Source of the DNA: Oceanicola sp. 502str15
GTDB lineage: Bacteria > Pseudomonadota > Alphaproteobacteria > Rhodobacterales > Rhodobacteraceae
Direction: 5' to 3'
Length of the DNA: 64,000 bases
Assembly: GCF_024105635.1 (NCBI RefSeq)
Contig: NZ_WYDQ01000001.1
Location: 1,674,001-1,738,000, forward strand
Below are positions 1 through 64,000 of the stretch, piece after piece. Under the pieces are notes generated by a model. It had not been told where the DNA came from. It saw nothing but the letters and a program-made list of their open reading frames with translations, and ran no database searches. Made by a program: the position numbers and the translations under genes. How positions within the stretch are numbered: position 1 is the stretch's first letter; every line of letters starts with the position of its first letter.

Positions 1-696
1 ACCGGCATGAATGCCCTGGCCGAGCGCGACGGCTTCGTCGTGATCTACCCCGAGCAATCGCGCGGCGCCAATGCGCAGACCTGCTGGAACTGGTTCAGCC
101 CGAACGACCAGCGCCGCGACCGGGGCGAGCCGGAGATCCTCGCGGGCATCGCCCGTTCGGCGATGGCGCAATACGATGTTCCCCCGAGCCGCTGTTTCGT
201 GGCCGGCCTCTCGGCAGGGGCGGCGATGGCGGTGATCCTCGGCCAGACTTACCCCGATGTCTTCGCCGCCGCAGGCGCCCATTCCGGCCTGCCCTACGGC
301 GCAGCGAAGGACGTTGCCTCGGCCTTTTCCGCCATGGCAGGCCAGACCTCGGGCCACGCCGGAGCCCGCAGCCAGACCGCCCTGCGCACCATCGTCTTTC
401 ATGGCGGGGCAGACAGCACCGTGCATGCCTCCAACGGCGAGATGATCGCGCGCGACGCCGCGCGCAACGGCCCCTCGCCAAGCGTCGAGACAACCCATGG
501 CGGCGCCGAGAACGGCCGCAGCTACACCGCCACCACCTGCAGCGGCCCCGACGGGCGCGCCTACCTGGAGCACTGGGTGATCGAGGGCCTCGGCCATGCC
601 TGGTCGGGCGGCCAGCCCGAGGGCTCCTACACCGATGCGCAGGGGCCGGATGCCAGCGCTGAGATGGTCCGCTTCTTCTTCGACCCCGGGGCGTGA
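1..696 (+). CDS. PHB depolymerase-family esterase, C-terminal part (5' end outside window)
   Basis: The reading frame is open from base 1, so the N-terminus lies outside the window. About 231 residues remain. The alpha/beta-hydrolase triad of the polyhydroxybutyrate-depolymerase/feruloyl-esterase family can be seen: nucleophile Ser in the elbow GLSAGAAMA, Asp in FHGGADSTVH, and His in GLGHAWSGG near the end. The opening TGMNALAERDGF is typical of the family just after the oxyanion-hole region, so probably a little over 100 residues are missing. It may be secreted, but any signal peptide would be in the missing part. The substrate, a polyester or an ester, cannot be told. It ends 82 bases before the fadE operon and is probably a separate unit. 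Confidence 0.8.
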   Translation, partial: TGMNALAERDGFVVIYPEQSRGANAQTCWNWFSPNDQRRDRGEPEILAGIARSAMAQYDVPPSRCFVAGLSAGAAMAVILGQTYPDVFAAAGAHSGLPYGAAKDVASAFSAMAGQTSGHAGARSQTALRTIVFHGGADSTVHASNGEMIARDAARNGPSPSVETTHGGAENGRSYTATTCSGPDGRAYLEHWVIEGLGHAWSGGQPEGSYTDAQGPDASAEMVRFFFDPGA

Positions 697-778
697 ACTG
701 GCCCGCCCCGCCTGCCCCTCCGTGCGCCGCGTGGAACCCTGACAGCCCGGCACACGTTTGGTCTGTGGAGGTGTCTAC

Positions 779-3028
779 ATGACAGGACTGCGCGCACGGC
801 TCTTGACCAAACCGATCCACAAATGGGCCAAGGGGGCGTTGCCCGCCCTCTCCCAGACCGAAAGCGAGGCCCTGACCGCCGGCGAGGTCTGGTGGGAGGC
901 CGAGCTGTTCTCGGGCAATCCCGACTGGTCGAAGCTCCTCGACGTGACGCCCCCGAAGCTCAGCCCCGAAGAGCAGGCCTTCCTCGACGGGCCCTGCCGC
1001 GACCTCTGCCACATGATCAACGACTGGCAGATCAATCACGAGGACGCCGATCTGCCCGCCGAGGTCTGGAGCTTCCTGCGCCAGCACAAGTTCTTCGGCA
1101 TGATCATTCCCAAGTCCCACGGCGGCCTCGGCTTTTCGGCCTTTGCCCACTCCGAGATCATCCGCTTCATCTCCACCCGCTCGGTCGCCGCAGCGGTCAC
1201 GGTGATGGTGCCCAACTCCCTCGGCCCCGGCGAGCTGATCCACCAGTTCGGCACCGATGAGCAGAAAGAACACTGGCTGCCCCGCCTCGCCGATGGCCGC
1301 GAGTTGCCTGCCTTCGGCCTCACCAGTGCCGAGGCCGGCTCCGACGCCTCCGCGATGATCGACGAAGGCGTGATCTGCAAGGGCGCGTGGGACGGTGAGG
1401 AGGTGCTCGGCATCCGCCTCAACTGGGCCAAGCGCTACATCACCCTCGCCCCGGTCTGCACCGTGCTGGGCCTCGCCTTCAAGCTGCGCGACCCGGAGGG
1501 CCTGCTGGGCGACACCGAGGATATCGGCATCACCTGCGCCCTCGTGCCGACCGACCTGGAGGGCGTCGAAACCGGCCGCCGCCACCTGCCCTCTTCCACC
1601 ATGTTCATGAACGGCCCGACCACCGGGAAGGACGTGTTCATCCCGCTCGACCACATCATCGGCGGCCCGGAGTACGCAGGCCGGGGCTGGATGATGCTGA
1701 TGTCGGCCCTCGCGGCGGGGCGCGGGATCTCGCTGCCCTCCATGGGCTGCGCCGCAATCGCCCTCTCTGCCCACACGACCGGTGCCTATGCCCGCATCCG
1801 CCAGCAATTCAACCTGCCGATCGGCAAGTTCGGTGGCATCCAGTCGCCCATGGCCTCGCTCGCCGCCGATGCCTACGCGATGGACGCCGCCCGCCACCTC
1901 ACCTGCGCCGGGCTCGACGAGGGCCGGGCGCTTTCGGTGATCTCGGCGATCATGAAGGCCCACGCCACCTACCGGATGCGAGACGCGCTGAACCACGCGA
2001 TGGATGTGCACTCCGGCAAGGCGGTGATCGACGGGCCGTCGAACTACCTCCAACCGCTCTACCGCGCCGTGCCCATCGGCATCACGGTGGAGGGCGCCAA
2101 CATCGTCACCCGCTCGTTGATCATCTTCGGGCAGGGCTCGATCCGCGCCCATCCCCATATGCTCGACAACATGCTCGCGTTGCAGGAGGAGGACCCTGAG
2201 AAATCGCTGGAGGCCTTCGACAAGAGCTTCTGGGCCCATGTCGGCCACACCACCAAAACCCTGTTCCGCTCATGGGGCCGTGCCCTCACCGGCGGCCGCT
2301 TCGCCCCTGCCCCCGATGCAGGAGCCGTAGCCCCGATCTACCGCCAGCTTTCCCGCTGGTCCGCCGCCTACGCCCTCACCGCCGATTTCGCCTTCCTCAC
2401 CCTCGGCGGCGCGCTGAAGCGCAAGGAGATGATCTCGGGCCGGATGGGCGACATCCTTTCCGAAATGTACATTCTCTCCGCCGCACTGAAACGCTGGGAG
2501 GACGAGGGACGCCAGGAAGCGGACCTGCCGGTGGTGGAGTTCGCCGCCGCCGAGGCCTTCAAGCGCATCCAGACCGCGCTCGACGAGGTCATCGCCAACC
2601 TTCCCGCCCGCTGGGCCGCCTGGGTGCTGCGGGTGCTGACCCTGCCCGGGGCCACCCGCCGCAGCCCGTCCGACCGGCTTACAGAAACTGTCAGCGAGTT
2701 GATCTACGAGCCCTCCGCCAGCCGCGACCGGATCACCGGGCGGGTCTTCGAGGGCTGCAACCGCGATGGCGTGCAGGTGCTGAACCAATGCTACGCCAAG
2801 GTCGTCGAGATGGCCCCGGTGATGAAGCGCCTGCGCGATGCCCGGAAGACCCCGCAGGAGGGGCTTGAGGCAGGTATCCTGAGCGCCGCCGAGATAGAGG
2901 AGATCGAGGCAATGAACGCCCTGGTCGCGGAGGTGGTCGCGGTGGACGACTTCACCCCTGAAGCCCTCGCCGCGCTCTTCCCAAGCCGTAAACAGCCCAG
3001 CGCCGCCCCCAGAGAGGCCGCAGAATGA
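779..3028 (+). CDS. fadE: acyl-CoA dehydrogenase, FadE type
   Basis: A 749-residue flavoprotein that introduces the first double bond of fatty-acid beta-oxidation (acyl-CoA to trans-2-enoyl-CoA). The length fits the long FadE type with a C-terminal FadE-specific extension, rather than the 380-residue ACAD type. The ACAD motif GLTSAEAGSDASAM is present near residue 182, and the N-terminal region contains the usual HKFFGMIIPKSHGGLGFS. The start at 779 is chosen because GGAGG at 767-771 lies 7 bases upstream; an upstream in-frame start at 758 lacks a ribosome site. It is the first gene of a four-gene operon and its stop overlaps the next start (ATGA). Confidence 0.92.
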   Translation: MTGLRARLLTKPIHKWAKGALPALSQTESEALTAGEVWWEAELFSGNPDWSKLLDVTPPKLSPEEQAFLDGPCRDLCHMINDWQINHEDADLPAEVWSFLRQHKFFGMIIPKSHGGLGFSAFAHSEIIRFISTRSVAAAVTVMVPNSLGPGELIHQFGTDEQKEHWLPRLADGRELPAFGLTSAEAGSDASAMIDEGVICKGAWDGEEVLGIRLNWAKRYITLAPVCTVLGLAFKLRDPEGLLGDTEDIGITCALVPTDLEGVETGRRHLPSSTMFMNGPTTGKDVFIPLDHIIGGPEYAGRGWMMLMSALAAGRGISLPSMGCAAIALSAHTTGAYARIRQQFNLPIGKFGGIQSPMASLAADAYAMDAARHLTCAGLDEGRALSVISAIMKAHATYRMRDALNHAMDVHSGKAVIDGPSNYLQPLYRAVPIGITVEGANIVTRSLIIFGQGSIRAHPHMLDNMLALQEEDPEKSLEAFDKSFWAHVGHTTKTLFRSWGRALTGGRFAPAPDAGAVAPIYRQLSRWSAAYALTADFAFLTLGGALKRKEMISGRMGDILSEMYILSAALKRWEDEGRQEADLPVVEFAAAEAFKRIQTALDEVIANLPARWAAWVLRVLTLPGATRRSPSDRLTETVSELIYEPSASRDRITGRVFEGCNRDGVQVLNQCYAKVVEMAPVMKRLRDARKTPQEGLEAGILSAAEIEEIEAMNALVAEVVAVDDFTPEALAALFPSRKQPSAAPREAAE

Positions 3029-4323
3029 ACGCACGCAACAGCCAGCGCGTCTTCCTCGTGGACGGCGCGCGCACCCCCTTCATCAAGGCCCGCAGCGGCC
3101 CCGGCCCCTTCACCCCCGTCGATCTCGCGGTGCAATGCGGCCGCCCGCTGCTGGCGCGCCAGAGCTTTGACCGCACGGCGTTTGATCTGGTGATCCTCGG
3201 CTGCGTCAATGTCATCGCCGACGAGATGAACCCTGCCCGCGTTGCCGCGCTGCGCCTCGGACTGGGCGAGGCGATGGTGGCCTTCACCATGCAGATCAAC
3301 TGCGGCTCGGGCATGCAGAGCATCGACACCGCCTACCGCTACATCCGCGATGGCAGCCACCAGATGATCCTTGCAGGCGGGGCCGAGGCGCTCAGCCATG
3401 CACCGCTGGTCCTGCGCCAATCCGCCGTCGAGTGGTTCGGCAGGATGAACGCCGCAAAGGGCCCGCTCGATCAGGCCAAGGCGATGACGGGCATCCGCCC
3501 CGAGTTCTTCAAGCCCGTCATCGGGCTGGAGCGCGGGCTGACCGACCCGATCACCGAGCTCAACATGGGCCAGACCGCCGAGGTGCTGGCCCATCGATTC
3601 GGCGTCTCCCGAGAAACTGCCGACACCTACGCCATGCAGAGCCACCACCGCCTCGCCGCCGCGCAGAAGGAAGGCAGGTTGAGCGACGAGGTGATGCCCG
3701 CAATCGACCGCGACGGCACGGTTTACGACCATGACGACGGCGTGCGCCCCGACAGTGACATGGCCGGGCTCGCCAAGCTGAAACCGGTCTTCGAGAAGCC
3801 CTACGGCAAGGTGACGGCGGGCAACTCCAGCCAGATCACCGATGGTGCGAGCTGGTGTATCCTCGCTTCCGAACAGGCCGTCGAGGCGCACGGTCTGGAG
3901 CCGCTGGCCGAGATCAAGGACAGCGAATGGGCCGCGCTCGACCCCTCGATCATGGGCCTCGGCCCGGTGCTCTCGGCTACCCCCATTGCCCAACGCCACG
4001 GGCTTTCGGTCGAAGACGTCGACCTCTGGGAGCTGAACGAGGCCTTCGCCGCGCAGGTACTCTCCTGCCTCGCCGCCTGGGGCGACGATGAGTTCTGCCG
4101 CGAGGTGCTCGGCTATGACGCCGCCTTCGGGCGGATCGACCGCGACCGCCTCAACGTCGATGGCGGGGCCATCTCGCTCGGCCACCCGGTGGGGACCAGC
4201 GGCAACCGGATCGTGCTGCATCTGGCCAACGCAATGAAGGAACGGGGGGCAAAGCGCGGCATCGCCACCGAATGCATCGGCGGCGGCCTCGGCGGCGCGA
4301 TGCTTCTGGAGGCGGTGCAATGA
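3025..4323 (+). CDS. fadI: acetyl-CoA C-acyltransferase (3-ketoacyl-CoA thiolase)
   Basis: A 432-residue thiolase catalysing the last step of beta-oxidation, release of acetyl-CoA from 3-ketoacyl-CoA. The nucleophilic Cys lies in MQINCGSGMQS, followed by ELNEAFAAQ, GGAISLGHPVGTSGNR with the catalytic His, and the second catalytic Cys in ATECIGGGLGGAM. Length and operon position suit the trifunctional-type partner FadI/FadA. It overlaps fadE by 4 bases and the downstream fadJ by 4 bases, so the three are translationally coupled. The FadI versus FadA label is by length and context only. Confidence 0.88.
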   Translation: MNARNSQRVFLVDGARTPFIKARSGPGPFTPVDLAVQCGRPLLARQSFDRTAFDLVILGCVNVIADEMNPARVAALRLGLGEAMVAFTMQINCGSGMQSIDTAYRYIRDGSHQMILAGGAEALSHAPLVLRQSAVEWFGRMNAAKGPLDQAKAMTGIRPEFFKPVIGLERGLTDPITELNMGQTAEVLAHRFGVSRETADTYAMQSHHRLAAAQKEGRLSDEVMPAIDRDGTVYDHDDGVRPDSDMAGLAKLKPVFEKPYGKVTAGNSSQITDGASWCILASEQAVEAHGLEPLAEIKDSEWAALDPSIMGLGPVLSATPIAQRHGLSVEDVDLWELNEAFAAQVLSCLAAWGDDEFCREVLGYDAAFGRIDRDRLNVDGGAISLGHPVGTSGNRIVLHLANAMKERGAKRGIATECIGGGLGGAMLLEAVQ

Positions 4324-6395
4324 CCGGTCATGTCTTGAAATTTCTCGGCGAAACCAAGCTGGAACTCGGTGCCGCTGGCCCACGTGAGGGCAACTGGCGC
4401 GCGGGACGCGACAGTGATGGCATCCTCTGGCTCGCGCTCGACAAGGCTGATACCGGTACAAACACGATCTCCGAAGAGGTGATCCGCGAGCTTGAAACTC
4501 ACATCGCAGCCACCGAAGCGAACCTGCCCAAAGCCCTCATCATTCGTTCCGCCAAGCTCTCGGGCTTCGCCGCCGGGGCCGATATCACCAGCTTTAACTC
4601 CATGTCAGACGAAGGCGCGGCGGACCTGCTGAAACAGGGCCATGACGTGCTAGACCGGATCGAGGCGCTGAACTGCCCGACGATCTGCATCGTCCATGGT
4701 GCCGCTCTCGGCGCGGGCTTCGAGCTGGCGCTTGCCTGCGACACCCGCATCGCCACCCCCGGCGCCTCCTTCGGCTTTCCCGAGGTCCAACTCGGCCTGC
4801 ACCCCGGCCTCGGCGGCACTTTCCGCCTGCCCGCCCTCATCGACCCCACAGAGGCGATGACCCTGATGCTCACCGGCAAGACGGCGCACACCAGGAAGGC
4901 CAGATCCCGCGGCATCGTGGATGCGGTGGTCGAGGAGCGCCACGTCGCCGCCGCCGTTCAGGCCGCCGTGAAGGGTGAGATGAAACCACACAGCCAAGGC
5001 CTCAAGGCCCGCGCGCTCGGTTTCGACCAGGCCCGCAGCCTCGTCGCCCGGCAGATGCGCAGCCAGACCGAGAAAAAGGCCCCCAAGGCGCATTACCCCG
5101 CCCCCCACGCGTTGATCGACCTTTGGGAAGAGCACGGCGACGACCGCGCCGAGATGCAGAAGGGCGAGATTGCCTCCTTCGCTGAACTGCTAAATAGCGA
5201 GACGTCGAAGAACCTCCGCCGCGTCTTCTTCCTGCGACAGAAGCTCAAGGACGCGGGGCGCGGCGAGGATGGCATCGCCCATGTCCACGTCATCGGCGCA
5301 GGCGCGATGGGCGCGGAAATCGCCGCCATGGCCGCGATCAAGGGCAAGCGCGTGACCCTCGGCGATGTGGAAACCGATCCGCTCGGCAAGGCCCTCAAGC
5401 ACGCCACAGAGATCTGCAAGGACAAGCACCTCAGCCGCATCGAAACCCGCGACGCGCTCGACCGCCTCATGCCCGACCCGAAGGGCTATGGCATCGCCAG
5501 CGCCGACCTGATCATCGAGGCCGCGCCGGAAAAACTGGACCTCAAGGAGAAAATCTACGGCGGGCTGAAGGGCCGCATGAAACCCGGCGCAATCCTCGCC
5601 TCCAACACCTCCAGCCTCTCGGTCGACTCCCTCGCCACCCACGCCCCCGACAAACCCCGTTTCGCCGGGCTGCATTTCTTCAACCCGGTCTCCAAGGTCG
5701 ACCTCGTCGAAGTGGTGCGTGGCAGCGCGACCGACGACGCCACCGCCAACCGCCTCGCCGCCTTCTGTGGTGCCATCGGCAAGCTGCCCGCCCGCGTGGC
5801 CGAATACCCCGGTTTCGTCGTCAACCGCGCCCTCACCCCCTATTTGATGGAGGCGATGGTGCTGATGGATGAGGGCGTTACCAAGGAGGTGATCGACAGT
5901 GCCGCCCTGCGCTTTGGCATGCCGATGGGGCCGGTGACGCTCGCCGATCAGGTTGGTCTCGACATCGGCCTCCATGTCGCGGAATCCCTGCGCGACAGTC
6001 TCGACACGCCGATGGCCGAGATCTCCGATACCCTGCGCGCCAAGGTCGACGCAGGCGAGCTGGGCAAGAAGACAGGTCAGGGCTTCTACGACTGGTCCGA
6101 CGGTACGCCTCACCCCGATGCCGACCTTTCAGATGCCCCCGAGGATCTGACCGACCGGCTCATCCTGCCGATGCTGAATGCCTGCGTCGAGGTGCTGCGC
6201 AAGGGCGTGGCCGAGAGCGCGGACCAGGTTGACGGCGCGATGATCTTCGCCACCGGCTTCGCGCCCTTCCGTGGCGGGCCGATGAACTATGCCCAAGCCC
6301 GCGGCACCAGCGACATCACCGACCGGCTGAAGGCGCTCGAGCAGGCCCACGGCCCGCGCTTCGCCCCTGACGAGGGCTGGTCGACCCTTGGCTGA
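4320..6395 (+). CDS. fadJ: 3-hydroxyacyl-CoA dehydrogenase / enoyl-CoA hydratase
   Basis: A 691-residue bifunctional beta-oxidation enzyme. The N-terminal crotonase domain has GAALGAGFELALACD and FGFPEVQLGLHPG, giving the two catalytic Glu residues. The central Rossmann fold begins VHVIGAGAMGAEIA, and the dehydrogenase active site is intact: SNTSSLS, then GLHFFNPVSKVDLVEVV with the catalytic His, then YPGFVVNR. It hydrates enoyl-CoA and oxidises the 3-hydroxyacyl-CoA with NAD. The start at 4320 overlaps the thiolase stop; upstream in-frame codons would run into the thiolase. The intact dehydrogenase half contrasts with the degenerate paralogue at 54014-55882. Confidence 0.93.
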   Translation: MTGHVLKFLGETKLELGAAGPREGNWRAGRDSDGILWLALDKADTGTNTISEEVIRELETHIAATEANLPKALIIRSAKLSGFAAGADITSFNSMSDEGAADLLKQGHDVLDRIEALNCPTICIVHGAALGAGFELALACDTRIATPGASFGFPEVQLGLHPGLGGTFRLPALIDPTEAMTLMLTGKTAHTRKARSRGIVDAVVEERHVAAAVQAAVKGEMKPHSQGLKARALGFDQARSLVARQMRSQTEKKAPKAHYPAPHALIDLWEEHGDDRAEMQKGEIASFAELLNSETSKNLRRVFFLRQKLKDAGRGEDGIAHVHVIGAGAMGAEIAAMAAIKGKRVTLGDVETDPLGKALKHATEICKDKHLSRIETRDALDRLMPDPKGYGIASADLIIEAAPEKLDLKEKIYGGLKGRMKPGAILASNTSSLSVDSLATHAPDKPRFAGLHFFNPVSKVDLVEVVRGSATDDATANRLAAFCGAIGKLPARVAEYPGFVVNRALTPYLMEAMVLMDEGVTKEVIDSAALRFGMPMGPVTLADQVGLDIGLHVAESLRDSLDTPMAEISDTLRAKVDAGELGKKTGQGFYDWSDGTPHPDADLSDAPEDLTDRLILPMLNACVEVLRKGVAESADQVDGAMIFATGFAPFRGGPMNYAQARGTSDITDRLKALEQAHGPRFAPDEGWSTLG

Positions 6396-8232
6396 GGGGC
6401 CCGACACCTTCACCGATGCGGATGCAATCGCCCGCGCCATCTATAAGCGGGTCGGCGGCGAAATCCGCCTCGCGCTGCCCCTCGGCCTCGGCAAGCCGGT
6501 CACGCTGGTCAACGCGCTCACCCGCGCGGCCGTGGCGGACCCGAGCCTGAAGCTGTCGATCTTCACCGCGCTCACCCTGCAACGCCCCACCCCCGGCTCA
6601 GACATGGAGCGCCGCTTCATGGAGCCCGCAGCCGACAGGCTCTTCGGGCGCTACCCGCCGCTCCACTACGCCGAGTTGATCAAGGGCGACGGGCTGCCTA
6701 ACAATATCGAGGTCTCGGAGTTCTTCTTTCAGGCCGGCACGTGGCTCGGCAATCACTACGCCCAGCGCCATTACATCTCCGCCAACTACACCCACGCCCG
6801 CGACGTGCTGATCGCCCAAAAACCCAATGTGCTCGCCCAGCTCCTCGCCCGCGACGGTGAGCGCTTCAGCCTGTCCTGCAACACCGATATCTCCGCCGAC
6901 CTCTTCGCGTTTCGCCGCGATGGAACGATGGACTTCATCGCGGTGGGCGAGGTCAACGACGCCCTGCCCTTCATGGGTGGCCCGGCGGTTCTGGAGCCTG
7001 GCGCACTGCACATGCTCCTCGAACCGCCCGCGCAGTTCGAGCTCTTCTCCGCCCCCCGCCGCCCGGTCTCCGACGCCCAGCACGCCATCGGCCTGCATGT
7101 CTCCCGCCTGATCAAGGATGGCGGCACCCTGCAAATCGGCATCGGCGCCATCGGCGATGCCGTCGCCAATGCCCTTCTGGCGCGCGACCGTGGCACCCTC
7201 GCCCCGCTCTGGTCCACGGCCCCCGTCCCGCTCACCGGCGCCGAAACCGACCCCTTCGAGGCAGGCCTCTACGGCGTTACCGAAATGCTCGTCGGCGGGA
7301 TGCTTGCACTGTTCGAAGAGGGCGTGATCAAGCGCGAGGTCGGCGGCGCCGCCATCCACGCCGGCTTCTTCGTCGACGCCCGCGACATGTACGAGCGCCT
7401 GCGCGCCATGCCCCCCGACCAGCGTGCCAGGATCGCGATGATGCCCGTCAGCTTTACCAACGCGCTCTATGGCGATGAGGCGGCCAAGCGCGCCGCCCGC
7501 ACCCATGCGCGCTTCGTCAACGGCGGCATGCAGGTGAGCCTGCTGGGCGATGCGATGTCGGATTCCGCCCAGCCCGGGCAGGTCGTCAGCGGCGTGGGCG
7601 GGCAGTTCAACTTCTTCGAGCAGGCCTTTGCGCTGGAAGATGGCCACGCCATCCTGACCCTGCCAGCCACCCGCCAGAGCGGCGGCAAGGTGACCTCCAA
7701 CATCACCTGGCAGCTCCCCGTCACCACCGTTCCGCGCCACATGCGCGATATCGTGGTGACGGAATACGGCGCGGCGCACTTGCGCGGGCAAAGCGATGAG
7801 GAGGTGATCAAGCGCCTGATCGCGATTGCCGACAGCCGGTTTCAGGACGATCTGTTGGAGGCGGCCCGCAAGGCCGGAAAGATCTCGCCGCGCTACAAGG
7901 TGCCCGAGGCGCAGCGCAACAACACCCCTCAGGGGATTGCAAATTGGCTCGCCCCGCACCGCGCCACCGTCCTGCCGGACTTCCCCTTCGGCACGGATTT
8001 CACCGAAATCGAAAAGCAACTGCTCCCGGCCCTGTCGAAGCTGTCGAACGCGGCCGGAACCAAAACCGCCCTGCTCGCCCTCCTCTGGGCCTCCCTGCGC
8101 ACCCCGCGCCACCCACAGGAGGGCGAGGCAATGGCGCGGATGGGCTATGCGCCCGATCCAAGCCTGACCGAGCCCCTGCAAGCCCGCGCCCTGCGCGGTG
8201 CGCTCAGAACCTGCGCGTCGAAAAGCCCCTGA
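6388..8232 (+). CDS. acetyl-CoA hydrolase/transferase family protein
   Basis: A 614-residue protein of the class I CoA-transferase / acetyl-CoA hydrolase family, which moves CoA between short acyl groups or hydrolyses acyl-CoA. Family features seen are the Gly-rich IGIGAIGDAVANALL, GVTEMLVGGMLALFEEGV, GVGGQFNFFEQAF and DIVVTEYGAAHLRGQ. The start is a TTG at 6388 overlapping the fadJ stop by 8 bases; no earlier start is possible without deep overlap. As the last gene of the fad operon it could recycle CoA or activate an acid released by beta-oxidation. The acyl donor and acceptor are not deducible. Confidence 0.85.
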   Translation: MAEGPDTFTDADAIARAIYKRVGGEIRLALPLGLGKPVTLVNALTRAAVADPSLKLSIFTALTLQRPTPGSDMERRFMEPAADRLFGRYPPLHYAELIKGDGLPNNIEVSEFFFQAGTWLGNHYAQRHYISANYTHARDVLIAQKPNVLAQLLARDGERFSLSCNTDISADLFAFRRDGTMDFIAVGEVNDALPFMGGPAVLEPGALHMLLEPPAQFELFSAPRRPVSDAQHAIGLHVSRLIKDGGTLQIGIGAIGDAVANALLARDRGTLAPLWSTAPVPLTGAETDPFEAGLYGVTEMLVGGMLALFEEGVIKREVGGAAIHAGFFVDARDMYERLRAMPPDQRARIAMMPVSFTNALYGDEAAKRAARTHARFVNGGMQVSLLGDAMSDSAQPGQVVSGVGGQFNFFEQAFALEDGHAILTLPATRQSGGKVTSNITWQLPVTTVPRHMRDIVVTEYGAAHLRGQSDEEVIKRLIAIADSRFQDDLLEAARKAGKISPRYKVPEAQRNNTPQGIANWLAPHRATVLPDFPFGTDFTEIEKQLLPALSKLSNAAGTKTALLALLWASLRTPRHPQEGEAMARMGYAPDPSLTEPLQARALRGALRTCASKSP

Positions 8233-8300
8233 GGCCGAAACGCCGGGTCACTCCCTGGCCCCTGCCTCCACTTCCAGCCCCGCACACCACGCCGCCCGCC

Positions 8301-9158
8301 CTATGGCCACTCGGCAAAGGAAACCTCCTTCGTCCGGGTGCGGTAGAGCGGAATGTAAGTGCGCCGGAACTGCGCCGGCGCAAGGCTCGCGTGGCGTCGA
8401 AAGAAGCGCGTGAAATAGGCGGCATCGCTGAAACCCAGCTTGTAGCCAACCTCGGCCACCTGCAGGTTGGTCGTGATCAAAAGCGTCTTGGCTTCCTCCA
8501 TCAACCGGCGCTGCATGTGCTGATGCGGCGGTATGCCGATCGCGCGGCGCACGGCCTCGTTCAGACGGTCGCGCGACACGCCGATGCGCCGGGCATATTC
8601 CGCCACGGTCCAGTGGTTTTGCAGGTGCAGTTCCACGAGGTTGAGAAAGCTGTCCGAGATGCGATGCGGCTGGGGTTCGCTGGCCTGCAAGGGCGGTGCG
8701 GCGGCGCGCCAGATCTCGATCATCAGAAGCGAAACGCAATGGTGCAGAACGGTTTCGCTGCCCGGTGCCATGGTGCGCAGCTCGCTCTCGATCTTGTCGA
8801 ACAGCGCCACGCAGGACTGCATGATCGCGGGCGTCACCTCCGACAGAAAGATCCGGCGGCTGACCACCTGGCGCACATGGGCCGAGATCACATCGGTCGG
8901 CAGCGCCCGCCCGAGGGCGCGTTCCGGCATCCGGATCAGGAACCCCCGCGTGCCTGCGGCCAGGGTGATCCGGGTCGACCAGCCCGTGGGCGACCAGATC
9001 AGGCAAGGCCCGGCCACGTCCCGCTCGACCTCGTCAGAGATGAACGCGCCGCGTCCGGATTCCAGAATCACGAAGGTCGCCCGACCGCCCGAAGTGGCGA
9101 ACTCGGTCTTGGTCAGCGCACTCTTGATGCGCTCTGCCTGAATGGTTTGCCGTTCCAA
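8301..9158 (-). CDS. AraC-family transcriptional regulator
   Basis: A regulator of about 285 residues. The N-terminal 150 residues resemble an AraC-binding-like sensor domain, and the C-terminus carries the double helix-turn-helix: WTVAEYARRIGVSRDRLNEA and VAEVGYKLGFSDAAYFTRFF, then RRHASLAPAQFRR. The listed start is a TTG with no clear ribosome site, so the N-terminus is uncertain by some residues. It is transcribed away from the Liv-type ABC transporter operon across an AT-rich spacer, which suggests it controls that operon in response to the transported substrate (inference). Confidence 0.85.
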   Translation of the reverse strand: MERQTIQAERIKSALTKTEFATSGGRATFVILESGRGAFISDEVERDVAGPCLIWSPTGWSTRITLAAGTRGFLIRMPERALGRALPTDVISAHVRQVVSRRIFLSEVTPAIMQSCVALFDKIESELRTMAPGSETVLHHCVSLLMIEIWRAAAPPLQASEPQPHRISDSFLNLVELHLQNHWTVAEYARRIGVSRDRLNEAVRRAIGIPPHQHMQRRLMEEAKTLLITTNLQVAEVGYKLGFSDAAYFTRFFRRHASLAPAQFRRTYIPLYRTRTKEVSFAEWP

Positions 9159-9354
9159 AGCGCGCGATTTCCCGAGTTGGTCGTCAGCGGACCCGTCAAA
9201 AGTACAATTATATCCTCAAAATGTCTATTATTCTGAACATCGCCGCAGCTTAGGCTCACCACACCCCCCGCCCGTGGAACGGCGGGGATCGGGAGATCGG
9301 CTCGCTTTGAGACAAAATGGCCAGCATTCCCCGTGAACCTTTGGGAGGAAGAAA
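9159..9354. promoter_or_regulatory. divergent promoter region, AraC regulator / Liv-type operon
   Basis: A 196-base spacer between two divergent genes. The stretch 9195-9240 is strikingly AT-rich for this chromosome and contains ATTATAT and TCTATTATTCTGAAC, fitting overlapping divergent promoters with an activator site. The right end supplies GGGAGGAAG just before the ATG at 9355. Exact promoter hexamers cannot be fixed by eye. Confidence 0.5.
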
Positions 9355-10593
9355 ATGAAGAAATCGCTTTTCGAGGCGGCGCGCATGACGCGGCGCCAGA
9401 CGACTTGCGCCCTTGCGGCGCTGGCAATCGCAGCCGGTGCGCATGGCGTCGCGGCTCAGGAGCGCGACAAGGTGACCATCGGATACGCGATATCCAAGTC
9501 CGGCCCCAACGCTGGCGGCGCCGACATGACGGTCACCCCCAACTACGAACTCTGGGTCGAAGAGGTGAACGCCGCCGGGGGCCTGAAGCTGCCCGACGGC
9601 AGCCAGCTTCCGATCGAAGTCATCGCCTATGACGACCGCTCCTCGGCGGAAGAAGTGGTTCGCGCCGTCGAGCGTCTGGCCACACAGGACAAGGTCGACA
9701 TCATCCTTCCGCCCTGGGGCACCGGCTTCAACCTCGCCGTCGCTCCGCTGATGGCACGGTTCGGCTACCCCCACCTCGCGGGCGCTGCCGTGACCGACAA
9801 GGCCTCCGACTTCGTCGAGCGCTGGGACACCAGCTTCTGGTTCATGGGCGGCAGTGTCGATTACGTCTCCGCCTTCACCGAGATCCTCGTGGCCGAGCGC
9901 GAAGCGGGCCGGATCAACGACAAGATCGCGATGGTTTCGGTCGCGGACGGCTTCGGCATCGACCTGGTCAAGGCGGCCCGGCCCAGCTTCGAGGCCGCCG
10001 GTTTCGACGTCACCTATGACAAGAGCTTCCCGCCCGAAACCTCGGACTTCGCCACCATCCTGAACGAGGCCGCAAGCTCCGAAGCCGATACTTTCGTGGC
10101 CTTCAGCTACCCGCCCCACACCTTCGCGCTGACCAAGCAGGCCAAGGTGGCCAGCTACAGCCCGCCGGTGTTCTACCTCGGCGTGGGCGCCGGCTTTCCG
10201 GTCTATCCCGGCATCGCCGGCGGATCGGTCGAAGGCGTGATGAGCCTTGGCGGGATCGACCCGGAAAACGAGCTGAACTCGGCCTACCGTGCCAAGCACG
10301 AAGAGGTCGTGGGCCGTGCACCCGACTTCTGGGGATCGGTGCTGATCTACGCCTCGCTCCAGATGCTCGAACAGACCATCGAGCGCGTCGGCCTCGACAA
10401 GGCGGCAATCGCCGCAGAACTGTCGAGCGGCACCTTCTCGACCGTTCTGGGCGAAGAAACCCGGCTGGAAAACAACCAGTTGCGCGCGATCAACTGGGTC
10501 GGTCAGTGGCAGGACGGCCAGTTCGTGGCAGTCTCGCCTGAAGGCGGCGAAGGCACCGTTGCGGTCAAGCTGCCCAAACCGGGCTGGGAATGA
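9355..10593 (+). CDS. ABC transporter substrate-binding protein, branched-chain amino acid (HAAT) type
   Basis: A 412-residue periplasmic binding protein with an N-terminal export signal (hydrophobic CALAALAIAAGAHGVAAQ, cleavage probably after VAAQ). The mature part begins DKVTIGYAISKSGPNAGG, typical of LivJ/LivK-like type I binding proteins. GGAGGAAG lies just upstream of the ATG. It is the first gene of an SBP-permease-permease-ATPase-ATPase operon and is followed by a GC hairpin. The genes downstream (aromatic-type aldehyde dehydrogenase, SDR, ThDP enzyme, cupin) suggest an aromatic or 2-oxo acid rather than an amino acid as ligand; this is inference. Confidence 0.9.
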   Translation: MKKSLFEAARMTRRQTTCALAALAIAAGAHGVAAQERDKVTIGYAISKSGPNAGGADMTVTPNYELWVEEVNAAGGLKLPDGSQLPIEVIAYDDRSSAEEVVRAVERLATQDKVDIILPPWGTGFNLAVAPLMARFGYPHLAGAAVTDKASDFVERWDTSFWFMGGSVDYVSAFTEILVAEREAGRINDKIAMVSVADGFGIDLVKAARPSFEAAGFDVTYDKSFPPETSDFATILNEAASSEADTFVAFSYPPHTFALTKQAKVASYSPPVFYLGVGAGFPVYPGIAGGSVEGVMSLGGIDPENELNSAYRAKHEEVVGRAPDFWGSVLIYASLQMLEQTIERVGLDKAAIAAELSSGTFSTVLGEETRLENNQLRAINWVGQWQDGQFVAVSPEGGEGTVAVKLPKPGWE

Positions 10594-10630
10594 TCCCGCG
10601 CATCTGACCAGATATCTCATCGAACGGAGC

Positions 10631-10650
10631 GCGGCGGGCCCTTCCGCCGC
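10631..10650 (+). other. intergenic GC stem-loop after the binding-protein gene
   Basis: GCGGCGG (10631-10637) pairs perfectly with CCGCCGC (10644-10650) around a 6-base loop. No T-run follows, so it is not a classical terminator. Its position between the binding-protein gene and the permease genes suits a 3'-end stabiliser or partial attenuator that keeps binding-protein mRNA in excess. Confidence 0.45.
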
Positions 10651-10682
10651 CTCCCCCCTCACTCAAGCAACCCGGAGCATTC

Positions 10683-11546
10683 ATGCTTGAACACGTCGTC
10701 AACGGGCTCGTGCTCGGCGGCACCTACGCGCTTGTCGCCATGGGGCTGACCATCCAGTACGGGATCGCGCGGATCATGAACCTCGGGTTCGGGGACATGA
10801 TCATCGCCGCCTGTTTCGCCACCTACGTCCTGTTCACCGTCCTGTCGGTCAACCCGATCGTCGCGCTGCTGATCCTCGTGCCCGCAGGCTATCTGGTCAG
10901 CGATGCCGTCTATCGTGTGCTGATGAAACCGCTGGTGGCGCGCGCGCCCGACGAGGGCGCTCTGGAGGTCGACAGCATCCTCGTCACATTCGGGCTGCTC
11001 TTCGTGATCCAGGGTGTGCTGCTGTGGCTCTTCGGCGGCGGCTACACCAGCTACAGCTTTCTCAACACGCCGGTCAGCGTGTTGGGCACGGTGGTCGCCG
11101 GCAACCGGCTTCTGGCGCTCGTCCTGAGCCTCGTGATCGGCGGGGCGCTCGTGATCACCCTGTTCCGCACCCGCTGGGGCATGATCCTGCGCGCCGTCGC
11201 GCTGGCGCCCCAGAGCGCGCCGCTCTTCGGCATCGACACCGACCGCGCCGCCCGGACCGCCTTCGCCATCGGTGGCGCCATGGCCGCAACCGGCGGTGTG
11301 GTGGTCTCGATGTTCCAGACCTTCACCGCCACCGCGGGGGTCGTCTTCACCATGAAGGCCCTCATCGTCGTCATCCTCGGCGGCAAGGGCAGCGTGCCGG
11401 GCGCCATCGTCGCCGGGCTGCTCCTCGGCCTCGTCGAAACCTTCGTTGCCGCCTATGTCGACCCCGGCCTGACTCTGGCCGCCGTCTACACGGTGTTCCT
11501 CGTGCTGCTGCTGGTGCGGCCCAACGGCCTCTTCGGAAAGGCGTGA
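10683..11546 (+). CDS. branched-chain amino acid-type ABC transporter permease (LivH-like)
   Basis: A 287-residue inner-membrane permease with about eight hydrophobic segments. Family-typical stretches are LVLGGTYALVAMGLTIQYGI at the start and MKALIVVILGGKGSVPGAIV near the end. It forms the translocation pore with the next gene product. The next gene starts 2 bases after its stop. The initial MLEHVVNGLVLGG is the usual LivH start. Confidence 0.92.
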   Translation: MLEHVVNGLVLGGTYALVAMGLTIQYGIARIMNLGFGDMIIAACFATYVLFTVLSVNPIVALLILVPAGYLVSDAVYRVLMKPLVARAPDEGALEVDSILVTFGLLFVIQGVLLWLFGGGYTSYSFLNTPVSVLGTVVAGNRLLALVLSLVIGGALVITLFRTRWGMILRAVALAPQSAPLFGIDTDRAARTAFAIGGAMAATGGVVVSMFQTFTATAGVVFTMKALIVVILGGKGSVPGAIVAGLLLGLVETFVAAYVDPGLTLAAVYTVFLVLLLVRPNGLFGKA

Positions 11547-11548
11547 CG

Positions 11549-12463
11549 ATGAAGACTTCGCATGGTTTCGCCCTCGCGGGTCTCGCGCTCGTCCTTCTGG
11601 CTCTCGCACCGCTGATCGTCTCCGAATACTGGACCGGCGTCCTTCTGGGCATGACCGGCTACGTCACGCTCGCCACCGCCTGGGCGCTGTTTTCCGGCCC
11701 CACGCGCTATGTCTCGCTGGCCACGGTCGCCTTCTTCGGGGTCGGCGCCTACACCGTCGCCGTTCTCAGCGAGGCCATGCCCTACCCGCTGGTGCTGCTC
11801 TGCGCGGCGGGCATCGGCATGGTCATGGCGCTGGTGGTCGGCCTCTCCACCCTGCGCCTTGCGGGGGTCTACTTCGTGATCTTCACCTTCGGGCTGGCCG
11901 AACTGGTGCGCCAGACCGTGAGCTGGTGGGAGGTCAACGTGACCTTCACCATGGGCCGCTACGTCTTCCTGCCTTTCGAGGGACGGCACATCTACTGGCA
12001 GCTTCTGGCTCTGGCAGTGGCGACCTTCCTCATCGCATGGGCCATCGGGCGTTCTCGCATCGGGCTGGCGCTGAAGGCGCTCGGCGATGACGAGGTCGTC
12101 GCCGCCCATACCGGTGTCGACGTGACCCGGATCAAGCTCCTGCTCTTCGTCATCTCCTCCACCATCATCACCCTCGTCGGGGCCATCCAGGCCCCGCGCT
12201 GGACCTATATCGAGCCCTCCATCGTCTTCAATCCGACGGTCAGCTTCATGACGCTGATCATGGCACTGCTGGGCGGGGCGATGCGGCTCTGGGGGCCGCT
12301 GGTGGGCGCGGTGCCGCTGTTCCTGCTGTTCGAATGGCTCTCCGTCAGCTTCCCCGACCACTTCTCGATCATCCTCGGGCTGCTCTTCATCCTGATCGTC
12401 TTCGTCATGCCCAATGGCGTTCTGGCCAAGATCGAAGATCTGCGAAAGGGAGGCCGGGCATGA
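11549..12463 (+). CDS. branched-chain amino acid-type ABC transporter permease (LivM-like)
   Basis: A 304-residue inner-membrane permease. The segments RYVSLATVAFFGVGAYTVAV and RSRIGLALKALGDDEVVAAH are characteristic of the LivM family. It pairs with the LivH-like protein. Its stop overlaps the start of the first ATPase gene (ATGA at 12460-12463). Confidence 0.92.
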   Translation: MKTSHGFALAGLALVLLALAPLIVSEYWTGVLLGMTGYVTLATAWALFSGPTRYVSLATVAFFGVGAYTVAVLSEAMPYPLVLLCAAGIGMVMALVVGLSTLRLAGVYFVIFTFGLAELVRQTVSWWEVNVTFTMGRYVFLPFEGRHIYWQLLALAVATFLIAWAIGRSRIGLALKALGDDEVVAAHTGVDVTRIKLLLFVISSTIITLVGAIQAPRWTYIEPSIVFNPTVSFMTLIMALLGGAMRLWGPLVGAVPLFLLFEWLSVSFPDHFSIILGLLFILIVFVMPNGVLAKIEDLRKGGRA

Positions 12464-13188
12464 GCAAACCGCTTGAAATAGCCGGACTGCACAAGCGCTT
12501 CGGCGGGCTGGTCGCGGTCAGGGACGTGTCGTTCAAACTGCAATCCGGCGAGGTCGTGGGCCTTCTGGGGCCGAACGGCTCGGGCAAGACAACCGTGCTC
12601 AACATGATCTCGGGCGCCCTCCCCTGCGATGGCGGCACAGTGAGGATCGGCGACACCGACATCACTCGGATGAAGCCCCACAAGGTGGCAAAACACGGGG
12701 TTGCCCGCACATTTCAGCTCGTGCGGCCCCTGCCCACCCTGAGCGTGGCCGAGAACGTGCTCCTGTCGCTGGCCTTCGGCCACAAACGGCACTGGGGCCG
12801 CGAGGCGCGGGCGCTGGCCGAAGAGAAGCTGGCCTTCGTCGGGCTGGCCGGGCGCAGCGACGAGCGGGTGGGCAACCTCACCTACATCGACCAGAAACGG
12901 CTCGAGATGGCCCGCGCACTGGCCTCCGAGCCTGACCTCCTGCTGCTCGACGAATGGCTGGCGGGCCTCAATCCCTCCGAGCTGCGCATCGGCATCGACC
13001 TCGTCCGGCACCTGCAGAGCGAGGGCATGACCGTGCTGCTGGTCGAACACATCATGGAGGCGGTGCGCGCGCTCTGCTCACGCTGCATTGTGATGAGCGC
13101 GGGCGAAAAGATCGCCGATGGCCCCTCGGCCGAGGTGCTGCAAGACCCGGCCGTCATCAAGGCCTACCTGGGGGACGACCATGCTTGA
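12460..13188 (+). CDS. ABC transporter ATP-binding protein (LivG-like)
   Basis: A 242-residue cytoplasmic ATPase with Walker A GPNGSGKTT and the LivG-type ARTFQLVRPLPTLSVAEN. Two core motifs are unusual. The signature motif reads LTYIDQKRLEMARAL, where LivG proteins generally have LSYGQQ/R..., and Walker B runs LLLLDEWLAGLNP, with Trp where Pro is nearly universal. The catalytic Asp-Glu pair is still present. The start at 12460 is preceded by GGGAGG at 12448-12453 and overlaps the upstream stop. Confidence 0.9.
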   Translation: MSKPLEIAGLHKRFGGLVAVRDVSFKLQSGEVVGLLGPNGSGKTTVLNMISGALPCDGGTVRIGDTDITRMKPHKVAKHGVARTFQLVRPLPTLSVAENVLLSLAFGHKRHWGREARALAEEKLAFVGLAGRSDERVGNLTYIDQKRLEMARALASEPDLLLLDEWLAGLNPSELRIGIDLVRHLQSEGMTVLLVEHIMEAVRALCSRCIVMSAGEKIADGPSAEVLQDPAVIKAYLGDDHA

Positions 13189-13891
13189 ACTGAAGGACGT
13201 AACCGTCCGCTACGGCAAGCACCTCGCGGTGGATGGCGTCAGCTTTTGCGTCGCCAAGGGCGAGGTCGTCGTTGTCCTCGGCGCGAATGGCGCGGGCAAA
13301 TCCTCGATGCTGAAAGCAATCGCCGGCATAGTCCCGACCGCCGAAGGCACCGTTGCGCTGAACGGCGAGGCCGTGACAGGCGTGCCGGCCCACGCGGTGA
13401 CCAACCGCGGCATTGCGCTGGTGCCCGAGGGGCGCGGCATCGTCGGGCGCATGTCGGTCGAGGAAAACCTGCGCCTCGGCGCGACGCCCGCACGCGCACG
13501 CGCCGCCGAGGAGGACACCCTCGCGCAGGTCTTCGACATCTTCCCCCGGCTGGCCGAACGGCGAAAGCAGTTCGTGCACACGATGTCCGGCGGCGAACAG
13601 CAGATGGTCGCCGTGGGCCGCGCGATGATGTCCAAACCCGAGTTCCTCCTGCTGGACGAACCAAGCCTCGGCCTCGCTCCCATTGTCGTGGGCGACATGT
13701 TCAAGGCGCTGGCGCGGGTGCGCAAAACCGGCGTGGGGCTCCTGATCGTCGAGCAGAACGTGAAGATCAGCCTGCGCCACGCGGATCGCGGCTACCTGCT
13801 CGAGGCCGGTCGGATCACCGGCTCGGGCACCTCGGAAGACTTGATGAACGACGCGGCTGTCAGGCACGCCTTTCTGGGCGGCGACATGTAA
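13181..13891 (+). CDS. ABC transporter ATP-binding protein (LivF-like)
   Basis: A 236-residue cytoplasmic ATPase with Walker A GANGAGKSS, signature MSGGEQQMVAVGRAMM and Walker B FLLLDEPSLGLAP, all canonical. It is the second nucleotide-binding subunit of the Liv-type transporter. The ATG at 13181 overlaps the LivG-like stop by 8 bases. Twelve bases separate it from the dehydrogenase gene, so transporter and enzyme genes share one transcript. Confidence 0.92.
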   Translation: MLELKDVTVRYGKHLAVDGVSFCVAKGEVVVVLGANGAGKSSMLKAIAGIVPTAEGTVALNGEAVTGVPAHAVTNRGIALVPEGRGIVGRMSVEENLRLGATPARARAAEEDTLAQVFDIFPRLAERRKQFVHTMSGGEQQMVAVGRAMMSKPEFLLLDEPSLGLAPIVVGDMFKALARVRKTGVGLLIVEQNVKISLRHADRGYLLEAGRITGSGTSEDLMNDAAVRHAFLGGDM

Positions 13892-13903
13892 ATGGAGAAG
13901 CAC

Positions 13904-15355
13904 ATGAGCGTTTTGGACCTACTGATCGAGGGCGAGAAGGTGCAGGCCGAGGATGGCCGCACCTTCACCCGCAACAACCCCCTGACCGGCGGGGTGGCAA
14001 CCGAAGCCGCCGCAGCGACGGTTGCGGACGCCAACCGCGCCGCCGATGCCGCCGCGCGCGCCTTTCCCGAGTGGTCCAGCACCGGCCCCGGCGAACGGCG
14101 CCGCCTTCTGCTGGCGGCGGCGGACAATCTCGAGGCGCGCGGGGGCGACATTGCCCGCGCCATGGCCGAAGAACTGGGGGCCACCGCCGCCTGGGCAGGG
14201 TTCAACGTCATGCTGGCAGCGGGGATGCTGCGCGAGGCGGCCTCGATGACCACCATGATCAAGGGAGAGATCATCCCCTCCAACCGACCCGGCTCCATGG
14301 CCATGGCCATCCGCCAGCCCGCCGGTGTGGTGCTGTCGATGGCGCCCTGGAACGCGCCGGTCATCCTTGGCGTGCGCTCCATCGCCATGCCGCTGGCCTG
14401 CGGCAATACCGTGGTGATGAAATCCTCCGAACTCTCGCCCCGTACCCATGCGCTGATCGTCGAAGCGATGCAGGAAGCCGGCCTGCCCAAGGGCGTGCTC
14501 AACGTGCTGTCGAACGCGCCCGACAACGCCAGCGAGATCGTCGAGGCCCTGATCCGTCACTCCGCCGTGCGCCGGGTGAACTTCACCGGCTCCACCCGCG
14601 TTGGCCGGATCATCGCCAAGCTCGCCGCCGAAAACCTCAAGCCCGCGCTGCTGGAGCTTGGCGGCAAGGCCCCGATGATCGTGCTCGACGATGCCGACCT
14701 CGATGCCGCCGTCGCCGCCGCCGCCTTCGGCGCCTACATGAACCAGGGCCAGATCTGCATGTCGACCGAGCGACTGGTGGTGATGTCCTCCGTCGCCGAT
14801 GCCTTTGTCGAGAAGCTCGCCGCCAAGGTGCGCAGCCTCACCCTGGGCGACCCGCGCGAGGGCAACAGCTCGCTGGGCTGCGTCGTCGACAAGGGCGCCG
14901 TCACCCGGATCATGGGCCTAGTGCGCGACGCCGAGGACAAGGGCGCAACCATCCTCGCCGGCGGCCATGCCGATGGCGTCCTGATGGAAGCAACCCTGCT
15001 CGACCACGTCACCCCGTCGATGCGCATCTACACCGAGGAAAGCTTCGGCCCCACCGCCTCCGTGGTCCGCGTGGCCAGCGTGGACGAGGCCGTTCGCGTC
15101 GCCAACGACACCGAATACGGCCTGTCCGCCAGCATCTTCGGGCAGGACACGGTGCGCGCGATGAATGTCGCCAAACGGATCGAAAGCGGCATCTGCCACA
15201 TCAACGGCCCCACGGTGCATGATGAGGCGCAAATGCCCTTCGGCGGGGTCAAGGACTCCGGCTACGGACGCTTCGGCGGCATGGCCGCGATAGAGGAGTT
15301 CACCACCCTGCGCTGGATCACGGTGCAGGACGGCCAACCCCACTACCCGATCTGA
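13904..15355 (+). CDS. aldehyde dehydrogenase, aromatic-aldehyde (vanillin/salicylaldehyde/benzaldehyde) type
   Basis: A 483-residue NAD(P)-dependent aldehyde dehydrogenase. The catalytic Glu is in LLELGGKAPMIVL and the catalytic Cys in NQGQICMSTERLVV. The C-terminal INGPTVHDEAQMPFGG and KDSGYGRFGG is the pattern I know from vanillin, salicylaldehyde and benzaldehyde dehydrogenases. The start at 13904 is chosen because GGAGAAG at 13895-13901 fits its ribosome site; an ATG at 13892 would include it. Following the Liv operon and close to a ThDP decarboxylase-like gene, it could oxidise an aldehyde made by decarboxylation of an aryl-2-oxo acid (inference). Confidence 0.87.
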   Translation: MSVLDLLIEGEKVQAEDGRTFTRNNPLTGGVATEAAAATVADANRAADAAARAFPEWSSTGPGERRRLLLAAADNLEARGGDIARAMAEELGATAAWAGFNVMLAAGMLREAASMTTMIKGEIIPSNRPGSMAMAIRQPAGVVLSMAPWNAPVILGVRSIAMPLACGNTVVMKSSELSPRTHALIVEAMQEAGLPKGVLNVLSNAPDNASEIVEALIRHSAVRRVNFTGSTRVGRIIAKLAAENLKPALLELGGKAPMIVLDDADLDAAVAAAAFGAYMNQGQICMSTERLVVMSSVADAFVEKLAAKVRSLTLGDPREGNSSLGCVVDKGAVTRIMGLVRDAEDKGATILAGGHADGVLMEATLLDHVTPSMRIYTEESFGPTASVVRVASVDEAVRVANDTEYGLSASIFGQDTVRAMNVAKRIESGICHINGPTVHDEAQMPFGGVKDSGYGRFGGMAAIEEFTTLRWITVQDGQPHYPI

Positions 15356-15365
15356 GGAGGCCGCC

Positions 15366-16133
15366 GTGTTTGATCTCGAGGGCAAGACCTGCCTCATCAC
15401 CGGCGGCGCCGGGTCGCTCGGGCTGGCCGCCGCCCGCCTGCTGCACAGCCATGGCGCGCGGCTGGCGCTGGTCGATCTCGACCTCGCCGCGCTCGACACC
15501 GCCTGCGCCGAAGCCTTCGGCGCGGCGGCCGGCGAGGTTCTCTGCCTCGCGGCCGATGTCTCCGACGAGGCGCAGGTCCGCCGCGCCGTGGCCCGCACGG
15601 TGGAGCGATACGGAGCGCTCGATGTGCTGATCTCCAACGCCGGCATCTTCGGCACCGTCGCCCCGATCCAGGACTACCCGACCGAGATCTTCGACAGCGT
15701 CATGGCGGTGCATGTGCGCGGGGCCTTCCTGCTGGCAAAGCACGGCGTCCCCCACATGCGGGAAGGCGGTAGCATCGTGCTGACCTCCAGCGTTGCGGCA
15801 ACCCGCGGCGATCCCGGGGTCTATGCCTACATCACCGCCAAGCACGCCCTCACCGGCCTGATGCGCGTTCTGGCCAAAGACCTTGCCCCTCGCGGCATCC
15901 GTGTGAACGCCATCGCGCCGGGGCCAATCTCCAATGGCTTCCAGCAACGGGTCGAGGATGGCCTGGGCGCCGAGATCGGGCGCGATGGCACGGAATTCTT
16001 CAACGAGATGATCCCGATGGGACGCCATGGGTCGCCCGAGGAAATCGCGGCCTCGATCCTCTATCTCGCCTCGGCGCAATCGGGCTTCACCACCGGCCAT
16101 CTGCTCATGGCCGATGGCGGCATGTCCGTGTGA
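15366..16133 (+). CDS. short-chain dehydrogenase/reductase (SDR)
   Basis: A 255-residue classical SDR. The cofactor site is CLITGGAGSLGLAAARLL; the structural motif ISNAG and the catalytic Ser (LTSSVAA) and YITAK (Tyr, Lys) follow. The acidic residue in LVDLDLAAL suggests NAD over NADP. The start is a GTG at 15366 with GAGGAGG five bases upstream. It probably oxidises or reduces a hydroxy/keto group of the transported compound. It converges on the cupin gene with only 2 bases between the two stops. Confidence 0.88.
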   Translation: MFDLEGKTCLITGGAGSLGLAAARLLHSHGARLALVDLDLAALDTACAEAFGAAAGEVLCLAADVSDEAQVRRAVARTVERYGALDVLISNAGIFGTVAPIQDYPTEIFDSVMAVHVRGAFLLAKHGVPHMREGGSIVLTSSVAATRGDPGVYAYITAKHALTGLMRVLAKDLAPRGIRVNAIAPGPISNGFQQRVEDGLGAEIGRDGTEFFNEMIPMGRHGSPEEIAASILYLASAQSGFTTGHLLMADGGMSV

Positions 16134-16135
16134 TC

Positions 16136-16678
16136 CTAGCGGAAGAGACCCTCTATATAGGTCGCCCCGATCCCTGTCTCTTCATAGTGCGCCTTGCACA
16201 TGGCGATGTACTGGTGAACGTCGAAGTAGCCATCCGGCTCCCCGTCCTCGTCCAGCCAGATCAGCGGCCCGGTGACCTTGAAGTGTACCTTCATCGGGTC
16301 TTCGTGCTCGTAGGCCACAAGGGTATGCCCCTCGCCCGGCGTCTCGTAAACGAAGTCCCCCGCCGTGGCGATCCAGTCGTGCTCCAGATAGCCCCACTTG
16401 CCCGAGATCGTGTAGGCAAAAACCTCGTGCGGGTGGTAGTGCCGGTTCACCAGCCCCGGGCCGGTGGCGAGCAGGATGTCGCACCACTGGTTCTTGCTGG
16501 GCGAGATCCAGAGCGGCTTGGAAAACACGGTTTCGGTGAAGGGCACGTAATAGCGCATGTCGTCATCCGCCACATTGGGCAGATAGACCTCGGGCGAGGC
16601 ATCCGGCTGGAAGACCTTGGTTATGGGTTTGAGATCGCGCCAGAATTCCGATCCCCCGGTCTTTGTCTCATCAGTCAC
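16136..16678 (-). CDS. cupin, 2,4'-dihydroxyacetophenone dioxygenase family
   Basis: A 180-residue cupin. The metal-site pattern is in LVNRHYHPHEVFAYTISG (two His, Glu) and, after a second beta-hairpin, TPGEGHTLVAYEH. I recognise this layout from the 2,4'-dihydroxyacetophenone dioxygenase family, iron enzymes that cleave a C-C bond next to a ketone. The start is set to a GTG at 16678 because GGAGGAG lies 7 bases upstream of it on the minus strand; the longer open frame to 16711 adds only an Arg-rich leader. It lies 33 bases downstream of the IclR gene and is likely cotranscribed with it. Confidence 0.75.
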   Translation of the reverse strand: MTDETKTGGSEFWRDLKPITKVFQPDASPEVYLPNVADDDMRYYVPFTETVFSKPLWISPSKNQWCDILLATGPGLVNRHYHPHEVFAYTISGKWGYLEHDWIATAGDFVYETPGEGHTLVAYEHEDPMKVHFKVTGPLIWLDEDGEPDGYFDVHQYIAMCKAHYEETGIGATYIEGLFR

Positions 16679-16711
16679 TTCCACGCTCCTCCTTCTGTAT
16701 CTCCGGCGCAC

Positions 16712-17446
16712 TCACGCAGCGACCTCGGCGGACAGTTCCGCGGCCGCCGCCTTCAGAACCCCTTTCGCGCGCTCGACAAAACCCGCCTCGAACCGGCTCA
16801 GCGTGCCGAAGGCCGAGAGGGTGAGCACGGTGCGCTCCCCTGCCCTGATCGGCACCGAGACGGCGGCAATGTCCGGCTCGTTGTCGCCCCGGTTCACCGC
16901 GCAGCCCTCGGCCCGCAAACGCTCCAGCTCCGGCTCCAATTCCTTCATGGCCGCGGCAGCCTCCCCCTGCGCCAAGGCCCATTGCGCCCGGTCGCGCGGC
17001 GACAGCCCGGCCAGAAACAACCGCCCCTGCGCGGTGCGCGTCATCGGCAAGGTGGTCCCCGTCCTGATCTGAACCGAGATCGGACGCTGCGCGAGCGACA
17101 CCGCCACGCAGAGCGGCCCACGCGGCGTGTAGCGGCACGCCATCACCGACTCCCCCAGCTCCTGCTGAAGCCGGTCGAGCACCGATTGCAGACCCGGCGG
17201 CAGGGGCGCGAGCTCCTCGGCCATCCGCCCCAACCGCGACAGTCGCGGCCCCGGCGCATAGACGCCCCGGCGCACCACGCTCAGCACGCCCGCGATTTCG
17301 AGCGTGGTCAGGAACCGGTGCGCCGTGGCGTTGGTCAGGCGCAACTCGCGCGCCACGAGGGCGACGGTCAGCTCCGGGCGCGTTTCGTCCAGCAGGTCCA
17401 GCGCATCAAAAGCCTTCAGAACTGAAAGGTTGAGCGAGGTGGCCAT
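16712..17446 (-). CDS. IclR-family transcriptional regulator
   Basis: A 244-residue regulator. The N-terminal winged helix-turn-helix includes LTVALVARELRLTNATAHRF and LTTLEIAGVL; the remainder is the IclR effector domain, with CVAVSLAQRPISVQIRTGTT and MTRTAQGRLFLAGLSP. The ATG at 17446 gives the normal family length; the open frame extends upstream through the ThDP gene but that is not plausible. It is divergent from the ThDP enzyme gene and probably regulates that gene and the cupin. Confidence 0.88.
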   Translation of the reverse strand: MATSLNLSVLKAFDALDLLDETRPELTVALVARELRLTNATAHRFLTTLEIAGVLSVVRRGVYAPGPRLSRLGRMAEELAPLPPGLQSVLDRLQQELGESVMACRYTPRGPLCVAVSLAQRPISVQIRTGTTLPMTRTAQGRLFLAGLSPRDRAQWALAQGEAAAAMKELEPELERLRAEGCAVNRGDNEPDIAAVSVPIRAGERTVLTLSAFGTLSRFEAGFVERAKGVLKAAAAELSAEVAA

Positions 17447-17554
17447 GGGCGAAGTCTCCGGCTGCGGGCTTGACCAAAACTGCCGCACGACCTCATTATA
17501 TGCAATTAGAATCTCACTATCCGCACGACCTGCACGCTGGAGAAGGCCCCCCGA
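17447..17554. promoter_or_regulatory. divergent promoter with repeated 11-bp motif, IclR / ThDP enzyme
   Basis: The spacer is AT-rich in its centre (CATTATATGCAATTAGAATC at 17494-17513). The exact 11-mer CCGCACGACCT occurs at 17483-17493 and again at 17521-17531, start points 38 bases apart and flanking the AT-rich core. Direct repeats around a promoter are what a regulator such as the neighbouring IclR protein might bind; binding is inference. Confidence 0.45.
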
Positions 17555-19288
17555 ATGACGACTGACACCTCTATCACCGCCGGTGGCGCAATCTTCGGCA
17601 AGCTCAAGGCGCTCGGCGTCGATTACGTCTTCGCCAATTCCGGCACCGACTTCCCACCGATCATCGAAGGTCTGGTCGAGGCCCGGCGCGCCGGCATCGA
17701 CCTCCCCACGCCCGTCACCGTGCCTCACGAGCACGCCGCCGTTTCCATGGCCCATGGCTATTGGCAGGTCACGGGCCGCCCGCAGGCGGTCTTGCTGCAC
17801 ACCAATGTCGGCCTGTCCAACGGTGCGACGGCGGCAATCAACGCATGGTGCGATCAGGTGCCGATGATCCTGATGTCGGGCCGCACGCCGGTGACCGAAC
17901 ACACGCGCTTCGGCGCGCGCACGGTGCCGATCGGCTGGGGGCAGGAGATGTTCGACCAAGAGTCTCTGATCCGGGAAACGACGAAGTGGCACTACGAGCT
18001 GCGCTTTGCCGATCAGATCTCCGAGCTGATGGACCGGGCCTGGGCCATCGCGACGTCGACGCCCCGGGGCCCGGTCTACCTCAGCCTGCCCCGCGAAGTG
18101 CTGTGCGAGCCCTGCCCGCGCCAGGGGCTCGATGCCCCCTCCCGCATGGCCCCGGTCATCGCCGCGCCCGACCCCGCCGCCCTCGCCCGCGCGGCCGAGG
18201 CTCTGGCGCGCGCAGAAAACCCGCTCATCATCGCGCAACGGGGCGCAGGCAGCGCCGCAGGCTTTACCGCCCTCCAGACCCTCTGCGAAACCTTCGCCCT
18301 GCCCCTCTCGCACTACTGGTCCAATCAACTGGCGCTGCCCCTGTCCCACCCCTGTCAGGTCGGTGCCGACCCCGGCCCATGGCTGGCCGAGGCGGATGTG
18401 GTGCTGGTGCTCGACGCGCTCGCACCCTGGTTTCCCGACAAGGTCTCCCTGCGCGACGACGTCACGGTGATCCACGCCGGACCCGACCCCCTCTTCACCC
18501 GCACGCCCGTGCGCAACTTCGCGGCAGACATCACCCTCGCCGGCCCGACCGACCGCGTCATCGACGCGCTCAACGCCGCCCTGACAAATCAACAGCCGGA
18601 CCCCGACCGCATCGCCGCCCGCCGCGAGACCATCGCGCAGGCCGCCTGCTCCAGCCGCGACAGCACCGTCGCAGCAGCCGAAAAAGGCGACGGCGCGCCC
18701 ATGACCAAAGAGTGGGTCAGCCTCTGCCTCGGCCGCGCGATCAAGGCGCAGGCCGAAACCCACGGCCGCCGCGCCACCGTCTTCCACGAACTCGGCTGCC
18801 CGCTCATGCCGCTCGATCTCGACCAGCCCGACAGCTACTTTCAGGAGCCCCATTCCGGCGGACTTGGCTGGGGCCTTCCCGCCGCCATCGGTGCCCAGAT
18901 GGCCTGCCCCGACCGTCTGGTCTTCGCCACCATGGGCGACGGCAGCTACATGTTCGCCAACCCCACCGCCTGCCATCTCGTGGCCGAGGCCCAAGGCGTG
19001 CCGGTGATCGTGCTCGTCCTGAACAACGAGGAATGGGGCGCGGTGCGCCACTCGGTCGAAGGCCTCTACCCCGACGGCGCCGCGCGCGCCTCCAACGAGG
19101 TGCCCCTGACCTCGCTGCGCCCCAGCCCCGACTTCACCCGCACCGCCGAAGCCAGCCGCGCCTGGACCGAAACCGTCACCAACGGCCCCGACCTTCCCGC
19201 CGCGCTGGACCGCGCCATTGAGGTGGCCACCACCGAGCGCCGACAGGTCCTGCTCAACATCGCCATCGCAAGGGCTGCGCCCCACTGA
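17555..19288 (+). CDS. thiamine diphosphate-dependent enzyme (acetolactate synthase/benzoylformate decarboxylase superfamily)
   Basis: A 577-residue ThDP enzyme. The catalytic Glu sits in VPHEHAAVSMAHGYW and the ThDP/Mg motif is GDGSYMFANPTACHLVAEAQ through VLNNEEWG. The FAD-binding residues of real acetolactate synthase cannot be identified, so the exact reaction is open. Next to an aromatic-type aldehyde dehydrogenase and a cupin dioxygenase, a 2-oxo-acid decarboxylase role is plausible (inference). GGAGAAGG at 17539-17546 precedes the ATG. Confidence 0.82.
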   Translation: MTTDTSITAGGAIFGKLKALGVDYVFANSGTDFPPIIEGLVEARRAGIDLPTPVTVPHEHAAVSMAHGYWQVTGRPQAVLLHTNVGLSNGATAAINAWCDQVPMILMSGRTPVTEHTRFGARTVPIGWGQEMFDQESLIRETTKWHYELRFADQISELMDRAWAIATSTPRGPVYLSLPREVLCEPCPRQGLDAPSRMAPVIAAPDPAALARAAEALARAENPLIIAQRGAGSAAGFTALQTLCETFALPLSHYWSNQLALPLSHPCQVGADPGPWLAEADVVLVLDALAPWFPDKVSLRDDVTVIHAGPDPLFTRTPVRNFAADITLAGPTDRVIDALNAALTNQQPDPDRIAARRETIAQAACSSRDSTVAAAEKGDGAPMTKEWVSLCLGRAIKAQAETHGRRATVFHELGCPLMPLDLDQPDSYFQEPHSGGLGWGLPAAIGAQMACPDRLVFATMGDGSYMFANPTACHLVAEAQGVPVIVLVLNNEEWGAVRHSVEGLYPDGAARASNEVPLTSLRPSPDFTRTAEASRAWTETVTNGPDLPAALDRAIEVATTERRQVLLNIAIARAAPH

Positions 19289-19295
19289 GGCACCC

Positions 19296-19316
19296 GGCGG
19301 CACGGCCCATGCCGCC
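19296..19316 (+). terminator. weak stem-loop after the ThDP gene
   Basis: GGCGGCA (19296-19302) pairs with TGCCGCC (19310-19316) around a 7-base loop, 7 bases after the stop codon. No U-run follows, so it may be only part of a termination site. Confidence 0.35.
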
Positions 19317-19519
19317 GAGCCACGCAACGCGTGCGCTCGCAGGCATCACGTCGACACACCGCCTTGACGGCAAGGCGCCGGATGACAAGCATGCTCGAAT
19401 GCTTGCAGATGCCGCCACACTTCAGTCTGATCCCACGGAAAAGGCCCCGCCGGGCGGCTCCACGGCCGGCGGCACGCGCCCCGGCATCCTCGCGACATTC
19501 ACCGGCATGGGGCGGTCAG

Positions 19520-20515
19520 ATGGATGAGAACCTGATCAACGGGATCGACGTCCGCCTGCTGCGGACCACCCTTCTGCTCCTGCGCGAGCAGAACGTCTCC
19601 CGGGTCGCGATGATGCTCGGCCACACCCAGCCCGCCGTCAGCGCCAGTCTCAAGCGCGCAAGAACCATCTTCGACGATCCCCTGCTGGTGCGATCCGGGC
19701 AACGCCTCGTGCCGACCGTACGCGGCGAAGAGATCGCGGCCCTTCTCGGCGAAGCGATGGAGAAGATGGACAAGCTCATCGGCGCGCAGGAGCAGTTCGA
19801 CCCGTTCCGCGCCGAGGGGCGGGTCCGCATCCTTGTGGTGAACTGCTTCGGCGGCTTCCTCGTGCCCGCAATCGGCGCCCGCATCCGGCGTGAGGCGCCC
19901 GACCTCGCGGTGGATTTCTCCTCCCCCCACGAGAATGCCGATCTGGCGAAGGAGCTGGAGCGCGGCGTCGACCTCCTCATCTCCAGCTGGCCCGCACCGC
20001 GCGGCAGCCTCCGCTCCTCGCCCCTGCTCCAATGCAGCATTTCCTGCCTGATGAACAAGGATCACCCCCTTGCCCGCCACAAGAGCCTCACAATGCGGGA
20101 TTATCTCGAAAGCGACCACGTTTCGCCCACGCCGATCACCAATGCGCTCTACAGCCCGATCGACAGCAGGCTCACCCAGGTCGGGCTGCGTCGCCGGGTG
20201 ATGATGTCGGTGCCCGAATACGCGCAGGTGCCCGAACTGCTTCAGGAAACCGACCTCGTCTTCACCACCGGCGCCCCCTACGCGCAATACGTGGCCGACA
20301 CGCTCGGCGGCGGAAACCTCCATGTCTGCGCCGCACCCCCCGAGTTCGACGAGATGCACGTGCACATGCTCTGGCACGAGCGCATGCAGAACGGGCAGCA
20401 GCACCGGTGGCTGCGTGATCTGGTGCGCGGCGTGGCGCGGCGATTCGACAGCCACATGCAGACCACCGGAACCGAAATTCCGCCCGACTATCTCTCCCGC
20501 ACCCTGCAGGTATAA
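19520..20515 (+). CDS. LysR-family transcriptional regulator
   Basis: A 331-residue regulator. The N-terminal HTH reads VSRVAMMLGHTQPAVSASLK followed by RARTIFDDPLLVRSGQRLVP, which is canonical LysR (NodD/LinR-like subgroup with the DDPLLVR element). The ligand domain follows. The ATG at 19520 is the first that fits the normal LysR N-terminus. It lies upstream of the Pot-type transporter operon on the same strand, separated by about 535 bases, and may regulate it. Confidence 0.88.
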   Translation: MDENLINGIDVRLLRTTLLLLREQNVSRVAMMLGHTQPAVSASLKRARTIFDDPLLVRSGQRLVPTVRGEEIAALLGEAMEKMDKLIGAQEQFDPFRAEGRVRILVVNCFGGFLVPAIGARIRREAPDLAVDFSSPHENADLAKELERGVDLLISSWPAPRGSLRSSPLLQCSISCLMNKDHPLARHKSLTMRDYLESDHVSPTPITNALYSPIDSRLTQVGLRRRVMMSVPEYAQVPELLQETDLVFTTGAPYAQYVADTLGGGNLHVCAAPPEFDEMHVHMLWHERMQNGQQHRWLRDLVRGVARRFDSHMQTTGTEIPPDYLSRTLQV

Positions 20516-21050
20516 GCCCCGGACCATACCCGACATAAGGCTGGCCTGCGTTGTTGGGCCAGATGACCGCGCGCATTCTTGCCCTACCGCTCCGACCCCT
20601 CCCCGGAGCACCTGATCGGTGAGAAAAGAATGTCGCGTCGCCCGTCCCTTCTGCAACAGCCCGCCCCGGTCCGCATGCCTTCTGGCCTTCGGCCAGCCGC
20701 GTTCGGCGCGGCGAAGGCACCCCCCTGCATCTCCGGCCGGGAACATGCCCGGATTCAAGGCATTGAGCGTCCCGCGACGGGCCTCAGCGAATCAAACCCG
20801 CTTGCACACAGCCGCCACAGCCGTTTTCTCGACGCCCATGAAATAGGCGACACTGGCGCATTCGCGGGCACCGCTGGAGAAACCCCGTTTCCGCGCCACC
20901 AGCCCAAGCGCCGTCACGTGGCCCGCACGCTCCGGCGGGCGCATGCCACCGCCGGGCGACACAGCCCGCGCCGCGCGACCGCCCTGCACAAGGCCCGCGC
21001 CGCCTGTCCGCCCCGCCGCACATCCCCCTGCCTCAGGAACACCACGTCCC
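20516..21050. other. 535-base stretch without a convincing gene
   Basis: No reading frame here shows a recognisable domain or good start. One minus-strand frame (about 20792-21052) ends in a peptide with a helix-like run, CASVAYFMGVEKTAVAAVC, which may be the relic of a decayed gene. The right end carries the AGGA ribosome site of the ATPase gene at 21051. Promoter elements for the transporter operon are presumably here but are not evident by eye. Confidence 0.4.
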
Positions 21051-22079
21051 ATGCAAACTGAAAGCTACCTCTCCCTCACGGGCCTGACCGCAACCTACGG
21101 CCAAACCCGCGCCGTGGACCGGCTGACGCTGGAGATCCCCAAGGGCGAGCTGCTCTCGCTGCTCGGCCCCTCGGGCTGCGGCAAATCCACCACCCTGCGG
21201 ATGATCGCGGGCTTCGTGCCCCCGTCCGAGGGCAGCGTGGTGGTCAACGGCAAGGACATCACCCGCCAGCCCCCGCACCGCCGCAACATCGGCGTGGTGT
21301 TCCAGTCCTACGCCCTGTTCCCGCACCTCACCGCGCTCGACAATGTGGGCTTCGGCCTGCGGATGCGCAACTTCCCGCGGGCAACATGCCGCGAAAAGGC
21401 GCAGGTGGCGCTGGCCACCGTCGGCCTCGAAGCCTTCGCCAATCGCTACCCCTCCGAGCTGTCGGGCGGGCAGCAGCAGCGCGTCGCTCTGGCGCGGGCG
21501 CTGGTGATCGAGCCCGACCTGCTCCTCCTCGACGAGCCGCTTTCCAACCTCGACGCCAACCTGCGCGGCGAGATGCGCGACGAGATCCGCTCGCTGCAAC
21601 AGCGCCTCGGCATCACCACGATCTTCGTGACCCACGACCAGCAGGAAGCGCTGGCCATGTCCGACCGGGTCGCGGTGATGGAGGGCGGGCTGATCCGCGA
21701 GATCGGCACGCCGCGCCAGCTCTGCGACACGCCAGCCTCCGCCTTCACCGCCAGCTTTCTGGGCGCCCGCACCGTGGTGAACGGCGCGGCCACAGGCGGC
21801 GTCTTCACCGCGCCGGGGCTGACCTGCGAGGGCGCGCCCGAGGGGGCCTCCGCCCTCGTCTTGCGCGCCGCGCGCCTGCGCCTCGCTGAAACGCCCACCG
21901 GCCCGCTGTCGCTCGGCGGCGAGCTAAAATCGGTCGCCTACCTTGGCGAAACCTTCGAGACCGAGGTGATCACACCCGCCGGTCCGATCCGCGTCATTAC
22001 CCCTTCCGACCTTCCCCCTCCCCCCGTGGGCGCAACGTGCAGCATCAATGCGCTGCCCGGCGCGACCACCTTCATCTGA
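21051..22079 (+). CDS. ABC transporter ATP-binding protein, spermidine/putrescine (PotA) type
   Basis: A 342-residue ATPase with Walker A GPSGCGKSTT, Q-loop VFQSYALFPHLTALDNVGFG, signature LSGGQQQRVALARAL, Walker B LLLLDEPLSNLDANLR and a C-terminal TOBE-type regulatory domain. This is the PotA/FbpC/CysA architecture. It energises the fused permease downstream. The start at 21051 follows CAGGAAC; the longer upstream frame is low-complexity and unlikely to be coding. Confidence 0.9.
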   Translation: MQTESYLSLTGLTATYGQTRAVDRLTLEIPKGELLSLLGPSGCGKSTTLRMIAGFVPPSEGSVVVNGKDITRQPPHRRNIGVVFQSYALFPHLTALDNVGFGLRMRNFPRATCREKAQVALATVGLEAFANRYPSELSGGQQQRVALARALVIEPDLLLLDEPLSNLDANLRGEMRDEIRSLQQRLGITTIFVTHDQQEALAMSDRVAVMEGGLIREIGTPRQLCDTPASAFTASFLGARTVVNGAATGGVFTAPGLTCEGAPEGASALVLRAARLRLAETPTGPLSLGGELKSVAYLGETFETEVITPAGPIRVITPSDLPPPPVGATCSINALPGATTFI

Positions 22080-22094
22080 CAGGAGACTACCTCA

Positions 22095-23138
22095 ATGGCA
22101 CTATCCAGACGTACCTTCGGCAAGCTGGTCATCGGCGCAGGCCTCGCCGGGCCGTTCCACTTTGTCCGCAGCGCCAACGCGCAACCCAAACCCGGTGACG
22201 AGCTGGTCGTCGGCATCTGGGGCGGCACCCAGGAAGCCCTCGTCAAGGAATACTGCGAGAAGCCGCTGGTCGAGAAATACGGCTGCAAGGTCAGCTATGT
22301 GCTGGGCGGCACCGTCGACCGCCGCGCCCGCGCCTATGCCGAGCGTGGCCGCCCCAGCTTCGACATCCTCTACCTCAACATCTACGAGAGCCGGCAGGCG
22401 GTGAAGGACAAGGTCACGCAGGCCCCCACCGCCGCCGTGCCGCAGTTCGAGAACCTCTACGACGCGGCCAAGCTCGGCGGCTACGGCGTGGCCTTCAACC
22501 CCTGCACCATCGTCTATGACAAGACCAAGGCCAGCGCGCCGATCACCTCCTGGAAGGACATGTGGAACCCCGAGTGGAAAGGCCGCATCGCCTGGCCGCA
22601 GGGTCTGGGTGCCGAGGGCGTCTCGGCCCTGATGATGACGGCCAAGGCCTTCGGCTGGACCGAGAAGGACTTCGACAAGGTCATCGCCAAGGTGGCCGAG
22701 CTGAAGCCCTTCGCCGCCATCCAGTCGAGCCAGGCGCAGCTCTTCGAGATGTTCGATCAGGGCATCTGCGACCTGTCGGTGGAGTTCTCCAGCTTCACCC
22801 GCAAGTACCAGGAAAGCCGCAACCCCAACATCGAGATCGCCGCCCCCTCCGAGGGCACCGCGATGGCGATGAACGTGGCCTGCATCACCGAGGGCACCCA
22901 GAACCAGCAACTCGCCGAGGAGTGGATCAACCTGCACCTCTCCGAACCCTGCATGCTGGCCTACGCCCGCGAGACCTACTACTCGCCCACCGTCAGCAAT
23001 GTGACCATTCCCGATGACCTGAAAGACAAGGTCATGGGCCCCGAGGAGGTCGCGCAGATGAACGACTTCGACTGGGATTACATAAACGCCAACCGGGCGG
23101 CCTGGCAGTCGCTGTTCGATCGGGAAATCGCAGGATGA
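22095..23138 (+). CDS. ABC transporter substrate-binding protein, PotD-like
   Basis: A 347-residue periplasmic binding protein. The N-terminus SRRTFGKLVIGAGLAG is a twin-arginine signal, with cleavage probably after SANA. The mature start PGDELVVGIWGGTQEALVKE matches extracellular binding proteins of the polyamine/iron-type family (family 1). CAGGAGA precedes the ATG, and the stop overlaps the permease start by 4 bases. The ligand is unknown; the downstream amidohydrolase and Rid-like protein suggest a nitrogen compound. Confidence 0.88.
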   Translation: MALSRRTFGKLVIGAGLAGPFHFVRSANAQPKPGDELVVGIWGGTQEALVKEYCEKPLVEKYGCKVSYVLGGTVDRRARAYAERGRPSFDILYLNIYESRQAVKDKVTQAPTAAVPQFENLYDAAKLGGYGVAFNPCTIVYDKTKASAPITSWKDMWNPEWKGRIAWPQGLGAEGVSALMMTAKAFGWTEKDFDKVIAKVAELKPFAAIQSSQAQLFEMFDQGICDLSVEFSSFTRKYQESRNPNIEIAAPSEGTAMAMNVACITEGTQNQQLAEEWINLHLSEPCMLAYARETYYSPTVSNVTIPDDLKDKVMGPEEVAQMNDFDWDYINANRAAWQSLFDREIAG

Positions 23139-24823
23139 ACAAATGGCTGGGACCGGCGCTTGCAGCGCCGGTCACACTCTGGCTGCTGCTGGCCTTCGCG
23201 GCGCCGATGATCGTGGTGGTGCTGCTCTCGATGCACGCCGTCCCCGACCCTTTCGGCCCGCTGTTCCAGCCGCCTTCGCTCGCACAGTTCAAGCTCGTGC
23301 TCGGCGATACCTTCTACCTCGGGGTCATCCTCGAAACGGTGCTTCTTGGCGCCGCGGTCACGGTGATCTCTGCGCTGCTGGGCTATCCGCTGGCCTTCTG
23401 GCTCACGCGGATGCCGGGCAAGTGGCGCGCGCTCGCCTTCGGGGTGATCCTGATCCCGCTGCTGACCAACGTGGTCGTGCGCTCGCTGGGGATCATGCTG
23501 CTGCTCTCGCCCGACGGGCTGATCAACGTCGCGCTCGACTTCCTCGGCCTGCCCCAGGCGCGCACCATGCTCTTCACCCACGGCGCCGTCGCCGTCGGGC
23601 TGGCGCAGGTGTTCATGCCCTTCATGGTGCTGGCGCTCTACGACACCATGCAAAGCACCTCGCCGCGCGTCCACGAGGCCGCCCAGAGCCTCGGCGCCTC
23701 GCCCGTCACCCGCTTCCTCACCGTCGACCTGCCGCTCTCCCTGCCCGGACTGCGCGCCGGGATCATCATGGTCTTCCTGATGTCGACCACCGCCTACGTC
23801 TCGGCCACCCTGCTGGGCGGCAAGAAGGTCTGGACCATCGGCATGTTGGTGCTGCAGGAGGCGATCTCCAACCTCAACGCCCCCATGGCCTCGGCCCTTG
23901 CGCTGACCATGACCATCGTGGGCCTCGCCTTCGCCGCGCTCTGCACCCTGGCGATCAACCGGCTGATGCCCTGGAGCAACGGCGGCCGCAGCCGCCCCAT
24001 CGCCCTGCCCCGCTGGTTCGTCCTGCTGGCCGAAATCACCGGGCCCGTGCTGTCGCGCCTGCTGCTCGCCGCCAGCCTTTCGCTCCTGCTGCTGCCGCTG
24101 GCGCTGGTCTGCATCCAGAGCTTCAACGACGTGCCGCTGGCCACCGCGGCGGGCTTTCGCGGCTTCACCCTCAAATGGTACGAGGCGGTTCTCTTCGGCG
24201 GCAACTACACGGCGGCCTTCATGGTCTCGGTCAAGCTCGCGGTCGTGGCCACGCTGGTCGCCATGGTCCTCGCCCTGCCCGCCGCCTTCGCGCTCGCACG
24301 TTACCCGTTCCGGGGCCGCACCGCGCTCATGGCCTTCTGGCTCCTGCCCCTCTCCCTGCCCCACATCGCGGTCGGCGTGGGGATGCTCAAGCTGCTTCAG
24401 GTCTACTACGTGATCCCGCCCTTCCTCGGGCTGGTGGCGATCCACGTCGTGGTCATGCTGCCCTTCGTCATCACCCTGCTGACGGCCTCGGTGCTGCAAC
24501 TGGACCGGGCGCAGGAAGAGGCCGCAAGCAGCCTCGGCGCCGGTCCGGTCCGAAAGCTCCTGCTCATCATCCTGCCGGGGCTCGCGCCGGGCTTCTTCGC
24601 CGCCGGGATCGTCGGCTTCCTGATGAGCTTCGGGGAGGTGACCGTCACCAGCTTCCTCACCACCGCCCGGATGACGACCCTGCCAGTGCGGATCTACTCC
24701 GAGGCCACCTTCGCCCTCGAGCCCACCGCACATGCCATCTCGGCCATCCTGATCGTCGTCACGATCGCAACTCTCGCCATCGTCGGCCGCCTGGTGCGCC
24801 TCGACCGGCTCTACGCACGCTGA
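23135..24823 (+). CDS. fused two-domain ABC permease (PotB + PotC in one chain)
   Basis: A 562-residue inner-membrane protein with about 12 hydrophobic segments. It carries two EAA coupling motifs, AAQSLGASPVTRFLTVDLPL in the first half and AASSLGAGPVRKLLLIILPG in the second. Polyamine-type systems usually have two separate permeases of about 280 residues, so this is a tandem fusion, as also known in iron and thiamine (FbpB/ThiP) permeases. It overlaps the binding-protein gene (ATGA). Confidence 0.88.
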   Translation: MNKWLGPALAAPVTLWLLLAFAAPMIVVVLLSMHAVPDPFGPLFQPPSLAQFKLVLGDTFYLGVILETVLLGAAVTVISALLGYPLAFWLTRMPGKWRALAFGVILIPLLTNVVVRSLGIMLLLSPDGLINVALDFLGLPQARTMLFTHGAVAVGLAQVFMPFMVLALYDTMQSTSPRVHEAAQSLGASPVTRFLTVDLPLSLPGLRAGIIMVFLMSTTAYVSATLLGGKKVWTIGMLVLQEAISNLNAPMASALALTMTIVGLAFAALCTLAINRLMPWSNGGRSRPIALPRWFVLLAEITGPVLSRLLLAASLSLLLLPLALVCIQSFNDVPLATAAGFRGFTLKWYEAVLFGGNYTAAFMVSVKLAVVATLVAMVLALPAAFALARYPFRGRTALMAFWLLPLSLPHIAVGVGMLKLLQVYYVIPPFLGLVAIHVVVMLPFVITLLTASVLQLDRAQEEAASSLGAGPVRKLLLIILPGLAPGFFAAGIVGFLMSFGEVTVTSFLTTARMTTLPVRIYSEATFALEPTAHAISAILIVVTIATLAIVGRLVRLDRLYAR

Positions 24824-24878
24824 ACATCACGGCGCACCCGGGGCCATGCCCCCTTGCGCCCCTCTCGGGAGACATATC

Positions 24879-25682
24879 TTGAAACACTACTGGTCGGACT
24901 ACACGAGCGAGGCCTTCTCAAGGCTTGACCATGAAAACCTGATCGCGGTGCTGCCCGTGGGCGCCACCGAGCAGCACGGCCCGCACCTGCCCGTTTCGGT
25001 CGATACCACCATCGGCAAGGGCATCGTCGAACGTGTCGCGGCCCGGCTGCCCGAGGACAGCCCCGTGCTCTTCCTGCCGTTCCAGGCGGTCGGCAAGAGC
25101 AACGAGCACCTGCGCTATCCCGGCACCCTGACCCACACCGCCGAAACCCTCATCGCCATGTGGTTCGAGATCGGCCAGAGCGTGGCCCGCGCCGGGGTGC
25201 GCAAGATGGTGCTGCTCAACAGCCACGGCGGCAACATCAGCGTGATGGACATCGTCGCCCGCGAGCTGCGTGTGCGCTGCGACATGCTGGTCTACTGCAT
25301 GAGCTGGTCCGGTTTCGGCATGCCCGACGGGCTCTACCCCGACGCCGAACGCCGCTACGGCATCCACGCCGGCGACGTGGAAACCTCCGTCATGCTGGCG
25401 CTCGACCCGGAGAACGTGGTCATGGACAAGGCCCGCGATTTCCGCTCCACCGCGCAGGACTGGGACGAAAACTACCGCAACATGGCGCTCCAGGGCGCGA
25501 TCAAGCCGGCCTGGCAGGTGCAGGACATGAACCCCGCCGGCGCCTGCGGCAATGCCGCCGCCGCCACGGCGGAGAAGGGCGAGGCCACGCTGGATCACGC
25601 CGTCGCGCGCCTCCTCGAAGCCTTCGAAGACATCGCCCGCGTGCCGCTCTCCCAGGTCGCCAACCCGCCGGAATGGGGCTGA
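24879..25682 (+). CDS. creatininase-family amidohydrolase
   Basis: A 267-residue metal-dependent amidohydrolase. The metal ligands are in GATEQHGPHLPVSVDT, LNSHGGNISVMD and HAGDVETSVML, the standard creatininase-family set. The start is assigned to TTG at 24879 because CGGGAGA lies 6 bases upstream; the longer frame to 24846 has no ribosome site. It probably opens a lactam or amide ring of the compound brought in by the upstream transporter; creatinine itself is not proven. Confidence 0.85.
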   Translation: MKHYWSDYTSEAFSRLDHENLIAVLPVGATEQHGPHLPVSVDTTIGKGIVERVAARLPEDSPVLFLPFQAVGKSNEHLRYPGTLTHTAETLIAMWFEIGQSVARAGVRKMVLLNSHGGNISVMDIVARELRVRCDMLVYCMSWSGFGMPDGLYPDAERRYGIHAGDVETSVMLALDPENVVMDKARDFRSTAQDWDENYRNMALQGAIKPAWQVQDMNPAGACGNAAAATAEKGEATLDHAVARLLEAFEDIARVPLSQVANPPEWG

Positions 25683-25760
25683 CACCCGCACCCGCCCTGC
25701 CCCTCCCCCCACGCCGGTTCCGCCGCTCACGATTTCACCGCTTTCCAAAGGCCCCCGACA

Positions 25761-26147
25761 ATGAAGCTCACGCTGACACCCAGCACCATCCACCCCCCGT
25801 TCGGCCGATACGCCCACGGCGTCAAAGCCACCGGCAGCGGCATCCTCGTGGCCTCCGGCCAGCTCGGCATCGGCCCCGACGGCACGGTGCCCGCCGACGC
25901 CGAAGCGCAGGCCCGGATCTGCATGGACAGCATCGTCGCGATCCTCCGCGAGGGCGGGCTCACCCTCAGCGACGTCGTGCGCCTCAACGCCTTCGTCACC
26001 CACCACGACTATTTTGCCCCCTACATGGCCGTGCGCGACGAGTATCTTGCCGACCTGCGCCAGAAACCCGCCTCGACCCTCGTGGTCGCGGCAGGGCTGA
26101 GCCGGCCGGAGTTTCTCGTGGAGATCGAGGCCACGGCGGTGTTCTGA
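25761..26147 (+). CDS. RidA/YjgF-family protein lacking the usual catalytic Arg
   Basis: A 128-residue protein of the Rid superfamily, recognised by VASGQLGIGPDGTVPADAEA, the helix CMDSIVAILREGGLTLSDVV and the C-terminal EIEATAVF. In RidA enamine/imine deaminases the sequence before this end contains P-A-R-S/T, with the Arg binding the substrate carboxylate. Here it reads KPASTLVVA, so the Arg is absent. It is likely a Rid subgroup with another role, or one acting on a different intermediate of the amidohydrolase pathway. Confidence 0.82.
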   Translation: MKLTLTPSTIHPPFGRYAHGVKATGSGILVASGQLGIGPDGTVPADAEAQARICMDSIVAILREGGLTLSDVVRLNAFVTHHDYFAPYMAVRDEYLADLRQKPASTLVVAAGLSRPEFLVEIEATAVF

Positions 26148-26161
26148 GCCGGGCGCAGGCC

Positions 26162-27172
26162 CTAACGGCTTTGCGTCCCGGCAGGCCGGGCAACCGCAAC
26201 CTCAACGCCTCGCCACGCGCCCCCTTCCAGCACCGCCGCCGCCCCTTTCCACACCGGCAATCCCATCGCGTCGTAGCGCTCGCCCCTGCGGGTATGAAAG
26301 ACGAGATTGCCGAGAGAGGGGGCAATCAGCCCCTCCGGCCTGCCGTCCACCCCGAAGGCCCAGGGCGGCCCGGTCCCGGCCACCCCATCGGCCCCAGCCT
26401 GCAGAAAGGCTTCGGCAACCGGCCCGAGCCAGTCCGGCGGTGAAAGCCAGTCAGGCGACCAGTGGTGGTAATGCAGCGCCACGATCACGCGCTCGGCCTG
26501 CGCACGTGCCGCCCGGATGGCGCGCAGGGCCATCTCAATGTCTTCGGGGTCCGGCTCGAAGGTTTCCAGCGGCTCCGGCGCCACCTCCAGATCAAGCCCG
26601 AAGGGCGGCAGGCGATCCGTCGCAGGATCAAACCCCACCTGCGCCCGCAATGCCCTGCGCCGCAAATCGCCCGTGGCCTCCGCGAGGGCGGTCAGCCGGT
26701 CGATGTCATCCTGAGGCAGCCCGATCCGCCGCCGCAGCCTGAGCGCAGCCACGCCGGGGGTCATGCCCGCAATCGCCCAATCCGGCGTCGGCCCGGCATC
26801 GACCGACACCAGCGCCACCCCCTGCGCGCGCCCGGCAGACCAGGCCTCCGCGCCATCCCGCCCGGTGCCCGCCACGGCAAAACCGGCAGCCCGCGCCTTG
26901 GCCCTTGTTGCGAGCAACCCGGCATGCCCGAAGTCCCAGGCATGGTTGTTGGCCAATGCGAGGTGCGTGACGCCAAGATCCCGCAGCATCCCCAAAGCAC
27001 CCTCATGCATCGGGTGCACGGTCTTCAACTTCATCGGCCAGCAGCCCGCATCGGGCAGGCTTCCCTCGAAGTTGCACACCACCGCATCCGCTCCGGCCAC
27101 CAGCCCCCGCAGCTCCTCCGACCATGCCACCGGCGCGTGGATGATCGCCTGCCCAAGAAGAACGATCCGCAT
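26162..27172 (-). CDS. CapA-family protein (poly-gamma-glutamate synthesis CapA-like)
   Basis: A 336-residue protein with the CapA metallophosphatase-like fold: VVCNFEGSLPD, LALANNHAWDFGHAGLLATR, VIVALHYHHWSPDW and GPPWAFGVDGRPEGLIAPSL. No signal peptide is seen. Such proteins often occur outside capsule loci with unknown hydrolase roles. It is the last gene of the minus-strand Dpp/hydrolase operon and overlaps the upstream hydrolase stop by one base (ATGA-type junction). A role in peptide or amide catabolism is inference from context. Confidence 0.8.
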   Translation of the reverse strand: MRIVLLGQAIIHAPVAWSEELRGLVAGADAVVCNFEGSLPDAGCWPMKLKTVHPMHEGALGMLRDLGVTHLALANNHAWDFGHAGLLATRAKARAAGFAVAGTGRDGAEAWSAGRAQGVALVSVDAGPTPDWAIAGMTPGVAALRLRRRIGLPQDDIDRLTALAEATGDLRRRALRAQVGFDPATDRLPPFGLDLEVAPEPLETFEPDPEDIEMALRAIRAARAQAERVIVALHYHHWSPDWLSPPDWLGPVAEAFLQAGADGVAGTGPPWAFGVDGRPEGLIAPSLGNLVFHTRRGERYDAMGLPVWKGAAAVLEGGAWRGVEVAVARPAGTQSR

Positions 27173-29013
27173 CAGAGCCGGTGCATCTTCAGCCGCGCCG
27201 GGCGGTCTCCGCCGAAAAAGAGCGTCGAATGGGCGATACGGCTGCCCCGCGCCCGCCCCTCCGGCTCGCCGGTCTGCGGGTTCACATCGAACTTCGGAAA
27301 GTTGGAGCCCGAGATATCGAGCCGGATGCGGTGCCCCTTTGCAAAGAGCGCGGCCACCGGCAACAGCTCCACCCGCACATCATAGCGCCGCCCCGGGTCC
27401 AGCAGGCTCGGGTTTGCCCAGTCGTCACGGTAGCGCAGCCGCAAGATGCCGTCGGTGAGGTTCATGGCAAAGCCCTTGGGGTCGCTCTCGCTGGGGGGCG
27501 TCCAGTCGATCAGCTTCGCCGTGAGGTCCATGTCGGGCACGTCGGTCACGAGGTCGATCTCGAGCACCACCGGCCCGGCAATCTCCACCGGCTCCGCAAG
27601 GGGCGGTGTGGCGAAGACCAGCACATCGGGACGGGCGGCCAAGGGAAGATACGGCGCACGCGCGCCGAAGATCGCGGGCGAAGTCACCTGGTCGAAGGCC
27701 CCGCCCACCATCACCGGCTCCCCGGAGGTGACCGCGCCCCCGATGGAGGGCACCGGGTCCATCGGATCGGTGCGCAGCACCATCTCGCCTTCCGGGCAGG
27801 CAGACCCCATCGTCAGCCCGCCCTCCGCGGTGAGCAACAGCGCTATCTCCCGCGAGGCTTCGGGCGGCCAGGCGGCATCCTTGCGCCACGCCCCGCCGTG
27901 GCCCATCCGGCCCTCGGCATCCCGCTCCCCCGCCCCGCCCCCCATGGCAAACCAATGCGCCAGTGGCGGGCGGGCCCCGACCGGCGCGTCAAGCAGCCAG
28001 CGGCGAAACCAGTCCACCCGCAGCGCCTCGTAATCCTCCGCCAGCAGGCCGTCGATCACCGATCCGGGCCCGAAGTCCACATCGCCCCCGTGGGTGACGG
28101 AGCGGCGGCCGTGCAGCCACGGGCCGATCACCGCCTCGGCGTGCCCCCCGTGGGCGCGCCAGCCCCGGAAATGCTCGAGGATGGTTTCGGCGTAGGGGTC
28201 GAACCAGCCGCAGACCAGAAACACCGGCACCCGCGACAGCCGCGGGTAATGCGGCGCCGCATAGAGTTCGGGCAGCGCCCAGAACGCGTCGAAGGTGCCG
28301 TGCTCCCACTGCTCGAAAAGGTACTCCTCATATTCCGGCACATGGCGCACCGGAGAGACCCCGCGCCGCCACGGCATGGCCTTGAACCACTCGGTCACAT
28401 CCTCGCCCTCAAGCGCCGCCTTCACCAGCGGATCGCTGGCGCGCGGGCTGAGGCGGGCATGCTTGAGTGCCCAGGTCGCCTGCTTCAGCTCAAACGCCCC
28501 GCCCCGGCGCACCCCGCCCTGATAGGCGTTCCAGAACCCGCCCGAGTCGATGAACATCGCCTCCAGCCCCTCGGGCTCCTGCAAGGCCAGCGCCGTCTGC
28601 ACATGGGCCGAGTACGACAGGCCGAAGGTGCCAAACCGCCCGTTGCACCACCCCTGCCCCCTCGCCCACTCCAGCGAGTCCGCGCCGTCTTCGCCTTCCC
28701 CGATGTATTTCTTGAACACCCCCTCCGAGCCATAGCGCCCCCGGCAATCCTGGTTCATCACGGCAAACCCGGCCCGCGCCAGCACCTTGGCCACTTCGAG
28801 GTTGGATTTCGGCGTGGGCTCCGCCGCTGAAACCTCCGACAGCCGCGTGCCGTTCTTGTCATAGGGCGTGCGATGCAGCAGCGTCGGGAACGGCCCGGCA
28901 AGGGCGCGCCCCTCCCGGGCCGGCAGCACGATATCCGTCGCCAGGCGAACCCCGTCGCGCATGGGGACCATCACGTCCTTCAGAACAACGCAATCCTCGA
29001 TGGTCCCCAGCAT
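27172..29013 (-). CDS. CocE/NonD-family serine hydrolase (X-Pro dipeptidyl-peptidase type)
   Basis: A 613-residue alpha/beta hydrolase of the CocE/NonD (peptidase S15) family, which cleaves acyl esters or N-acyl/X-Pro bonds. Seen are MVPMRDGVRLATDIVLP at the start, MNQDCRGRYGSEG and the nucleophile elbow TFGLSYSAHVQTA (Ser; most relatives have SYGG). The C-terminal jelly-roll domain has LTAKLIDWTPP. No export signal is visible, so it is probably cytoplasmic. It sits downstream of the Dpp-type transporter and may cleave the imported substrate. Confidence 0.85.
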   Translation of the reverse strand: MLGTIEDCVVLKDVMVPMRDGVRLATDIVLPAREGRALAGPFPTLLHRTPYDKNGTRLSEVSAAEPTPKSNLEVAKVLARAGFAVMNQDCRGRYGSEGVFKKYIGEGEDGADSLEWARGQGWCNGRFGTFGLSYSAHVQTALALQEPEGLEAMFIDSGGFWNAYQGGVRRGGAFELKQATWALKHARLSPRASDPLVKAALEGEDVTEWFKAMPWRRGVSPVRHVPEYEEYLFEQWEHGTFDAFWALPELYAAPHYPRLSRVPVFLVCGWFDPYAETILEHFRGWRAHGGHAEAVIGPWLHGRRSVTHGGDVDFGPGSVIDGLLAEDYEALRVDWFRRWLLDAPVGARPPLAHWFAMGGGAGERDAEGRMGHGGAWRKDAAWPPEASREIALLLTAEGGLTMGSACPEGEMVLRTDPMDPVPSIGGAVTSGEPVMVGGAFDQVTSPAIFGARAPYLPLAARPDVLVFATPPLAEPVEIAGPVVLEIDLVTDVPDMDLTAKLIDWTPPSESDPKGFAMNLTDGILRLRYRDDWANPSLLDPGRRYDVRVELLPVAALFAKGHRIRLDISGSNFPKFDVNPQTGEPEGRARGSRIAHSTLFFGGDRPARLKMHRL

Positions 29014-29027
29014 GGGTCTCGCCCTTC

Positions 29028-30599
29028 TCAGTTGGTGGCAGGACGCGCGCCCATGGCGAGCGTGCGTTCGTCGCGGCGCGGCGTGTAGTCGATCTTGGCG
29101 CTCGACGCCCAGCTCAGAGCCTGGAAGTAGAGCGGCACGATGGGCGTATCGTTGAACGCAAGCGCCATCGCATCGGCCAGCGCCGCCTCGCGCTCGGCCT
29201 CACCGAACACCTGCGCTGCCGCCACCACGGCCTCGTCGAAGGCGGGGTTGGAGTAGCGGAAGCGGTTCAGCGTGCCGAGATCCTGGTCGGGGCTGTAGCT
29301 GTGGATCGCCGAGAGCAGCCCGCGCGACGCCTCGCCGGTGGAGTTGCCGTAGGAGAAGACAAAGGCGCCATAGGCGTTGTTGCCTGCATCCTTGGAGAAC
29401 ACCGAATACGGCAGGGTCTCCACCGCGTTCACCGTCAACCCGCCGCGGGCAAGGAACTGGCCCAGCACCTGCGCCAACTCCGCGTCCTGGCTGAAGCGGT
29501 CGTTCGAGCCGTGGATGGTGATGCCGAAGCCCTCGGGATAGCCCGCCTCGGCCAGCAGCGCCTTGGCGCCTTCCGGGTCATAGGGGGTCACGCCAATCTG
29601 GTCGTTGAAGCCGAACACGCCCGTGGGCACGATCTGGCTGGCCGCTTCGCCCGCGCCGTAGAACAGCCGGTCGATGATGGCCTGACGGTCGATCATCATC
29701 GAGATCGCCATCCGCACCTTCGGGTCCTTCAGCGGGTTCTCCGCCAGCGCGTTGCCCGCCGTGTCGGTCAGCAGGGGCGCATCATCGGCCTGGTTCAGCG
29801 CAAGGTAGATCAGGCGCACGGTCGGGGTGTCGTAAACCGTGACATCCTCGTTGGCGCGCAGGTTGGGCAGGTCCGCCGGCGGCACCAGGTCGATCAGGTC
29901 GACCGCGCCCGAAAGCAGCGCCGCCACCCGGGCCGCGTCGTTGGAGATGAACCGCATGTTCACGCTCTCATAGGCCGGCGCCTCGCCCCAATAGGCATCG
30001 TTGCGCGCCAGCTCCAGGTTGTCGCCCGGCGACCAGGAGACGAACTTGTAGGGCCCTGTGCCGATGGCAGCCTTGCCCGAGTTGAAGTCTTCGTTGGCCA
30101 TGCCCTCGCTCGCCGCCTTCGACAGGATGTAGACGGTGCCGATGTTCTCGATGAACAGCGGATCGGGGGTCTTCGTGGTGAACCGGATGGTCAGGTCGTC
30201 GACCACTTCCATCGCCTCGAGGTTCGAGACCGAGCCGGCAAAGGAGGCGGGCGAGTTCGGCACGTCGGGCGCGCGCTCGAGCGAGTAGACCACGTCGGCG
30301 GCGGTAAAGGGCGAGCCGTCGTGGAAGGTCACCCCCTCGCGCAGCTTCACCAGCCAATGCGTGTCATCCTCGTTCGTCCACGACACCGCGAGGCCCGGCA
30401 TCGAGCGCACGTTCGCATCGGTCAGAACCAGCCGGTCGAAGATGTGCAGCGCCGTCATCTGGTTGTTGCCGGTGCGCGAGAACTGCGGGTCGATCGACTG
30501 CGGCTCGTTGGCCCGTCCGATCGTCAGCGTTTCGGCGGCGGCCGGAAGGGCCACAAGCCCCACGGCCGCGGCCAGGATCAGGGATTTCAGGTGTCTCAT
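29028..30599 (-). CDS. peptide/nickel-type ABC substrate-binding protein (DppA/OppA-like)
   Basis: A 523-residue periplasmic binding protein with a Sec signal (SLILAAAVGLVALPAAA). Family-typical stretches are REGVTFHDGSPFTAADVVYS and IGTGPYKFVSWSPGDNLEL. Unusually for such operons it is the fifth gene, after the two permeases and two ATPases, and it overlaps the ATPase gene stop by 4 bases. The ligand may be a peptide, or another amide or ester as the hydrolase next to it suggests. Confidence 0.9.
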   Translation of the reverse strand: MRHLKSLILAAAVGLVALPAAAETLTIGRANEPQSIDPQFSRTGNNQMTALHIFDRLVLTDANVRSMPGLAVSWTNEDDTHWLVKLREGVTFHDGSPFTAADVVYSLERAPDVPNSPASFAGSVSNLEAMEVVDDLTIRFTTKTPDPLFIENIGTVYILSKAASEGMANEDFNSGKAAIGTGPYKFVSWSPGDNLELARNDAYWGEAPAYESVNMRFISNDAARVAALLSGAVDLIDLVPPADLPNLRANEDVTVYDTPTVRLIYLALNQADDAPLLTDTAGNALAENPLKDPKVRMAISMMIDRQAIIDRLFYGAGEAASQIVPTGVFGFNDQIGVTPYDPEGAKALLAEAGYPEGFGITIHGSNDRFSQDAELAQVLGQFLARGGLTVNAVETLPYSVFSKDAGNNAYGAFVFSYGNSTGEASRGLLSAIHSYSPDQDLGTLNRFRYSNPAFDEAVVAAAQVFGEAEREAALADAMALAFNDTPIVPLYFQALSWASSAKIDYTPRRDERTLAMGARPATN

Positions 30600-31621
30600 G
30601 CGTTTGCCTCCATGTCAGACGTGTTGAGATGGCAGGCCGCGATCCTGTTCGCGGCAACTGCCTTAAGTTCCGGGGCCACCTGCCGGCACAGGTCCGTGGC
30701 ATGGGGGCAGCGGGTGTGAAAATGGCATCCCGAGGGCGGGTTGAGCGGCGACGGGATCTCGCCCTTCAGCGGCGTGTAGGCCCGCCGCCCCCGCCCGATC
30801 CGGGGCGCCTCCTCCAGCAGGGCGCTGGTGTAGGGATGCGCGGGCTGGCGGAAGATCTCGGCGGTCGGGCCAACCTCGACCAGCCGCCCGAGATACATGA
30901 TCGCCACCCGGTCGGTCAGGTGTTCGATCACGCCGAGGTCATGGCTGATGAAGAGATAGGTAAGCCCGCGCGTCTCGCGCAGATCCATGAAGAGGTTCAG
31001 CACCTGCGCCTGGATCGACACGTCGAGCGCCGCCACGCTCTCGTCGCAGACCAGAAACTTCGGCTCGACCGCCAGCGCCCGGGCAATGCCGATCCTCTGG
31101 CGTTGCCCGCCCGAGAACTGGTGCGGAAAGCGGCGGGCATAGGCCGGGTCCAACCCGACCTCGCGCATCAGCCCCGCCACCTTCTCCTCCTGCTCGCGCC
31201 GCGAGATCAGCCCGTGCACCACCGGCGCCTCGCCAATGATGTCACCCACCCGCTTGCGCGGGTTCAGCGACGACATCGGGTCCTGAAAGATCATCTGGAT
31301 GTCGAGCCTTGCCCGCTTGGCATCGGCCGCCGTCCACTCGGCCTGCTCCTTGCCGTCGAACGAAAACCGCCCGCCCGTCTTGTCGTGCACGCCCGCAACG
31401 ATCCGCCCGAGGGTGGACTTGCCGCAGCCCGACTCTCCCACGAGGCCCACCGCCTCCCCATGGGCGATATCGAGGGTAAAGCCATCGACCGCCCGCACCT
31501 CGCGTGGGGTATGCAACCCCATCGAGATCGCCAGCCGCTCGGCAAAGTCGGGCTTGCGCCGAAAGACCTTCTCGACCTGTTCCAGCCGCACATGCGGCGC
31601 CGTTCGGGACATCGCGTTCAT
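30596..31621 (-). CDS. oligopeptide-type ABC ATPase (OppF/DppF-like)
   Basis: A 341-residue ATPase with Walker [12 protein letters not shown], signature [15 protein letters not shown], Walker [15 protein letters not shown] (Ser in place of the usual Pro) and the Cys-rich C-terminal Fe-S-type region [14 protein letters not shown]. The start at 31621 overlaps the OppD-like stop (ATGA); an upstream in-frame start at 31654 would lie inside oppD. Confidence 0.92.
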
Positions 31622-32595
31622 GTCGTCACCCCTTCTCGCAGCGGCAGGGCGCAACGCGCCCAGCGCTCGGGACCGGTCGCCGCGAGCGGCGGTGCCGCCC
31701 GGCAGATCTCGGCGGCATAACGGCAGCGCGGCGCGAAGGCGCAGCCCTCGGGCAGGCTCACCACCGAGGGCGCCATGCCGGGGATCTGGTTGAGCTTCCG
31801 GCCCGGCGTGGTGCGGCTCGGGATCGAGTTCAGCAGCCCCTCGGTATAGGGGTGCGACGGCGTGCCGATCACCGCGCCCGCCGGTCCGCTCTCCACGATC
31901 CGGCCCGCGTACATCACCGCCACCCTGTCGGCGATGGTCTCGACCACCGCAAGATCGTGGCTCACCCAGATCATCGCCGTACCGGTCTCGGCCACCAGCT
32001 TCTGCATCTCCGAGATGATCTGGCCCTGGATCGTCACGTCGAGTGCGGTGGTCGGCTCGTCGGCCAGGATCAGGGCGGGCTGGTGCAGCAGCGCGATGGC
32101 AATGGCCACCCGCTGCCGCATCCCGCCCGAAAACTGGTGCGGATAGGCCCCGATCCGGGTTTCCGGCGCCGAGATGCCCACGCGCCCCAGCACGTCGATC
32201 GCCCGCGCCCGCGCCGCCTTCTTGCTGACCTTCTCATGGGCGAGGATCGTCTCCACCATCTGGGTCTCGATCCGCAGCACCGGCGTGAGCGTCATCATCG
32301 GGTCCTGGAAGATCATCGCGATGTCCTTGCCCCGCAGCGCGCGCAGCCGCGCCTCCGAAGCGGTGCGCAGCTCCTCGCCCCGAAACAGGATCTCCCCCTC
32401 CACCACCCTGCCCGGCGGGTCGATCAGCCCGAGGATCGAAAAGCTGGTGACCGACTTGCCCGAGCCGCTCTCGCCCACCAGCCCCATCACCTCGCCCTCG
32501 TTCAGCGTGAAATCCACGCCATCCACCGCCTTCGCCACCCCGGCGCGGGTGAAAAAGTGGGTCTTCAGGCCCTTCACTTCGAGCAGCGCCGTCAT
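31618..32595 (-). CDS. oligopeptide-type ABC ATPase (OppD/DppD-like)
   Basis: A 325-residue ATPase with Walker [11 protein letters not shown], signature [16 protein letters not shown], Walker [15 protein letters not shown] and the C-terminal [12 protein letters not shown] cluster. It pairs with the OppF-like ATPase. The ATG at 32595 overlaps the OppC-like stop. Confidence 0.92.
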
Positions 32596-33524
32596 CTTGC
32601 ATTCCTCGGGTTCAGAACTTCGCGCAGCCGGTCGCCGACGATGTTGATCGCGAAGATCAGGGTCAGCAGCAGCAGGCCCGGAAAGACGCTGATCCAGTAG
32701 AGCCCGGCCAGCATCACGTTGAACCCGTTGGAGATGAGCAGGCCCAGCGAGGGCTCGGTGATCGGCAGACCGAGGCCGAGAAACGACAGCGTCGCCTCCG
32801 CCGAGATCGCGCTGGCCACCTGCATCGTGCCGATCACGATGACCGGGGGCATGCAGTTGGGCGCAAGATGGCCAAAGACGATCCTTGTGTGCCCCAGCCC
32901 CAGCGACCGTGCCGCCTCGATATACTCCTTGCTGCGCTCGGTGAGCGCCGTGGCCCTCACGGCGCGGGCGAAATAGGCCCATTGCACCAGCACCAGCGCA
33001 AGGATCACCTTCTCGATCCCCTGCCCGAGGATCGCCAGCATCATCAGCGCCACGAGGATCGTCGGGAAGCCGAGCATGAAGTCGACCACCCGCATGATCA
33101 TCGCGTCCACCGCCCCACCCGCGTAGGCCGCAACCAGCCCCAGCGAGACCCCCACCGCAATGGCGAGAATGCCCGACGCCACGCCCACGAAGAGGCTGGT
33201 GCGCAGCCCGTAGAGCATGGCCGACAGCATGTCGCGGCCCTGGTTGTCGGTGCCCAGCAGGTAGAAAATGCCCTCCGGCGTGGTGCTGAGCGGCGGCAGG
33301 CGGGAGTCGAAGAAGCTGATCTCGGTCAGGTCATAGGGGTTCTGCGGTGCAATCCACTGACCGAACACCGCGAGCGCCAGCAGGATCATGCAGACCGCCA
33401 GCGCCACCACCGCACCGGGGCTTTCGCGGTACTCCTGCCAGACCGGGCGCCAGCGCGACGGCGGCTTGGCAGCGGCAACGGCGGCCACCTCTTCGCGGGC
33501 GGATGCAGGCTCCACAACGCTCAT
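32592..33524 (-). CDS. oligopeptide-type ABC permease (OppC/DppC-like)
   Basis: A 310-residue inner-membrane permease with about six membrane segments. The coupling motif is EAARSLGLGHTRIVFGHLAP and an extended N-terminus (about 35 residues) precedes the first membrane helix, as is typical of DppC. It overlaps OppB-like and OppD-like genes by 4 bases each. Confidence 0.92.
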   Translation of the reverse strand: MSVVEPASAREEVAAVAAAKPPSRWRPVWQEYRESPGAVVALAVCMILLALAVFGQWIAPQNPYDLTEISFFDSRLPPLSTTPEGIFYLLGTDNQGRDMLSAMLYGLRTSLFVGVASGILAIAVGVSLGLVAAYAGGAVDAMIMRVVDFMLGFPTILVALMMLAILGQGIEKVILALVLVQWAYFARAVRATALTERSKEYIEAARSLGLGHTRIVFGHLAPNCMPPVIVIGTMQVASAISAEATLSFLGLGLPITEPSLGLLISNGFNVMLAGLYWISVFPGLLLLTLIFAINIVGDRLREVLNPRNAR

Positions 33525-34495
33525 GTCCGCCCCCCCAGGCGCACGCGCGGGTCGAGCACCGTGTAGAGCACGTCCACCACGAAGTTGATCATGATGAAGA
33601 GGAAGGTGATCACCAGCAGGTAGGCGGCCACCACCGGGCGGTCGAGCTTGTTGATCGAGTCGATGATCAGCTTGCCCATGCCGGGCCAGGCAAAGATCGA
33701 CTCGGTGATGACGGCAAAGGCGATGACCGAGCCCAGCTCCATGCCAATGACGGTGATGATCGGCGCGGCAATGGTCTTGCCCACGTGCAGCCCCACGATC
33801 CGCATGGGCGAAAGCCCCTTGGCACGGGCAAACTTCACGAAATCCAGGGGCATGGTCTCGCGCACCTGCGCCCGGGTCAGCCGGATCACCAGCGCCAGCT
33901 TGAACAGGGCAAGGTTCGTGGCCGGCAGGATCAGGTGGCTGATCCCGTCCCATGTGGCAAAGCTGGTCCGCACCCCGAAGATCGTGCCCAGTTCACCGCG
34001 CCCCGACGACGGCAGCCAGCCCAGCCCGATGGAGAACACGAGGATAAGCATCAGCCCCTGCCAGAAGTTCGGCAGCGAAAAGCCAAGGATCGAGCCGGTC
34101 ACGATGGTCCGGTCGGCGCGGCTGCCCGGCTTCAGCCCGGCATAGAGCCCCAGCGGAATCCCGAGGACAATGGCGATGAGCAGCGCCGCGATGGCCAGCT
34201 CGAGGGTCGCCGGAAAGCGCTGGAGGATAAGCTCGATGGAGGGCGTGTTGTAAACGAAGGAGGTGCCGAGGTCGCCGGTCAGCGCGTTCTTCAGGAATAC
34301 CCCGTATTGCACCCAGATCGGCCGATCGAGCCCCAGCGCCCTAATCGCCACCTCCCGCTCCGCAGCGGTCGCATCATCGGGCAGCAGGATCTCGGCCGGG
34401 TTGCCGATGGCATAGAGGCCGAGAAAGACGACCAGCGAAACGGCCAGCAGCACGCCGGCAGTCTGCATCAATCGTCGCAGCAGGAACACGACCAT
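33521..34495 (-). CDS. oligopeptide-type ABC permease (OppB/DppB-like)
   Basis: A 324-residue inner-membrane permease, first gene of the minus-strand operon. The start FLLRRLMQTAGVLLAVSLVV is the usual DppB N-terminus, and FVKFARAKGLSPMRIVGLHV is the coupling loop. It is divergent from a LysR regulator across 96 bases. Confidence 0.92.
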   Translation of the reverse strand: MVVFLLRRLMQTAGVLLAVSLVVFLGLYAIGNPAEILLPDDATAAEREVAIRALGLDRPIWVQYGVFLKNALTGDLGTSFVYNTPSIELILQRFPATLELAIAALLIAIVLGIPLGLYAGLKPGSRADRTIVTGSILGFSLPNFWQGLMLILVFSIGLGWLPSSGRGELGTIFGVRTSFATWDGISHLILPATNLALFKLALVIRLTRAQVRETMPLDFVKFARAKGLSPMRIVGLHVGKTIAAPIITVIGMELGSVIAFAVITESIFAWPGMGKLIIDSINKLDRPVVAAYLLVITFLFIMINFVVDVLYTVLDPRVRLGGRT

Positions 34496-34591
34496 GAAAA
34501 GGCCCCTCTCGTCGTTTCGGGAATTGATCGCTTGCCGGAGCGGAAAGCCGCAATCTTATTGTTGTCACCATCGGGGCCATAAGCCAGACTT
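34496..34591. promoter_or_regulatory. divergent promoter, Dpp-type operon / LysR regulator
   Basis: A 96-base spacer between divergent starts. The part around 34550-34565 (CAATCTTATTGTTGTC) is AT-rich and is the likely promoter zone. A LysR protein commonly binds such a spacer and controls the divergent neighbour, so the Dpp operon is a candidate target in addition to the TRAP operon downstream. Confidence 0.4.
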
Positions 34592-35497
34592 ATGTCCATG
34601 AGCTCTGCCACCATCCGAGGCCTGGAAGTCTTCTGCACCGTCATCCAGGCCGGCGGGTTCACCGCGGCCGCGCGCCAGATCGGCCTGTCGCAACCGGCGG
34701 TCAGCCAGCAGATGGCCAAGCTGGAAGACTCCCTCGGCCTCACGCTCTTTGTCCGCGAACATGGCCGCACCCGCCCCACCGAGGCGGCGCTCACCCTCTA
34801 CGAAGAGGCCACGATCGCCTTCGACGGGCTCGACAGGGTCACCGCGCTGGCCCGTGACATCCGCAGCCTCGACCGTGGCGTGATCCGGGTCGCCGCGCCG
34901 CATTCCCTCTCCGCCAGCTACCTGCCGCGCGCGCTGAAAACGCTGGTCGAGGGCCATCCAAACCTCCGCATCAGTGTGCTTCTTGGCACCTATGAGCGCA
35001 TCATCGCGCTGGTCGCCGCCCGCGAGGTGGATATCGGCATCGCCAAGCTGCCGATCATGGCCGTGGGCGTCGAAACCATCCCCATCATGACCTCCCCCCT
35101 CGTCGGCGTGGTGGCCGAGACCCATCCGCTTGCAAAGAAGCCGGGCCTCAGCCTCAAGGAGGTGGCGCGCGAACCGCTCATCATGCTCGGGCGCGGCCGC
35201 CCCTGGAGAGACCAGATCGACGCCCGCTTCCGCGAAATGCGCCTCGCCGCCCTCGTCTCCGTCGAGACCCAATCGGTCGAATCCGCCTGCGGTTTCGCGG
35301 CCCAGGGCTTTGGCCTCGCCATCGTCCCCGAATGGCTTTTCACCGGCCTCAAGCTGCCCGGCCTCGTCGGCCTTCCGCTCGACATCGGAATCGAACACGA
35401 GTTCGCCGTGGCCTTCCCCAGCCGCACCCGCCGCAGCATGCTCGCCCACGACTTCGCGAAAGCCTGCATTTCAGCCGCGACAGCCCCGAGCGGCTGA
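34592..35497 (+). CDS. LysR-family transcriptional regulator
   Basis: A 301-residue LysR protein. HTH: GGFTAAARQIGLSQPAVSQQ and MAKLEDSLGLTLFVREHGRT; ligand domain starts about GVIRVAAPHSLSASYLPRAL. The N-terminus MSMSS gives two possible ATG starts two codons apart and no good ribosome site. It is divergent from the Dpp operon and upstream of the TRAP operon on the same strand. Confidence 0.88.
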   Translation: MSMSSATIRGLEVFCTVIQAGGFTAAARQIGLSQPAVSQQMAKLEDSLGLTLFVREHGRTRPTEAALTLYEEATIAFDGLDRVTALARDIRSLDRGVIRVAAPHSLSASYLPRALKTLVEGHPNLRISVLLGTYERIIALVAAREVDIGIAKLPIMAVGVETIPIMTSPLVGVVAETHPLAKKPGLSLKEVAREPLIMLGRGRPWRDQIDARFREMRLAALVSVETQSVESACGFAAQGFGLAIVPEWLFTGLKLPGLVGLPLDIGIEHEFAVAFPSRTRRSMLAHDFAKACISAATAPSG

Positions 35498-35841
35498 CCT
35501 CGCCTGCGCCCTGCCTCACCCGATGACATCTCTCGCAAATCTCGCACCCGTCCCAACGGGCCGAGAGCCACATCACAGGCAAAAGCGCGCAACACCGGAT
35601 CACCGCCCCCCGCCCTTCCCCGCACCGGATAGGTCCACCAAAGCGCGGGAGGCCGAAGAGGAGCCATGTCCGCTCCCGGGCTCAATCGCCACGCAGACAT
35701 CGCTCCAGATGTCGCCCAAACACCCCGCAAAGCTTTTCCTTGAGACGTGGACGCGATGAGTTAACATGACAAGCGCACACGCCGGATTGCTGCAACCATA
35801 AGGTCGCGCCTTCCGGGGGGTGTTCTCAGGGAGGAGACAAC
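35498..35841 (+). promoter_or_regulatory. leader region of the TRAP operon with a possible promoter
   Basis: A 344-base gap without a convincing gene. A sigma-70-like pair may be TTGAGA (35740-35745) and TAACAT (35762-35767), 16 bases apart. GGGAGGAG at 35830-35837 is a strong ribosome site for the ATG at 35842. The promoter call is by eye and weak. Confidence 0.35.
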
Positions 35842-36966
35842 ATGAAACCACAAAAGTATGACCGTCGTTCGTTTTTGAAGAAGAGCGCTCTGGCAGGTAC
35901 CGCGGCAACAGGCGCGGTTCTGGCCGCCCCGGCCGTTCTTGCCCAGTCGCCCATCGTCGTGAAGATGCAGACGTCCTGGCCGGCGTCCGACATCTGGGAC
36001 GAATTCGCCAAGGACTACGCCATGCGCGTCGACGAAATGTCGGGCGGACGGCTCAAGGTCGACGTGCTGCCTGCGGGCGCCGTCGTGGCCGCATTCCAGG
36101 TGCTCGACGCCGTCAATGACGGCCTGCTCGACGCCGCGCATTCGGTGCCGGTCTATTGGTACGGCAAGAACAAGGCCGCCTCGCTCTTCGGCACCGGCCC
36201 GGTCTTCGGCGGCTCGGCAACCACGATGCTGAGCTGGTTCTACGAGGGCGGCGGCGCCGAGCTCTACCGCGAGCTGACGCAGGATATCATGGGCCTCGAT
36301 ATCGTGGGCTACATGGGCTTCCCGATGTTCGCCCAGCCCTTCGGCTGGTTCAAGGGCGAGGTCAACACCGTGGCCGACCTCCAAGGCTTCAAGTATCGCA
36401 CGGTGGGCCTTGCCGCGGACCTGATGCAGAAGCTCGGCATGTCGGTGGCACAGCTTCCCGGCGGCGAGATCGTTCCGGCGATGGAGCGCGGCGTGATCGA
36501 CGCCTTCGAGTTCAACAACCCCACCTCCGACCGTCGCTTCGGCGCGCAGGACGTGGCGCAGAACTACTACCTGTCGTCCTATCACCAGGCCTCCGAGAGC
36601 TTCGAGTTCCTGTTCTCCAAGACCTTCCTCGAAGACCTCGACCCCGACCTTCAGGCGATCATGAAATACGCCGTCGAAGCGGCCTCCACGGCGAACACCG
36701 CCAAGGCCATGCGGCAGTATTCGACCGACCTCGCCGAGCTTCAGGAAGCCGGTGTGAACGTGCGCCGCACCTCCAAGGAGATCCTCGACGCCCAGCTTGC
36801 CGCCTGGGACGAGCTGATCCCCGAGCTGGAGCAGGACGAGTTCATGAAGCGCTGCCTCGACAGCCAGCGCGAGTGGGTCGAACGCGTTGCCTACTACGAG
36901 CTGATGAACGCGCCCGACTACGCCCTCGCGTTCGAGCACTACTTCCCGGGCAAGCTGGCGCTCTGA
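35842..36966 (+). CDS. TRAP transporter substrate-binding protein (DctP-type, mannitol/chloroaromatic/2-oxo acid subgroup)
   Basis: A 374-residue periplasmic protein with a twin-arginine signal (DRRSFLKKSALAGTAATGA, cleavage after VLAQ). The mature domain has VVKMQTSWPASDIWDEFAKD, GYMGFPMFAQPFGWFKGEV and the DctP signature region GGEIVPAMERGVIDAFEFNN, whose Arg is expected to bind a carboxylate. By pattern it belongs with the TakP/FcbT1 group, so a carboxylic acid ligand is likely. It is followed by a strong hairpin before the membrane subunits. Confidence 0.9.
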   Translation: MKPQKYDRRSFLKKSALAGTAATGAVLAAPAVLAQSPIVVKMQTSWPASDIWDEFAKDYAMRVDEMSGGRLKVDVLPAGAVVAAFQVLDAVNDGLLDAAHSVPVYWYGKNKAASLFGTGPVFGGSATTMLSWFYEGGGAELYRELTQDIMGLDIVGYMGFPMFAQPFGWFKGEVNTVADLQGFKYRTVGLAADLMQKLGMSVAQLPGGEIVPAMERGVIDAFEFNNPTSDRRFGAQDVAQNYYLSSYHQASESFEFLFSKTFLEDLDPDLQAIMKYAVEAASTANTAKAMRQYSTDLAELQEAGVNVRRTSKEILDAQLAAWDELIPELEQDEFMKRCLDSQREWVERVAYYELMNAPDYALAFEHYFPGKLAL

Positions 36967-36987
36967 GGCGTCAGGTCTGAAAAGACT

Positions 36988-37011
36988 CCCCGGCGCGGCT
37001 CCGCGCCGGGG
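36988..37011 (+). other. perfect 11-bp stem-loop between dctP-like and dctQ-like genes
   Basis: CCCCGGCGCGG (36988-36998) and CCGCGCCGGGG (37001-37011) pair perfectly around CT. No U-run follows, so it more likely stabilises the upstream mRNA end or reduces read-through, giving more binding protein than membrane subunits. Confidence 0.6.
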
Positions 37012-37037
37012 AAATCGACTGTGGGGAGGGGAAAACC

Positions 37038-37622
37038 TTGATCGGGTTCATTCGGTTTGCCGACAACCTGTCGGCATGGTTCGGCAAGGCCTTTGCCTGG
37101 CTCATTATCCTGATGGCCGTGGGCACGGGGTATGAAGTCTTCGTGCGCTACGTGCTGAACGCGCCCACCGCCTGGGCGCTGGACGTGTCGTTCATCATGT
37201 ATGGCACCATGTTCATGATGGCGGGCGCCTACACGCTCTCGCGCGGCGGGCACGTGCGGGGTGATTTCCTCTACCGGCTCTGGCAGCCCAAGACCCAGGC
37301 CAAGCTCGACCTCGTGCTCTACTTCCTGTTCTTCTTTCCCGGCGTTCTGGCCCTGATCATCTCGGGCTGGAAATACGCCGCCCGCTCCTGGCAATACGGC
37401 GAGGTCTCCATCAACAGCCCCGCCGGCGTGCCGATCTACCAATTCAAGACCGTGATCGTCGTGGCCGGCATCCTGCTCTTCATCCAGGGCATCGCACAGG
37501 TCTGCCGCTGCCTGCTGGCAATCCGCACCAACGAATGGCTTCAGCCAGAGGAAGACGTCTTCGAAACCGAAGACCTCCTGATGAAAAAGGCCGCCGAGGC
37601 CGAGAAGGACGCACATCCATGA
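37038..37622 (+). CDS. TRAP transporter small permease (DctQ-type)
   Basis: A 194-residue membrane protein with four hydrophobic segments; VTGYEVF-type region (GTGYEVFVRYVLNAPTAWAL) is typical of DctQ. The start is TTG at 37038 preceded by GGGGAGGGG at 37023-37031. It overlaps the DctM start by 4 bases (ATGA). Confidence 0.88.
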   Translation: MIGFIRFADNLSAWFGKAFAWLIILMAVGTGYEVFVRYVLNAPTAWALDVSFIMYGTMFMMAGAYTLSRGGHVRGDFLYRLWQPKTQAKLDLVLYFLFFFPGVLALIISGWKYAARSWQYGEVSINSPAGVPIYQFKTVIVVAGILLFIQGIAQVCRCLLAIRTNEWLQPEEDVFETEDLLMKKAAEAEKDAHP

Positions 37623-39037
37623 CGGACCCGCAAATCGCCCTGCTGATGCTGGGGCTGTTCATCGTCTTCGTGTTCCTCGGCTTCCCCATCGCCTTCACCC
37701 TGATGGCCATGGGCATCGGCTTTGGCTACTACGCCTATTTCGACGCCCGCCGGCAGTGGCGCGGCTTCGACAGATTGGACGAGACCGCCTCGACCTGGGA
37801 CTCCTGGTCGACCTGGTTCGAGGGGTTCATAAACAACCGAATATTCGACCTCTTCGTGAACCAGACCTACACCGTCATGTCGAACGAAGTGCTCACAGCC
37901 GTGCCGCTCTTCCTCTTCATGGGCTACATCGTCGAGCGCGCCAACATCGTCGACCGGCTGTTCTCCACGCTCAACATCGCCTCCAAGGATCTGCCCGGCT
38001 CCATGGGCGTGGCCGCGCTCATCACCTGCGCCCTCTTCGCCACCGCCACCGGCATCGTCGGCGCGGTGGTCACGCTGATGGGCTTGCTGGCGCTGCCGCA
38101 AATGCTGAAGGCCCGCTACAACCCCTCCTTCGCCTCGGGCATCATCTGCGCCGGCGGCACGCTCGGCATCCTGATCCCGCCCTCGATCATGCTGATCGTC
38201 TACGCGGCGGCCTCCGGCGTTTCCATCGTGCGGCTCTACGCGGCGGCGCTGCTGCCCGGCCTCGTTCTGGTGGGGCTCTACCTCACCTACGTCATCGGCC
38301 GCTCCATCCTGCAACCCTCGGTCGCCCCCCGCCCCTCCGACGACGAGGTGCCCGACATGCCGCTCGGCCAGCTTTCGATGATGATCCTCACATCGTTCCT
38401 GCCACTGGCCTTCCTGATCCTCGCCGTGCTCGGCTCGATCCTCTTCGGCCTCGCCACCCCCACCGAAGCCGCCTCCATCGGCGCGCTCGGCGGCATCTTC
38501 CTCGCCTTCATCTACCGCGCGATGACATGGCAACGCCTGCGCGAAAGCGTCTACCTGACGGTGCGCACCACAGCGATGGTCTGCTGGCTCTTCGTCGGCT
38601 CCTACGTCTTCTCGGCGGTGTTCTCCTACCTCGGCGGCGAGCAGGTCATCTCGGAGTTCGTCCAGTCGCTCAACCTCTCGCCGCTGATGTTCCTGATCCT
38701 CGCGCAGCTCATCATCTTCCTGCTGGGCTGGCCGCTGGAATGGTCGGAGATCATCATCATCTTCGTGCCGATCTTCCTGCCCCTGCTGGCGATCTTCGAG
38801 GTCGATCCGCTGTTCTTCGGCATCCTCGTGGCGCTCAACCTGCAAACCAGCTTCCTGACGCCGCCCATGGCGATGTCGGCCTACTACCTTAAGGGCATCG
38901 CCCCGCCGGAAGTGCGGCTGACGCAGATCTTCTCCGGCGTCATGCCCTTCCTGTTCTGCGTCTTCGTGGCGATGGTCATGATGTATGTCTTCCCGCAGGT
39001 CGTCTTCTACCTGCCGGAGCTGTTCTATGGCCGCTGA
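37619..39037 (+). CDS. TRAP transporter large permease (DctM-type)
   Basis: A 472-residue inner-membrane protein with about 12 hydrophobic segments, the sodium-coupled translocation subunit. Typical stretches are VPLFLFMGYIVERANIVDRL, ICAGGTLGILIPPSIMLIVY and NLQTSFLTPPMAMSAYYLKG. It overlaps the amidase start by 11 bases, so uptake and hydrolysis are translationally coupled. Confidence 0.92.
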   Translation: MTDPQIALLMLGLFIVFVFLGFPIAFTLMAMGIGFGYYAYFDARRQWRGFDRLDETASTWDSWSTWFEGFINNRIFDLFVNQTYTVMSNEVLTAVPLFLFMGYIVERANIVDRLFSTLNIASKDLPGSMGVAALITCALFATATGIVGAVVTLMGLLALPQMLKARYNPSFASGIICAGGTLGILIPPSIMLIVYAAASGVSIVRLYAAALLPGLVLVGLYLTYVIGRSILQPSVAPRPSDDEVPDMPLGQLSMMILTSFLPLAFLILAVLGSILFGLATPTEAASIGALGGIFLAFIYRAMTWQRLRESVYLTVRTTAMVCWLFVGSYVFSAVFSYLGGEQVISEFVQSLNLSPLMFLILAQLIIFLLGWPLEWSEIIIIFVPIFLPLLAIFEVDPLFFGILVALNLQTSFLTPPMAMSAYYLKGIAPPEVRLTQIFSGVMPFLFCVFVAMVMMYVFPQVVFYLPELFYGR

Positions 39038-40376
39038 CGGAGCAAACCCCACCAGCCTGATGGCCCTCGGCGCATTGGCGCTGAGGGACCGTCTGGCCAC
39101 TGGCGCGCTGGACGCGATCACGCTGGTCGAGGCCTGCATCGCCCGGATCGAAGCGCGCGAACCCGAGGTCGGCGCATGGGCCTTCTTCGATCCCGGTTTC
39201 GCCCGGCATCAGGCCAAGGCAATGGACGCGCTGCGCCGCTCGGGCCGCCCCATAGGCCCGCTCCACGGGTTGCCGGTGGCCCTCAAGGACGTGATCGACA
39301 CCGCCCGCATGCCCACAGAGAACGGCTGCGTGCTCGACGCGGGCCGGGTGCCGATGCAGGACGCCGCGATCGTCGAGAAGCTGAAGGCCGCGGGCGCGAT
39401 CATCATGGGCAAGACGGTCTCGACCGAACTGGCCTTCATGCACCCCGGCCGCACCCGCAACCCGCACAACCTCGCCCATACGCCCGGCGGCTCCTCCTCG
39501 GGCTCGGCGGCGGCGGTGGCCGACGGGATGGTGCCGCTGGCAGTGGGCACCCAGACCGGCGGCTCCGTGATCCGGCCCGCCTCCTTCTGCGGGATCACCG
39601 GGTTCAAGCCGACGTTCGGCGCGATCCCGCGGCGCGGCGTGCTGATGCAGTCCCAAACGCTCGACACCCTCGGCGTCTTCGCCACCGACCCCACCGGCGC
39701 CGCGCTGCTGGCCGATGTGCTCTTCGGCCACGACCCGGCCGACAGCGCCACAAGCCCCGCGCCCCACCCGGCACTGGAGCGCACCGCCCTCTCTGCCCCG
39801 CCCCTGCCCCCGGTCTTCGCCGTGGTCCGCCCGCCCGGCTGGGAAGGCGCGCATGACGACCTCAAGGAGGCCTTTCTGGCCCTCGAGGAGGAGCTGGGCG
39901 AGCAGGCCTTCGCGGTGGAGCTGCCCTCGCTCTTCGACGAGGCCGCCGACCAGCGCGCGCGGATCAACTTTGCCGAGATGTCGCGCAACTACTATCGCTA
40001 CGAGCGCGACGGCGCCGACCGGCTCGGCGCGCCGACGCTGGAGGCCATCCGCAAGGGCGCGGCCCTGCCCGCGCGCGACTACCTCGCCGCGCTCGACTGG
40101 CCCGGCATCCTGAACGCGGGCCTCGACGAGATCTTCTCGCGCTGCGACGCCATCCTCTGCCCCGCCGCTCCGGGCCCCGCCCCCGAGGGCCTCGCCTCGA
40201 CCGGAGATGCCATCTTCAACGGCCTCTGGACCCTCTGCGGCACCCCCGCCGTCACCCTGCCCCTGCTGACCGCCTCCAACGGCCTGCCGATGGGCGTGCA
40301 ACTGGTGACCCGGCGCGGAGAAGACGGACGCCTCCTGCGCTCGGCGCGCTGGCTCCATGAACGAATGAGTGCGTGA
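39027..40376 (+). CDS. amidase (amidase-signature family)
   Basis: A 449-residue amidase with the Ser-cisSer-Lys triad: Lys in PVALKDVIDTA, cis-Ser in HTPGGSSSGSAAAVADG and nucleophile Ser in GTQTGGSVIRPASFCG. It hydrolyses a C-N amide bond; the substrate is unknown but is presumably linked to what the TRAP system imports, because its start lies inside the dctM end. Confidence 0.9.
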   Translation: MAADGANPTSLMALGALALRDRLATGALDAITLVEACIARIEAREPEVGAWAFFDPGFARHQAKAMDALRRSGRPIGPLHGLPVALKDVIDTARMPTENGCVLDAGRVPMQDAAIVEKLKAAGAIIMGKTVSTELAFMHPGRTRNPHNLAHTPGGSSSGSAAAVADGMVPLAVGTQTGGSVIRPASFCGITGFKPTFGAIPRRGVLMQSQTLDTLGVFATDPTGAALLADVLFGHDPADSATSPAPHPALERTALSAPPLPPVFAVVRPPGWEGAHDDLKEAFLALEEELGEQAFAVELPSLFDEAADQRARINFAEMSRNYYRYERDGADRLGAPTLEAIRKGAALPARDYLAALDWPGILNAGLDEIFSRCDAILCPAAPGPAPEGLASTGDAIFNGLWTLCGTPAVTLPLLTASNGLPMGVQLVTRRGEDGRLLRSARWLHERMSA

Positions 40377-40390
40377 AAGGACGAACGGAC

Positions 40391-40552
40391 ATGAACGCAA
40401 TTCTCGCCTTCCTCGCCTTCGCGGTTTTCGCCGCGTTCGCCGCGATCCTCGCCTTCGAAGTCCCCAGCCCGGACCTCGTCGTGGTCATCCTGCTGACACT
40501 GGCCCTCGTCGCCTACGACTTCATCACCACCATCTTCAACCGACGCGACTAG
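40391..40552 (+). CDS. 53-residue small membrane protein
   Basis: ATG at 40391 with AAGGA at 40377-40381 gives 53 residues. Two hydrophobic segments (AILAFLAFAVFAAFAAILAF and VVVILLTLALVAYDFITTI) make a helical hairpin, followed by the charged end NRRD. It begins 14 bases after the amidase stop, so it belongs to the TRAP-amidase operon. Function unknown. Confidence 0.65.
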   Translation: MNAILAFLAFAVFAAFAAILAFEVPSPDLVVVILLTLALVAYDFITTIFNRRD

Positions 40553-40885
40553 CCTCGCGGCTTGCCGCAAGGGTTTGGCGGTCGACCTAAGATGGCGCAC
40601 CTCGGCTGTCTGCGTTTAAGCATGGCTCAGGTGTGGCCAAGAGGAAGCTTGGCCCACTCCCAGACCTGTTCCGCGCGCAGTCAGACGATCAATGCAATGC
40701 GGTCATGACAAGCGGGAGAGAGCGGTACGACAAGACCGGCAGATCGCAACGAACACCACACCGAAAAAGCCAACAACCTTCGGCTACCGGAACTCCGCCA
40801 CCGGATACCCGTGCAGAAATCAGTAGCTTCACAATCTCCGCCCCGGAAGACACAGAGATCGAAGTCCTGCATTGGAAGGTTTGAA
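40553..40885. other. 333-base gap before the integration scar
   Basis: No recognisable gene. An open frame from 40633 to 40884 is unlike any family I know, lacks a ribosome site and has a low-complexity composition, so I do not call it. The segment is chromosomal flank left of the element. Confidence 0.4.
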
Positions 40886-40930
40886 TGGTGCCCCCACACG
40901 GACTCGAACCGCGGACCCACTGATTACAAA
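40886..40930 (-). repeat. attL: displaced 3' half of tRNA-Thr
   Basis: These 45 bases match 39 of 45 positions of 49346-49390, the 3' half of the intact tRNA-Thr. The last 17 (gacccactgattacaaa, 40914-40930) are identical and are the probable crossover core. Read on the minus strand it encodes part of the anticodon loop, a paired T arm with its own compensated sequence, the acceptor strand and CCA, but no 5' half follows, so it is not a functional tRNA. It is the original chromosomal 3' end pushed aside by the insertion. Confidence 0.8.
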
Positions 40931-41086
40931 CTCCTTCGCGGCACTTCACCGTGATTTACCAAACAGCCGCCAAACTGTTGACTTATTTACCGAATATTCC
41001 TTCAATTTACCGGAGAACACCATGGCAATTTACCGCCATTTACCGGCAGAGTGTGTCCTATACGTGTCCTAAACGGTGGAGGCGAG

Positions 41087-42289
41087 ATGAGTGCGAAGCG
41101 GTTCGAACCGCCACACGGTGAGGTTCGCCTAAGCAAAAGATCGATTGAGGCCCTGCCAGTCGTCGGCAGGGAGTACTACATCCGCGACCTCGAAGTTCCC
41201 AAGCTGCACATTAAGGTGTCCGCGGCGGGTAAGAAGACCTTCGTGCTTCGCTACAACTCAACTTTCTCTCGTGGCCGAAAGTACAAGCTGGGCGACTTCC
41301 CTGACCTCAGTATCCAAGCAGCACGTCGGCTTGCCGCGCGCACGCTCCTAGAGGTTGCCAACGGTAACGACCCGTCGGAGGTGCGCCGTCGCAATCGCAG
41401 CAACATTACTCTTGGCGAAGTTGGCGAGCGTTTCATGGAAGAACATGCGCAACTTCACCTCCGCCCTTCGACTGTAGCCAGCTACTGGCAAATCTTACGC
41501 GCCAATGTCTTTCCCCGCTTCGGGAACCGCCCCCTGCTGTCGATTTCAAAGCAAGACATGCAAGCGCTTCAGCGCGACATGCAGGCAACAAGATATGCGG
41601 CCAACAGAACACTGGGGCTCGTTGGAAGATTGTACAATTGGGCGGCAGACAACGGCTTGCATCCTAAGGGCGACAACCCAACCAACGGCATCAAGCAGTA
41701 CAAGGAAAAGCTGGTTGAGCGGCTCCTTTCAACGGAAGAGATGCGCCGGGTTGCGGAGGCGATCGATTGGGCAAGGGCGAACCATCCCGGTCGGGAAGCG
41801 GCGCTCAACGCAATTGTCTTCATGTTCTTCACTGCCTGTCGGCGTGGTGAAGCGTTCAATATCCAATGGGACCATGTGGATTTCGAACGTGGGTTAGTCC
41901 ACTTCTACGGCGCGAAAACAGGCGACCGGGATCAACCTCTAACCGAAGATCTGCGCGACTGGCTGTTAGAGCTGAGAGAACGTGCTCAGACCCCTCACAT
42001 TTTTCCCGGAAGAAGTATCGGCAAACCGCTGACTGACATTAAAAAGACGTGGGACCTCGTGCGCCAGCGAGCGGGCATACCCGAACTACGGTTGCACGAC
42101 ATCCGGCACAACGTTTTGTCAGACATCGCCAGCGAAACGGACGTGGCGACGGCTCAGGCCGTGGGCGGCCATGCCAACATGCGCTCTACCATGCGATACC
42201 TTCATGCCCGGAAATCAACGATGAACACGGCCCTCACCCAAGCCGGAAGGCGCGCGGCGAGCGTGTTCTTCGATACAGGAGACACATGA
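41087..42289 (+). CDS. int: tyrosine integrase
   Basis: A 400-residue site-specific recombinase. Residues 1-95 form the arm-type DNA-binding domain seen in integrases of tRNA islands (VPKLHIKVSAAGKKTFVLRY then YKLGDFPDLSIQAARRLA). The catalytic part has the Arg in TACRRGEAFNI, HDIRHN (His, Arg), GHANMRSTMRYLH with the second His and the Tyr. GGAGG at 41078-41082 precedes ATG 41087; an upstream alternative start at 41051 has no ribosome site. It is 157 bases inside attL and presumably catalysed insertion into tRNA-Thr. Confidence 0.93.
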   Translation: MSAKRFEPPHGEVRLSKRSIEALPVVGREYYIRDLEVPKLHIKVSAAGKKTFVLRYNSTFSRGRKYKLGDFPDLSIQAARRLAARTLLEVANGNDPSEVRRRNRSNITLGEVGERFMEEHAQLHLRPSTVASYWQILRANVFPRFGNRPLLSISKQDMQALQRDMQATRYAANRTLGLVGRLYNWAADNGLHPKGDNPTNGIKQYKEKLVERLLSTEEMRRVAEAIDWARANHPGREAALNAIVFMFFTACRRGEAFNIQWDHVDFERGLVHFYGAKTGDRDQPLTEDLRDWLLELRERAQTPHIFPGRSIGKPLTDIKKTWDLVRQRAGIPELRLHDIRHNVLSDIASETDVATAQAVGGHANMRSTMRYLHARKSTMNTALTQAGRRAASVFFDTGDT

Positions 42290-42597
42290 TGACGCAAGAT
42301 CAGCCACGACGTCGTCACCCCAAGACCGGAAGAGTCATCAGAAAAATACGCCTAGGTAAGCCGAAGAAGCCATTGCCCGAGAAAGGTCGGCGAGCGCCAA
42401 AAATCACTCACGACGGTCTCTATAACGAAGTTGCAGCAGCAGCCTACGTTGGCTTGAGCGTGAGCAGGCTACAGAACCGTAGGAGCGAACAGTTGCCGCC
42501 AAGATACGAAAAGCACGGACGCTCCGTATGGTATCGTCGAGACGCGCTGGATGAGTTCAAGGCCACGCGGTACCGCGACGGAACCATTTCGTCATAA
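42289..42597 (+). CDS. small basic HTH protein, excisionase-like
   Basis: About 102 residues. The N-terminal 45 residues are Lys/Arg-rich, then NEVAAAAYVGLSVSRLQNRR and RYEKHGRSVWYRRDALDEFK form a MerR/excisionase-type winged helix as in AlpA/Xis proteins. ATG 42286 and ATG 42289 are adjacent; AGGAGA at 42277-42282 fits 42289 better. It overlaps the integrase stop, a common int-xis arrangement, so it may direct excision. Confidence 0.7.
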   Translation: MTQDQPRRRHPKTGRVIRKIRLGKPKKPLPEKGRRAPKITHDGLYNEVAAAAYVGLSVSRLQNRRSEQLPPRYEKHGRSVWYRRDALDEFKATRYRDGTISS

Positions 42598-42775
42598 GGC
42601 AAGCATTCCCCCCCTCCCCCATCTCATAATGTCTGGAAAATTTTGGGACAGTAAACGGATGGCTTTATAACGGATTGTGGGCGGGCACCCCAACCTTTTC
42701 AGGCCCGCGCCCTACTTTGGCTGCAATCTCCCGTTTCACTTTGAGTGGCTGTTAACGTAACCTTAGGTTCCAAAA

Positions 42776-43381
42776 ATGCGATCCAATTCTCCGGTGGCGA
42801 CATCTTCGGAAATCTCAGCTAAACCGAGATTAACCCTTGCCAAGCTACGTGGCCCAGTAATCCTGTTGTTTGCCGTCGTAGTCTGGGCACCCATCGCCTA
42901 CATGGCCACGATAGGGGGGACCTCAAGGGCGGAACTGGATGCAGCTTTCAGGGATGATCGCCCCCTTGTCGCCCGCATGGCAACTAAAAGAGACTTCGCT
43001 CATAGCCTAGACTCAGTTTATGCCAGTAGTATTTCCCGCGCCGAACCGGTTCTGATAGCCGCAGAAGAGTCAGTTCGCAGTCAGCTTCGTGATCCAGACA
43101 GCGCCACCTTCGAAAACATGGCGTTTAACTATGCCCCGTCCAACAGGCGCTGGTTCGTGTGCGGCACTGTAAACGCCCGAAATGGATTTGGCGGCTATGC
43201 AGGCCCGAAGGAGTTTGCAATCGGCCTCATAGGGGAAGACATTGACAATCGCATCTCATTCGGCAACGTCGAGATTTTCCCAGCGCTTTCAGAAGGTCAG
43301 TCTGACAGTCAATGGGACTCGACTTTGAATAATGTAAAACGCAAATGTGGTCTAGCCGCATCACTTCGAATGCTGCGCTAG
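42776..43381 (+). CDS. membrane-anchored hypothetical protein
   Basis: 201 residues with one membrane helix near residues 25-47 (GPVILLFAVVVWAPIAYMA) and a soluble C-terminal part. That part holds SQLRDPDSATFENMAFNY and VCGTVNARNGFGGYAGPKEF, a pattern I have seen in small uncharacterised proteins of phages and mobile elements with the consensus LKDPxSAxF...CGxVNAKNxFGGYxG. Function unknown. No clear ribosome site. It lies between the integration module and the resolvase. Confidence 0.65.
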   Translation: MRSNSPVATSSEISAKPRLTLAKLRGPVILLFAVVVWAPIAYMATIGGTSRAELDAAFRDDRPLVARMATKRDFAHSLDSVYASSISRAEPVLIAAEESVRSQLRDPDSATFENMAFNYAPSNRRWFVCGTVNARNGFGGYAGPKEFAIGLIGEDIDNRISFGNVEIFPALSEGQSDSQWDSTLNNVKRKCGLAASLRMLR

Positions 43382-43732
43382 TACAAAGACGGCCTCCTTG
43401 AATTCGCTTGCGATAGGTTAAGTTTGGCGATCTTCCTGTTCAGGAGCTTAGCTCTATAGGGAAAGTGCGTATAACGGATTTCCGACTAACTAATTGAAAA
43501 GACAGCCAAACCACTCAGAAACATTAATCCTATCCCCTAGAACCACATAACCTTGCAATCGACTGCAAGCGGCGGAAAAATTTCCATCCAAATCAATCAC
43601 TTGACCGCAAGGCCGCCTGACATGATGCGGTGGAGTATCATACATACTAAAACCGGAGAAGAAACCTAGCACCAAAGTTATCAGGCTATCAGGTCTGTAC
43701 ACACACGAACCAACGTTCATAGGTGCACAAGA
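43382..43732. other. 351-base gap upstream of the resolvase
   Basis: No supported gene; a 76-codon minus-strand frame (43490-43720) lacks a ribosome site and a family. An inverted repeat CTTGCA/TGCAAG lies at 43552-43569. The 11-mer tataacggatt at 43470-43480 repeats 42666-42676 upstream of the hypothetical gene. ACACACAC occurs at 43699-43706. The resolvase ATG at 43733 lacks a strong Shine-Dalgarno. Confidence 0.4.
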
Positions 43733-44383
43733 ATGGAAAACCCTAGATTTATCTCCTACATCCGCGTTTCGACTGATCGACAGGGCAAAAGCGGTCTCGG
43801 ACTTGAAGCCCAGCGCTCAGCCGTGAAAAATCACCTACTGGCCAACACGGGCGAACTTCTTGCAGAGTTTGTCGAGGTCGAGAGCGGCAAGAAGAACAAC
43901 CGTGAAGAGTTGAACCGGGCGATCGCTCAATGTCGTGCCACAGGTGCAAAGCTCATTATCGCCAAACTTGATCGCCTCGCCCGGAATGTGCACTTCATCT
44001 CGGGCCTATTAGAGAGCGGTGTCGCCTTCTGCGCCGCCGACATGCCCAACGCCGACCGTTTCATGCTCCACGTCTACGCCGCAATGGCGGAAGAGGAAGC
44101 TCGCCGGATTAGCCAACGGACGCGGGAGGCCCTCAAAGCGGCCAAAGCACGCGGCGTAGCGCTGGGCACGGCCTGCGGGGCGCTCGCGGCACGGAATGCA
44201 GCGGAAGCAGACCGTGCGGCGCAGAAAATCGGCCCGGCAATCGCGGAACTCAAGGATCAAGGCCTATCCATCAGAAAAATCGCAGATCGGCTCAATTTCG
44301 ACAAGGTTCTCACCGAAAATGGCGGCAAATGGCACCCAACATCAGTTCAGCGGGCCTATCAGCGCTTTTGTTCCTTACCATAG
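43733..44383 (+). CDS. serine recombinase (resolvase/invertase family)
   Basis: 216 residues. The catalytic Ser is in SYIRVSTDRQGKSGLGLEAQ; the supporting Arg residues are in KLDRLARNVHFISGLLESGV, and the C-terminal HTH reads LKDQGLSIRKIADRLNF followed by WHPTSVQRAYQRF. Length is that of a small resolvase. It may resolve multimers or have moved the cargo, and it sits immediately before the tandem repeat and the RT operon. Confidence 0.9.
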   Translation: MENPRFISYIRVSTDRQGKSGLGLEAQRSAVKNHLLANTGELLAEFVEVESGKKNNREELNRAIAQCRATGAKLIIAKLDRLARNVHFISGLLESGVAFCAADMPNADRFMLHVYAAMAEEEARRISQRTREALKAAKARGVALGTACGALAARNAAEADRAAQKIGPAIAELKDQGLSIRKIADRLNFDKVLTENGGKWHPTSVQRAYQRFCSLP

Positions 44384-44415
44384 GGTCTCCCCCAACTATA
44401 GGGTCTCCCCCAACT
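44380..44415. repeat. tandem 18-bp repeat before the RT operon
   Basis: atagggtctcccccaact occurs twice head to tail at 44380-44397 and 44398-44415, directly after the resolvase stop and 4 bases before the ATG at 44420. A third, shorter match (GGTCTCCCCC) lies at 44482-44491. Such a repeat array could bind a protein (iteron or operator) or be the resolvase site. Confidence 0.75.
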
Positions 44416-44419
44416 ACCA

Positions 44420-45799
44420 ATGGCACGGTACCCACTAAGACATCGAGAAGATTTCGTTAGGCCACTCACACCTGGCCTGCAGGTCTCCCCCTCCAGCGGC
44501 ATGGTGGACAGGGCAGAAGTTAGTTTCGGGAATTGGGAGCTACCCGGCACCATCCAAGAGGTCACTCAAGGCCTTAATCAGCTCAGAAATTTTCCCTTCC
44601 ATACCCACGACGACCGAGAGATACCGCTCTTTCGACATGGACTAGTTGATGGAAGACGACTTCACCCCGAAGTCTACTTCGACAGCGGCACAGAGGAGGA
44701 TGATCGTATCACCGGGGAGAGGCCACTAATAAGCGGCAGAATATCTTGGGTTCCCCGGCGCAGCATCCCGGTTGATCAGAGAAGTGAACACAAACAGTTA
44801 CGATTTTATGCAACGGTCAACATCACCCGATTTATTCAAGCTCAAGTAACACGGCCCGTCAGGAGCGATAACGGCATCAGGCTGCGCCATATCCCCACAT
44901 TGGTCATGTCTCCCCGCGAACATTGGTACCGTGAAGAAGCGCCCCTCGTGCCGTCCACAAACATGATCGCTGGCAGTGTCCTCAAATACAGTGAGGCGTT
45001 GAGGCGACCAGCCAGCGAGCACTTCACACGCCTCATGGCCCTCTGGACCGCACAGCTCGATCATAGCGTTTGCTGGGCCTTCTCGGAACTTCCTAGCACG
45101 CCCGTTCAACATCCGAATTTTTCTCTACGCGAAATCGAGTACTACTGGGAGTTCGACTCAGAAAACGCCATTGACTTCGTGCAAGCGATTGCAAGGCCCA
45201 TGAGCAGCCTGAGTGGCACAATTTATGTCGGCGGGGAACGTGTCAGATTGCCTGAGCATACGGTGGAGTTTCAAAGTCCCAGCGTAAAGGTTGTGCTCGC
45301 GCGAGATGTGACGCTGAAGGCCTACGCCAAGACACTGCAACGCGTCCGATTTGAAGTTACGTTCGGAAAGCGTGGTATTGAAGATAGCCTTGGCAGGCGG
45401 AGGGTCTCTCCGAGGCGCACAGCCACGGGCATAGAGGAGCTGGCAGAGAAGGTCGCCGTTCTCCAAAGCGCTGCCACTGACTACTTCAACGAAGCACTAC
45501 CGCGCATCCTTCCTAGCGAGCCGCCGGAAAGCACACTTGAAGTAATGGACTTGCTAACTCGTATAGGTGTCTGCGCGGATGGGGACGCCCGAATTGCTGA
45601 GACCATAGCAAGCGCATTAGCGAACTTTGGGCGAGTTGAGCCCTACGCCAATGACCCGATCTATCCAGCGGTCTCGCGCCTGAGGCGCACTCGCGTACTG
45701 GAGAGCGTTCGTCGCCGTAGCCGCGTGAATGTGGTTACGGCTCAGTACCGCTCAGCCTTGCACCAACTGCAACGACTGCGCGTAGTTACTGACACATAG
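44420..45799 (+). CDS. unrecognised 459-residue protein, first gene of the RT operon
   Basis: I do not recognise the family. No signal peptide or membrane helix is visible. Residues 297-315 (VTLKAYAKTLQRVRFEVTF) recall a stretch found in some phage/plasmid replication initiators, 'LK.Y.K..RIR.EV', but catalytic residues of such enzymes cannot be assigned. The last 45 residues are very Arg-rich. Neither ATG 44420 nor ATG 44501 (codon 28) has a good ribosome site, so the start is uncertain. Its TAG stop is followed immediately, in the same frame, by the first RT. It is thus either a separate cofactor gene or the N-terminal part of an interrupted fusion. Confidence 0.7.
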   Translation: MARYPLRHREDFVRPLTPGLQVSPSSGMVDRAEVSFGNWELPGTIQEVTQGLNQLRNFPFHTHDDREIPLFRHGLVDGRRLHPEVYFDSGTEEDDRITGERPLISGRISWVPRRSIPVDQRSEHKQLRFYATVNITRFIQAQVTRPVRSDNGIRLRHIPTLVMSPREHWYREEAPLVPSTNMIAGSVLKYSEALRRPASEHFTRLMALWTAQLDHSVCWAFSELPSTPVQHPNFSLREIEYYWEFDSENAIDFVQAIARPMSSLSGTIYVGGERVRLPEHTVEFQSPSVKVVLARDVTLKAYAKTLQRVRFEVTFGKRGIEDSLGRRRVSPRRTATGIEELAEKVAVLQSAATDYFNEALPRILPSEPPESTLEVMDLLTRIGVCADGDARIAETIASALANFGRVEPYANDPIYPAVSRLRRTRVLESVRRRSRVNVVTAQYRSALHQLQRLRVVTDT

Positions 45800-47167
45800 T
45801 TGCTAGCTGAACGACTCCCTGATCTACTGTCCTCGCGTCAGGGTCAGACCCTACCGCCCATGTTGCTTCTACTAACAGTCGAGTTCAGAAAATTGATACC
45901 GTCGCCTTATTCGACCGAAGCTCTAAAAAACTGTGTCAGGGTAGGAGACTCCGGTCGCTGGCACGTAGATTTGGAAGCAGACATTGAAACTATAGTATCG
46001 TCTGCTGCTGCTAACGCAACGACAGAAAAGCCGACACTCTCTATTTCAGCTAAACTTGACAAATCGGGCAAAACCATCTTTTTTGCAGGTGATTTCGAAA
46101 CCGACCTAATCCTAAGAGCGACATTCCGACGGCTCGTTCGGAGATTTGGCATATACTTGCCAAACAGAGAGGCAATCGTCAGCGGCATCATAGAAGCAAG
46201 CAGCGAGGCATCTCCTTTCAATGTAGTTCGGTGCGACATAAAATCCTTCTACGAAAGCTTAGACGCGAAGCCGCATATCGAAAGGATCCTTGCCGACACA
46301 CGCACAAGCACTGAGTTGAAAAATGTGCTTAGAGCGGTATACGACACTACAGGGTTGCCAGTAAGCACTGCCCCCAGAGGATTGGCATTCAGCTCCGTGA
46401 TAGCAGAAATGACTCTACGCGACTTTGACAAGAAAATACGGAAGTCCCCAGGCATTCATCGATTTTTCCGATACGCCGACGATATTCTCGTATTCTCTTT
46501 GCCGCATGTCCCGGTTCTGAAAATTTTACAAGCAGAACTCACCAGCTTAGGCTTAGAGCTTAACAAAAAGACAGAGCAGTGCAGCGTTGCATCTCAAAAG
46601 ACCTCGCGGAATGTACCAACGTCTTATCGCCACTTTAACTATCTCGGATACAACTTTCGGACCTTGGAGAACGTCAAGAGCTACGAGAGCCGAGAGCTTA
46701 ACGTTTCCATTTCCCGGGCCAAGCTTTCAAAGCGCAAAACACGACTCTTCTATGCGTTACACGCGTTCAAAAAGGATGGTGATGCAGAAATTCTCTTGGA
46801 CAGATTAAGCTACCTAAGCGTGAATCGATCTGTGTTTAAGACAAAGCACACCCGAGGTAGCCGTAGGCAAAAAATCCGAACGGGGATCCACTACAATTAT
46901 GCGAGGTGTGGCTTTTACCCGTCCACAAAACACAGGAGAAAAAAAGAGGAACACTTGGCAGCCGAGCTTGTAGAATTGGATGTCGTGTTGAAGAATGCGT
47001 TGTTCGGTCAGAACAGTGAGTTTGCGGAAGGCATCTCTAAACTTCCGACTGCAACCTACGATTCTCTCTCAAGGGTCTCTTTTGCTCAAGGCTTTAGGAA
47101 GCGACTTATGAAGCGGTACAGCAGGGCACGTGTGGCAAAGATTTGCAAGGTATGGGGCCATGACTGA
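45800..47167 (+). CDS. reverse transcriptase 1 (DRT3a/UG3-like candidate)
   Basis: 455 residues if the TTG at 45800 is used, 435 from ATG 45860. All RT palm motifs are intact, numbered from the TTG: A, CDIKSFYESLD with Asp146; B, GLPVSTAPRGLAFSS 185-199; C, RYADDILVF with Asp227-Asp228; D, LGLELNKK 250-257; E, NYLGYNF 280-286. There is no maturase or endonuclease domain, so it is not a group II intron RT. It is compact, followed by a second RT overlapping by 8 bases. By size, pairing and motifs it fits the first RT of antiphage DRT type 3; family assignment needs a profile search. Confidence 0.85.
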   Translation: MLAERLPDLLSSRQGQTLPPMLLLLTVEFRKLIPSPYSTEALKNCVRVGDSGRWHVDLEADIETIVSSAAANATTEKPTLSISAKLDKSGKTIFFAGDFETDLILRATFRRLVRRFGIYLPNREAIVSGIIEASSEASPFNVVRCDIKSFYESLDAKPHIERILADTRTSTELKNVLRAVYDTTGLPVSTAPRGLAFSSVIAEMTLRDFDKKIRKSPGIHRFFRYADDILVFSLPHVPVLKILQAELTSLGLELNKKTEQCSVASQKTSRNVPTSYRHFNYLGYNFRTLENVKSYESRELNVSISRAKLSKRKTRLFYALHAFKKDGDAEILLDRLSYLSVNRSVFKTKHTRGSRRQKIRTGIHYNYARCGFYPSTKHRRKKEEHLAAELVELDVVLKNALFGQNSEFAEGISKLPTATYDSLSRVSFAQGFRKRLMKRYSRARVAKICKVWGHD

Positions 47168-49124
47168 AATCGACGACAAACTTTCTCTACTGCGGGCCTT
47201 ATTGACCGAGACACTGCCATATGAGTTACCTCTCGGATTTACCAACGAGAACCTCTTCCTATCAGAACTCAGGATCGATGAACTTTCCGACGGACAGAAG
47301 CTAGCGCTTAAGAAGCTCCGGCGAGAGCGCAGTGATTACACTCGACCATTTCTCTACAAGATAAATCGCTCGTCACGCACTAGAAACACGCTAGCAATTA
47401 TTCACCCTAATGCTCAACTCCGCATCGCTGAGTTTCTTCCTGACTTTGAGCAAACCATCGTTCAAGCATGCACGCGCAGCCCCTACTCAATCCGTTTTCC
47501 GTCAGAGCCAATTCGAGTATATACCAAGGGCAGCACATCTGACGTCCGCAAGCGCTGGAGACTCGGCCTGCCGGAGCAAGCTGTTGGGGATAGAATCACT
47601 ACACCCTATTCGCCCTCCTACTTCGGGTATCGAAAATACCTGCTGCTTGAGAGATTCTTCACTTCGAACGAGCTGGTTCGCCTCGAGAGTCGATTCCGAT
47701 TCTTGCGCACATTGGACATCTCAAGATGCTTCCCTAGTATATATAGCCACTCTATTACTTGGGCACGAAAGGAAAAGGGATTCTCAAAGGACAATAGTAG
47801 TAAGTATTCTTTTGAGCAGCGGTTTGACGAGCTTATGCAGAAGGCAAACTACAATGAGACAGCCGGGATAGTCGTAGGTCCGGAAGTATCAAGGATCTTT
47901 GCTGAAGTCATCCTTCAGTCCGTAGACATAGAAGTTGAGCGGCGGGCTGAGGAAAGGGAACTTGTTTCGGGCAGGCACTACGAAATAAGGAGGTACGTAG
48001 ATGATTTCCATATCTTTACTCGCAACATGGACGATCGCGATACCCTGACGGATATTCTTTCAGACGTCCTCGAAGAATATAAGCTCTATCTCAATGTGGA
48101 GAAGAGCCAAGACTTAGAACGCCCGTTCATCACTAGTATCTCAAGAGTCAAGTATGAGGTCACGTCCGTATGTGAGTCCTTGGTAACGTCACTGACGTCA
48201 GAGTTCGTCCCACCAACAGAGGCGACTGCAACACCCTCGGAATCAGTGGTCTTGGGCCGCAAGGCACTTGACGCAGTTCGTCACTTGGGCGGTTCCGAGC
48301 GAAGCGATCTACTCAAATCACTTTCTGAAGTATTCACCGCCCTACAAAGAGTGCTGAAAAGCCTGAAGGAAAATATGAGCGACAGCTTGGAACTCGAGGA
48401 AGTGAGGACCGAGTTTCTTGATAGACTAAAACTTTTGATCAGGGTGTTATTCTATGTACTGTCACTGGATTTTCGAGTCCCGCCTTTAATACGTGCGGCT
48501 TTTATTGTGGAGGGCATAATACGCCTGTCGAATAAGCTGCCTCAGTCGGAGCGGCTCGCAACACGCGCATATTTAGCCTATGAACTCAGTGAATTGTTGG
48601 GCGCGAACTATGACGGTTTGAGCGGCCCGGTTTCGTTGGAAAATTTGAACACCTTCCTTTTAGGCCTCATGGTTGACCCTACGGCATTTTGCCTACAGTC
48701 GCCTGCGCGCAACTTTATTGACAACGTCATGAAGGGCACCCAGCACGGCTACTTCGCAGCTCTGGCAGGTCTACACTATCTCAACAGCACAAGCCCAACT
48801 GAAGTCGCCCCCTCCGATCCTCTTAGCGAGGCCGACCGCCGACAAGCTTTTGTCGTCGCGTTGATAGACTACATTGGGTCTGGAGATTGTGATCCTGTCG
48901 TAGACAGCGAGGACTATCTTCTGTTCTGTGATGCCCTGTCTTGCCCAGCGCTCGATAGCGACATCAGGTGGTCTACATTCAACCAGAAGTTAGGTGGCCA
49001 AGAGCTGTCGAAAGCGGACTTCCAAGAACTGACCAAACACTTCCGGCATACTAACTGGACCTCAAGTGATGATAAGTTTCAGCTCCTCTTTCGCCGGTTG
49101 CCGCCAGTGTACTTCTCGTCGTAG
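47160..49124 (+). CDS. reverse transcriptase 2 (DRT3b/UG8-like candidate)
   Basis: 654 residues from ATG 47160, which overlaps the RT1 stop (ATGACTGA) with AAGG at 47147-47150. RT motifs: A, LDISRCFPSIY with Asp186; B, GIVVGPEVSRIFAEVILQ 236-253, the 'GPE.SR.FAE' form typical of Abi/UG-group RTs; C, RRYVDDFHIF with Asp281-Asp282; D, YKLYLNVEKSQ. The last 330 residues are largely helical with no known nuclease motif, as in AbiA/AbiK and UG-type RTs. An alternative GTG at 47130 adds 10 residues. Likely acts with RT1 in phage defence (inference). Confidence 0.86.
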   Translation: MTEIDDKLSLLRALLTETLPYELPLGFTNENLFLSELRIDELSDGQKLALKKLRRERSDYTRPFLYKINRSSRTRNTLAIIHPNAQLRIAEFLPDFEQTIVQACTRSPYSIRFPSEPIRVYTKGSTSDVRKRWRLGLPEQAVGDRITTPYSPSYFGYRKYLLLERFFTSNELVRLESRFRFLRTLDISRCFPSIYSHSITWARKEKGFSKDNSSKYSFEQRFDELMQKANYNETAGIVVGPEVSRIFAEVILQSVDIEVERRAEERELVSGRHYEIRRYVDDFHIFTRNMDDRDTLTDILSDVLEEYKLYLNVEKSQDLERPFITSISRVKYEVTSVCESLVTSLTSEFVPPTEATATPSESVVLGRKALDAVRHLGGSERSDLLKSLSEVFTALQRVLKSLKENMSDSLELEEVRTEFLDRLKLLIRVLFYVLSLDFRVPPLIRAAFIVEGIIRLSNKLPQSERLATRAYLAYELSELLGANYDGLSGPVSLENLNTFLLGLMVDPTAFCLQSPARNFIDNVMKGTQHGYFAALAGLHYLNSTSPTEVAPSDPLSEADRRQAFVVALIDYIGSGDCDPVVDSEDYLLFCDALSCPALDSDIRWSTFNQKLGGQELSKADFQELTKHFRHTNWTSSDDKFQLLFRRLPPVYFSS

Positions 49125-49203
49125 AATCCGTGTGGCGGTGGAGTTCTTGTGCTAGAGCGCCAACGGTGCTTGCACCTGCGGCTTAGCCGAAGCGGATGTG
49201 AAA

Positions 49204-49251
49204 GCGGATGCGGAGGCATACTACACACATAAGCGCGTTCTCCATCGTCGC
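49204..49251 (+). ncRNA. candidate template RNA with ACACACA in a stem-loop
   Basis: The 221 bases between the RT2 stop and the tRNA contain no gene. GCGGAT-gc-GGAG (49204-49215) pairs with CTCC-ATC-gt-CGC (49240-49251): 10 pairs with two 2-base bulges. The 24-base loop holds ACACACA at 49223-49229. Upstream are smaller hairpins: GGTG/CACC around CTTG, and CGGC/GCCG around TTA, both within 49165-49200. A structured RNA with an ACACAC template is what I recall for DRT3; position and strand are inferred, and ends are not determined. Confidence 0.45.
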
Positions 49252-49345
49252 TTCCCTCACGACCAACGTGGAACGAAAGTTGCGTCCTATATGCGTCCTA
49301 GCAATCGATTGCAGCGGCGCATAACCCGCTAAGCTATTGATTTCA

Positions 49346-49421
49346 TGGTGCCCCCAGAGAGACTCGAACTCCCGACCCACTGATTACAAATCAGTTGCTC
49401 TACCAGCTGAGCTATAGGGGC
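49346..49421 (-). tRNA. tRNA-Thr (anticodon UGU)
   Basis: 76 nt including encoded CCA. On the minus strand the acceptor GCCCCTA pairs with TGGGGGC, D stem GCTC/GAGC, anticodon stem ACTGA/TCAGT with loop TTTGTAA (anticodon TGT), T stem GGGAG/CTCTC and TTCGAGT loop. The 3' half up to 49390 belongs to the inserted element and restores the gene, while the displaced original 3' half lies at 40886-40930. Confidence 0.95.
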
Positions 49422-49465
49422 ACTCGGGGCGTCTCGTAGCGTGGCGTTTCGACTCGTGCAAGCCC

Positions 49466-51127
49466 CTAGCGGTTTGCCCGCGCCAGCAGCGCCACGGCGG
49501 CGAGGCCGGTGGCGCAGATCATCAGCGCGGCGGGGGCGGCCTGGGGGAGATGCTCCAGCGAGGCCTCCTCGTAGACCCGCACCGCGAGGGTCGAATAGTT
49601 GAACGGGCGCAGCAGCAGCGTGGCCGGCAGTTCCTTCACGCAATCGACGAAGACCAGCAGCAGCGCGGTGCCCACCGAGGCCCGCATCAGCGGCAGGTAG
49701 ACCGCCCCCAGCACGCCGCGCCGGGTGCGCCCGAGCGAGCGCGCGGCCAGTGGAATGTTGGGCGAGATCCGTCCGAAGGCGGCATCCGCGGCCCCCTGCC
49801 CGATCGCGAAGAAGCGCACCATGTAGGCAAAGACCAGCGCCGCCGAGGATCCGGTCAGCACCAGCCCCGGGTCCCAGCCCGTCAGCGCCAGCACCCCGTC
49901 GGCCACCCGGTGGTCGAGGGCGGCGAGCGGCAGCAGCACGCCCACGCCCAGCACCGCACCGGGGGCGGCATAACCCAGCGTCGTCACCGGCAGCAGGGCG
50001 CGTGGCAGCGCGTGGCCCGACAGGCGCACGCCATAGACCATGAACAGTCCCGCCCCCACTGTCAGCACCGCGGCCACGCCGCCCACCACCAGCGTGTTGC
50101 CCAGCGACTCCAGCAGCCGGGGGTCCAGCCAGTCGGCCTTGGGGCCCAGCCCGTGGTGCGCCATCACGCCCACCGGCAGCAGGAAGCCCAGCGAAAACGG
50201 CACCATGCAGAGGCCGAAGGCCAGCCAGCGGCGCACCGGGCCCAGCGCCTCGGGGCTCACCGGGCGCACGCCCCGCGCGCCCTGGTGCACCTTGGCCCTC
50301 CGGCGCGAGGCCCGCTCCAGCACCACCAGCACCAGCACCAGCACGAGGATCACGCAGGCCAGCTGCGCCGCGCCGCCCGCATTGCCCGCCTCCAGCCAGG
50401 CCGAGAAGATGCCCGTGGTCAGCGTCTGCACCGCGAAGAACTCCACCGTGCCGAAGTCGCTCACCGTCTCCATCATCACGATCGCCGTGGCCGCCGCGAT
50501 GGCGGGCCGCGCCAGCGGCAGGCCGACCCGCCAGAACCGCGCCACCGGCCCCGCCCCCAGCGCCCGCGCCACCTCGTAGGCGCCGCCGGGCTGCTCGCGG
50601 AAGGCGGCGCGCGCCAGGAGGTAGACATAGGGGTAGAGCGAGGCCGACAGCACCAGCACCGCCGCCCCGCGCGAGCGGATCTGCGGAAACCAGTAGTCCC
50701 GCGCCGAACTCCAGCCGAACAGCTCGCGCAGCGCAGTCTGCACCGGGCCGGCATATTCCAGAAAGTCCACCAGCGCATAGGCGCCCACATAGGCCGGCAC
50801 GGCCAGCGGCAGAAACAGCGCCCACTCCAGCCAGCGCCGCCCCGGAAAGCGATACATCACCACCGTCCAGGCCGCCCCCGCCCCCATCGCCGCCGAAAGC
50901 GCGGCCACGCCGACCATCAGAATGCCGGTGTTCTCGAGGTAGCGCGGCAGCACGGTCGAGGCGAGATGGGGCCAGATGTTCTCGCGCGGGGTGAGCGCCA
51001 TCACCACCACCGCGGCAATCGGCATCAGCACCAGCGCGGCAATCGCCACCGCCCCGGCCGACCACCCGTCGACCCGCCAGCGCCGCCGGACCTGCCGCGC
51101 GCCTGCTGCCGTGTTCGCCTCTGTCAT
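49466..51127 (-). CDS. iron(III)-type ABC transporter permease, two-domain (FbpB/ThiP-like)
   Basis: 553 residues, about 12 membrane segments. Two coupling motifs are seen, VARALGAGPVARFWRVGLPL in the first half and AARSLGRTRRGVLGAVYLPL in the second. FSDFGT-type stretch METVSDFGTVEFFAVQTLTT is characteristic of ferric-iron permeases. No binding protein or ATPase is adjacent in the window, so its partners lie elsewhere. It ends 44 bases from the tRNA. Confidence 0.85.
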   Translation of the reverse strand: MTEANTAAGARQVRRRWRVDGWSAGAVAIAALVLMPIAAVVVMALTPRENIWPHLASTVLPRYLENTGILMVGVAALSAAMGAGAAWTVVMYRFPGRRWLEWALFLPLAVPAYVGAYALVDFLEYAGPVQTALRELFGWSSARDYWFPQIRSRGAAVLVLSASLYPYVYLLARAAFREQPGGAYEVARALGAGPVARFWRVGLPLARPAIAAATAIVMMETVSDFGTVEFFAVQTLTTGIFSAWLEAGNAGGAAQLACVILVLVLVLVVLERASRRRAKVHQGARGVRPVSPEALGPVRRWLAFGLCMVPFSLGFLLPVGVMAHHGLGPKADWLDPRLLESLGNTLVVGGVAAVLTVGAGLFMVYGVRLSGHALPRALLPVTTLGYAAPGAVLGVGVLLPLAALDHRVADGVLALTGWDPGLVLTGSSAALVFAYMVRFFAIGQGAADAAFGRISPNIPLAARSLGRTRRGVLGAVYLPLMRASVGTALLLVFVDCVKELPATLLLRPFNYSTLAVRVYEEASLEHLPQAAPAALMICATGLAAVALLARANR

Positions 51128-51259
51128 GAACGCCCCGTCATGCCCCGTTAATACCCCCTCCCCAGCCGGTGGAAAGCGGTTTATCTATGTGCAAAACCGC
51201 CATAATGTGCCCCGACGCTGGGGGCGAAGAGGCAAAACGAGTAAAAAGGGGACGATCCA

Positions 51260-52138
51260 ATGCAGGTCGTGTACCACCTGGGCGCACATTGCACCGATGA
51301 CGACAAGCTGTTCCGCTGCCTGCTCAAGAACAAGGGCGAGCTGGCGGGGATCGGCACCATGGTGTCCGGGCCGGGCCGCTACCGTCGGGTGCTGCGCGAG
51401 GCCACCAACGCGCTCAAGGGTCAGCCCGCCAGCGTCGAGCTGCAGGAAGACCTGCTGGCCGCCGTGATGGATGAAGACCACGCCGAACGGCTGGTGTTTT
51501 CCAACGAGCAGTTCATCTGCGCCGCCCGCTCGGCCCTGTCCGACAACCAGATCTATCCGCAGATGAGCGAAAAGGTGCAGTGGATCCGCAACCTCTTTCC
51601 CGAGGCGGACACAGAGTTTCACATCGCCATCGCCAACCCGGCCACCTTCATCCCCGATCTCTTCGCCCGCTGCCGGGAAGAGGAAGATTTCGCTGGCTTC
51701 CTTGCCGGTGTCACCCCGGCCGACCTGCGCTGGTCCGATACCCTCGCCGCCATCCGCGCCGCCCTGCCCGAAGCCCGCCTCGTGGCCTGGTGCAACGAGG
51801 ATACCCCCCTGATCTGGCCCGACATCCTGCGCGACATGGCCGCGATGCCCGCCACCATGCCGATCGCCGGCGAAAACGACTTTCTGGCCACCATCATGTC
51901 CGATGAAGGGGTGCAGCGGATGGAGAGCTACCTCGCGACCCACCCGATCAAGACCTCGCAGCAGCGCCAGCGCGTCGTCACCGCCTTTCTCGACAAATAC
52001 GCCCGCCCCGAAGCGGTCGAGGTCGAGATGGACCTGCCGGGCTGGAACGAGGCCACCGTCGAGGCGCTCACCGCGCTCTACATCGAGGATCTCGAGCGCA
52101 TCCGCATGATCGAGGGCATCACCTTCATCGAGCCCTGA
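51260..52138 (+). CDS. conserved hypothetical, distantly sulfotransferase-like N-terminus
   Basis: 292 residues, no membrane segment. The start QVVYHLGAHCTDDDKLFRCL then LLKNKGELAGIGTMVSGPGR resembles the 'HIGAHKTGTT..LQ..L..N' P-loop start of bacterial sulfotransferase-like proteins, but the PAPS-binding Lys-Thr is replaced (HCTDDD), so catalytic activity is doubtful. AAGGGG lies before the ATG. Divergent from the iron permease gene. Function unknown. Confidence 0.6.
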   Translation: MQVVYHLGAHCTDDDKLFRCLLKNKGELAGIGTMVSGPGRYRRVLREATNALKGQPASVELQEDLLAAVMDEDHAERLVFSNEQFICAARSALSDNQIYPQMSEKVQWIRNLFPEADTEFHIAIANPATFIPDLFARCREEEDFAGFLAGVTPADLRWSDTLAAIRAALPEARLVAWCNEDTPLIWPDILRDMAAMPATMPIAGENDFLATIMSDEGVQRMESYLATHPIKTSQQRQRVVTAFLDKYARPEAVEVEMDLPGWNEATVEALTALYIEDLERIRMIEGITFIEP

Positions 52139-52246
52139 GCCGGGGCGGGCCGCAAAAGCCTAAGATTTTAGAGAAATCGGAGCAGACGTTAACCAAGTCT
52201 TCGGCTCTGGGCGGCACATTCGGTCCGAAACGACCGGAGACCCGGG

Positions 52247-53311
52247 ATGCCGCCCACCATCCATGCTGTAGACAACGAGTTCGCCACATCGACCGGCCCC
52301 AATATCAACAGTGCGCCGGGCAGCTCCACAATCGACAATCCGCCAAGCAGCGTCACCGACCTGTCGATCACGGCCAATTCGGGCGACAGCTCGCCGTTCC
52401 AGTTCTCGGTCGGCGACATGTACGACCTGACCTATACCACCAGCAACGGCACCACCACGCTGGAGGACGCGGTGGTGATCCGCTCCGACCTGATCGGAAC
52501 CGACAGCGGCGTGGTGGCCTTTCAGGGGGTCGATGCCAACGGCGACCCGGCGCAGGTGATCTGGGCCCCCGATTTCGACCTCGAGGGGTGGTACTGGGCC
52601 AATTACGATCCCCTCGCCCAGCCCGCCTTCTACACCGTCGATCAGAACCTCACGCAGGAATACGGCTATATATGCTTCGGCTTCGGCACCCGCATTGCCA
52701 CCTCCGACGGCCTCGTGCCGGTGGAGCGGCTGCGCGCCGGGCAGAAGGTGCTCACCCACGATCACGGGCCGCAGCCGGTCATCTGGATCGGGCAGAGCCT
52801 CGTGCCGGGCCGGGCCGATGCTGCGCCGGTGCGCTTTGCCGCCGGGGCCTGCGGCAATGCCGCGCCGCTCACCCTGTCACAGCAGCACCGCGTCCTGCTG
52901 GCCGACCCGCTGGCAGAGCTGCACTTCGGCGCGCCCGAGGTCTTCGCGCCCGCCCGCGCGCTGGTCGGCCTGCCGGGGATCGACCTCGTCGATGTCCATG
53001 AAATCGCCTATGCCCACTTTCTCCTGCCCCAGCACGAGGTGATCGAGGCCGAGGGGCTGGCCTGCGAAAGCCTCTATTTCGGAGATATAACCCGCGCCCG
53101 CCTCGGCAGCGCCATGCAGCGCGAGATCGCCTCGGTCTTCCCCGGCCTGCCGGGCAGCATCGGGCTGCGCGAGATGGGGGGAGAGGTGTCGCTGCACCTC
53201 GCCCGGCCGGCGCTGCGCTACTTCGAGGCCCGGATGCTGGCGGCGCTGATGTGGGATGTCGAGCTGCCCGCCCAGCCCCGCGGCGCGGCGCCGGGCTTCA
53301 TCGCCGCCTGA
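52247..53311 (+). CDS. Hint-domain (hedgehog/intein-like) protein
   Basis: 354 residues. The first 140 residues are Ser/Thr/Asp-rich and beta-type, without a Sec signal. The Hint domain begins at YICFGFGTRIATSDGLVPVE (Cys as nucleophile) with LTLSQQHRVLLADPLAELHF (His) and YAHFLLPQHEVIEAEGLACE. This type of protein, common in Rhodobacterales, is thought to be secreted and self-processing; the reaction is unproven. ATG 52247 has CGGGA just upstream. Confidence 0.85.
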   Translation: MPPTIHAVDNEFATSTGPNINSAPGSSTIDNPPSSVTDLSITANSGDSSPFQFSVGDMYDLTYTTSNGTTTLEDAVVIRSDLIGTDSGVVAFQGVDANGDPAQVIWAPDFDLEGWYWANYDPLAQPAFYTVDQNLTQEYGYICFGFGTRIATSDGLVPVERLRAGQKVLTHDHGPQPVIWIGQSLVPGRADAAPVRFAAGACGNAAPLTLSQQHRVLLADPLAELHFGAPEVFAPARALVGLPGIDLVDVHEIAYAHFLLPQHEVIEAEGLACESLYFGDITRARLGSAMQREIASVFPGLPGSIGLREMGGEVSLHLARPALRYFEARMLAALMWDVELPAQPRGAAPGFIAA

Positions 53312-53333
53312 TCCGCCGCGGCCTGCGGACATG

Positions 53334-53355
53334 AAAACGCCGCCCGGAGGCGGCG
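53334..53355 (-). terminator. rho-independent terminator of the GapR-like gene
   Basis: CGCCGCC (53338-53344) and GGCGGCG (53349-53355) pair around CGGA. On the minus strand the stem is followed by TTTT (53337-53334), 29 bases after the GapR-like stop, a proper intrinsic terminator for that strand; the stem may also act on the convergent Hint gene. Confidence 0.7.
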
Positions 53356-53383
53356 CAGTCGTGTCAGCCGATCGGCAGGCCGC

Positions 53384-53650
53384 TCACATGCCAAGCGCCT
53401 GCTTGTACATGTCGAGCACGGCTTCTTCCTCGGCAATGTCATCGGGCTCGCGCTTGCGCAGCGCAATCACCTTGCGCATCACCTTGGTGTCGTAGCCCCG
53501 GCCCTTCGCCTCGGCCATCACCTCTTTCTGCTGGTCGGCAATGTCCTTCTTCTCGGCTTCCAGCCGCTCGAACCGCTCGACGAACTGCCGCAGTTCGTCA
53601 GCCGCCACGCGGTAGGTGCTCGGGGCGCCGCCTTCGTCCATATCGCTCAT
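53384..53650 (-). CDS. GapR-family (DUF2312) DNA-binding protein
   Basis: 88 residues: [20 protein letters not shown] then [20 protein letters not shown] and [20 protein letters not shown], the conserved GapR core. Family members bind overtwisted AT-rich DNA and help gyrase and topoisomerase ahead of replication and transcription forks. The length equals that of the Caulobacter protein when ATG 53650 is used; the longer upstream frame to 53905 is not plausible. Confidence 0.92.
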
Positions 53651-53699
53651 CTGTCTCTCCTTCTGCCTCGGTCTCGTTCTTTGACTTGGCGCCCTGAGT

Positions 53700-53717
53700 A
53701 GCCGCGCCGGCGCGGCT
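53700..53717. repeat. 18-bp perfect palindrome between divergent genes
   Basis: agccgcgccggcgcggct is its own reverse complement. It sits in the spacer between the GapR-like gene and the small membrane-protein gene, 50 bases from the former start and 36 bases from the latter. It could be an operator, or a hairpin in the leader of either transcript. Confidence 0.5.
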
Positions 53718-53752
53718 TGAAAAGCCCCACCGCGCGGTGTACCTGCCCGCCC

Positions 53753-53995
53753 ATGGAAGAAACCACAGCCGCCCTCGACCTCTCCCTGCTCGTCTGGCCC
53801 GGCGCCGCGCTCGCGCTGGCCGGGGTGCTCGGCATCCTCGCCTGCGTCCGCTCGGTGATGAAGGCCCGCAACGCCGGCCTCGACAACGACGCCATGGTCG
53901 CCCACATGCAGAAGATGGGCGCATGGAACATGGCCGCCCTCGGGGTCTCGGCCATCGGCCTCGCGCTGGTGGTCATCGGCTTGCTGCTCGGCTAG
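53753..53995 (+). CDS. 80-residue membrane protein
   Basis: Two hydrophobic segments ([20 protein letters not shown] and [20 protein letters not shown]) flank a charged loop with [20 protein letters not shown] 53753 is taken as the start by position of the first membrane helix; a longer frame to 53717 would overlap the palindrome. Function unknown. Confidence 0.65.
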
Positions 53996-54013
53996 GCGGA
54001 GCGCCCGCGGCCC

Positions 54014-55882
<1,869 letters not shown>

Positions 55883-55976
55883 TGCCCCACCCCTCTTTTT
55901 TCACCCGGCCGCCTGCCCTGCGGCCTGCCGCATCAAACCCGTGCCGGGGTGGAATGACAAGCAGTTGGGCGCGCGC

Positions 55977-56294
55977 TCAGGTCGCGCAGCTCTTGCAAAA
56001 GGGGGTCTGGGGCAACAGGTCGAGCCGCTGCTGCGAGATCTCGCCGCCGCATTGGGTGCAAAAGCCGTAGTCCCCGGCCTCGATCCGGGCCAGCGCGGCG
56101 CGGATCGCCGCGATTTCCGCCTGCCCCTGCACCCCGCGGCCCTCCAGCACCTCGTCGGTTTCGCGCTCGGTGGCCAGCTCTTCCCAGTCGGCGCTGTTGT
56201 GGCTCACCAGCTCGCCCTGGATGTCGTGCAACCGCGCGCTCAGCTCGCCCAGGCGCGTCTCCAGCGCCGCTTTTCTGGTGTCGATCTCGCTCAT
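55977..56294 (-). CDS. DksA/TraR-family zinc-finger protein
   Basis: 105 residues: an N-terminal helical region of about 70 residues, then the C4 zinc finger YGFCTQCGGEISQQRL...FCKSC. The coiled-coil tip Asp residues of real DksA (in its DxxDxA motif) cannot be identified, so it may be one of the DksA-like paralogues common in alphaproteobacteria. AAGGA precedes the ATG on the minus strand. Confidence 0.85.
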   Translation of the reverse strand: MSEIDTRKAALETRLGELSARLHDIQGELVSHNSADWEELATERETDEVLEGRGVQGQAEIAAIRAALARIEAGDYGFCTQCGGEISQQRLDLLPQTPFCKSCAT

Positions 56295-56429
56295 TTTCAG
56301 GATGTCCTTCTTCTCCTTGTGCCCTGTCTCACCCTAATCGGCTGGCAGGCAGGGCACCTTGAGGTATATCAATCGGTCAGGCCGGTTGGTTCCCTCGGCC
56401 AGAAACAAACCGCGCAAAAAGGACAGCCC

Positions 56430-56855
56430 ATGCCCCCTCGCCAGCTCACCCCCAAGCTCTCGGTGTCGCCGCAGATTTCGCCCGAGGAGGTGCAGGCGCT
56501 GGCCGAGGCCGGGTTTGCCACCGTCATCTGCAACCGCCCCGACGGCGAGGTGCCCCCTGGCTTGCAGGCGGCCGACATCGGCGCGGCGGTCGAGGCGGCG
56601 GGGTTGGTTTTCGTGGTCAACCCGGTGGTGCATTCCTCGATGACGCCCGAGGTGGTGGCCAGCCAGCGCGAGGCCATCGAGTCCTCGCCCGGCCCGGTGC
56701 TGGCCTATTGCCAGTCCGGCACTCGCTGCACCGTGCTCTGGATGCTGGGCGCCGCCGCCAGCACCCCGCCCGACGAGCTGATCGCCACCGCCGCGCGCGC
56801 CGGCTATGACCTCGCCGCGCTTGCGCCCCGTCTCGAGGCGCTGCACGAGGGCTGA
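56430..56855 (+). CDS. DUF442/TIGR01244-type phosphatase-like (sulfur transferase) protein
   Basis: 141 residues: LTPKLSVSPQISPEEVQALA at the start, AGFATVICNRPDGEVPPGLQ, and the P-loop LAYCQSGTRCTVLWML with CxxxxxR (Cys and Arg) as in dual-specificity phosphatases and DUF442 proteins. These act on persulfides or phosphates; the actual substrate is unknown. ATG 56430 is preceded by AAAAAGGA. Confidence 0.82.
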   Translation: MPPRQLTPKLSVSPQISPEEVQALAEAGFATVICNRPDGEVPPGLQAADIGAAVEAAGLVFVVNPVVHSSMTPEVVASQREAIESSPGPVLAYCQSGTRCTVLWMLGAAASTPPDELIATAARAGYDLAALAPRLEALHEG

Positions 56856-56879
56856 TCCGCCGCGCGCCCCGGCGCGGCC

Positions 56880-58106
56880 TCACGTGCCGGTCAGCCCCTC
56901 CAGGTCGGGCAGATCCGGCAGCGCGGGCAGCCCGTCTTCGCCCACGCCTCCGCCGCCGGGCAACTCCGGCAGCTCGGGCAGCTCGTCGTCGTCCGAGGCG
57001 TTGCCGCCGAGCCCGTCCAGGTCGGGAAGCCCCTCCATCCCGCTGCTCAGCCCGTCCAGCTCCGGCAGGTCGGGCAATTCTGGCAGCTCTTCGGACTCCG
57101 GCATCGCAGGCAGGTCGGGCAGCCCGCCCGCCTCATCGCCCACCGACATCATGGCCGCACCCATCGGGTCGACCTCGGGCATGGGCTCGGCCTCCTCCTG
57201 CCCGTCCGTCAGCCGCACCGCCCGCACGCCCGCGCTCTGGCCAAGCCGACCCCGCGAGATCGCCGTACCATCCGCCGTTTCCAGCCGCAGCTTGCCAACC
57301 ACGCCCTCGGGCAGCGCCAGCAGGTCGCCGGGGGCGAATCCCAGCACCTCGCCGATGCTCCGGTCGCAGCGGTGCAGCACCGCCAGCAGCGTCACCTCCG
57401 CATCCATCACCTGCGATTCCAGCCGCCGCTCCCAGGCCACCTTCTCGTCAAGGCTCGGCGCCGCCCCCGCCTCGCCGCTGGCCGCCGGCCGCCCTTCCGG
57501 CGCGCGCCCCAGCGCCGGCAGGATCAGCTTGCCCGTGCCCTTGCGCGCGCCCGATCCGAGGTCGAGCGCAAATTCCAGCACCCTGTAGGGCTCGTCCTCC
57601 AGCATAAGCCCCAGCGGGCGGGCATCCGCCAGGTGGCACGAAAACCCGAAGCCCGAGAGCCAGCTCGCCTCCGCCGCCTCGGCAAAGATCTCCTCCACCG
57701 CACCCAGCACCCCGTCGATCCAGTCGGCGCAGAGGGCGGCATCGGTGCGGGTGGGTTTGCGCGCGGTCGGGGTGCCGGTGGCGAGCTTGCCCGCCGTCTG
57801 CTGCTCGATCAGCGCGCCCATCAGCGCATTGTCGAGCACCATCACCCCCTGCGCTTCCTCGGGGCCTTCGAGCAGGGCGTAAAGTCCGTTTTCGGGCAGC
57901 TCGTCCAGCAGTTCGGCCAGCGAGCGCGTCGCCTGCCCGCTGCCCTCCGCGGCAACCACGAGGTGCAGCAGCTTGTCCGACACCCGCGCCATCACCAGCC
58001 CGAGCGCCTTCTCAACCGCAGGAAGCCCGGCCACGGCGAGGGCCGGGTCGGGCGCGGCAGCGTCAAGCTTCCGGCGCAGCACGAAGTCTCGTGAGGTGTC
58101 GGTCAT
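56880..58106 (-). CDS. FliM/FliN-like protein with acidic Leu-Pro repeat tail
   Basis: 408 residues from ATG 58106 (an alternative ATG at 58121 adds 5). The middle shows the FliM/FliN-type core: LESQVMDAEVTLLAVLHRCD, GEVLGFAPGDLLALPEGVVG and KLRLETADGTAISRGRLGQS. The last 110 residues are a low-complexity tail rich in L, P, D, E and G with repeated LPxLP units (LPELPDLPELDGL, LPALPDLPDLEGL). No other flagellar gene is near, so it may be a stray flagellar protein or a relative with another role. Confidence 0.75.
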   Translation of the reverse strand: MTDTSRDFVLRRKLDAAAPDPALAVAGLPAVEKALGLVMARVSDKLLHLVVAAEGSGQATRSLAELLDELPENGLYALLEGPEEAQGVMVLDNALMGALIEQQTAGKLATGTPTARKPTRTDAALCADWIDGVLGAVEEIFAEAAEASWLSGFGFSCHLADARPLGLMLEDEPYRVLEFALDLGSGARKGTGKLILPALGRAPEGRPAASGEAGAAPSLDEKVAWERRLESQVMDAEVTLLAVLHRCDRSIGEVLGFAPGDLLALPEGVVGKLRLETADGTAISRGRLGQSAGVRAVRLTDGQEEAEPMPEVDPMGAAMMSVGDEAGGLPDLPAMPESEELPELPDLPELDGLSSGMEGLPDLDGLGGNASDDDELPELPELPGGGGVGEDGLPALPDLPDLEGLTGT

Positions 58107-58219
58107 GGCTCCATCGGGCATATCCCACAGGGGGCGGGTTCGAGCCGTTTGTGCCACGCCGAGGTTTGAAATTGGTTAACCCCGGCTTGCCTTTGTCGCG
58201 CGCCCGCCGCGCGCCGCCC

Positions 58220-60925
58220 TCAGGCCGCGCGGCCCGCGCTTCCCGCCTGCCCGGCCACCGGCAGTCGCGCCCGGAAGGCCGCGCCGCCCCGCCCCGGCAG
58301 GTATTCGACCGTGCCGCCCAGCCGCGCCATGATCTCGCGGCAGATCGCCAGCCCCAGCCCCGCGCCCCCCGCCGCCGAAGTGTCTGTCAGCCTTGCGAAT
58401 TTCTCGAAGATGATCTCGCGGCTGCGCTCCTCGATCCCGCTGCCGTTGTCGATGAAGTCCACCGTCAGCCAGTCGCCGTTCTCCCCCGGCGTCTCCGCCA
58501 CCTCGATGCGCAGCTCCGGGGCGGGCGCGTCGCAATATTTTCCGGCGTTGGCGATGAGGTTGATGAAGACCTGCACCAGCCGGTCGCCATCGGTCACGAT
58601 CTGGCGGGCCTCGCTCTCGGGCTGGCGAAAGATCCGCATCCCCCCGCCGTCGGGCGCCGCCGAGGCCACCGCCCGGTCGATCAGCGAGCCGAGCCGCGCC
58701 GGGGCGAGGTTCAGGCTCACCTGCGCGTTCTCGATGACGCCGAGATCGAGCAGATCGTTCAGCAGCCGGGTCAGCCGCCGCGCCTCCTCGTGGATGATCC
58801 CGGCAAAGCGCACCTGCTCCTCCTCGCCCAGATCGCCCCCCTTCAGCAGTTCGCTGAAGGCGCGAATCGAGGTCATCGGGGTGCGCAGCTCGTGGCTGAT
58901 CTGGCTCAGGAAGGCGTCCTTCTGGATCGAGAGCTGGGTCAGCTTCTCGTTGGCCTCGCGCAGCTGGCGGGCGGTGTGGGTCAGCTCGTCGGACTTCTGC
59001 TCCAGCTGCGATGAGTATTCCAGGATCTGCTGCGCCTCGTCGGCCACCCGCATCAGGTCTTCCACCAGCACCGAGGAGCCGCCCGCGAGCTGCCCCACCA
59101 TGGCATGGGCCGTTGCCGCGCCCACCGACCCGGCCAGCTCCTTCTCGATTCGGCCCAGAAAATCGGGCGTGATCTCAGGCAGTTGCCCGGCCCGCCCCTG
59201 ATCTTCCGCCTCCCGCCGAAACACCGCCTGCGCCTCGGTTGCCCCCAGGATCCGCTGCGACATCATCAGCAGATCCTCGGCCTCCGCGCTCCCCCGCGCC
59301 CAGCCCCGCGCGCCCACCGTATGGGCAAAGACATTGACCACCTGCGCGCTCTGCAACCGCTCCAGCGGGCCCGGAAAGCTGGTGAGCGACACGCCCAGAA
59401 ACGCCAGCGTGTTCAGCCCCACCGACCAGAACAGCGAATGCACCAGCGGGTCCATCCCCTCGATCCCGAACAGCGCCCGCGGCCGCAGCCAGCCAAGCCC
59501 GAAGGGGCCCTCGGCCAGAACCGCCGCGCCGATCGGGCCGCCGGTGCCGAAGCTCGGCAGGAACAGCGTCCAGGCCCAGAGCGCAAAGCCGATGACCAGC
59601 CCCGCCATCGCGCCCCGCCGCGTGGCCCCGCGCCAGAACAGTCCGCCCAGCAGCGCCGGCAGCACCTGCGCCACCCCGGCAAAGGAAATCAGGCCGATGG
59701 CGGCCAGCGCCTCCGAGCCGCCCGAGAGCCGGTAATAGAAGTATCCCAGCAGCAGCACCCCGCCGATGCTGATCCGCCGCGCCGTCAGCACCACGGCGCG
59801 CACATCGCCCGCCACCGTCGCCGCGCCCACCTGCTGGCGGCGCAGCCAGAGCGGCATGACGATGTGGTTGGACACCATGGTGGACAGCGCGATGGCAGCG
59901 ACGATCACCATGCTCGTCGCGCTCGACAACCCGCCCAGAAAGGCCAGCACCGCCAGCCCGCCCCTCCCCTCGGCCAGCGGCAGGGTGAGCACGAAGAGGT
60001 CGGGGTTGGAGCCGGGCGGCAGGCGGTCGATGCCCATCACCGCGATCGGCACCACGAAGAGCGACATCAGCATCAGGTAAAGCGGAAAGGCCCAGGAGGC
60101 GGTGGCCAGATGCGCCTCGTCCGAGTTTTCGACCACCAGCACCTGGAACATCCGCGGCAGGCACAGAATCGCGGCCGCACTCAAAAAGATCAGCCCGGCC
60201 CAGCGGCTCGGCACCAGCGGCCATTCGGCCATGGGCGAGGCGTCGATCCGCGCCAGCATGTCGCCCACGCCTCCCGCAAGGCCCCAGACCACGAAGATCC
60301 CCACCGCCAGCAGCGCGACCAACTTCACGACCGCCTCCACCGCGATGGCGGTGACAACCCCGTGGTGGCGCTCGTTGGCATCGAGGTTGCGGGTGCCGAA
60401 CAGGATGGTGAACAGCGCCAGCCCGCCCGCAACCCAGAGCGCATTGCGCGCCGAAAGCTCCGGCTGGCCCGAGCCGGAGGCCTGGGCAAAGACATCGAGC
60501 GAGAGCGTAACCGACTGAAGTTGCAACGCAATATAGGGCGTGGTGCCGATCACCGCGAGCAGCGTCACCAGCACGCCCAGCGCGTTCGACTTGCCGTAGC
60601 GGTTCGAGATGAGGTCGGCAATCGAGGTGATCCGCTGGGTCCGCCCCACCCGCACCAGCTTGCGCAGCACCAGCCACCAGCCGGTGAGCACCAGCGTCGG
60701 GCCGAGGTAGATCGTCAGGTACTCCAGCCCCGAGCGGGCGGCGTAGCCCACCGCGCCGTAGAAGGTCCAGGCGGTGCAATAGACACTGAGCGAGAGCGTG
60801 TAGACCATCGGCGAACGCAGCCAGCGCGGCATCCCCCTTTCGGCCCGCCGTTCGGCCAGAAAGGCGACGAGGAAGAGAAAGCCGACATAAAGCAGCGAGA
60901 CCGCGACGAGCAGGTTAAACGACAT
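58220..60925 (-). CDS. sodium/solute symporter-histidine kinase fusion (CbrA/CrbS-like)
   Basis: 901 residues. The first 600 form a SSS-family transporter with about 12 membrane helices (YLTIYLGPTLVLTGWWLVLR, IADLISNRYGKSNALGVLVT). Then comes a coiled linker and the kinase: H-box FLSQISHELRTPMTSIRAFS with the phospho-accepting His, N-box VFINLIANAGKYCD, G1 VDFIDNGSGI and G2 GGAGLGLAICREIMARLGG. It belongs to a family that senses carbon sources such as acetate or amino acids. Its gene overlaps the small membrane-protein gene by 11 bases and the receiver gene lies just upstream, forming one operon. Confidence 0.88.
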   Translation of the reverse strand: MSFNLLVAVSLLYVGFLFLVAFLAERRAERGMPRWLRSPMVYTLSLSVYCTAWTFYGAVGYAARSGLEYLTIYLGPTLVLTGWWLVLRKLVRVGRTQRITSIADLISNRYGKSNALGVLVTLLAVIGTTPYIALQLQSVTLSLDVFAQASGSGQPELSARNALWVAGGLALFTILFGTRNLDANERHHGVVTAIAVEAVVKLVALLAVGIFVVWGLAGGVGDMLARIDASPMAEWPLVPSRWAGLIFLSAAAILCLPRMFQVLVVENSDEAHLATASWAFPLYLMLMSLFVVPIAVMGIDRLPPGSNPDLFVLTLPLAEGRGGLAVLAFLGGLSSATSMVIVAAIALSTMVSNHIVMPLWLRRQQVGAATVAGDVRAVVLTARRISIGGVLLLGYFYYRLSGGSEALAAIGLISFAGVAQVLPALLGGLFWRGATRRGAMAGLVIGFALWAWTLFLPSFGTGGPIGAAVLAEGPFGLGWLRPRALFGIEGMDPLVHSLFWSVGLNTLAFLGVSLTSFPGPLERLQSAQVVNVFAHTVGARGWARGSAEAEDLLMMSQRILGATEAQAVFRREAEDQGRAGQLPEITPDFLGRIEKELAGSVGAATAHAMVGQLAGGSSVLVEDLMRVADEAQQILEYSSQLEQKSDELTHTARQLREANEKLTQLSIQKDAFLSQISHELRTPMTSIRAFSELLKGGDLGEEEQVRFAGIIHEEARRLTRLLNDLLDLGVIENAQVSLNLAPARLGSLIDRAVASAAPDGGGMRIFRQPESEARQIVTDGDRLVQVFINLIANAGKYCDAPAPELRIEVAETPGENGDWLTVDFIDNGSGIEERSREIIFEKFARLTDTSAAGGAGLGLAICREIMARLGGTVEYLPGRGGAAFRARLPVAGQAGSAGRAA

Positions 60926-61286
60926 CGTCCCTCTCGTCGCCGGTGCCCGGCGGAAGCGGCGCCGAGAGCCTTGCGGCCACCAGCGCGGCCACCGCCGTCA
61001 GCAGCGCCCAGACCGCAAAGAGGTAGATCACGCCCGCCCGCGTCTGCGGCCCCTCGCCCTGCCCGATCCACAGGAGCGGAAACAGCACCAGCCCGAGCCC
61101 CACGGCGGGCAGCAGCCGGGCGGCATCCATCAGGCGGCGGCGGCGATAGGTCTGGCGGGCGAGGAACAGCGGAATATCCTCCGCGTCCACCGTGTCGGCA
61201 ATGTCGATCAGCCGCCGCCCCTGCACCGGCGGCGCGCCCGCGCTCCCGGGTTTCCCCGCGTCGGGGCCGCGCTCCCCCGCGCTCAT
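60915..61286 (-). CDS. small membrane protein in the kinase operon
   Basis: 123 residues: a polar N-terminal third, the segment AEDIPLFLARQTYRRRRLMD, then two membrane helices (LLPAVGLGLVLFPLLWIG and VIYLFAVWALLTAVAALVAA). It lies between the receiver and the kinase and overlaps both (4 and 11 bases), so it is translated with them and may modulate the sensor. I know no family. Confidence 0.7.
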   Translation of the reverse strand: MSAGERGPDAGKPGSAGAPPVQGRRLIDIADTVDAEDIPLFLARQTYRRRRLMDAARLLPAVGLGLVLFPLLWIGQGEGPQTRAGVIYLFAVWALLTAVAALVAARLSAPLPPGTGDERDDVV

Positions 61287-61651
61287 CCGCCCGCCAGCTC
61301 GCGCAGGCAGTCGAGCACCTCATCGTTGGAAAAAGGCTTTGTCATGAATCGGTTGGCCCCAAACTGCATGGCCAGCTCCCGGTCCTTGCCCTGCCCCTTG
61401 GCGGTGAGCATCAGCACCGGCAGGGCGGCGGTGGCCTCGTCGGCCCGCAGCTCGCGCAGAATGTCGAAGCCCGATTTGCCCGGCAGCATCACGTCCAGCA
61501 CCATCACGTCGGGGCGCGCCCGCGCCACCGCCTCCAGCGCCGTGGCCCCGTCCGAATGCGTGTCCACCCGCCAGCCGTCCCGGCTCAGGATGAACCGGAT
61601 CGCCTCGATGATGTTCGGCTCGTCTTCCACCAGAAGCACCCGCTTGCTCAA
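61283..61651 (-). CDS. single-domain response regulator
   Basis: 122 residues, receiver domain only: VLLVEDEP (acidic pocket), VMVLDVMLPGKSG with phospho-Asp, VLMLTAKG (Thr) and RFMTKPF (Lys). The start is TTG at 61651 with GGGAGGGG nine bases upstream; the longer frame further upstream is not plausible. With no output domain it may relay phosphate to another protein. It is the first gene of the operon with the symporter-kinase. Confidence 0.85.
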   Translation of the reverse strand: MSKRVLLVEDEPNIIEAIRFILSRDGWRVDTHSDGATALEAVARARPDVMVLDVMLPGKSGFDILRELRADEATAALPVLMLTAKGQGKDRELAMQFGANRFMTKPFSNDEVLDCLRELAGG

Positions 61652-61802
61652 CCGAAGCCCCTCCCTTTGCCCCCCGCTGCCCCTCTCCGCAGCTGTGGGC
61701 GCCATATGACACCCTTGCACCGAGCCTGTCAAAACGACGGCGCGCCCAGCGCCGCGGACCCGCCCCCTTGCACCCCGTGCCCCGCATGCCCACCTGCTCC
61801 CC

Positions 61803-62195
61803 ATGGCCCCGCACCCCTGCATCCCCGCCGACAAGCACGATCTCCCCGCCGTCCGGCGCGCCGCGGCCCTCCCCGCGCAGGAGCTTGTCCCGCTCCTGCC
61901 CGCGCTGCTCGAATGGGTGCAGGATGCCAACTGGCCCGTGGCCCGACCGGTCGCCGCCCTGCTCGCCAGCACCGGCGAGCCCCTCCTGCCCCACCTCGAA
62001 ACCGTGTTTGCAGGTGAAGATTCCGTCTGGAAATACTGGATCATCGACCTGGTGGTTCCCGCCCTCTCCCCCGAGGTGCGTGCCCCGCTCCATAGCCGCC
62101 TCACCCAACTGGCCGACTCACCCGCCCCCGGCGATCGCGCCGAAGAGGTCCACCTCGTCGCCCGGCAGGCGCTCGACACCGCCGCCCGCCCCTGA
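61803..62195 (+). CDS. DUF5071-like HEAT-type protein
   Basis: 130 residues: KHDLPAVRRAAALPAQELVP, LLPALLEWVQDANWPVARPV and VWKYWIIDLVVPALSPEV. The 'PxDKHDxxA...LL.WLQD.NWPVA' pattern is that of DUF5071, small helical repeat proteins of unknown role. ATG 61803 follows CTGCTCCCC, a poor ribosome site. Confidence 0.7.
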   Translation: MAPHPCIPADKHDLPAVRRAAALPAQELVPLLPALLEWVQDANWPVARPVAALLASTGEPLLPHLETVFAGEDSVWKYWIIDLVVPALSPEVRAPLHSRLTQLADSPAPGDRAEEVHLVARQALDTAARP

Positions 62196-62504
62196 TGCTG
62201 CTGAAACTCCGCCCCCCAGCGCGGCGATCCCGCCGCCCGCAACCGCGCCAAACCATGGCCCACAGACACGCCCGGGCCTTCCCGGCCTGAGCCCAGCGCC
62301 ACCGCGCCCTCCCCCGCCACAGGCCCGCCGCAACCCATGTCGCACCCGGCCAAATTTCCGCCAACTGCGACCACTTGCACATTGCCGATCCCGAACACCT
62401 TCCCTAAAAGCGGGAAAAGAAGGGAGAGCCGGGCCGTGCTGTGCGCAGTGCTGGCCCATGTCTCGACCGCTCGGACAACCTACGCAAGCCGGGAGGCAGC
62501 ACCT
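62196..62504 (+). promoter_or_regulatory. leader region of ctaD
   Basis: A 309-base gap with no gene seen. A possible promoter pair is TTGCCG and CTAAAA, spaced 16 bases (about 62380-62407), weak. GGGAGG at 62491-62496 is the ribosome site for the ATG at 62505. Confidence 0.35.
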
Positions 62505-64000
62505 ATGGCGGACGCCACCGTTCACGGTCACGACCACGAGGACAACCGGTCCTTTTTCACCCGCTGGTTCATGTCGACGAACCACAAGGATATCGGCATC
62601 CTCTACCTCTTCACCGCAGCGGCGGTAGGCTTCGTTTCCGTCGCCTTCACCGTCTTCATGCGGATGGAGCTGATGGAGCCGGGCGTCCAGTTCATGTGCA
62701 TGGAAGGCACCCGGATGTTCGGGGGCGAGGATTGCACCCCCAACGGCCACCTCTGGAACGTGCTGGTCACCGCCCACGGCATCCTGATGATGTTCTTCGT
62801 GGTGATCCCGGCGCTCTTCGGCGGCTTCGGCAACTACCTGATGCCGCTCCAGATCGGCGCGCCCGACATGGCGTTCCCGCGGATGAACAACCTCTCCTAC
62901 TGGCTCTACGTCGCAGGCACCGGCCTCGCGATTGCCTCGGTGCTCTCGCCCGGCGGCAACGGCGAGACCGGCTCGGGTGTGGGCTGGGTGCTCTACCCGC
63001 CGCTCTCGGTGCGTGAGGGCGGCTACTCGATGGATCTCGCGATCTTCGCCGTGCACGTCTCGGGCGCCAGCTCGATCCTCGGCGCGATCAACATGATCAC
63101 CACCTTCCTGAACATGCGTGCCCCCGGCATGACCCTGTTCAAGGTGCCGCTGTTCAGCTGGTCGATCTTCGTCACCGCATGGCTGATCCTTCTGGCCCTG
63201 CCCGTGCTGGCCGGCGCCATCACCATGCTGCTGACCGACCGGAACTTCGGAACCACCTTCTTCGACCCCGCAGGCGGCGGCGATCCGATCCTCTACCAGC
63301 ACATCCTGTGGTTCTTCGGACACCCCGAGGTCTACATCATCATCCTGCCGGGCTTCGGCATCATCTCCCACGTCATCGCCACCTTCTCGCGCAAGCCGGT
63401 CTTCGGCTACCTGCCGATGGTCTGGGCGCTGATCGGCATCGGGGTGCTCGGCTTCGTCGTCTGGGCGCACCACATGTACACCGTGGGGATGAGCCTGTCG
63501 CAGCAGAGCTACTTCATGCTGGCAACCATGGTGATCGCGGTGCCCACAGGCATCAAGATCTTCTCCTGGATCGCGACGATGTGGGGCGGCTCGATCGAGT
63601 TCAAGACGCCGATGCTCTGGGCCTTCGGCTTCCTGTTCCTCTTCACCGTGGGCGGCGTCACCGGCGTTGTGCTCTCGCAGGCCGGCATCGACCGGGCGTA
63701 TCATGACACCTACTACGTCGTGGCGCACTTCCACTACGTGATGAGCCTTGGCGCGATCTTCTGCATCTTCGCGGGGATCTACTTCTACTTCCCCAAGTTC
63801 ACCGGCAAGATGTATCCCGAATGGGCCGGCAAGCTGCACTTCTGGGCGATGTTCATCGGCGCCAACCTGACCTTCTTCCCCCAGCACTTCCTGGGCCGTC
63901 AGGGCATGCCGCGCCGCTACATCGACTACCCCGAGGCCTTTGCCTACTATAACCACATCTCCTCGATGGGCGCGTTCCTGTCCTTTGCCAGCTTCCTGTT
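62505..64000 (+). CDS. ctaD: cytochrome c oxidase subunit I (partial, 3' end outside window)
   Basis: 498 codons present without a stop. The chain starts [20 protein letters not shown] after a 23-residue N-terminal leader rich in His and Asp. Heme and copper ligands seen are [10 protein letters not shown] (heme a His), [16 protein letters not shown] with the His-Tyr crosslink region, WAHHMYTVG (CuB His pair) and [10 protein letters not shown] (heme a3 and a His). The ExE K-channel/D-channel set (NHKDIG, GHPEV) indicates an A-type aa3 oxidase of the inner membrane. Its 3' end is cut by the window. Confidence 0.95.

What the first reader, a model, noticed from the sequence alone, without database searches (positions are those of the whole stretch)
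44420..49124. Three-gene operon with two different reverse transcriptases plus an unknown protein, in a tRNA-borne island
Seen: a 459-residue unknown protein, then two RTs with complete catalytic motifs (YADD Asp227/228; YVDD Asp281/282), overlapping starts and no maturase, intron or DGR signs. Known: antiphage DRT type 3 pairs a UG3 with a UG8 RT, one compact and one about 650 residues, as here. As I recall it is a two-gene system with an ncRNA. Inferred: this is a DRT3-like system with an extra upstream gene that might be a new effector or adaptor. The location in a small mobile island with an integrase fits a defence cargo.
Basis: partly seen in the sequence, partly recalled or inferred. 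Interest (0 to 1): 0.88.

Follow-up and report, generated by a model that had tools for sequence, protein, structure and literature searches.

The report
DRT3 antiphage system plus orphan gene
This is a complete copy of a known bacterial antivirus system (DRT3: two reverse transcriptases and a small RNA that together make repetitive DNA) on a mobile island, and the extra gene next to it looks like a rare passenger of that island, not a new part of the system.

Summary
The three ORFs are real and at the stated places. RT1 is Drt3a and RT2 is Drt3b, both above NCBIfam's curated cut-offs. The third known DRT3 part, an ncRNA with an ACACAC template loop, lies just downstream of drt3b (core 49132-49251), and its helices are kept in the three nearest relatives with DNA in hand. 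So this looks like a complete DRT3. The extra 459-residue gene is real but almost unique: two relatives found in 5.8 billion proteins, 95% and 85% identical. It is absent from 19 of 19 other tandem drt3a-drt3b loci examined. Alignment with the nearest loci breaks down before drt3a, and its GC is nearer to the island's recombinases than to drt3a/b. It is most likely island cargo or backbone, not a DRT3 effector; one diverged copy does seem linked to a Drt3a. A replication-initiator origin is a weak lead. One real oddity: this Drt3b and its three nearest relatives have Asn where 14 of 14 other aligned Drt3b have the Arg that stacks on the incoming adenine (R71 in the published structure).

The parts
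44420..45799 (+). orphan gene, 459 aa, no family; probably a passenger or backbone gene of the island
   Evidence: no hit in Pfam, NCBIfam, PADLOC or PHROGs, and one meaningless PDB hit at E 1.4; only P0001 and P0002 in the protein database
45893..47167 (+). drt3a, RNA-templated RT (frame open from 45800; 10 of 12 homologues start at the codon matching TTG 45893)
   Evidence: NF041747 308 bits over cut-off 200; alignment A4; matches Drt3a chain 9z6y_A
47160..49124 (+). drt3b, by homology a protein-primed, protein-templated RT
   Evidence: NF041748 474 bits over cut-off 350; E22, D186, R245, YVDD, Y651 fill the places of the published E22, D182, R241, YVDD, Y666; N76 in place of R71
49132..49251 (+). 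DRT3 ncRNA core: closing helix P1 (49132-49143 with 49240-49251), inner helix P2 (49149-49153 with 49232-49236); true ends unknown
   Evidence: two pairs changed on both sides between the window and the three relatives
49223..49229 (+). ACACACA template loop of the ncRNA, 98 nt after drt3b
   Evidence: ACACAC downstream of drt3b in 18 of 18 other tandem loci with a 3'-complete drt3b
41051..42289 (+). tyrosine integrase of the island
   Evidence: PF00589 and PF13356
42277..42597 (+). small HTH protein (excisionase-like)
   Evidence: HTH_17 26.3 bits, just under its cut-off 27; phrog_66 E 3e-4
43733..44383 (+). serine resolvase/invertase, ends 36 nt before the orphan gene
   Evidence: PF00239 97.6 bits
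40885..40930 (.). left end of the island: copy of a tRNA-Thr 3' end
   Evidence: 46-nt direct repeat, 87%
49346..49421 (-). tRNA-Thr (TGT) at the right end of the island

Best explanation
The locus is a complete type 3 defence-associated RT system (drt3a, drt3b, downstream ncRNA) carried on an 8.5-kb integrative island in a tRNA-Thr gene. By homology to the published systems, Drt3a copies the ACACAC loop of the ncRNA into poly(GT), and Drt3b, primed on its C-terminal tyrosine (Y651 here), makes poly(CA) with amino acids in place of a template. The strands anneal, and their accumulation on infection stops the cell. The 459-aa gene before drt3a is not part of this module: it belongs to the island and came to sit next to the cassette. 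Shown here: gene identity; catalytic, priming and gating residues except R71; the ncRNA motif and helices; absence of the 459-aa gene from the other DRT3 loci examined. Inferred: enzymatic activity, product and defence; that the 459-aa gene is dispensable.
For: Curated models for both RTs passed, PADLOC agrees. Drt3b residues E22, D186, R245, YVDD and Y651 are kept. ACACACA 98 nt after drt3b, with two helices kept by paired changes, and the motif 41-221 nt after drt3b in 18 of 18 other tandem loci with a 3'-complete drt3b. 0 of 19 other tandem loci carry the 459-aa gene. Alignment with the three nearest loci in hand breaks down upstream of drt3a, while drt3a and drt3b are about 45 and 51-52% identical to theirs. 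GC of the 459-aa gene is 55.5%, against 57.1 and 57.8% for integrase and resolvase, 53.3% for the 201-aa gene, and 47.5 and 49.7% for drt3a and drt3b. Published mechanism: PMC13174585 (Results parts 1 and 2 of 3 and Discussion read).
Against: A second, diverged copy of the 459-aa gene (P0001, 95%) and a 98% identical Drt3a (P0003) have the same longest-contig length, 7714 bp, so the two genes have very probably stayed together at least once. All these genes run the same way with short gaps, so co-transcription is possible. Nearer relatives of this Drt3a (56-63% identical, six named genomes) were seen as proteins only, so their upstream genes are unknown beyond the lack of a database relative of the 459-aa protein. 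The window's Drt3b has Asn at the R71 place; R71A left no detectable product in cells in the E. coli work, so full activity is not assured. The ncRNA stretch as a whole does not fold better than shuffles (z -0.67 for the window, 0.12 for L039), and the covariation rests on four sequences, two nearly identical (35 of 500 shuffles reach it).
Confidence: 0.8

Rival explanations
1. Three-component DRT3: the 459-aa protein is a lineage-specific partner (effector, sensor or regulator of the repeat DNA), co-expressed with drt3a-drt3b.
Against: Absent from 19 of 19 other tandem loci, including three of the same branch; no relative found in the protein database although Drt3a of 56-63% identity from six named genomes are there; its other relative lies on a contig for which no Drt3a was listed, which is inconclusive since the gene may sit at the contig's end; base composition is nearer the recombinases.
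Confidence: 0.12
2. The 459-aa protein is a much diverged phage/plasmid replication initiator of the gpII/CRI kind, that is, a gene of the island itself. (This fits the best explanation; it is a rival only as to what the orphan is.)
For: By eye, from recall of such proteins, residues 238-316 follow the order of the CRI family. hhalign without realignment picks 238-305 against 134-192 of a 13-member CRI alignment, score 22.6, reached by 1 of 150 column shuffles (mean 16.0, largest 24.6; unrelated Drt3a and Drt3b alignments give 15.3-16.1). hmmsearch in maximum mode pairs LKAYAKTLQRVRFEVTF with the Y-x-K...RFE stretch of the CRI profile.
Against: No significance: hhalign probability 1.2%, HMMER E 0.16 for the window protein. 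In hhalign's ordinary mode the real alignment scored 1.4, below at least ten of 60 shuffles (6.3-11.6) and the reversed one (3.0). Against the single CRI protein L158 hhalign chose another, unrelated register. The family was picked by eye beforehand, so the shuffle figure is not corrected. A strict motif taken from the orphan is in 0 of 13 CRI members. No Pfam hit at E 10.
Confidence: 0.22
3. The DRT3 copy is a decayed or altered-specificity version: Asn at the R71 place weakens or shifts nucleotide choice by Drt3b.
For: Asn in 4 of 4 members of this branch against Arg in 14 of 14 others; R71A product undetectable in cells in the E. coli study.
Against: The other gating, catalytic and priming residues are kept; the ncRNA template is still ACACAC, so a matching CA strand is expected; the branch is a well supported clade (FastTree 1.000) with open frames in four records; a basic residue (Arg or Lys) sits one place earlier and could stand in.
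Confidence: 0.1

Closest known systems
DRT3 (UG3 + UG8 RTs with ncRNA): the E. coli system of PMC13174585, and solved chains 9z6y/9z6z and 26cz
   Same: Gene order drt3a-drt3b-ncRNA; both RT families; ACACAC template downstream of drt3b; E22, R241, YVDD and priming-Tyr places filled as published
   Different: Drt3b only 23-30% identical to the 14 aligned members outside its branch; long separate branch; R71 place is Asn; an unrelated 459-aa gene stands before drt3a
DRT3 of Phaeobacter inhibens M633 plasmid NZ_CP081244, Roseivivax sediminis and Wenxinia saemankumensis
   Same: Nearest relatives with DNA in hand: Drt3b 51-52%, Drt3a about 45% identical; same 8-nt overlap, same ncRNA helices, same Asn at the R71 place
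   Different: No 459-aa gene; other surroundings
Drt3a of Hoeflea sp. Naph1, Neorhizobium galegae, Saliniramus fredricksonii and others
   Same: Closest named Drt3a, 56-63% over residues 35-250
   Different: Known here as proteins only; their loci were not seen
Phage replication protein CRI (PF05144)
   Same: Possible order of weak sequence similarities with the 459-aa protein
   Different: Not significant; not filed as a member

Membership tests
DRT3 | UG3-type RT (Drt3a) over the curated cut-off | tested here: met
   NF041747 308.3 bits, cut-off 200
DRT3 | UG8-type RT (Drt3b) over the curated cut-off, adjacent | tested here: met
   NF041748 474 bits, cut-off 350; 8-nt overlap
DRT3 | ncRNA downstream of drt3b with ACACAC template loop | tested here: met
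   ACACACA 49223-49229, helices P1 and P2 kept in three relatives. Expression not tested; Rfam at gathering level finds only the tRNA
DRT3 | Drt3b nucleotide-gate residues E22 and R241, C-terminal priming Tyr | tested here: met
   E22, R245, Y651; the correspondence to published numbers is my own reckoning from the alignments
DRT3 | R71 stacking on the incoming adenine (a supporting residue in the published work, not a stated defining feature) | tested here: not met
   Asn76 in the window and three relatives, Arg in 14 of 14 others
DRT3 | makes poly(GT) and poly(CA), protects from phage | not testable with these tools
   needs experiment
DRT3 with a third protein component | 459-aa gene recurs beside DRT3 | tested here: not met
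   0 of 19 other tandem loci; against this, one probable linked second copy by equal contig length
Phage_CRI replication initiator (for the 459-aa protein) | profile match at curated score | tested here: not met
   no Pfam hit even at E 10; hhalign probability 1.2%
group II intron or retron RT | RT over the cut-off of such a model, or intron RNA nearby | tested here: not met
   group II 54 and 37 bits against 300, retron 34 and 26 against 235; Rfam finds only the tRNA
diversity-generating retroelement | template/variable repeat pair and accessory gene | not tested
   no separate search was made; both RTs pass DRT3 models instead
tRNA-borne integrative island | integrase next to a duplicated tRNA 3' end | tested here: met
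tRNA-borne integrative island | clean empty site in a relative | tested here: inconclusive
   of four same-genus genomes, the left flank lies about 2.1-2.2 Mb away in G942 and G1090, on another contig in G1226, and has no full match in G1035

The most novel reading that the evidence does not exclude
In one narrow lineage DRT3 has recruited a third protein, the 459-aa orphan of no known family, which acts on or senses the (GT/CA) repeat DNA, and its Drt3b has an altered adenine-stacking position (R71 to Asn).
Probability: 0.1. Interest if true: 0.65.

Novelty: new member of a known kind. Interest (0 to 1): 0.3.

Why it matters
It is a clear, complete-looking DRT3 from a distant branch in which both RTs, the template RNA and the gate residues can be compared with solved structures. 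The natural Asn at the R71 place gives an immediate test of how Drt3b chooses adenine without a template. It also warns against reading a neighbouring orphan gene as a new system component.

Tried and rejected
Structure of the 459-aa protein: AlphaFold2 on three sequences gave mean pLDDT 30 and pTM 0.19, meaningless, so no fold search was run.

Homologues of the 459-aa protein: tblastn in plasmids and phages, no match; 299 genomes of the phylum, only the window's own; viral and genome contigs, pattern hits but none confirmed. The protein searches found P0001 and P0002 only (in one search only the 7994 candidates sharing most words were scored).

Replication-initiator idea: tested with 13 CRI proteins; suggestive only, with some controls against it. 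I lowered its odds from 0.25 to 0.22 when I looked again. L157 (a short frame) was not used; L159 (Rep_trans) was read but not compared by a tool.

Viral contigs with the Drt3a alignment: 391 of 496 pattern hits were RT relatives; the 80 kept are 23-34% identical over short stretches and were not examined further. With Drt3b, none confirmed. Promoter scan: 5 sites against 4.6 in shuffles; no terminator found.

More DRT3 of the closest branch: Hoeflea, Neorhizobium, Saliniramus and others are known as proteins but their DNA was not reached; two more genome draws found only Wenxinia again or nothing new. The Drt3b model is over its cut-off in 5 of 385 class genomes and 5 of 394 family genomes, the window's own counted in each.

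Rows dropped or added: L058 (Paenibacillus) was first counted as a DRT3 locus; on recheck its two RT genes are divergent, its Drt3b-like protein lacks the C-terminal Tyr, and no ACACAC follows within 332 nt, so it is left out of the 19; it too lacks the 459-aa gene. L046 (drt3b broken) and L047 (drt3b cut short) are in the 19 but not in the Drt3b residue counts; L047 is not in the ncRNA count of 18. L002-L005 and L022-L025 repeat L040-L047 and were not counted again. L054 and L055 are nearly identical. L147 and L148 were fetched and not used; L146 repeats L055.
Full report
What is there. On the + strand the window holds a 459-aa ORF (44420-45799), an RT frame (45800-47167) and a second RT (47160-49124). 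The RTs are Drt3a and Drt3b by curated models: NF041747 at 308 bits (cut-off 200) and NF041748 at 474 bits (cut-off 350); PADLOC gives the same names with E 7.8e-89 and 4.4e-141. Both match the solved chains of 9z6y named Drt3a and Drt3b, and Drt3b also matches 26cz. The real start of drt3a is probably the TTG at 45893, where 10 of 12 homologous proteins in A4 begin, 93 nt after the 459-aa stop; P0003 is predicted from the ATG matching 45860, and P0006 starts earlier.

The third known part is present. PMC13174585 (abstract, passages, Results parts 1 and 2 of 3, and Discussion read) describes DRT3 as drt3a, drt3b and an ncRNA downstream of drt3b with a conserved ACACAC loop. In the window ACACACA lies at 49223-49229, 98 nt after the drt3b ORF. 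The motif follows drt3b within 41-221 nt in 18 of 18 other tandem loci with a 3'-complete drt3b (L039-L046 and L048-L053, L054 and L055, L056 and L057). L047, whose drt3b is cut short, and L058, which is probably not a DRT3, have none. ACACAC as such is not rare (7 in the window against 14 expected), so the argument rests on its place and surroundings. In the window and the three nearest relatives in hand, two helices flank it. P1 (12 pairs) has two pairs changed on both sides and one on one side; its outermost pair is lost in the relatives. P2 (5 pairs) has two one-sided changes and pairs in every cell. 95.6% of cells pair, against 26.5-61.8% when slid; 35 of 500 shuffles reach the covariation value. 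With four sequences, two nearly identical, this is support and not proof. The whole stretch does not fold better than shuffles (z -0.67 for the window, 0.12 for L039).

Residues. In the published Drt3b, E22 and R241 gate dA and dC, R71 stacks on the adenine, D182 and D278 bind metal and Y666 primes. I placed these by counting in the printed alignments; that the 26cz construct is the published protein with an offset of 108 is my reckoning. The window has E22, D186, R245, Y279-V-D-D282 and Y651 in those places. At the R71 place it has Asn76, as do L039, L054 and L055 (4 of 4), while 14 of 14 other aligned Drt3b have Arg. These four form a clade with support 1.000 on a long branch. A basic residue stands one place before. 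In the E. coli work R71A and R71K reduced synthesis and only R71K gave product in cells. I did not see this natural Asn mentioned in the passages I read (one search showed 12 of 24 places).

The 459-aa gene. It has no family in Pfam (E up to 10), NCBIfam (E up to 1), PADLOC or PHROGs (E up to 10), and its one PDB hit (E 1.4) means nothing. In a database of 5.8 billion proteins two relatives were found: P0001 (95% overall, contig 7714 bp) and P0002 (85%, contig 3379 bp); the search sees only proteins sharing short exact words. One of 41 Drt3a hits, P0003 (98%), has the same longest-contig length 7714, so there the two genes are very probably linked; none has 3379, which is inconclusive since P0002 may sit at a contig end. 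tblastn of the gene on the loci in hand at that point gave nothing better than E 0.11, and that in L034, which is not over the Drt3b cut-off: 0 of 19 tandem drt3a-drt3b loci (L039-L057) and not in L058. Of seven annotated plasmid records, one (Bacteroides finegoldii, L053) lists a co-directional gene within 100 nt before drt3a, a 146-aa hypothetical; six do not, the nearest relative L039 among them (PLSDB gene tables are incomplete). L054 and L055 are unannotated; they have small mechanical ORFs (103-165 aa) on that strand before drt3a, which do not match the 459-aa protein. The alignment upstream of drt3a breaks down by eye. GC is 55.5%, against 57.1% (integrase), 57.8% (resolvase), 53.3% (201-aa gene), 47.5% (drt3a) and 49.7% (drt3b).

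What the orphan might be. By eye, from recall, its residues 238-316 resemble gpII/CRI replication initiators. With 13 CRI proteins, hhalign without realignment gave score 22.6 (1 of 150 column shuffles as high; probability 1.2%) and HMMER E 0.16. In ordinary mode hhalign scored 1.4, below at least ten of 60 shuffles and below the reversed alignment; against one CRI protein alone it chose another register; and a strict motif from the orphan is in none of the 13. I leave this as a lead. The structure model is meaningless.

Island. An integrase at 41051, a small HTH protein, a 201-aa protein and a resolvase precede the orphan; a tRNA-Thr bounds the right end and a copy of a tRNA-Thr 3' end lies at 40885-40930. 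Four same-genus genomes have the tRNA and right flank (87-89%). The left flank lies about 2.1-2.2 Mb away in G942 and G1090, on another contig in G1226, and has no full match in G1035, so no clean empty site was shown. G1035 carries the left-copy variant in its own tRNA-Thr (98% over 48 nt), which fits exchange of tRNA ends by such elements. None of these four has a Drt3a match at E 1e-30.

Literature. PMC8934634 (passages only) reports 97% of UG3 RTs beside a UG8 RT. Third genes in DRT3 were looked for with the paper search (listings) and by word in two papers: 'accessory' and 'third' do not occur in PMC13174585, 'accessory' and 'third gene' not in PMC13314766. No report of one was seen; the library holds open-licence papers only. 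PMC13314766 was seen in passages only, and Deng et al. 2026 only as cited there.

Verdict. A complete-looking DRT3 of a distant branch with an orphan neighbour: known system, new member.

Noticed in passing
44377-44412: Two tandem 18-nt repeats (94% alike) shortly before the ATG of the 459-aa gene, possibly an operator; the first begins inside the resolvase gene's end.
   Followed up: no
42776-43381: 201-aa ORF of the island matches PHROG 2320 (unknown function), E 6e-18.
   Followed up: no
L043, L045: Their Drt3b have YVDN in place of YVDD, although the frames are open.
   Followed up: no
   Followed up: no
L054, L055: Nearly identical DRT3 cassettes in Roseivivax sediminis and Wenxinia saemankumensis, which suggests recent transfer.
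   Followed up: partly
L058, 5458-8920: Paenibacillus antarcticus: two divergent RT genes resembling Drt3a and Drt3b, the latter without the C-terminal Tyr and without ACACAC in the 332 nt after it; perhaps a different two-RT arrangement.
   Followed up: no
40552-40930: In two same-genus genomes the left flank lies over 2 Mb from this tRNA-Thr, so the junction may also mark a chromosomal rearrangement.
   Followed up: partly
P0001: The second copy of the orphan has a different C-terminal end (about the last 18 residues) from the window's.
   Followed up: no
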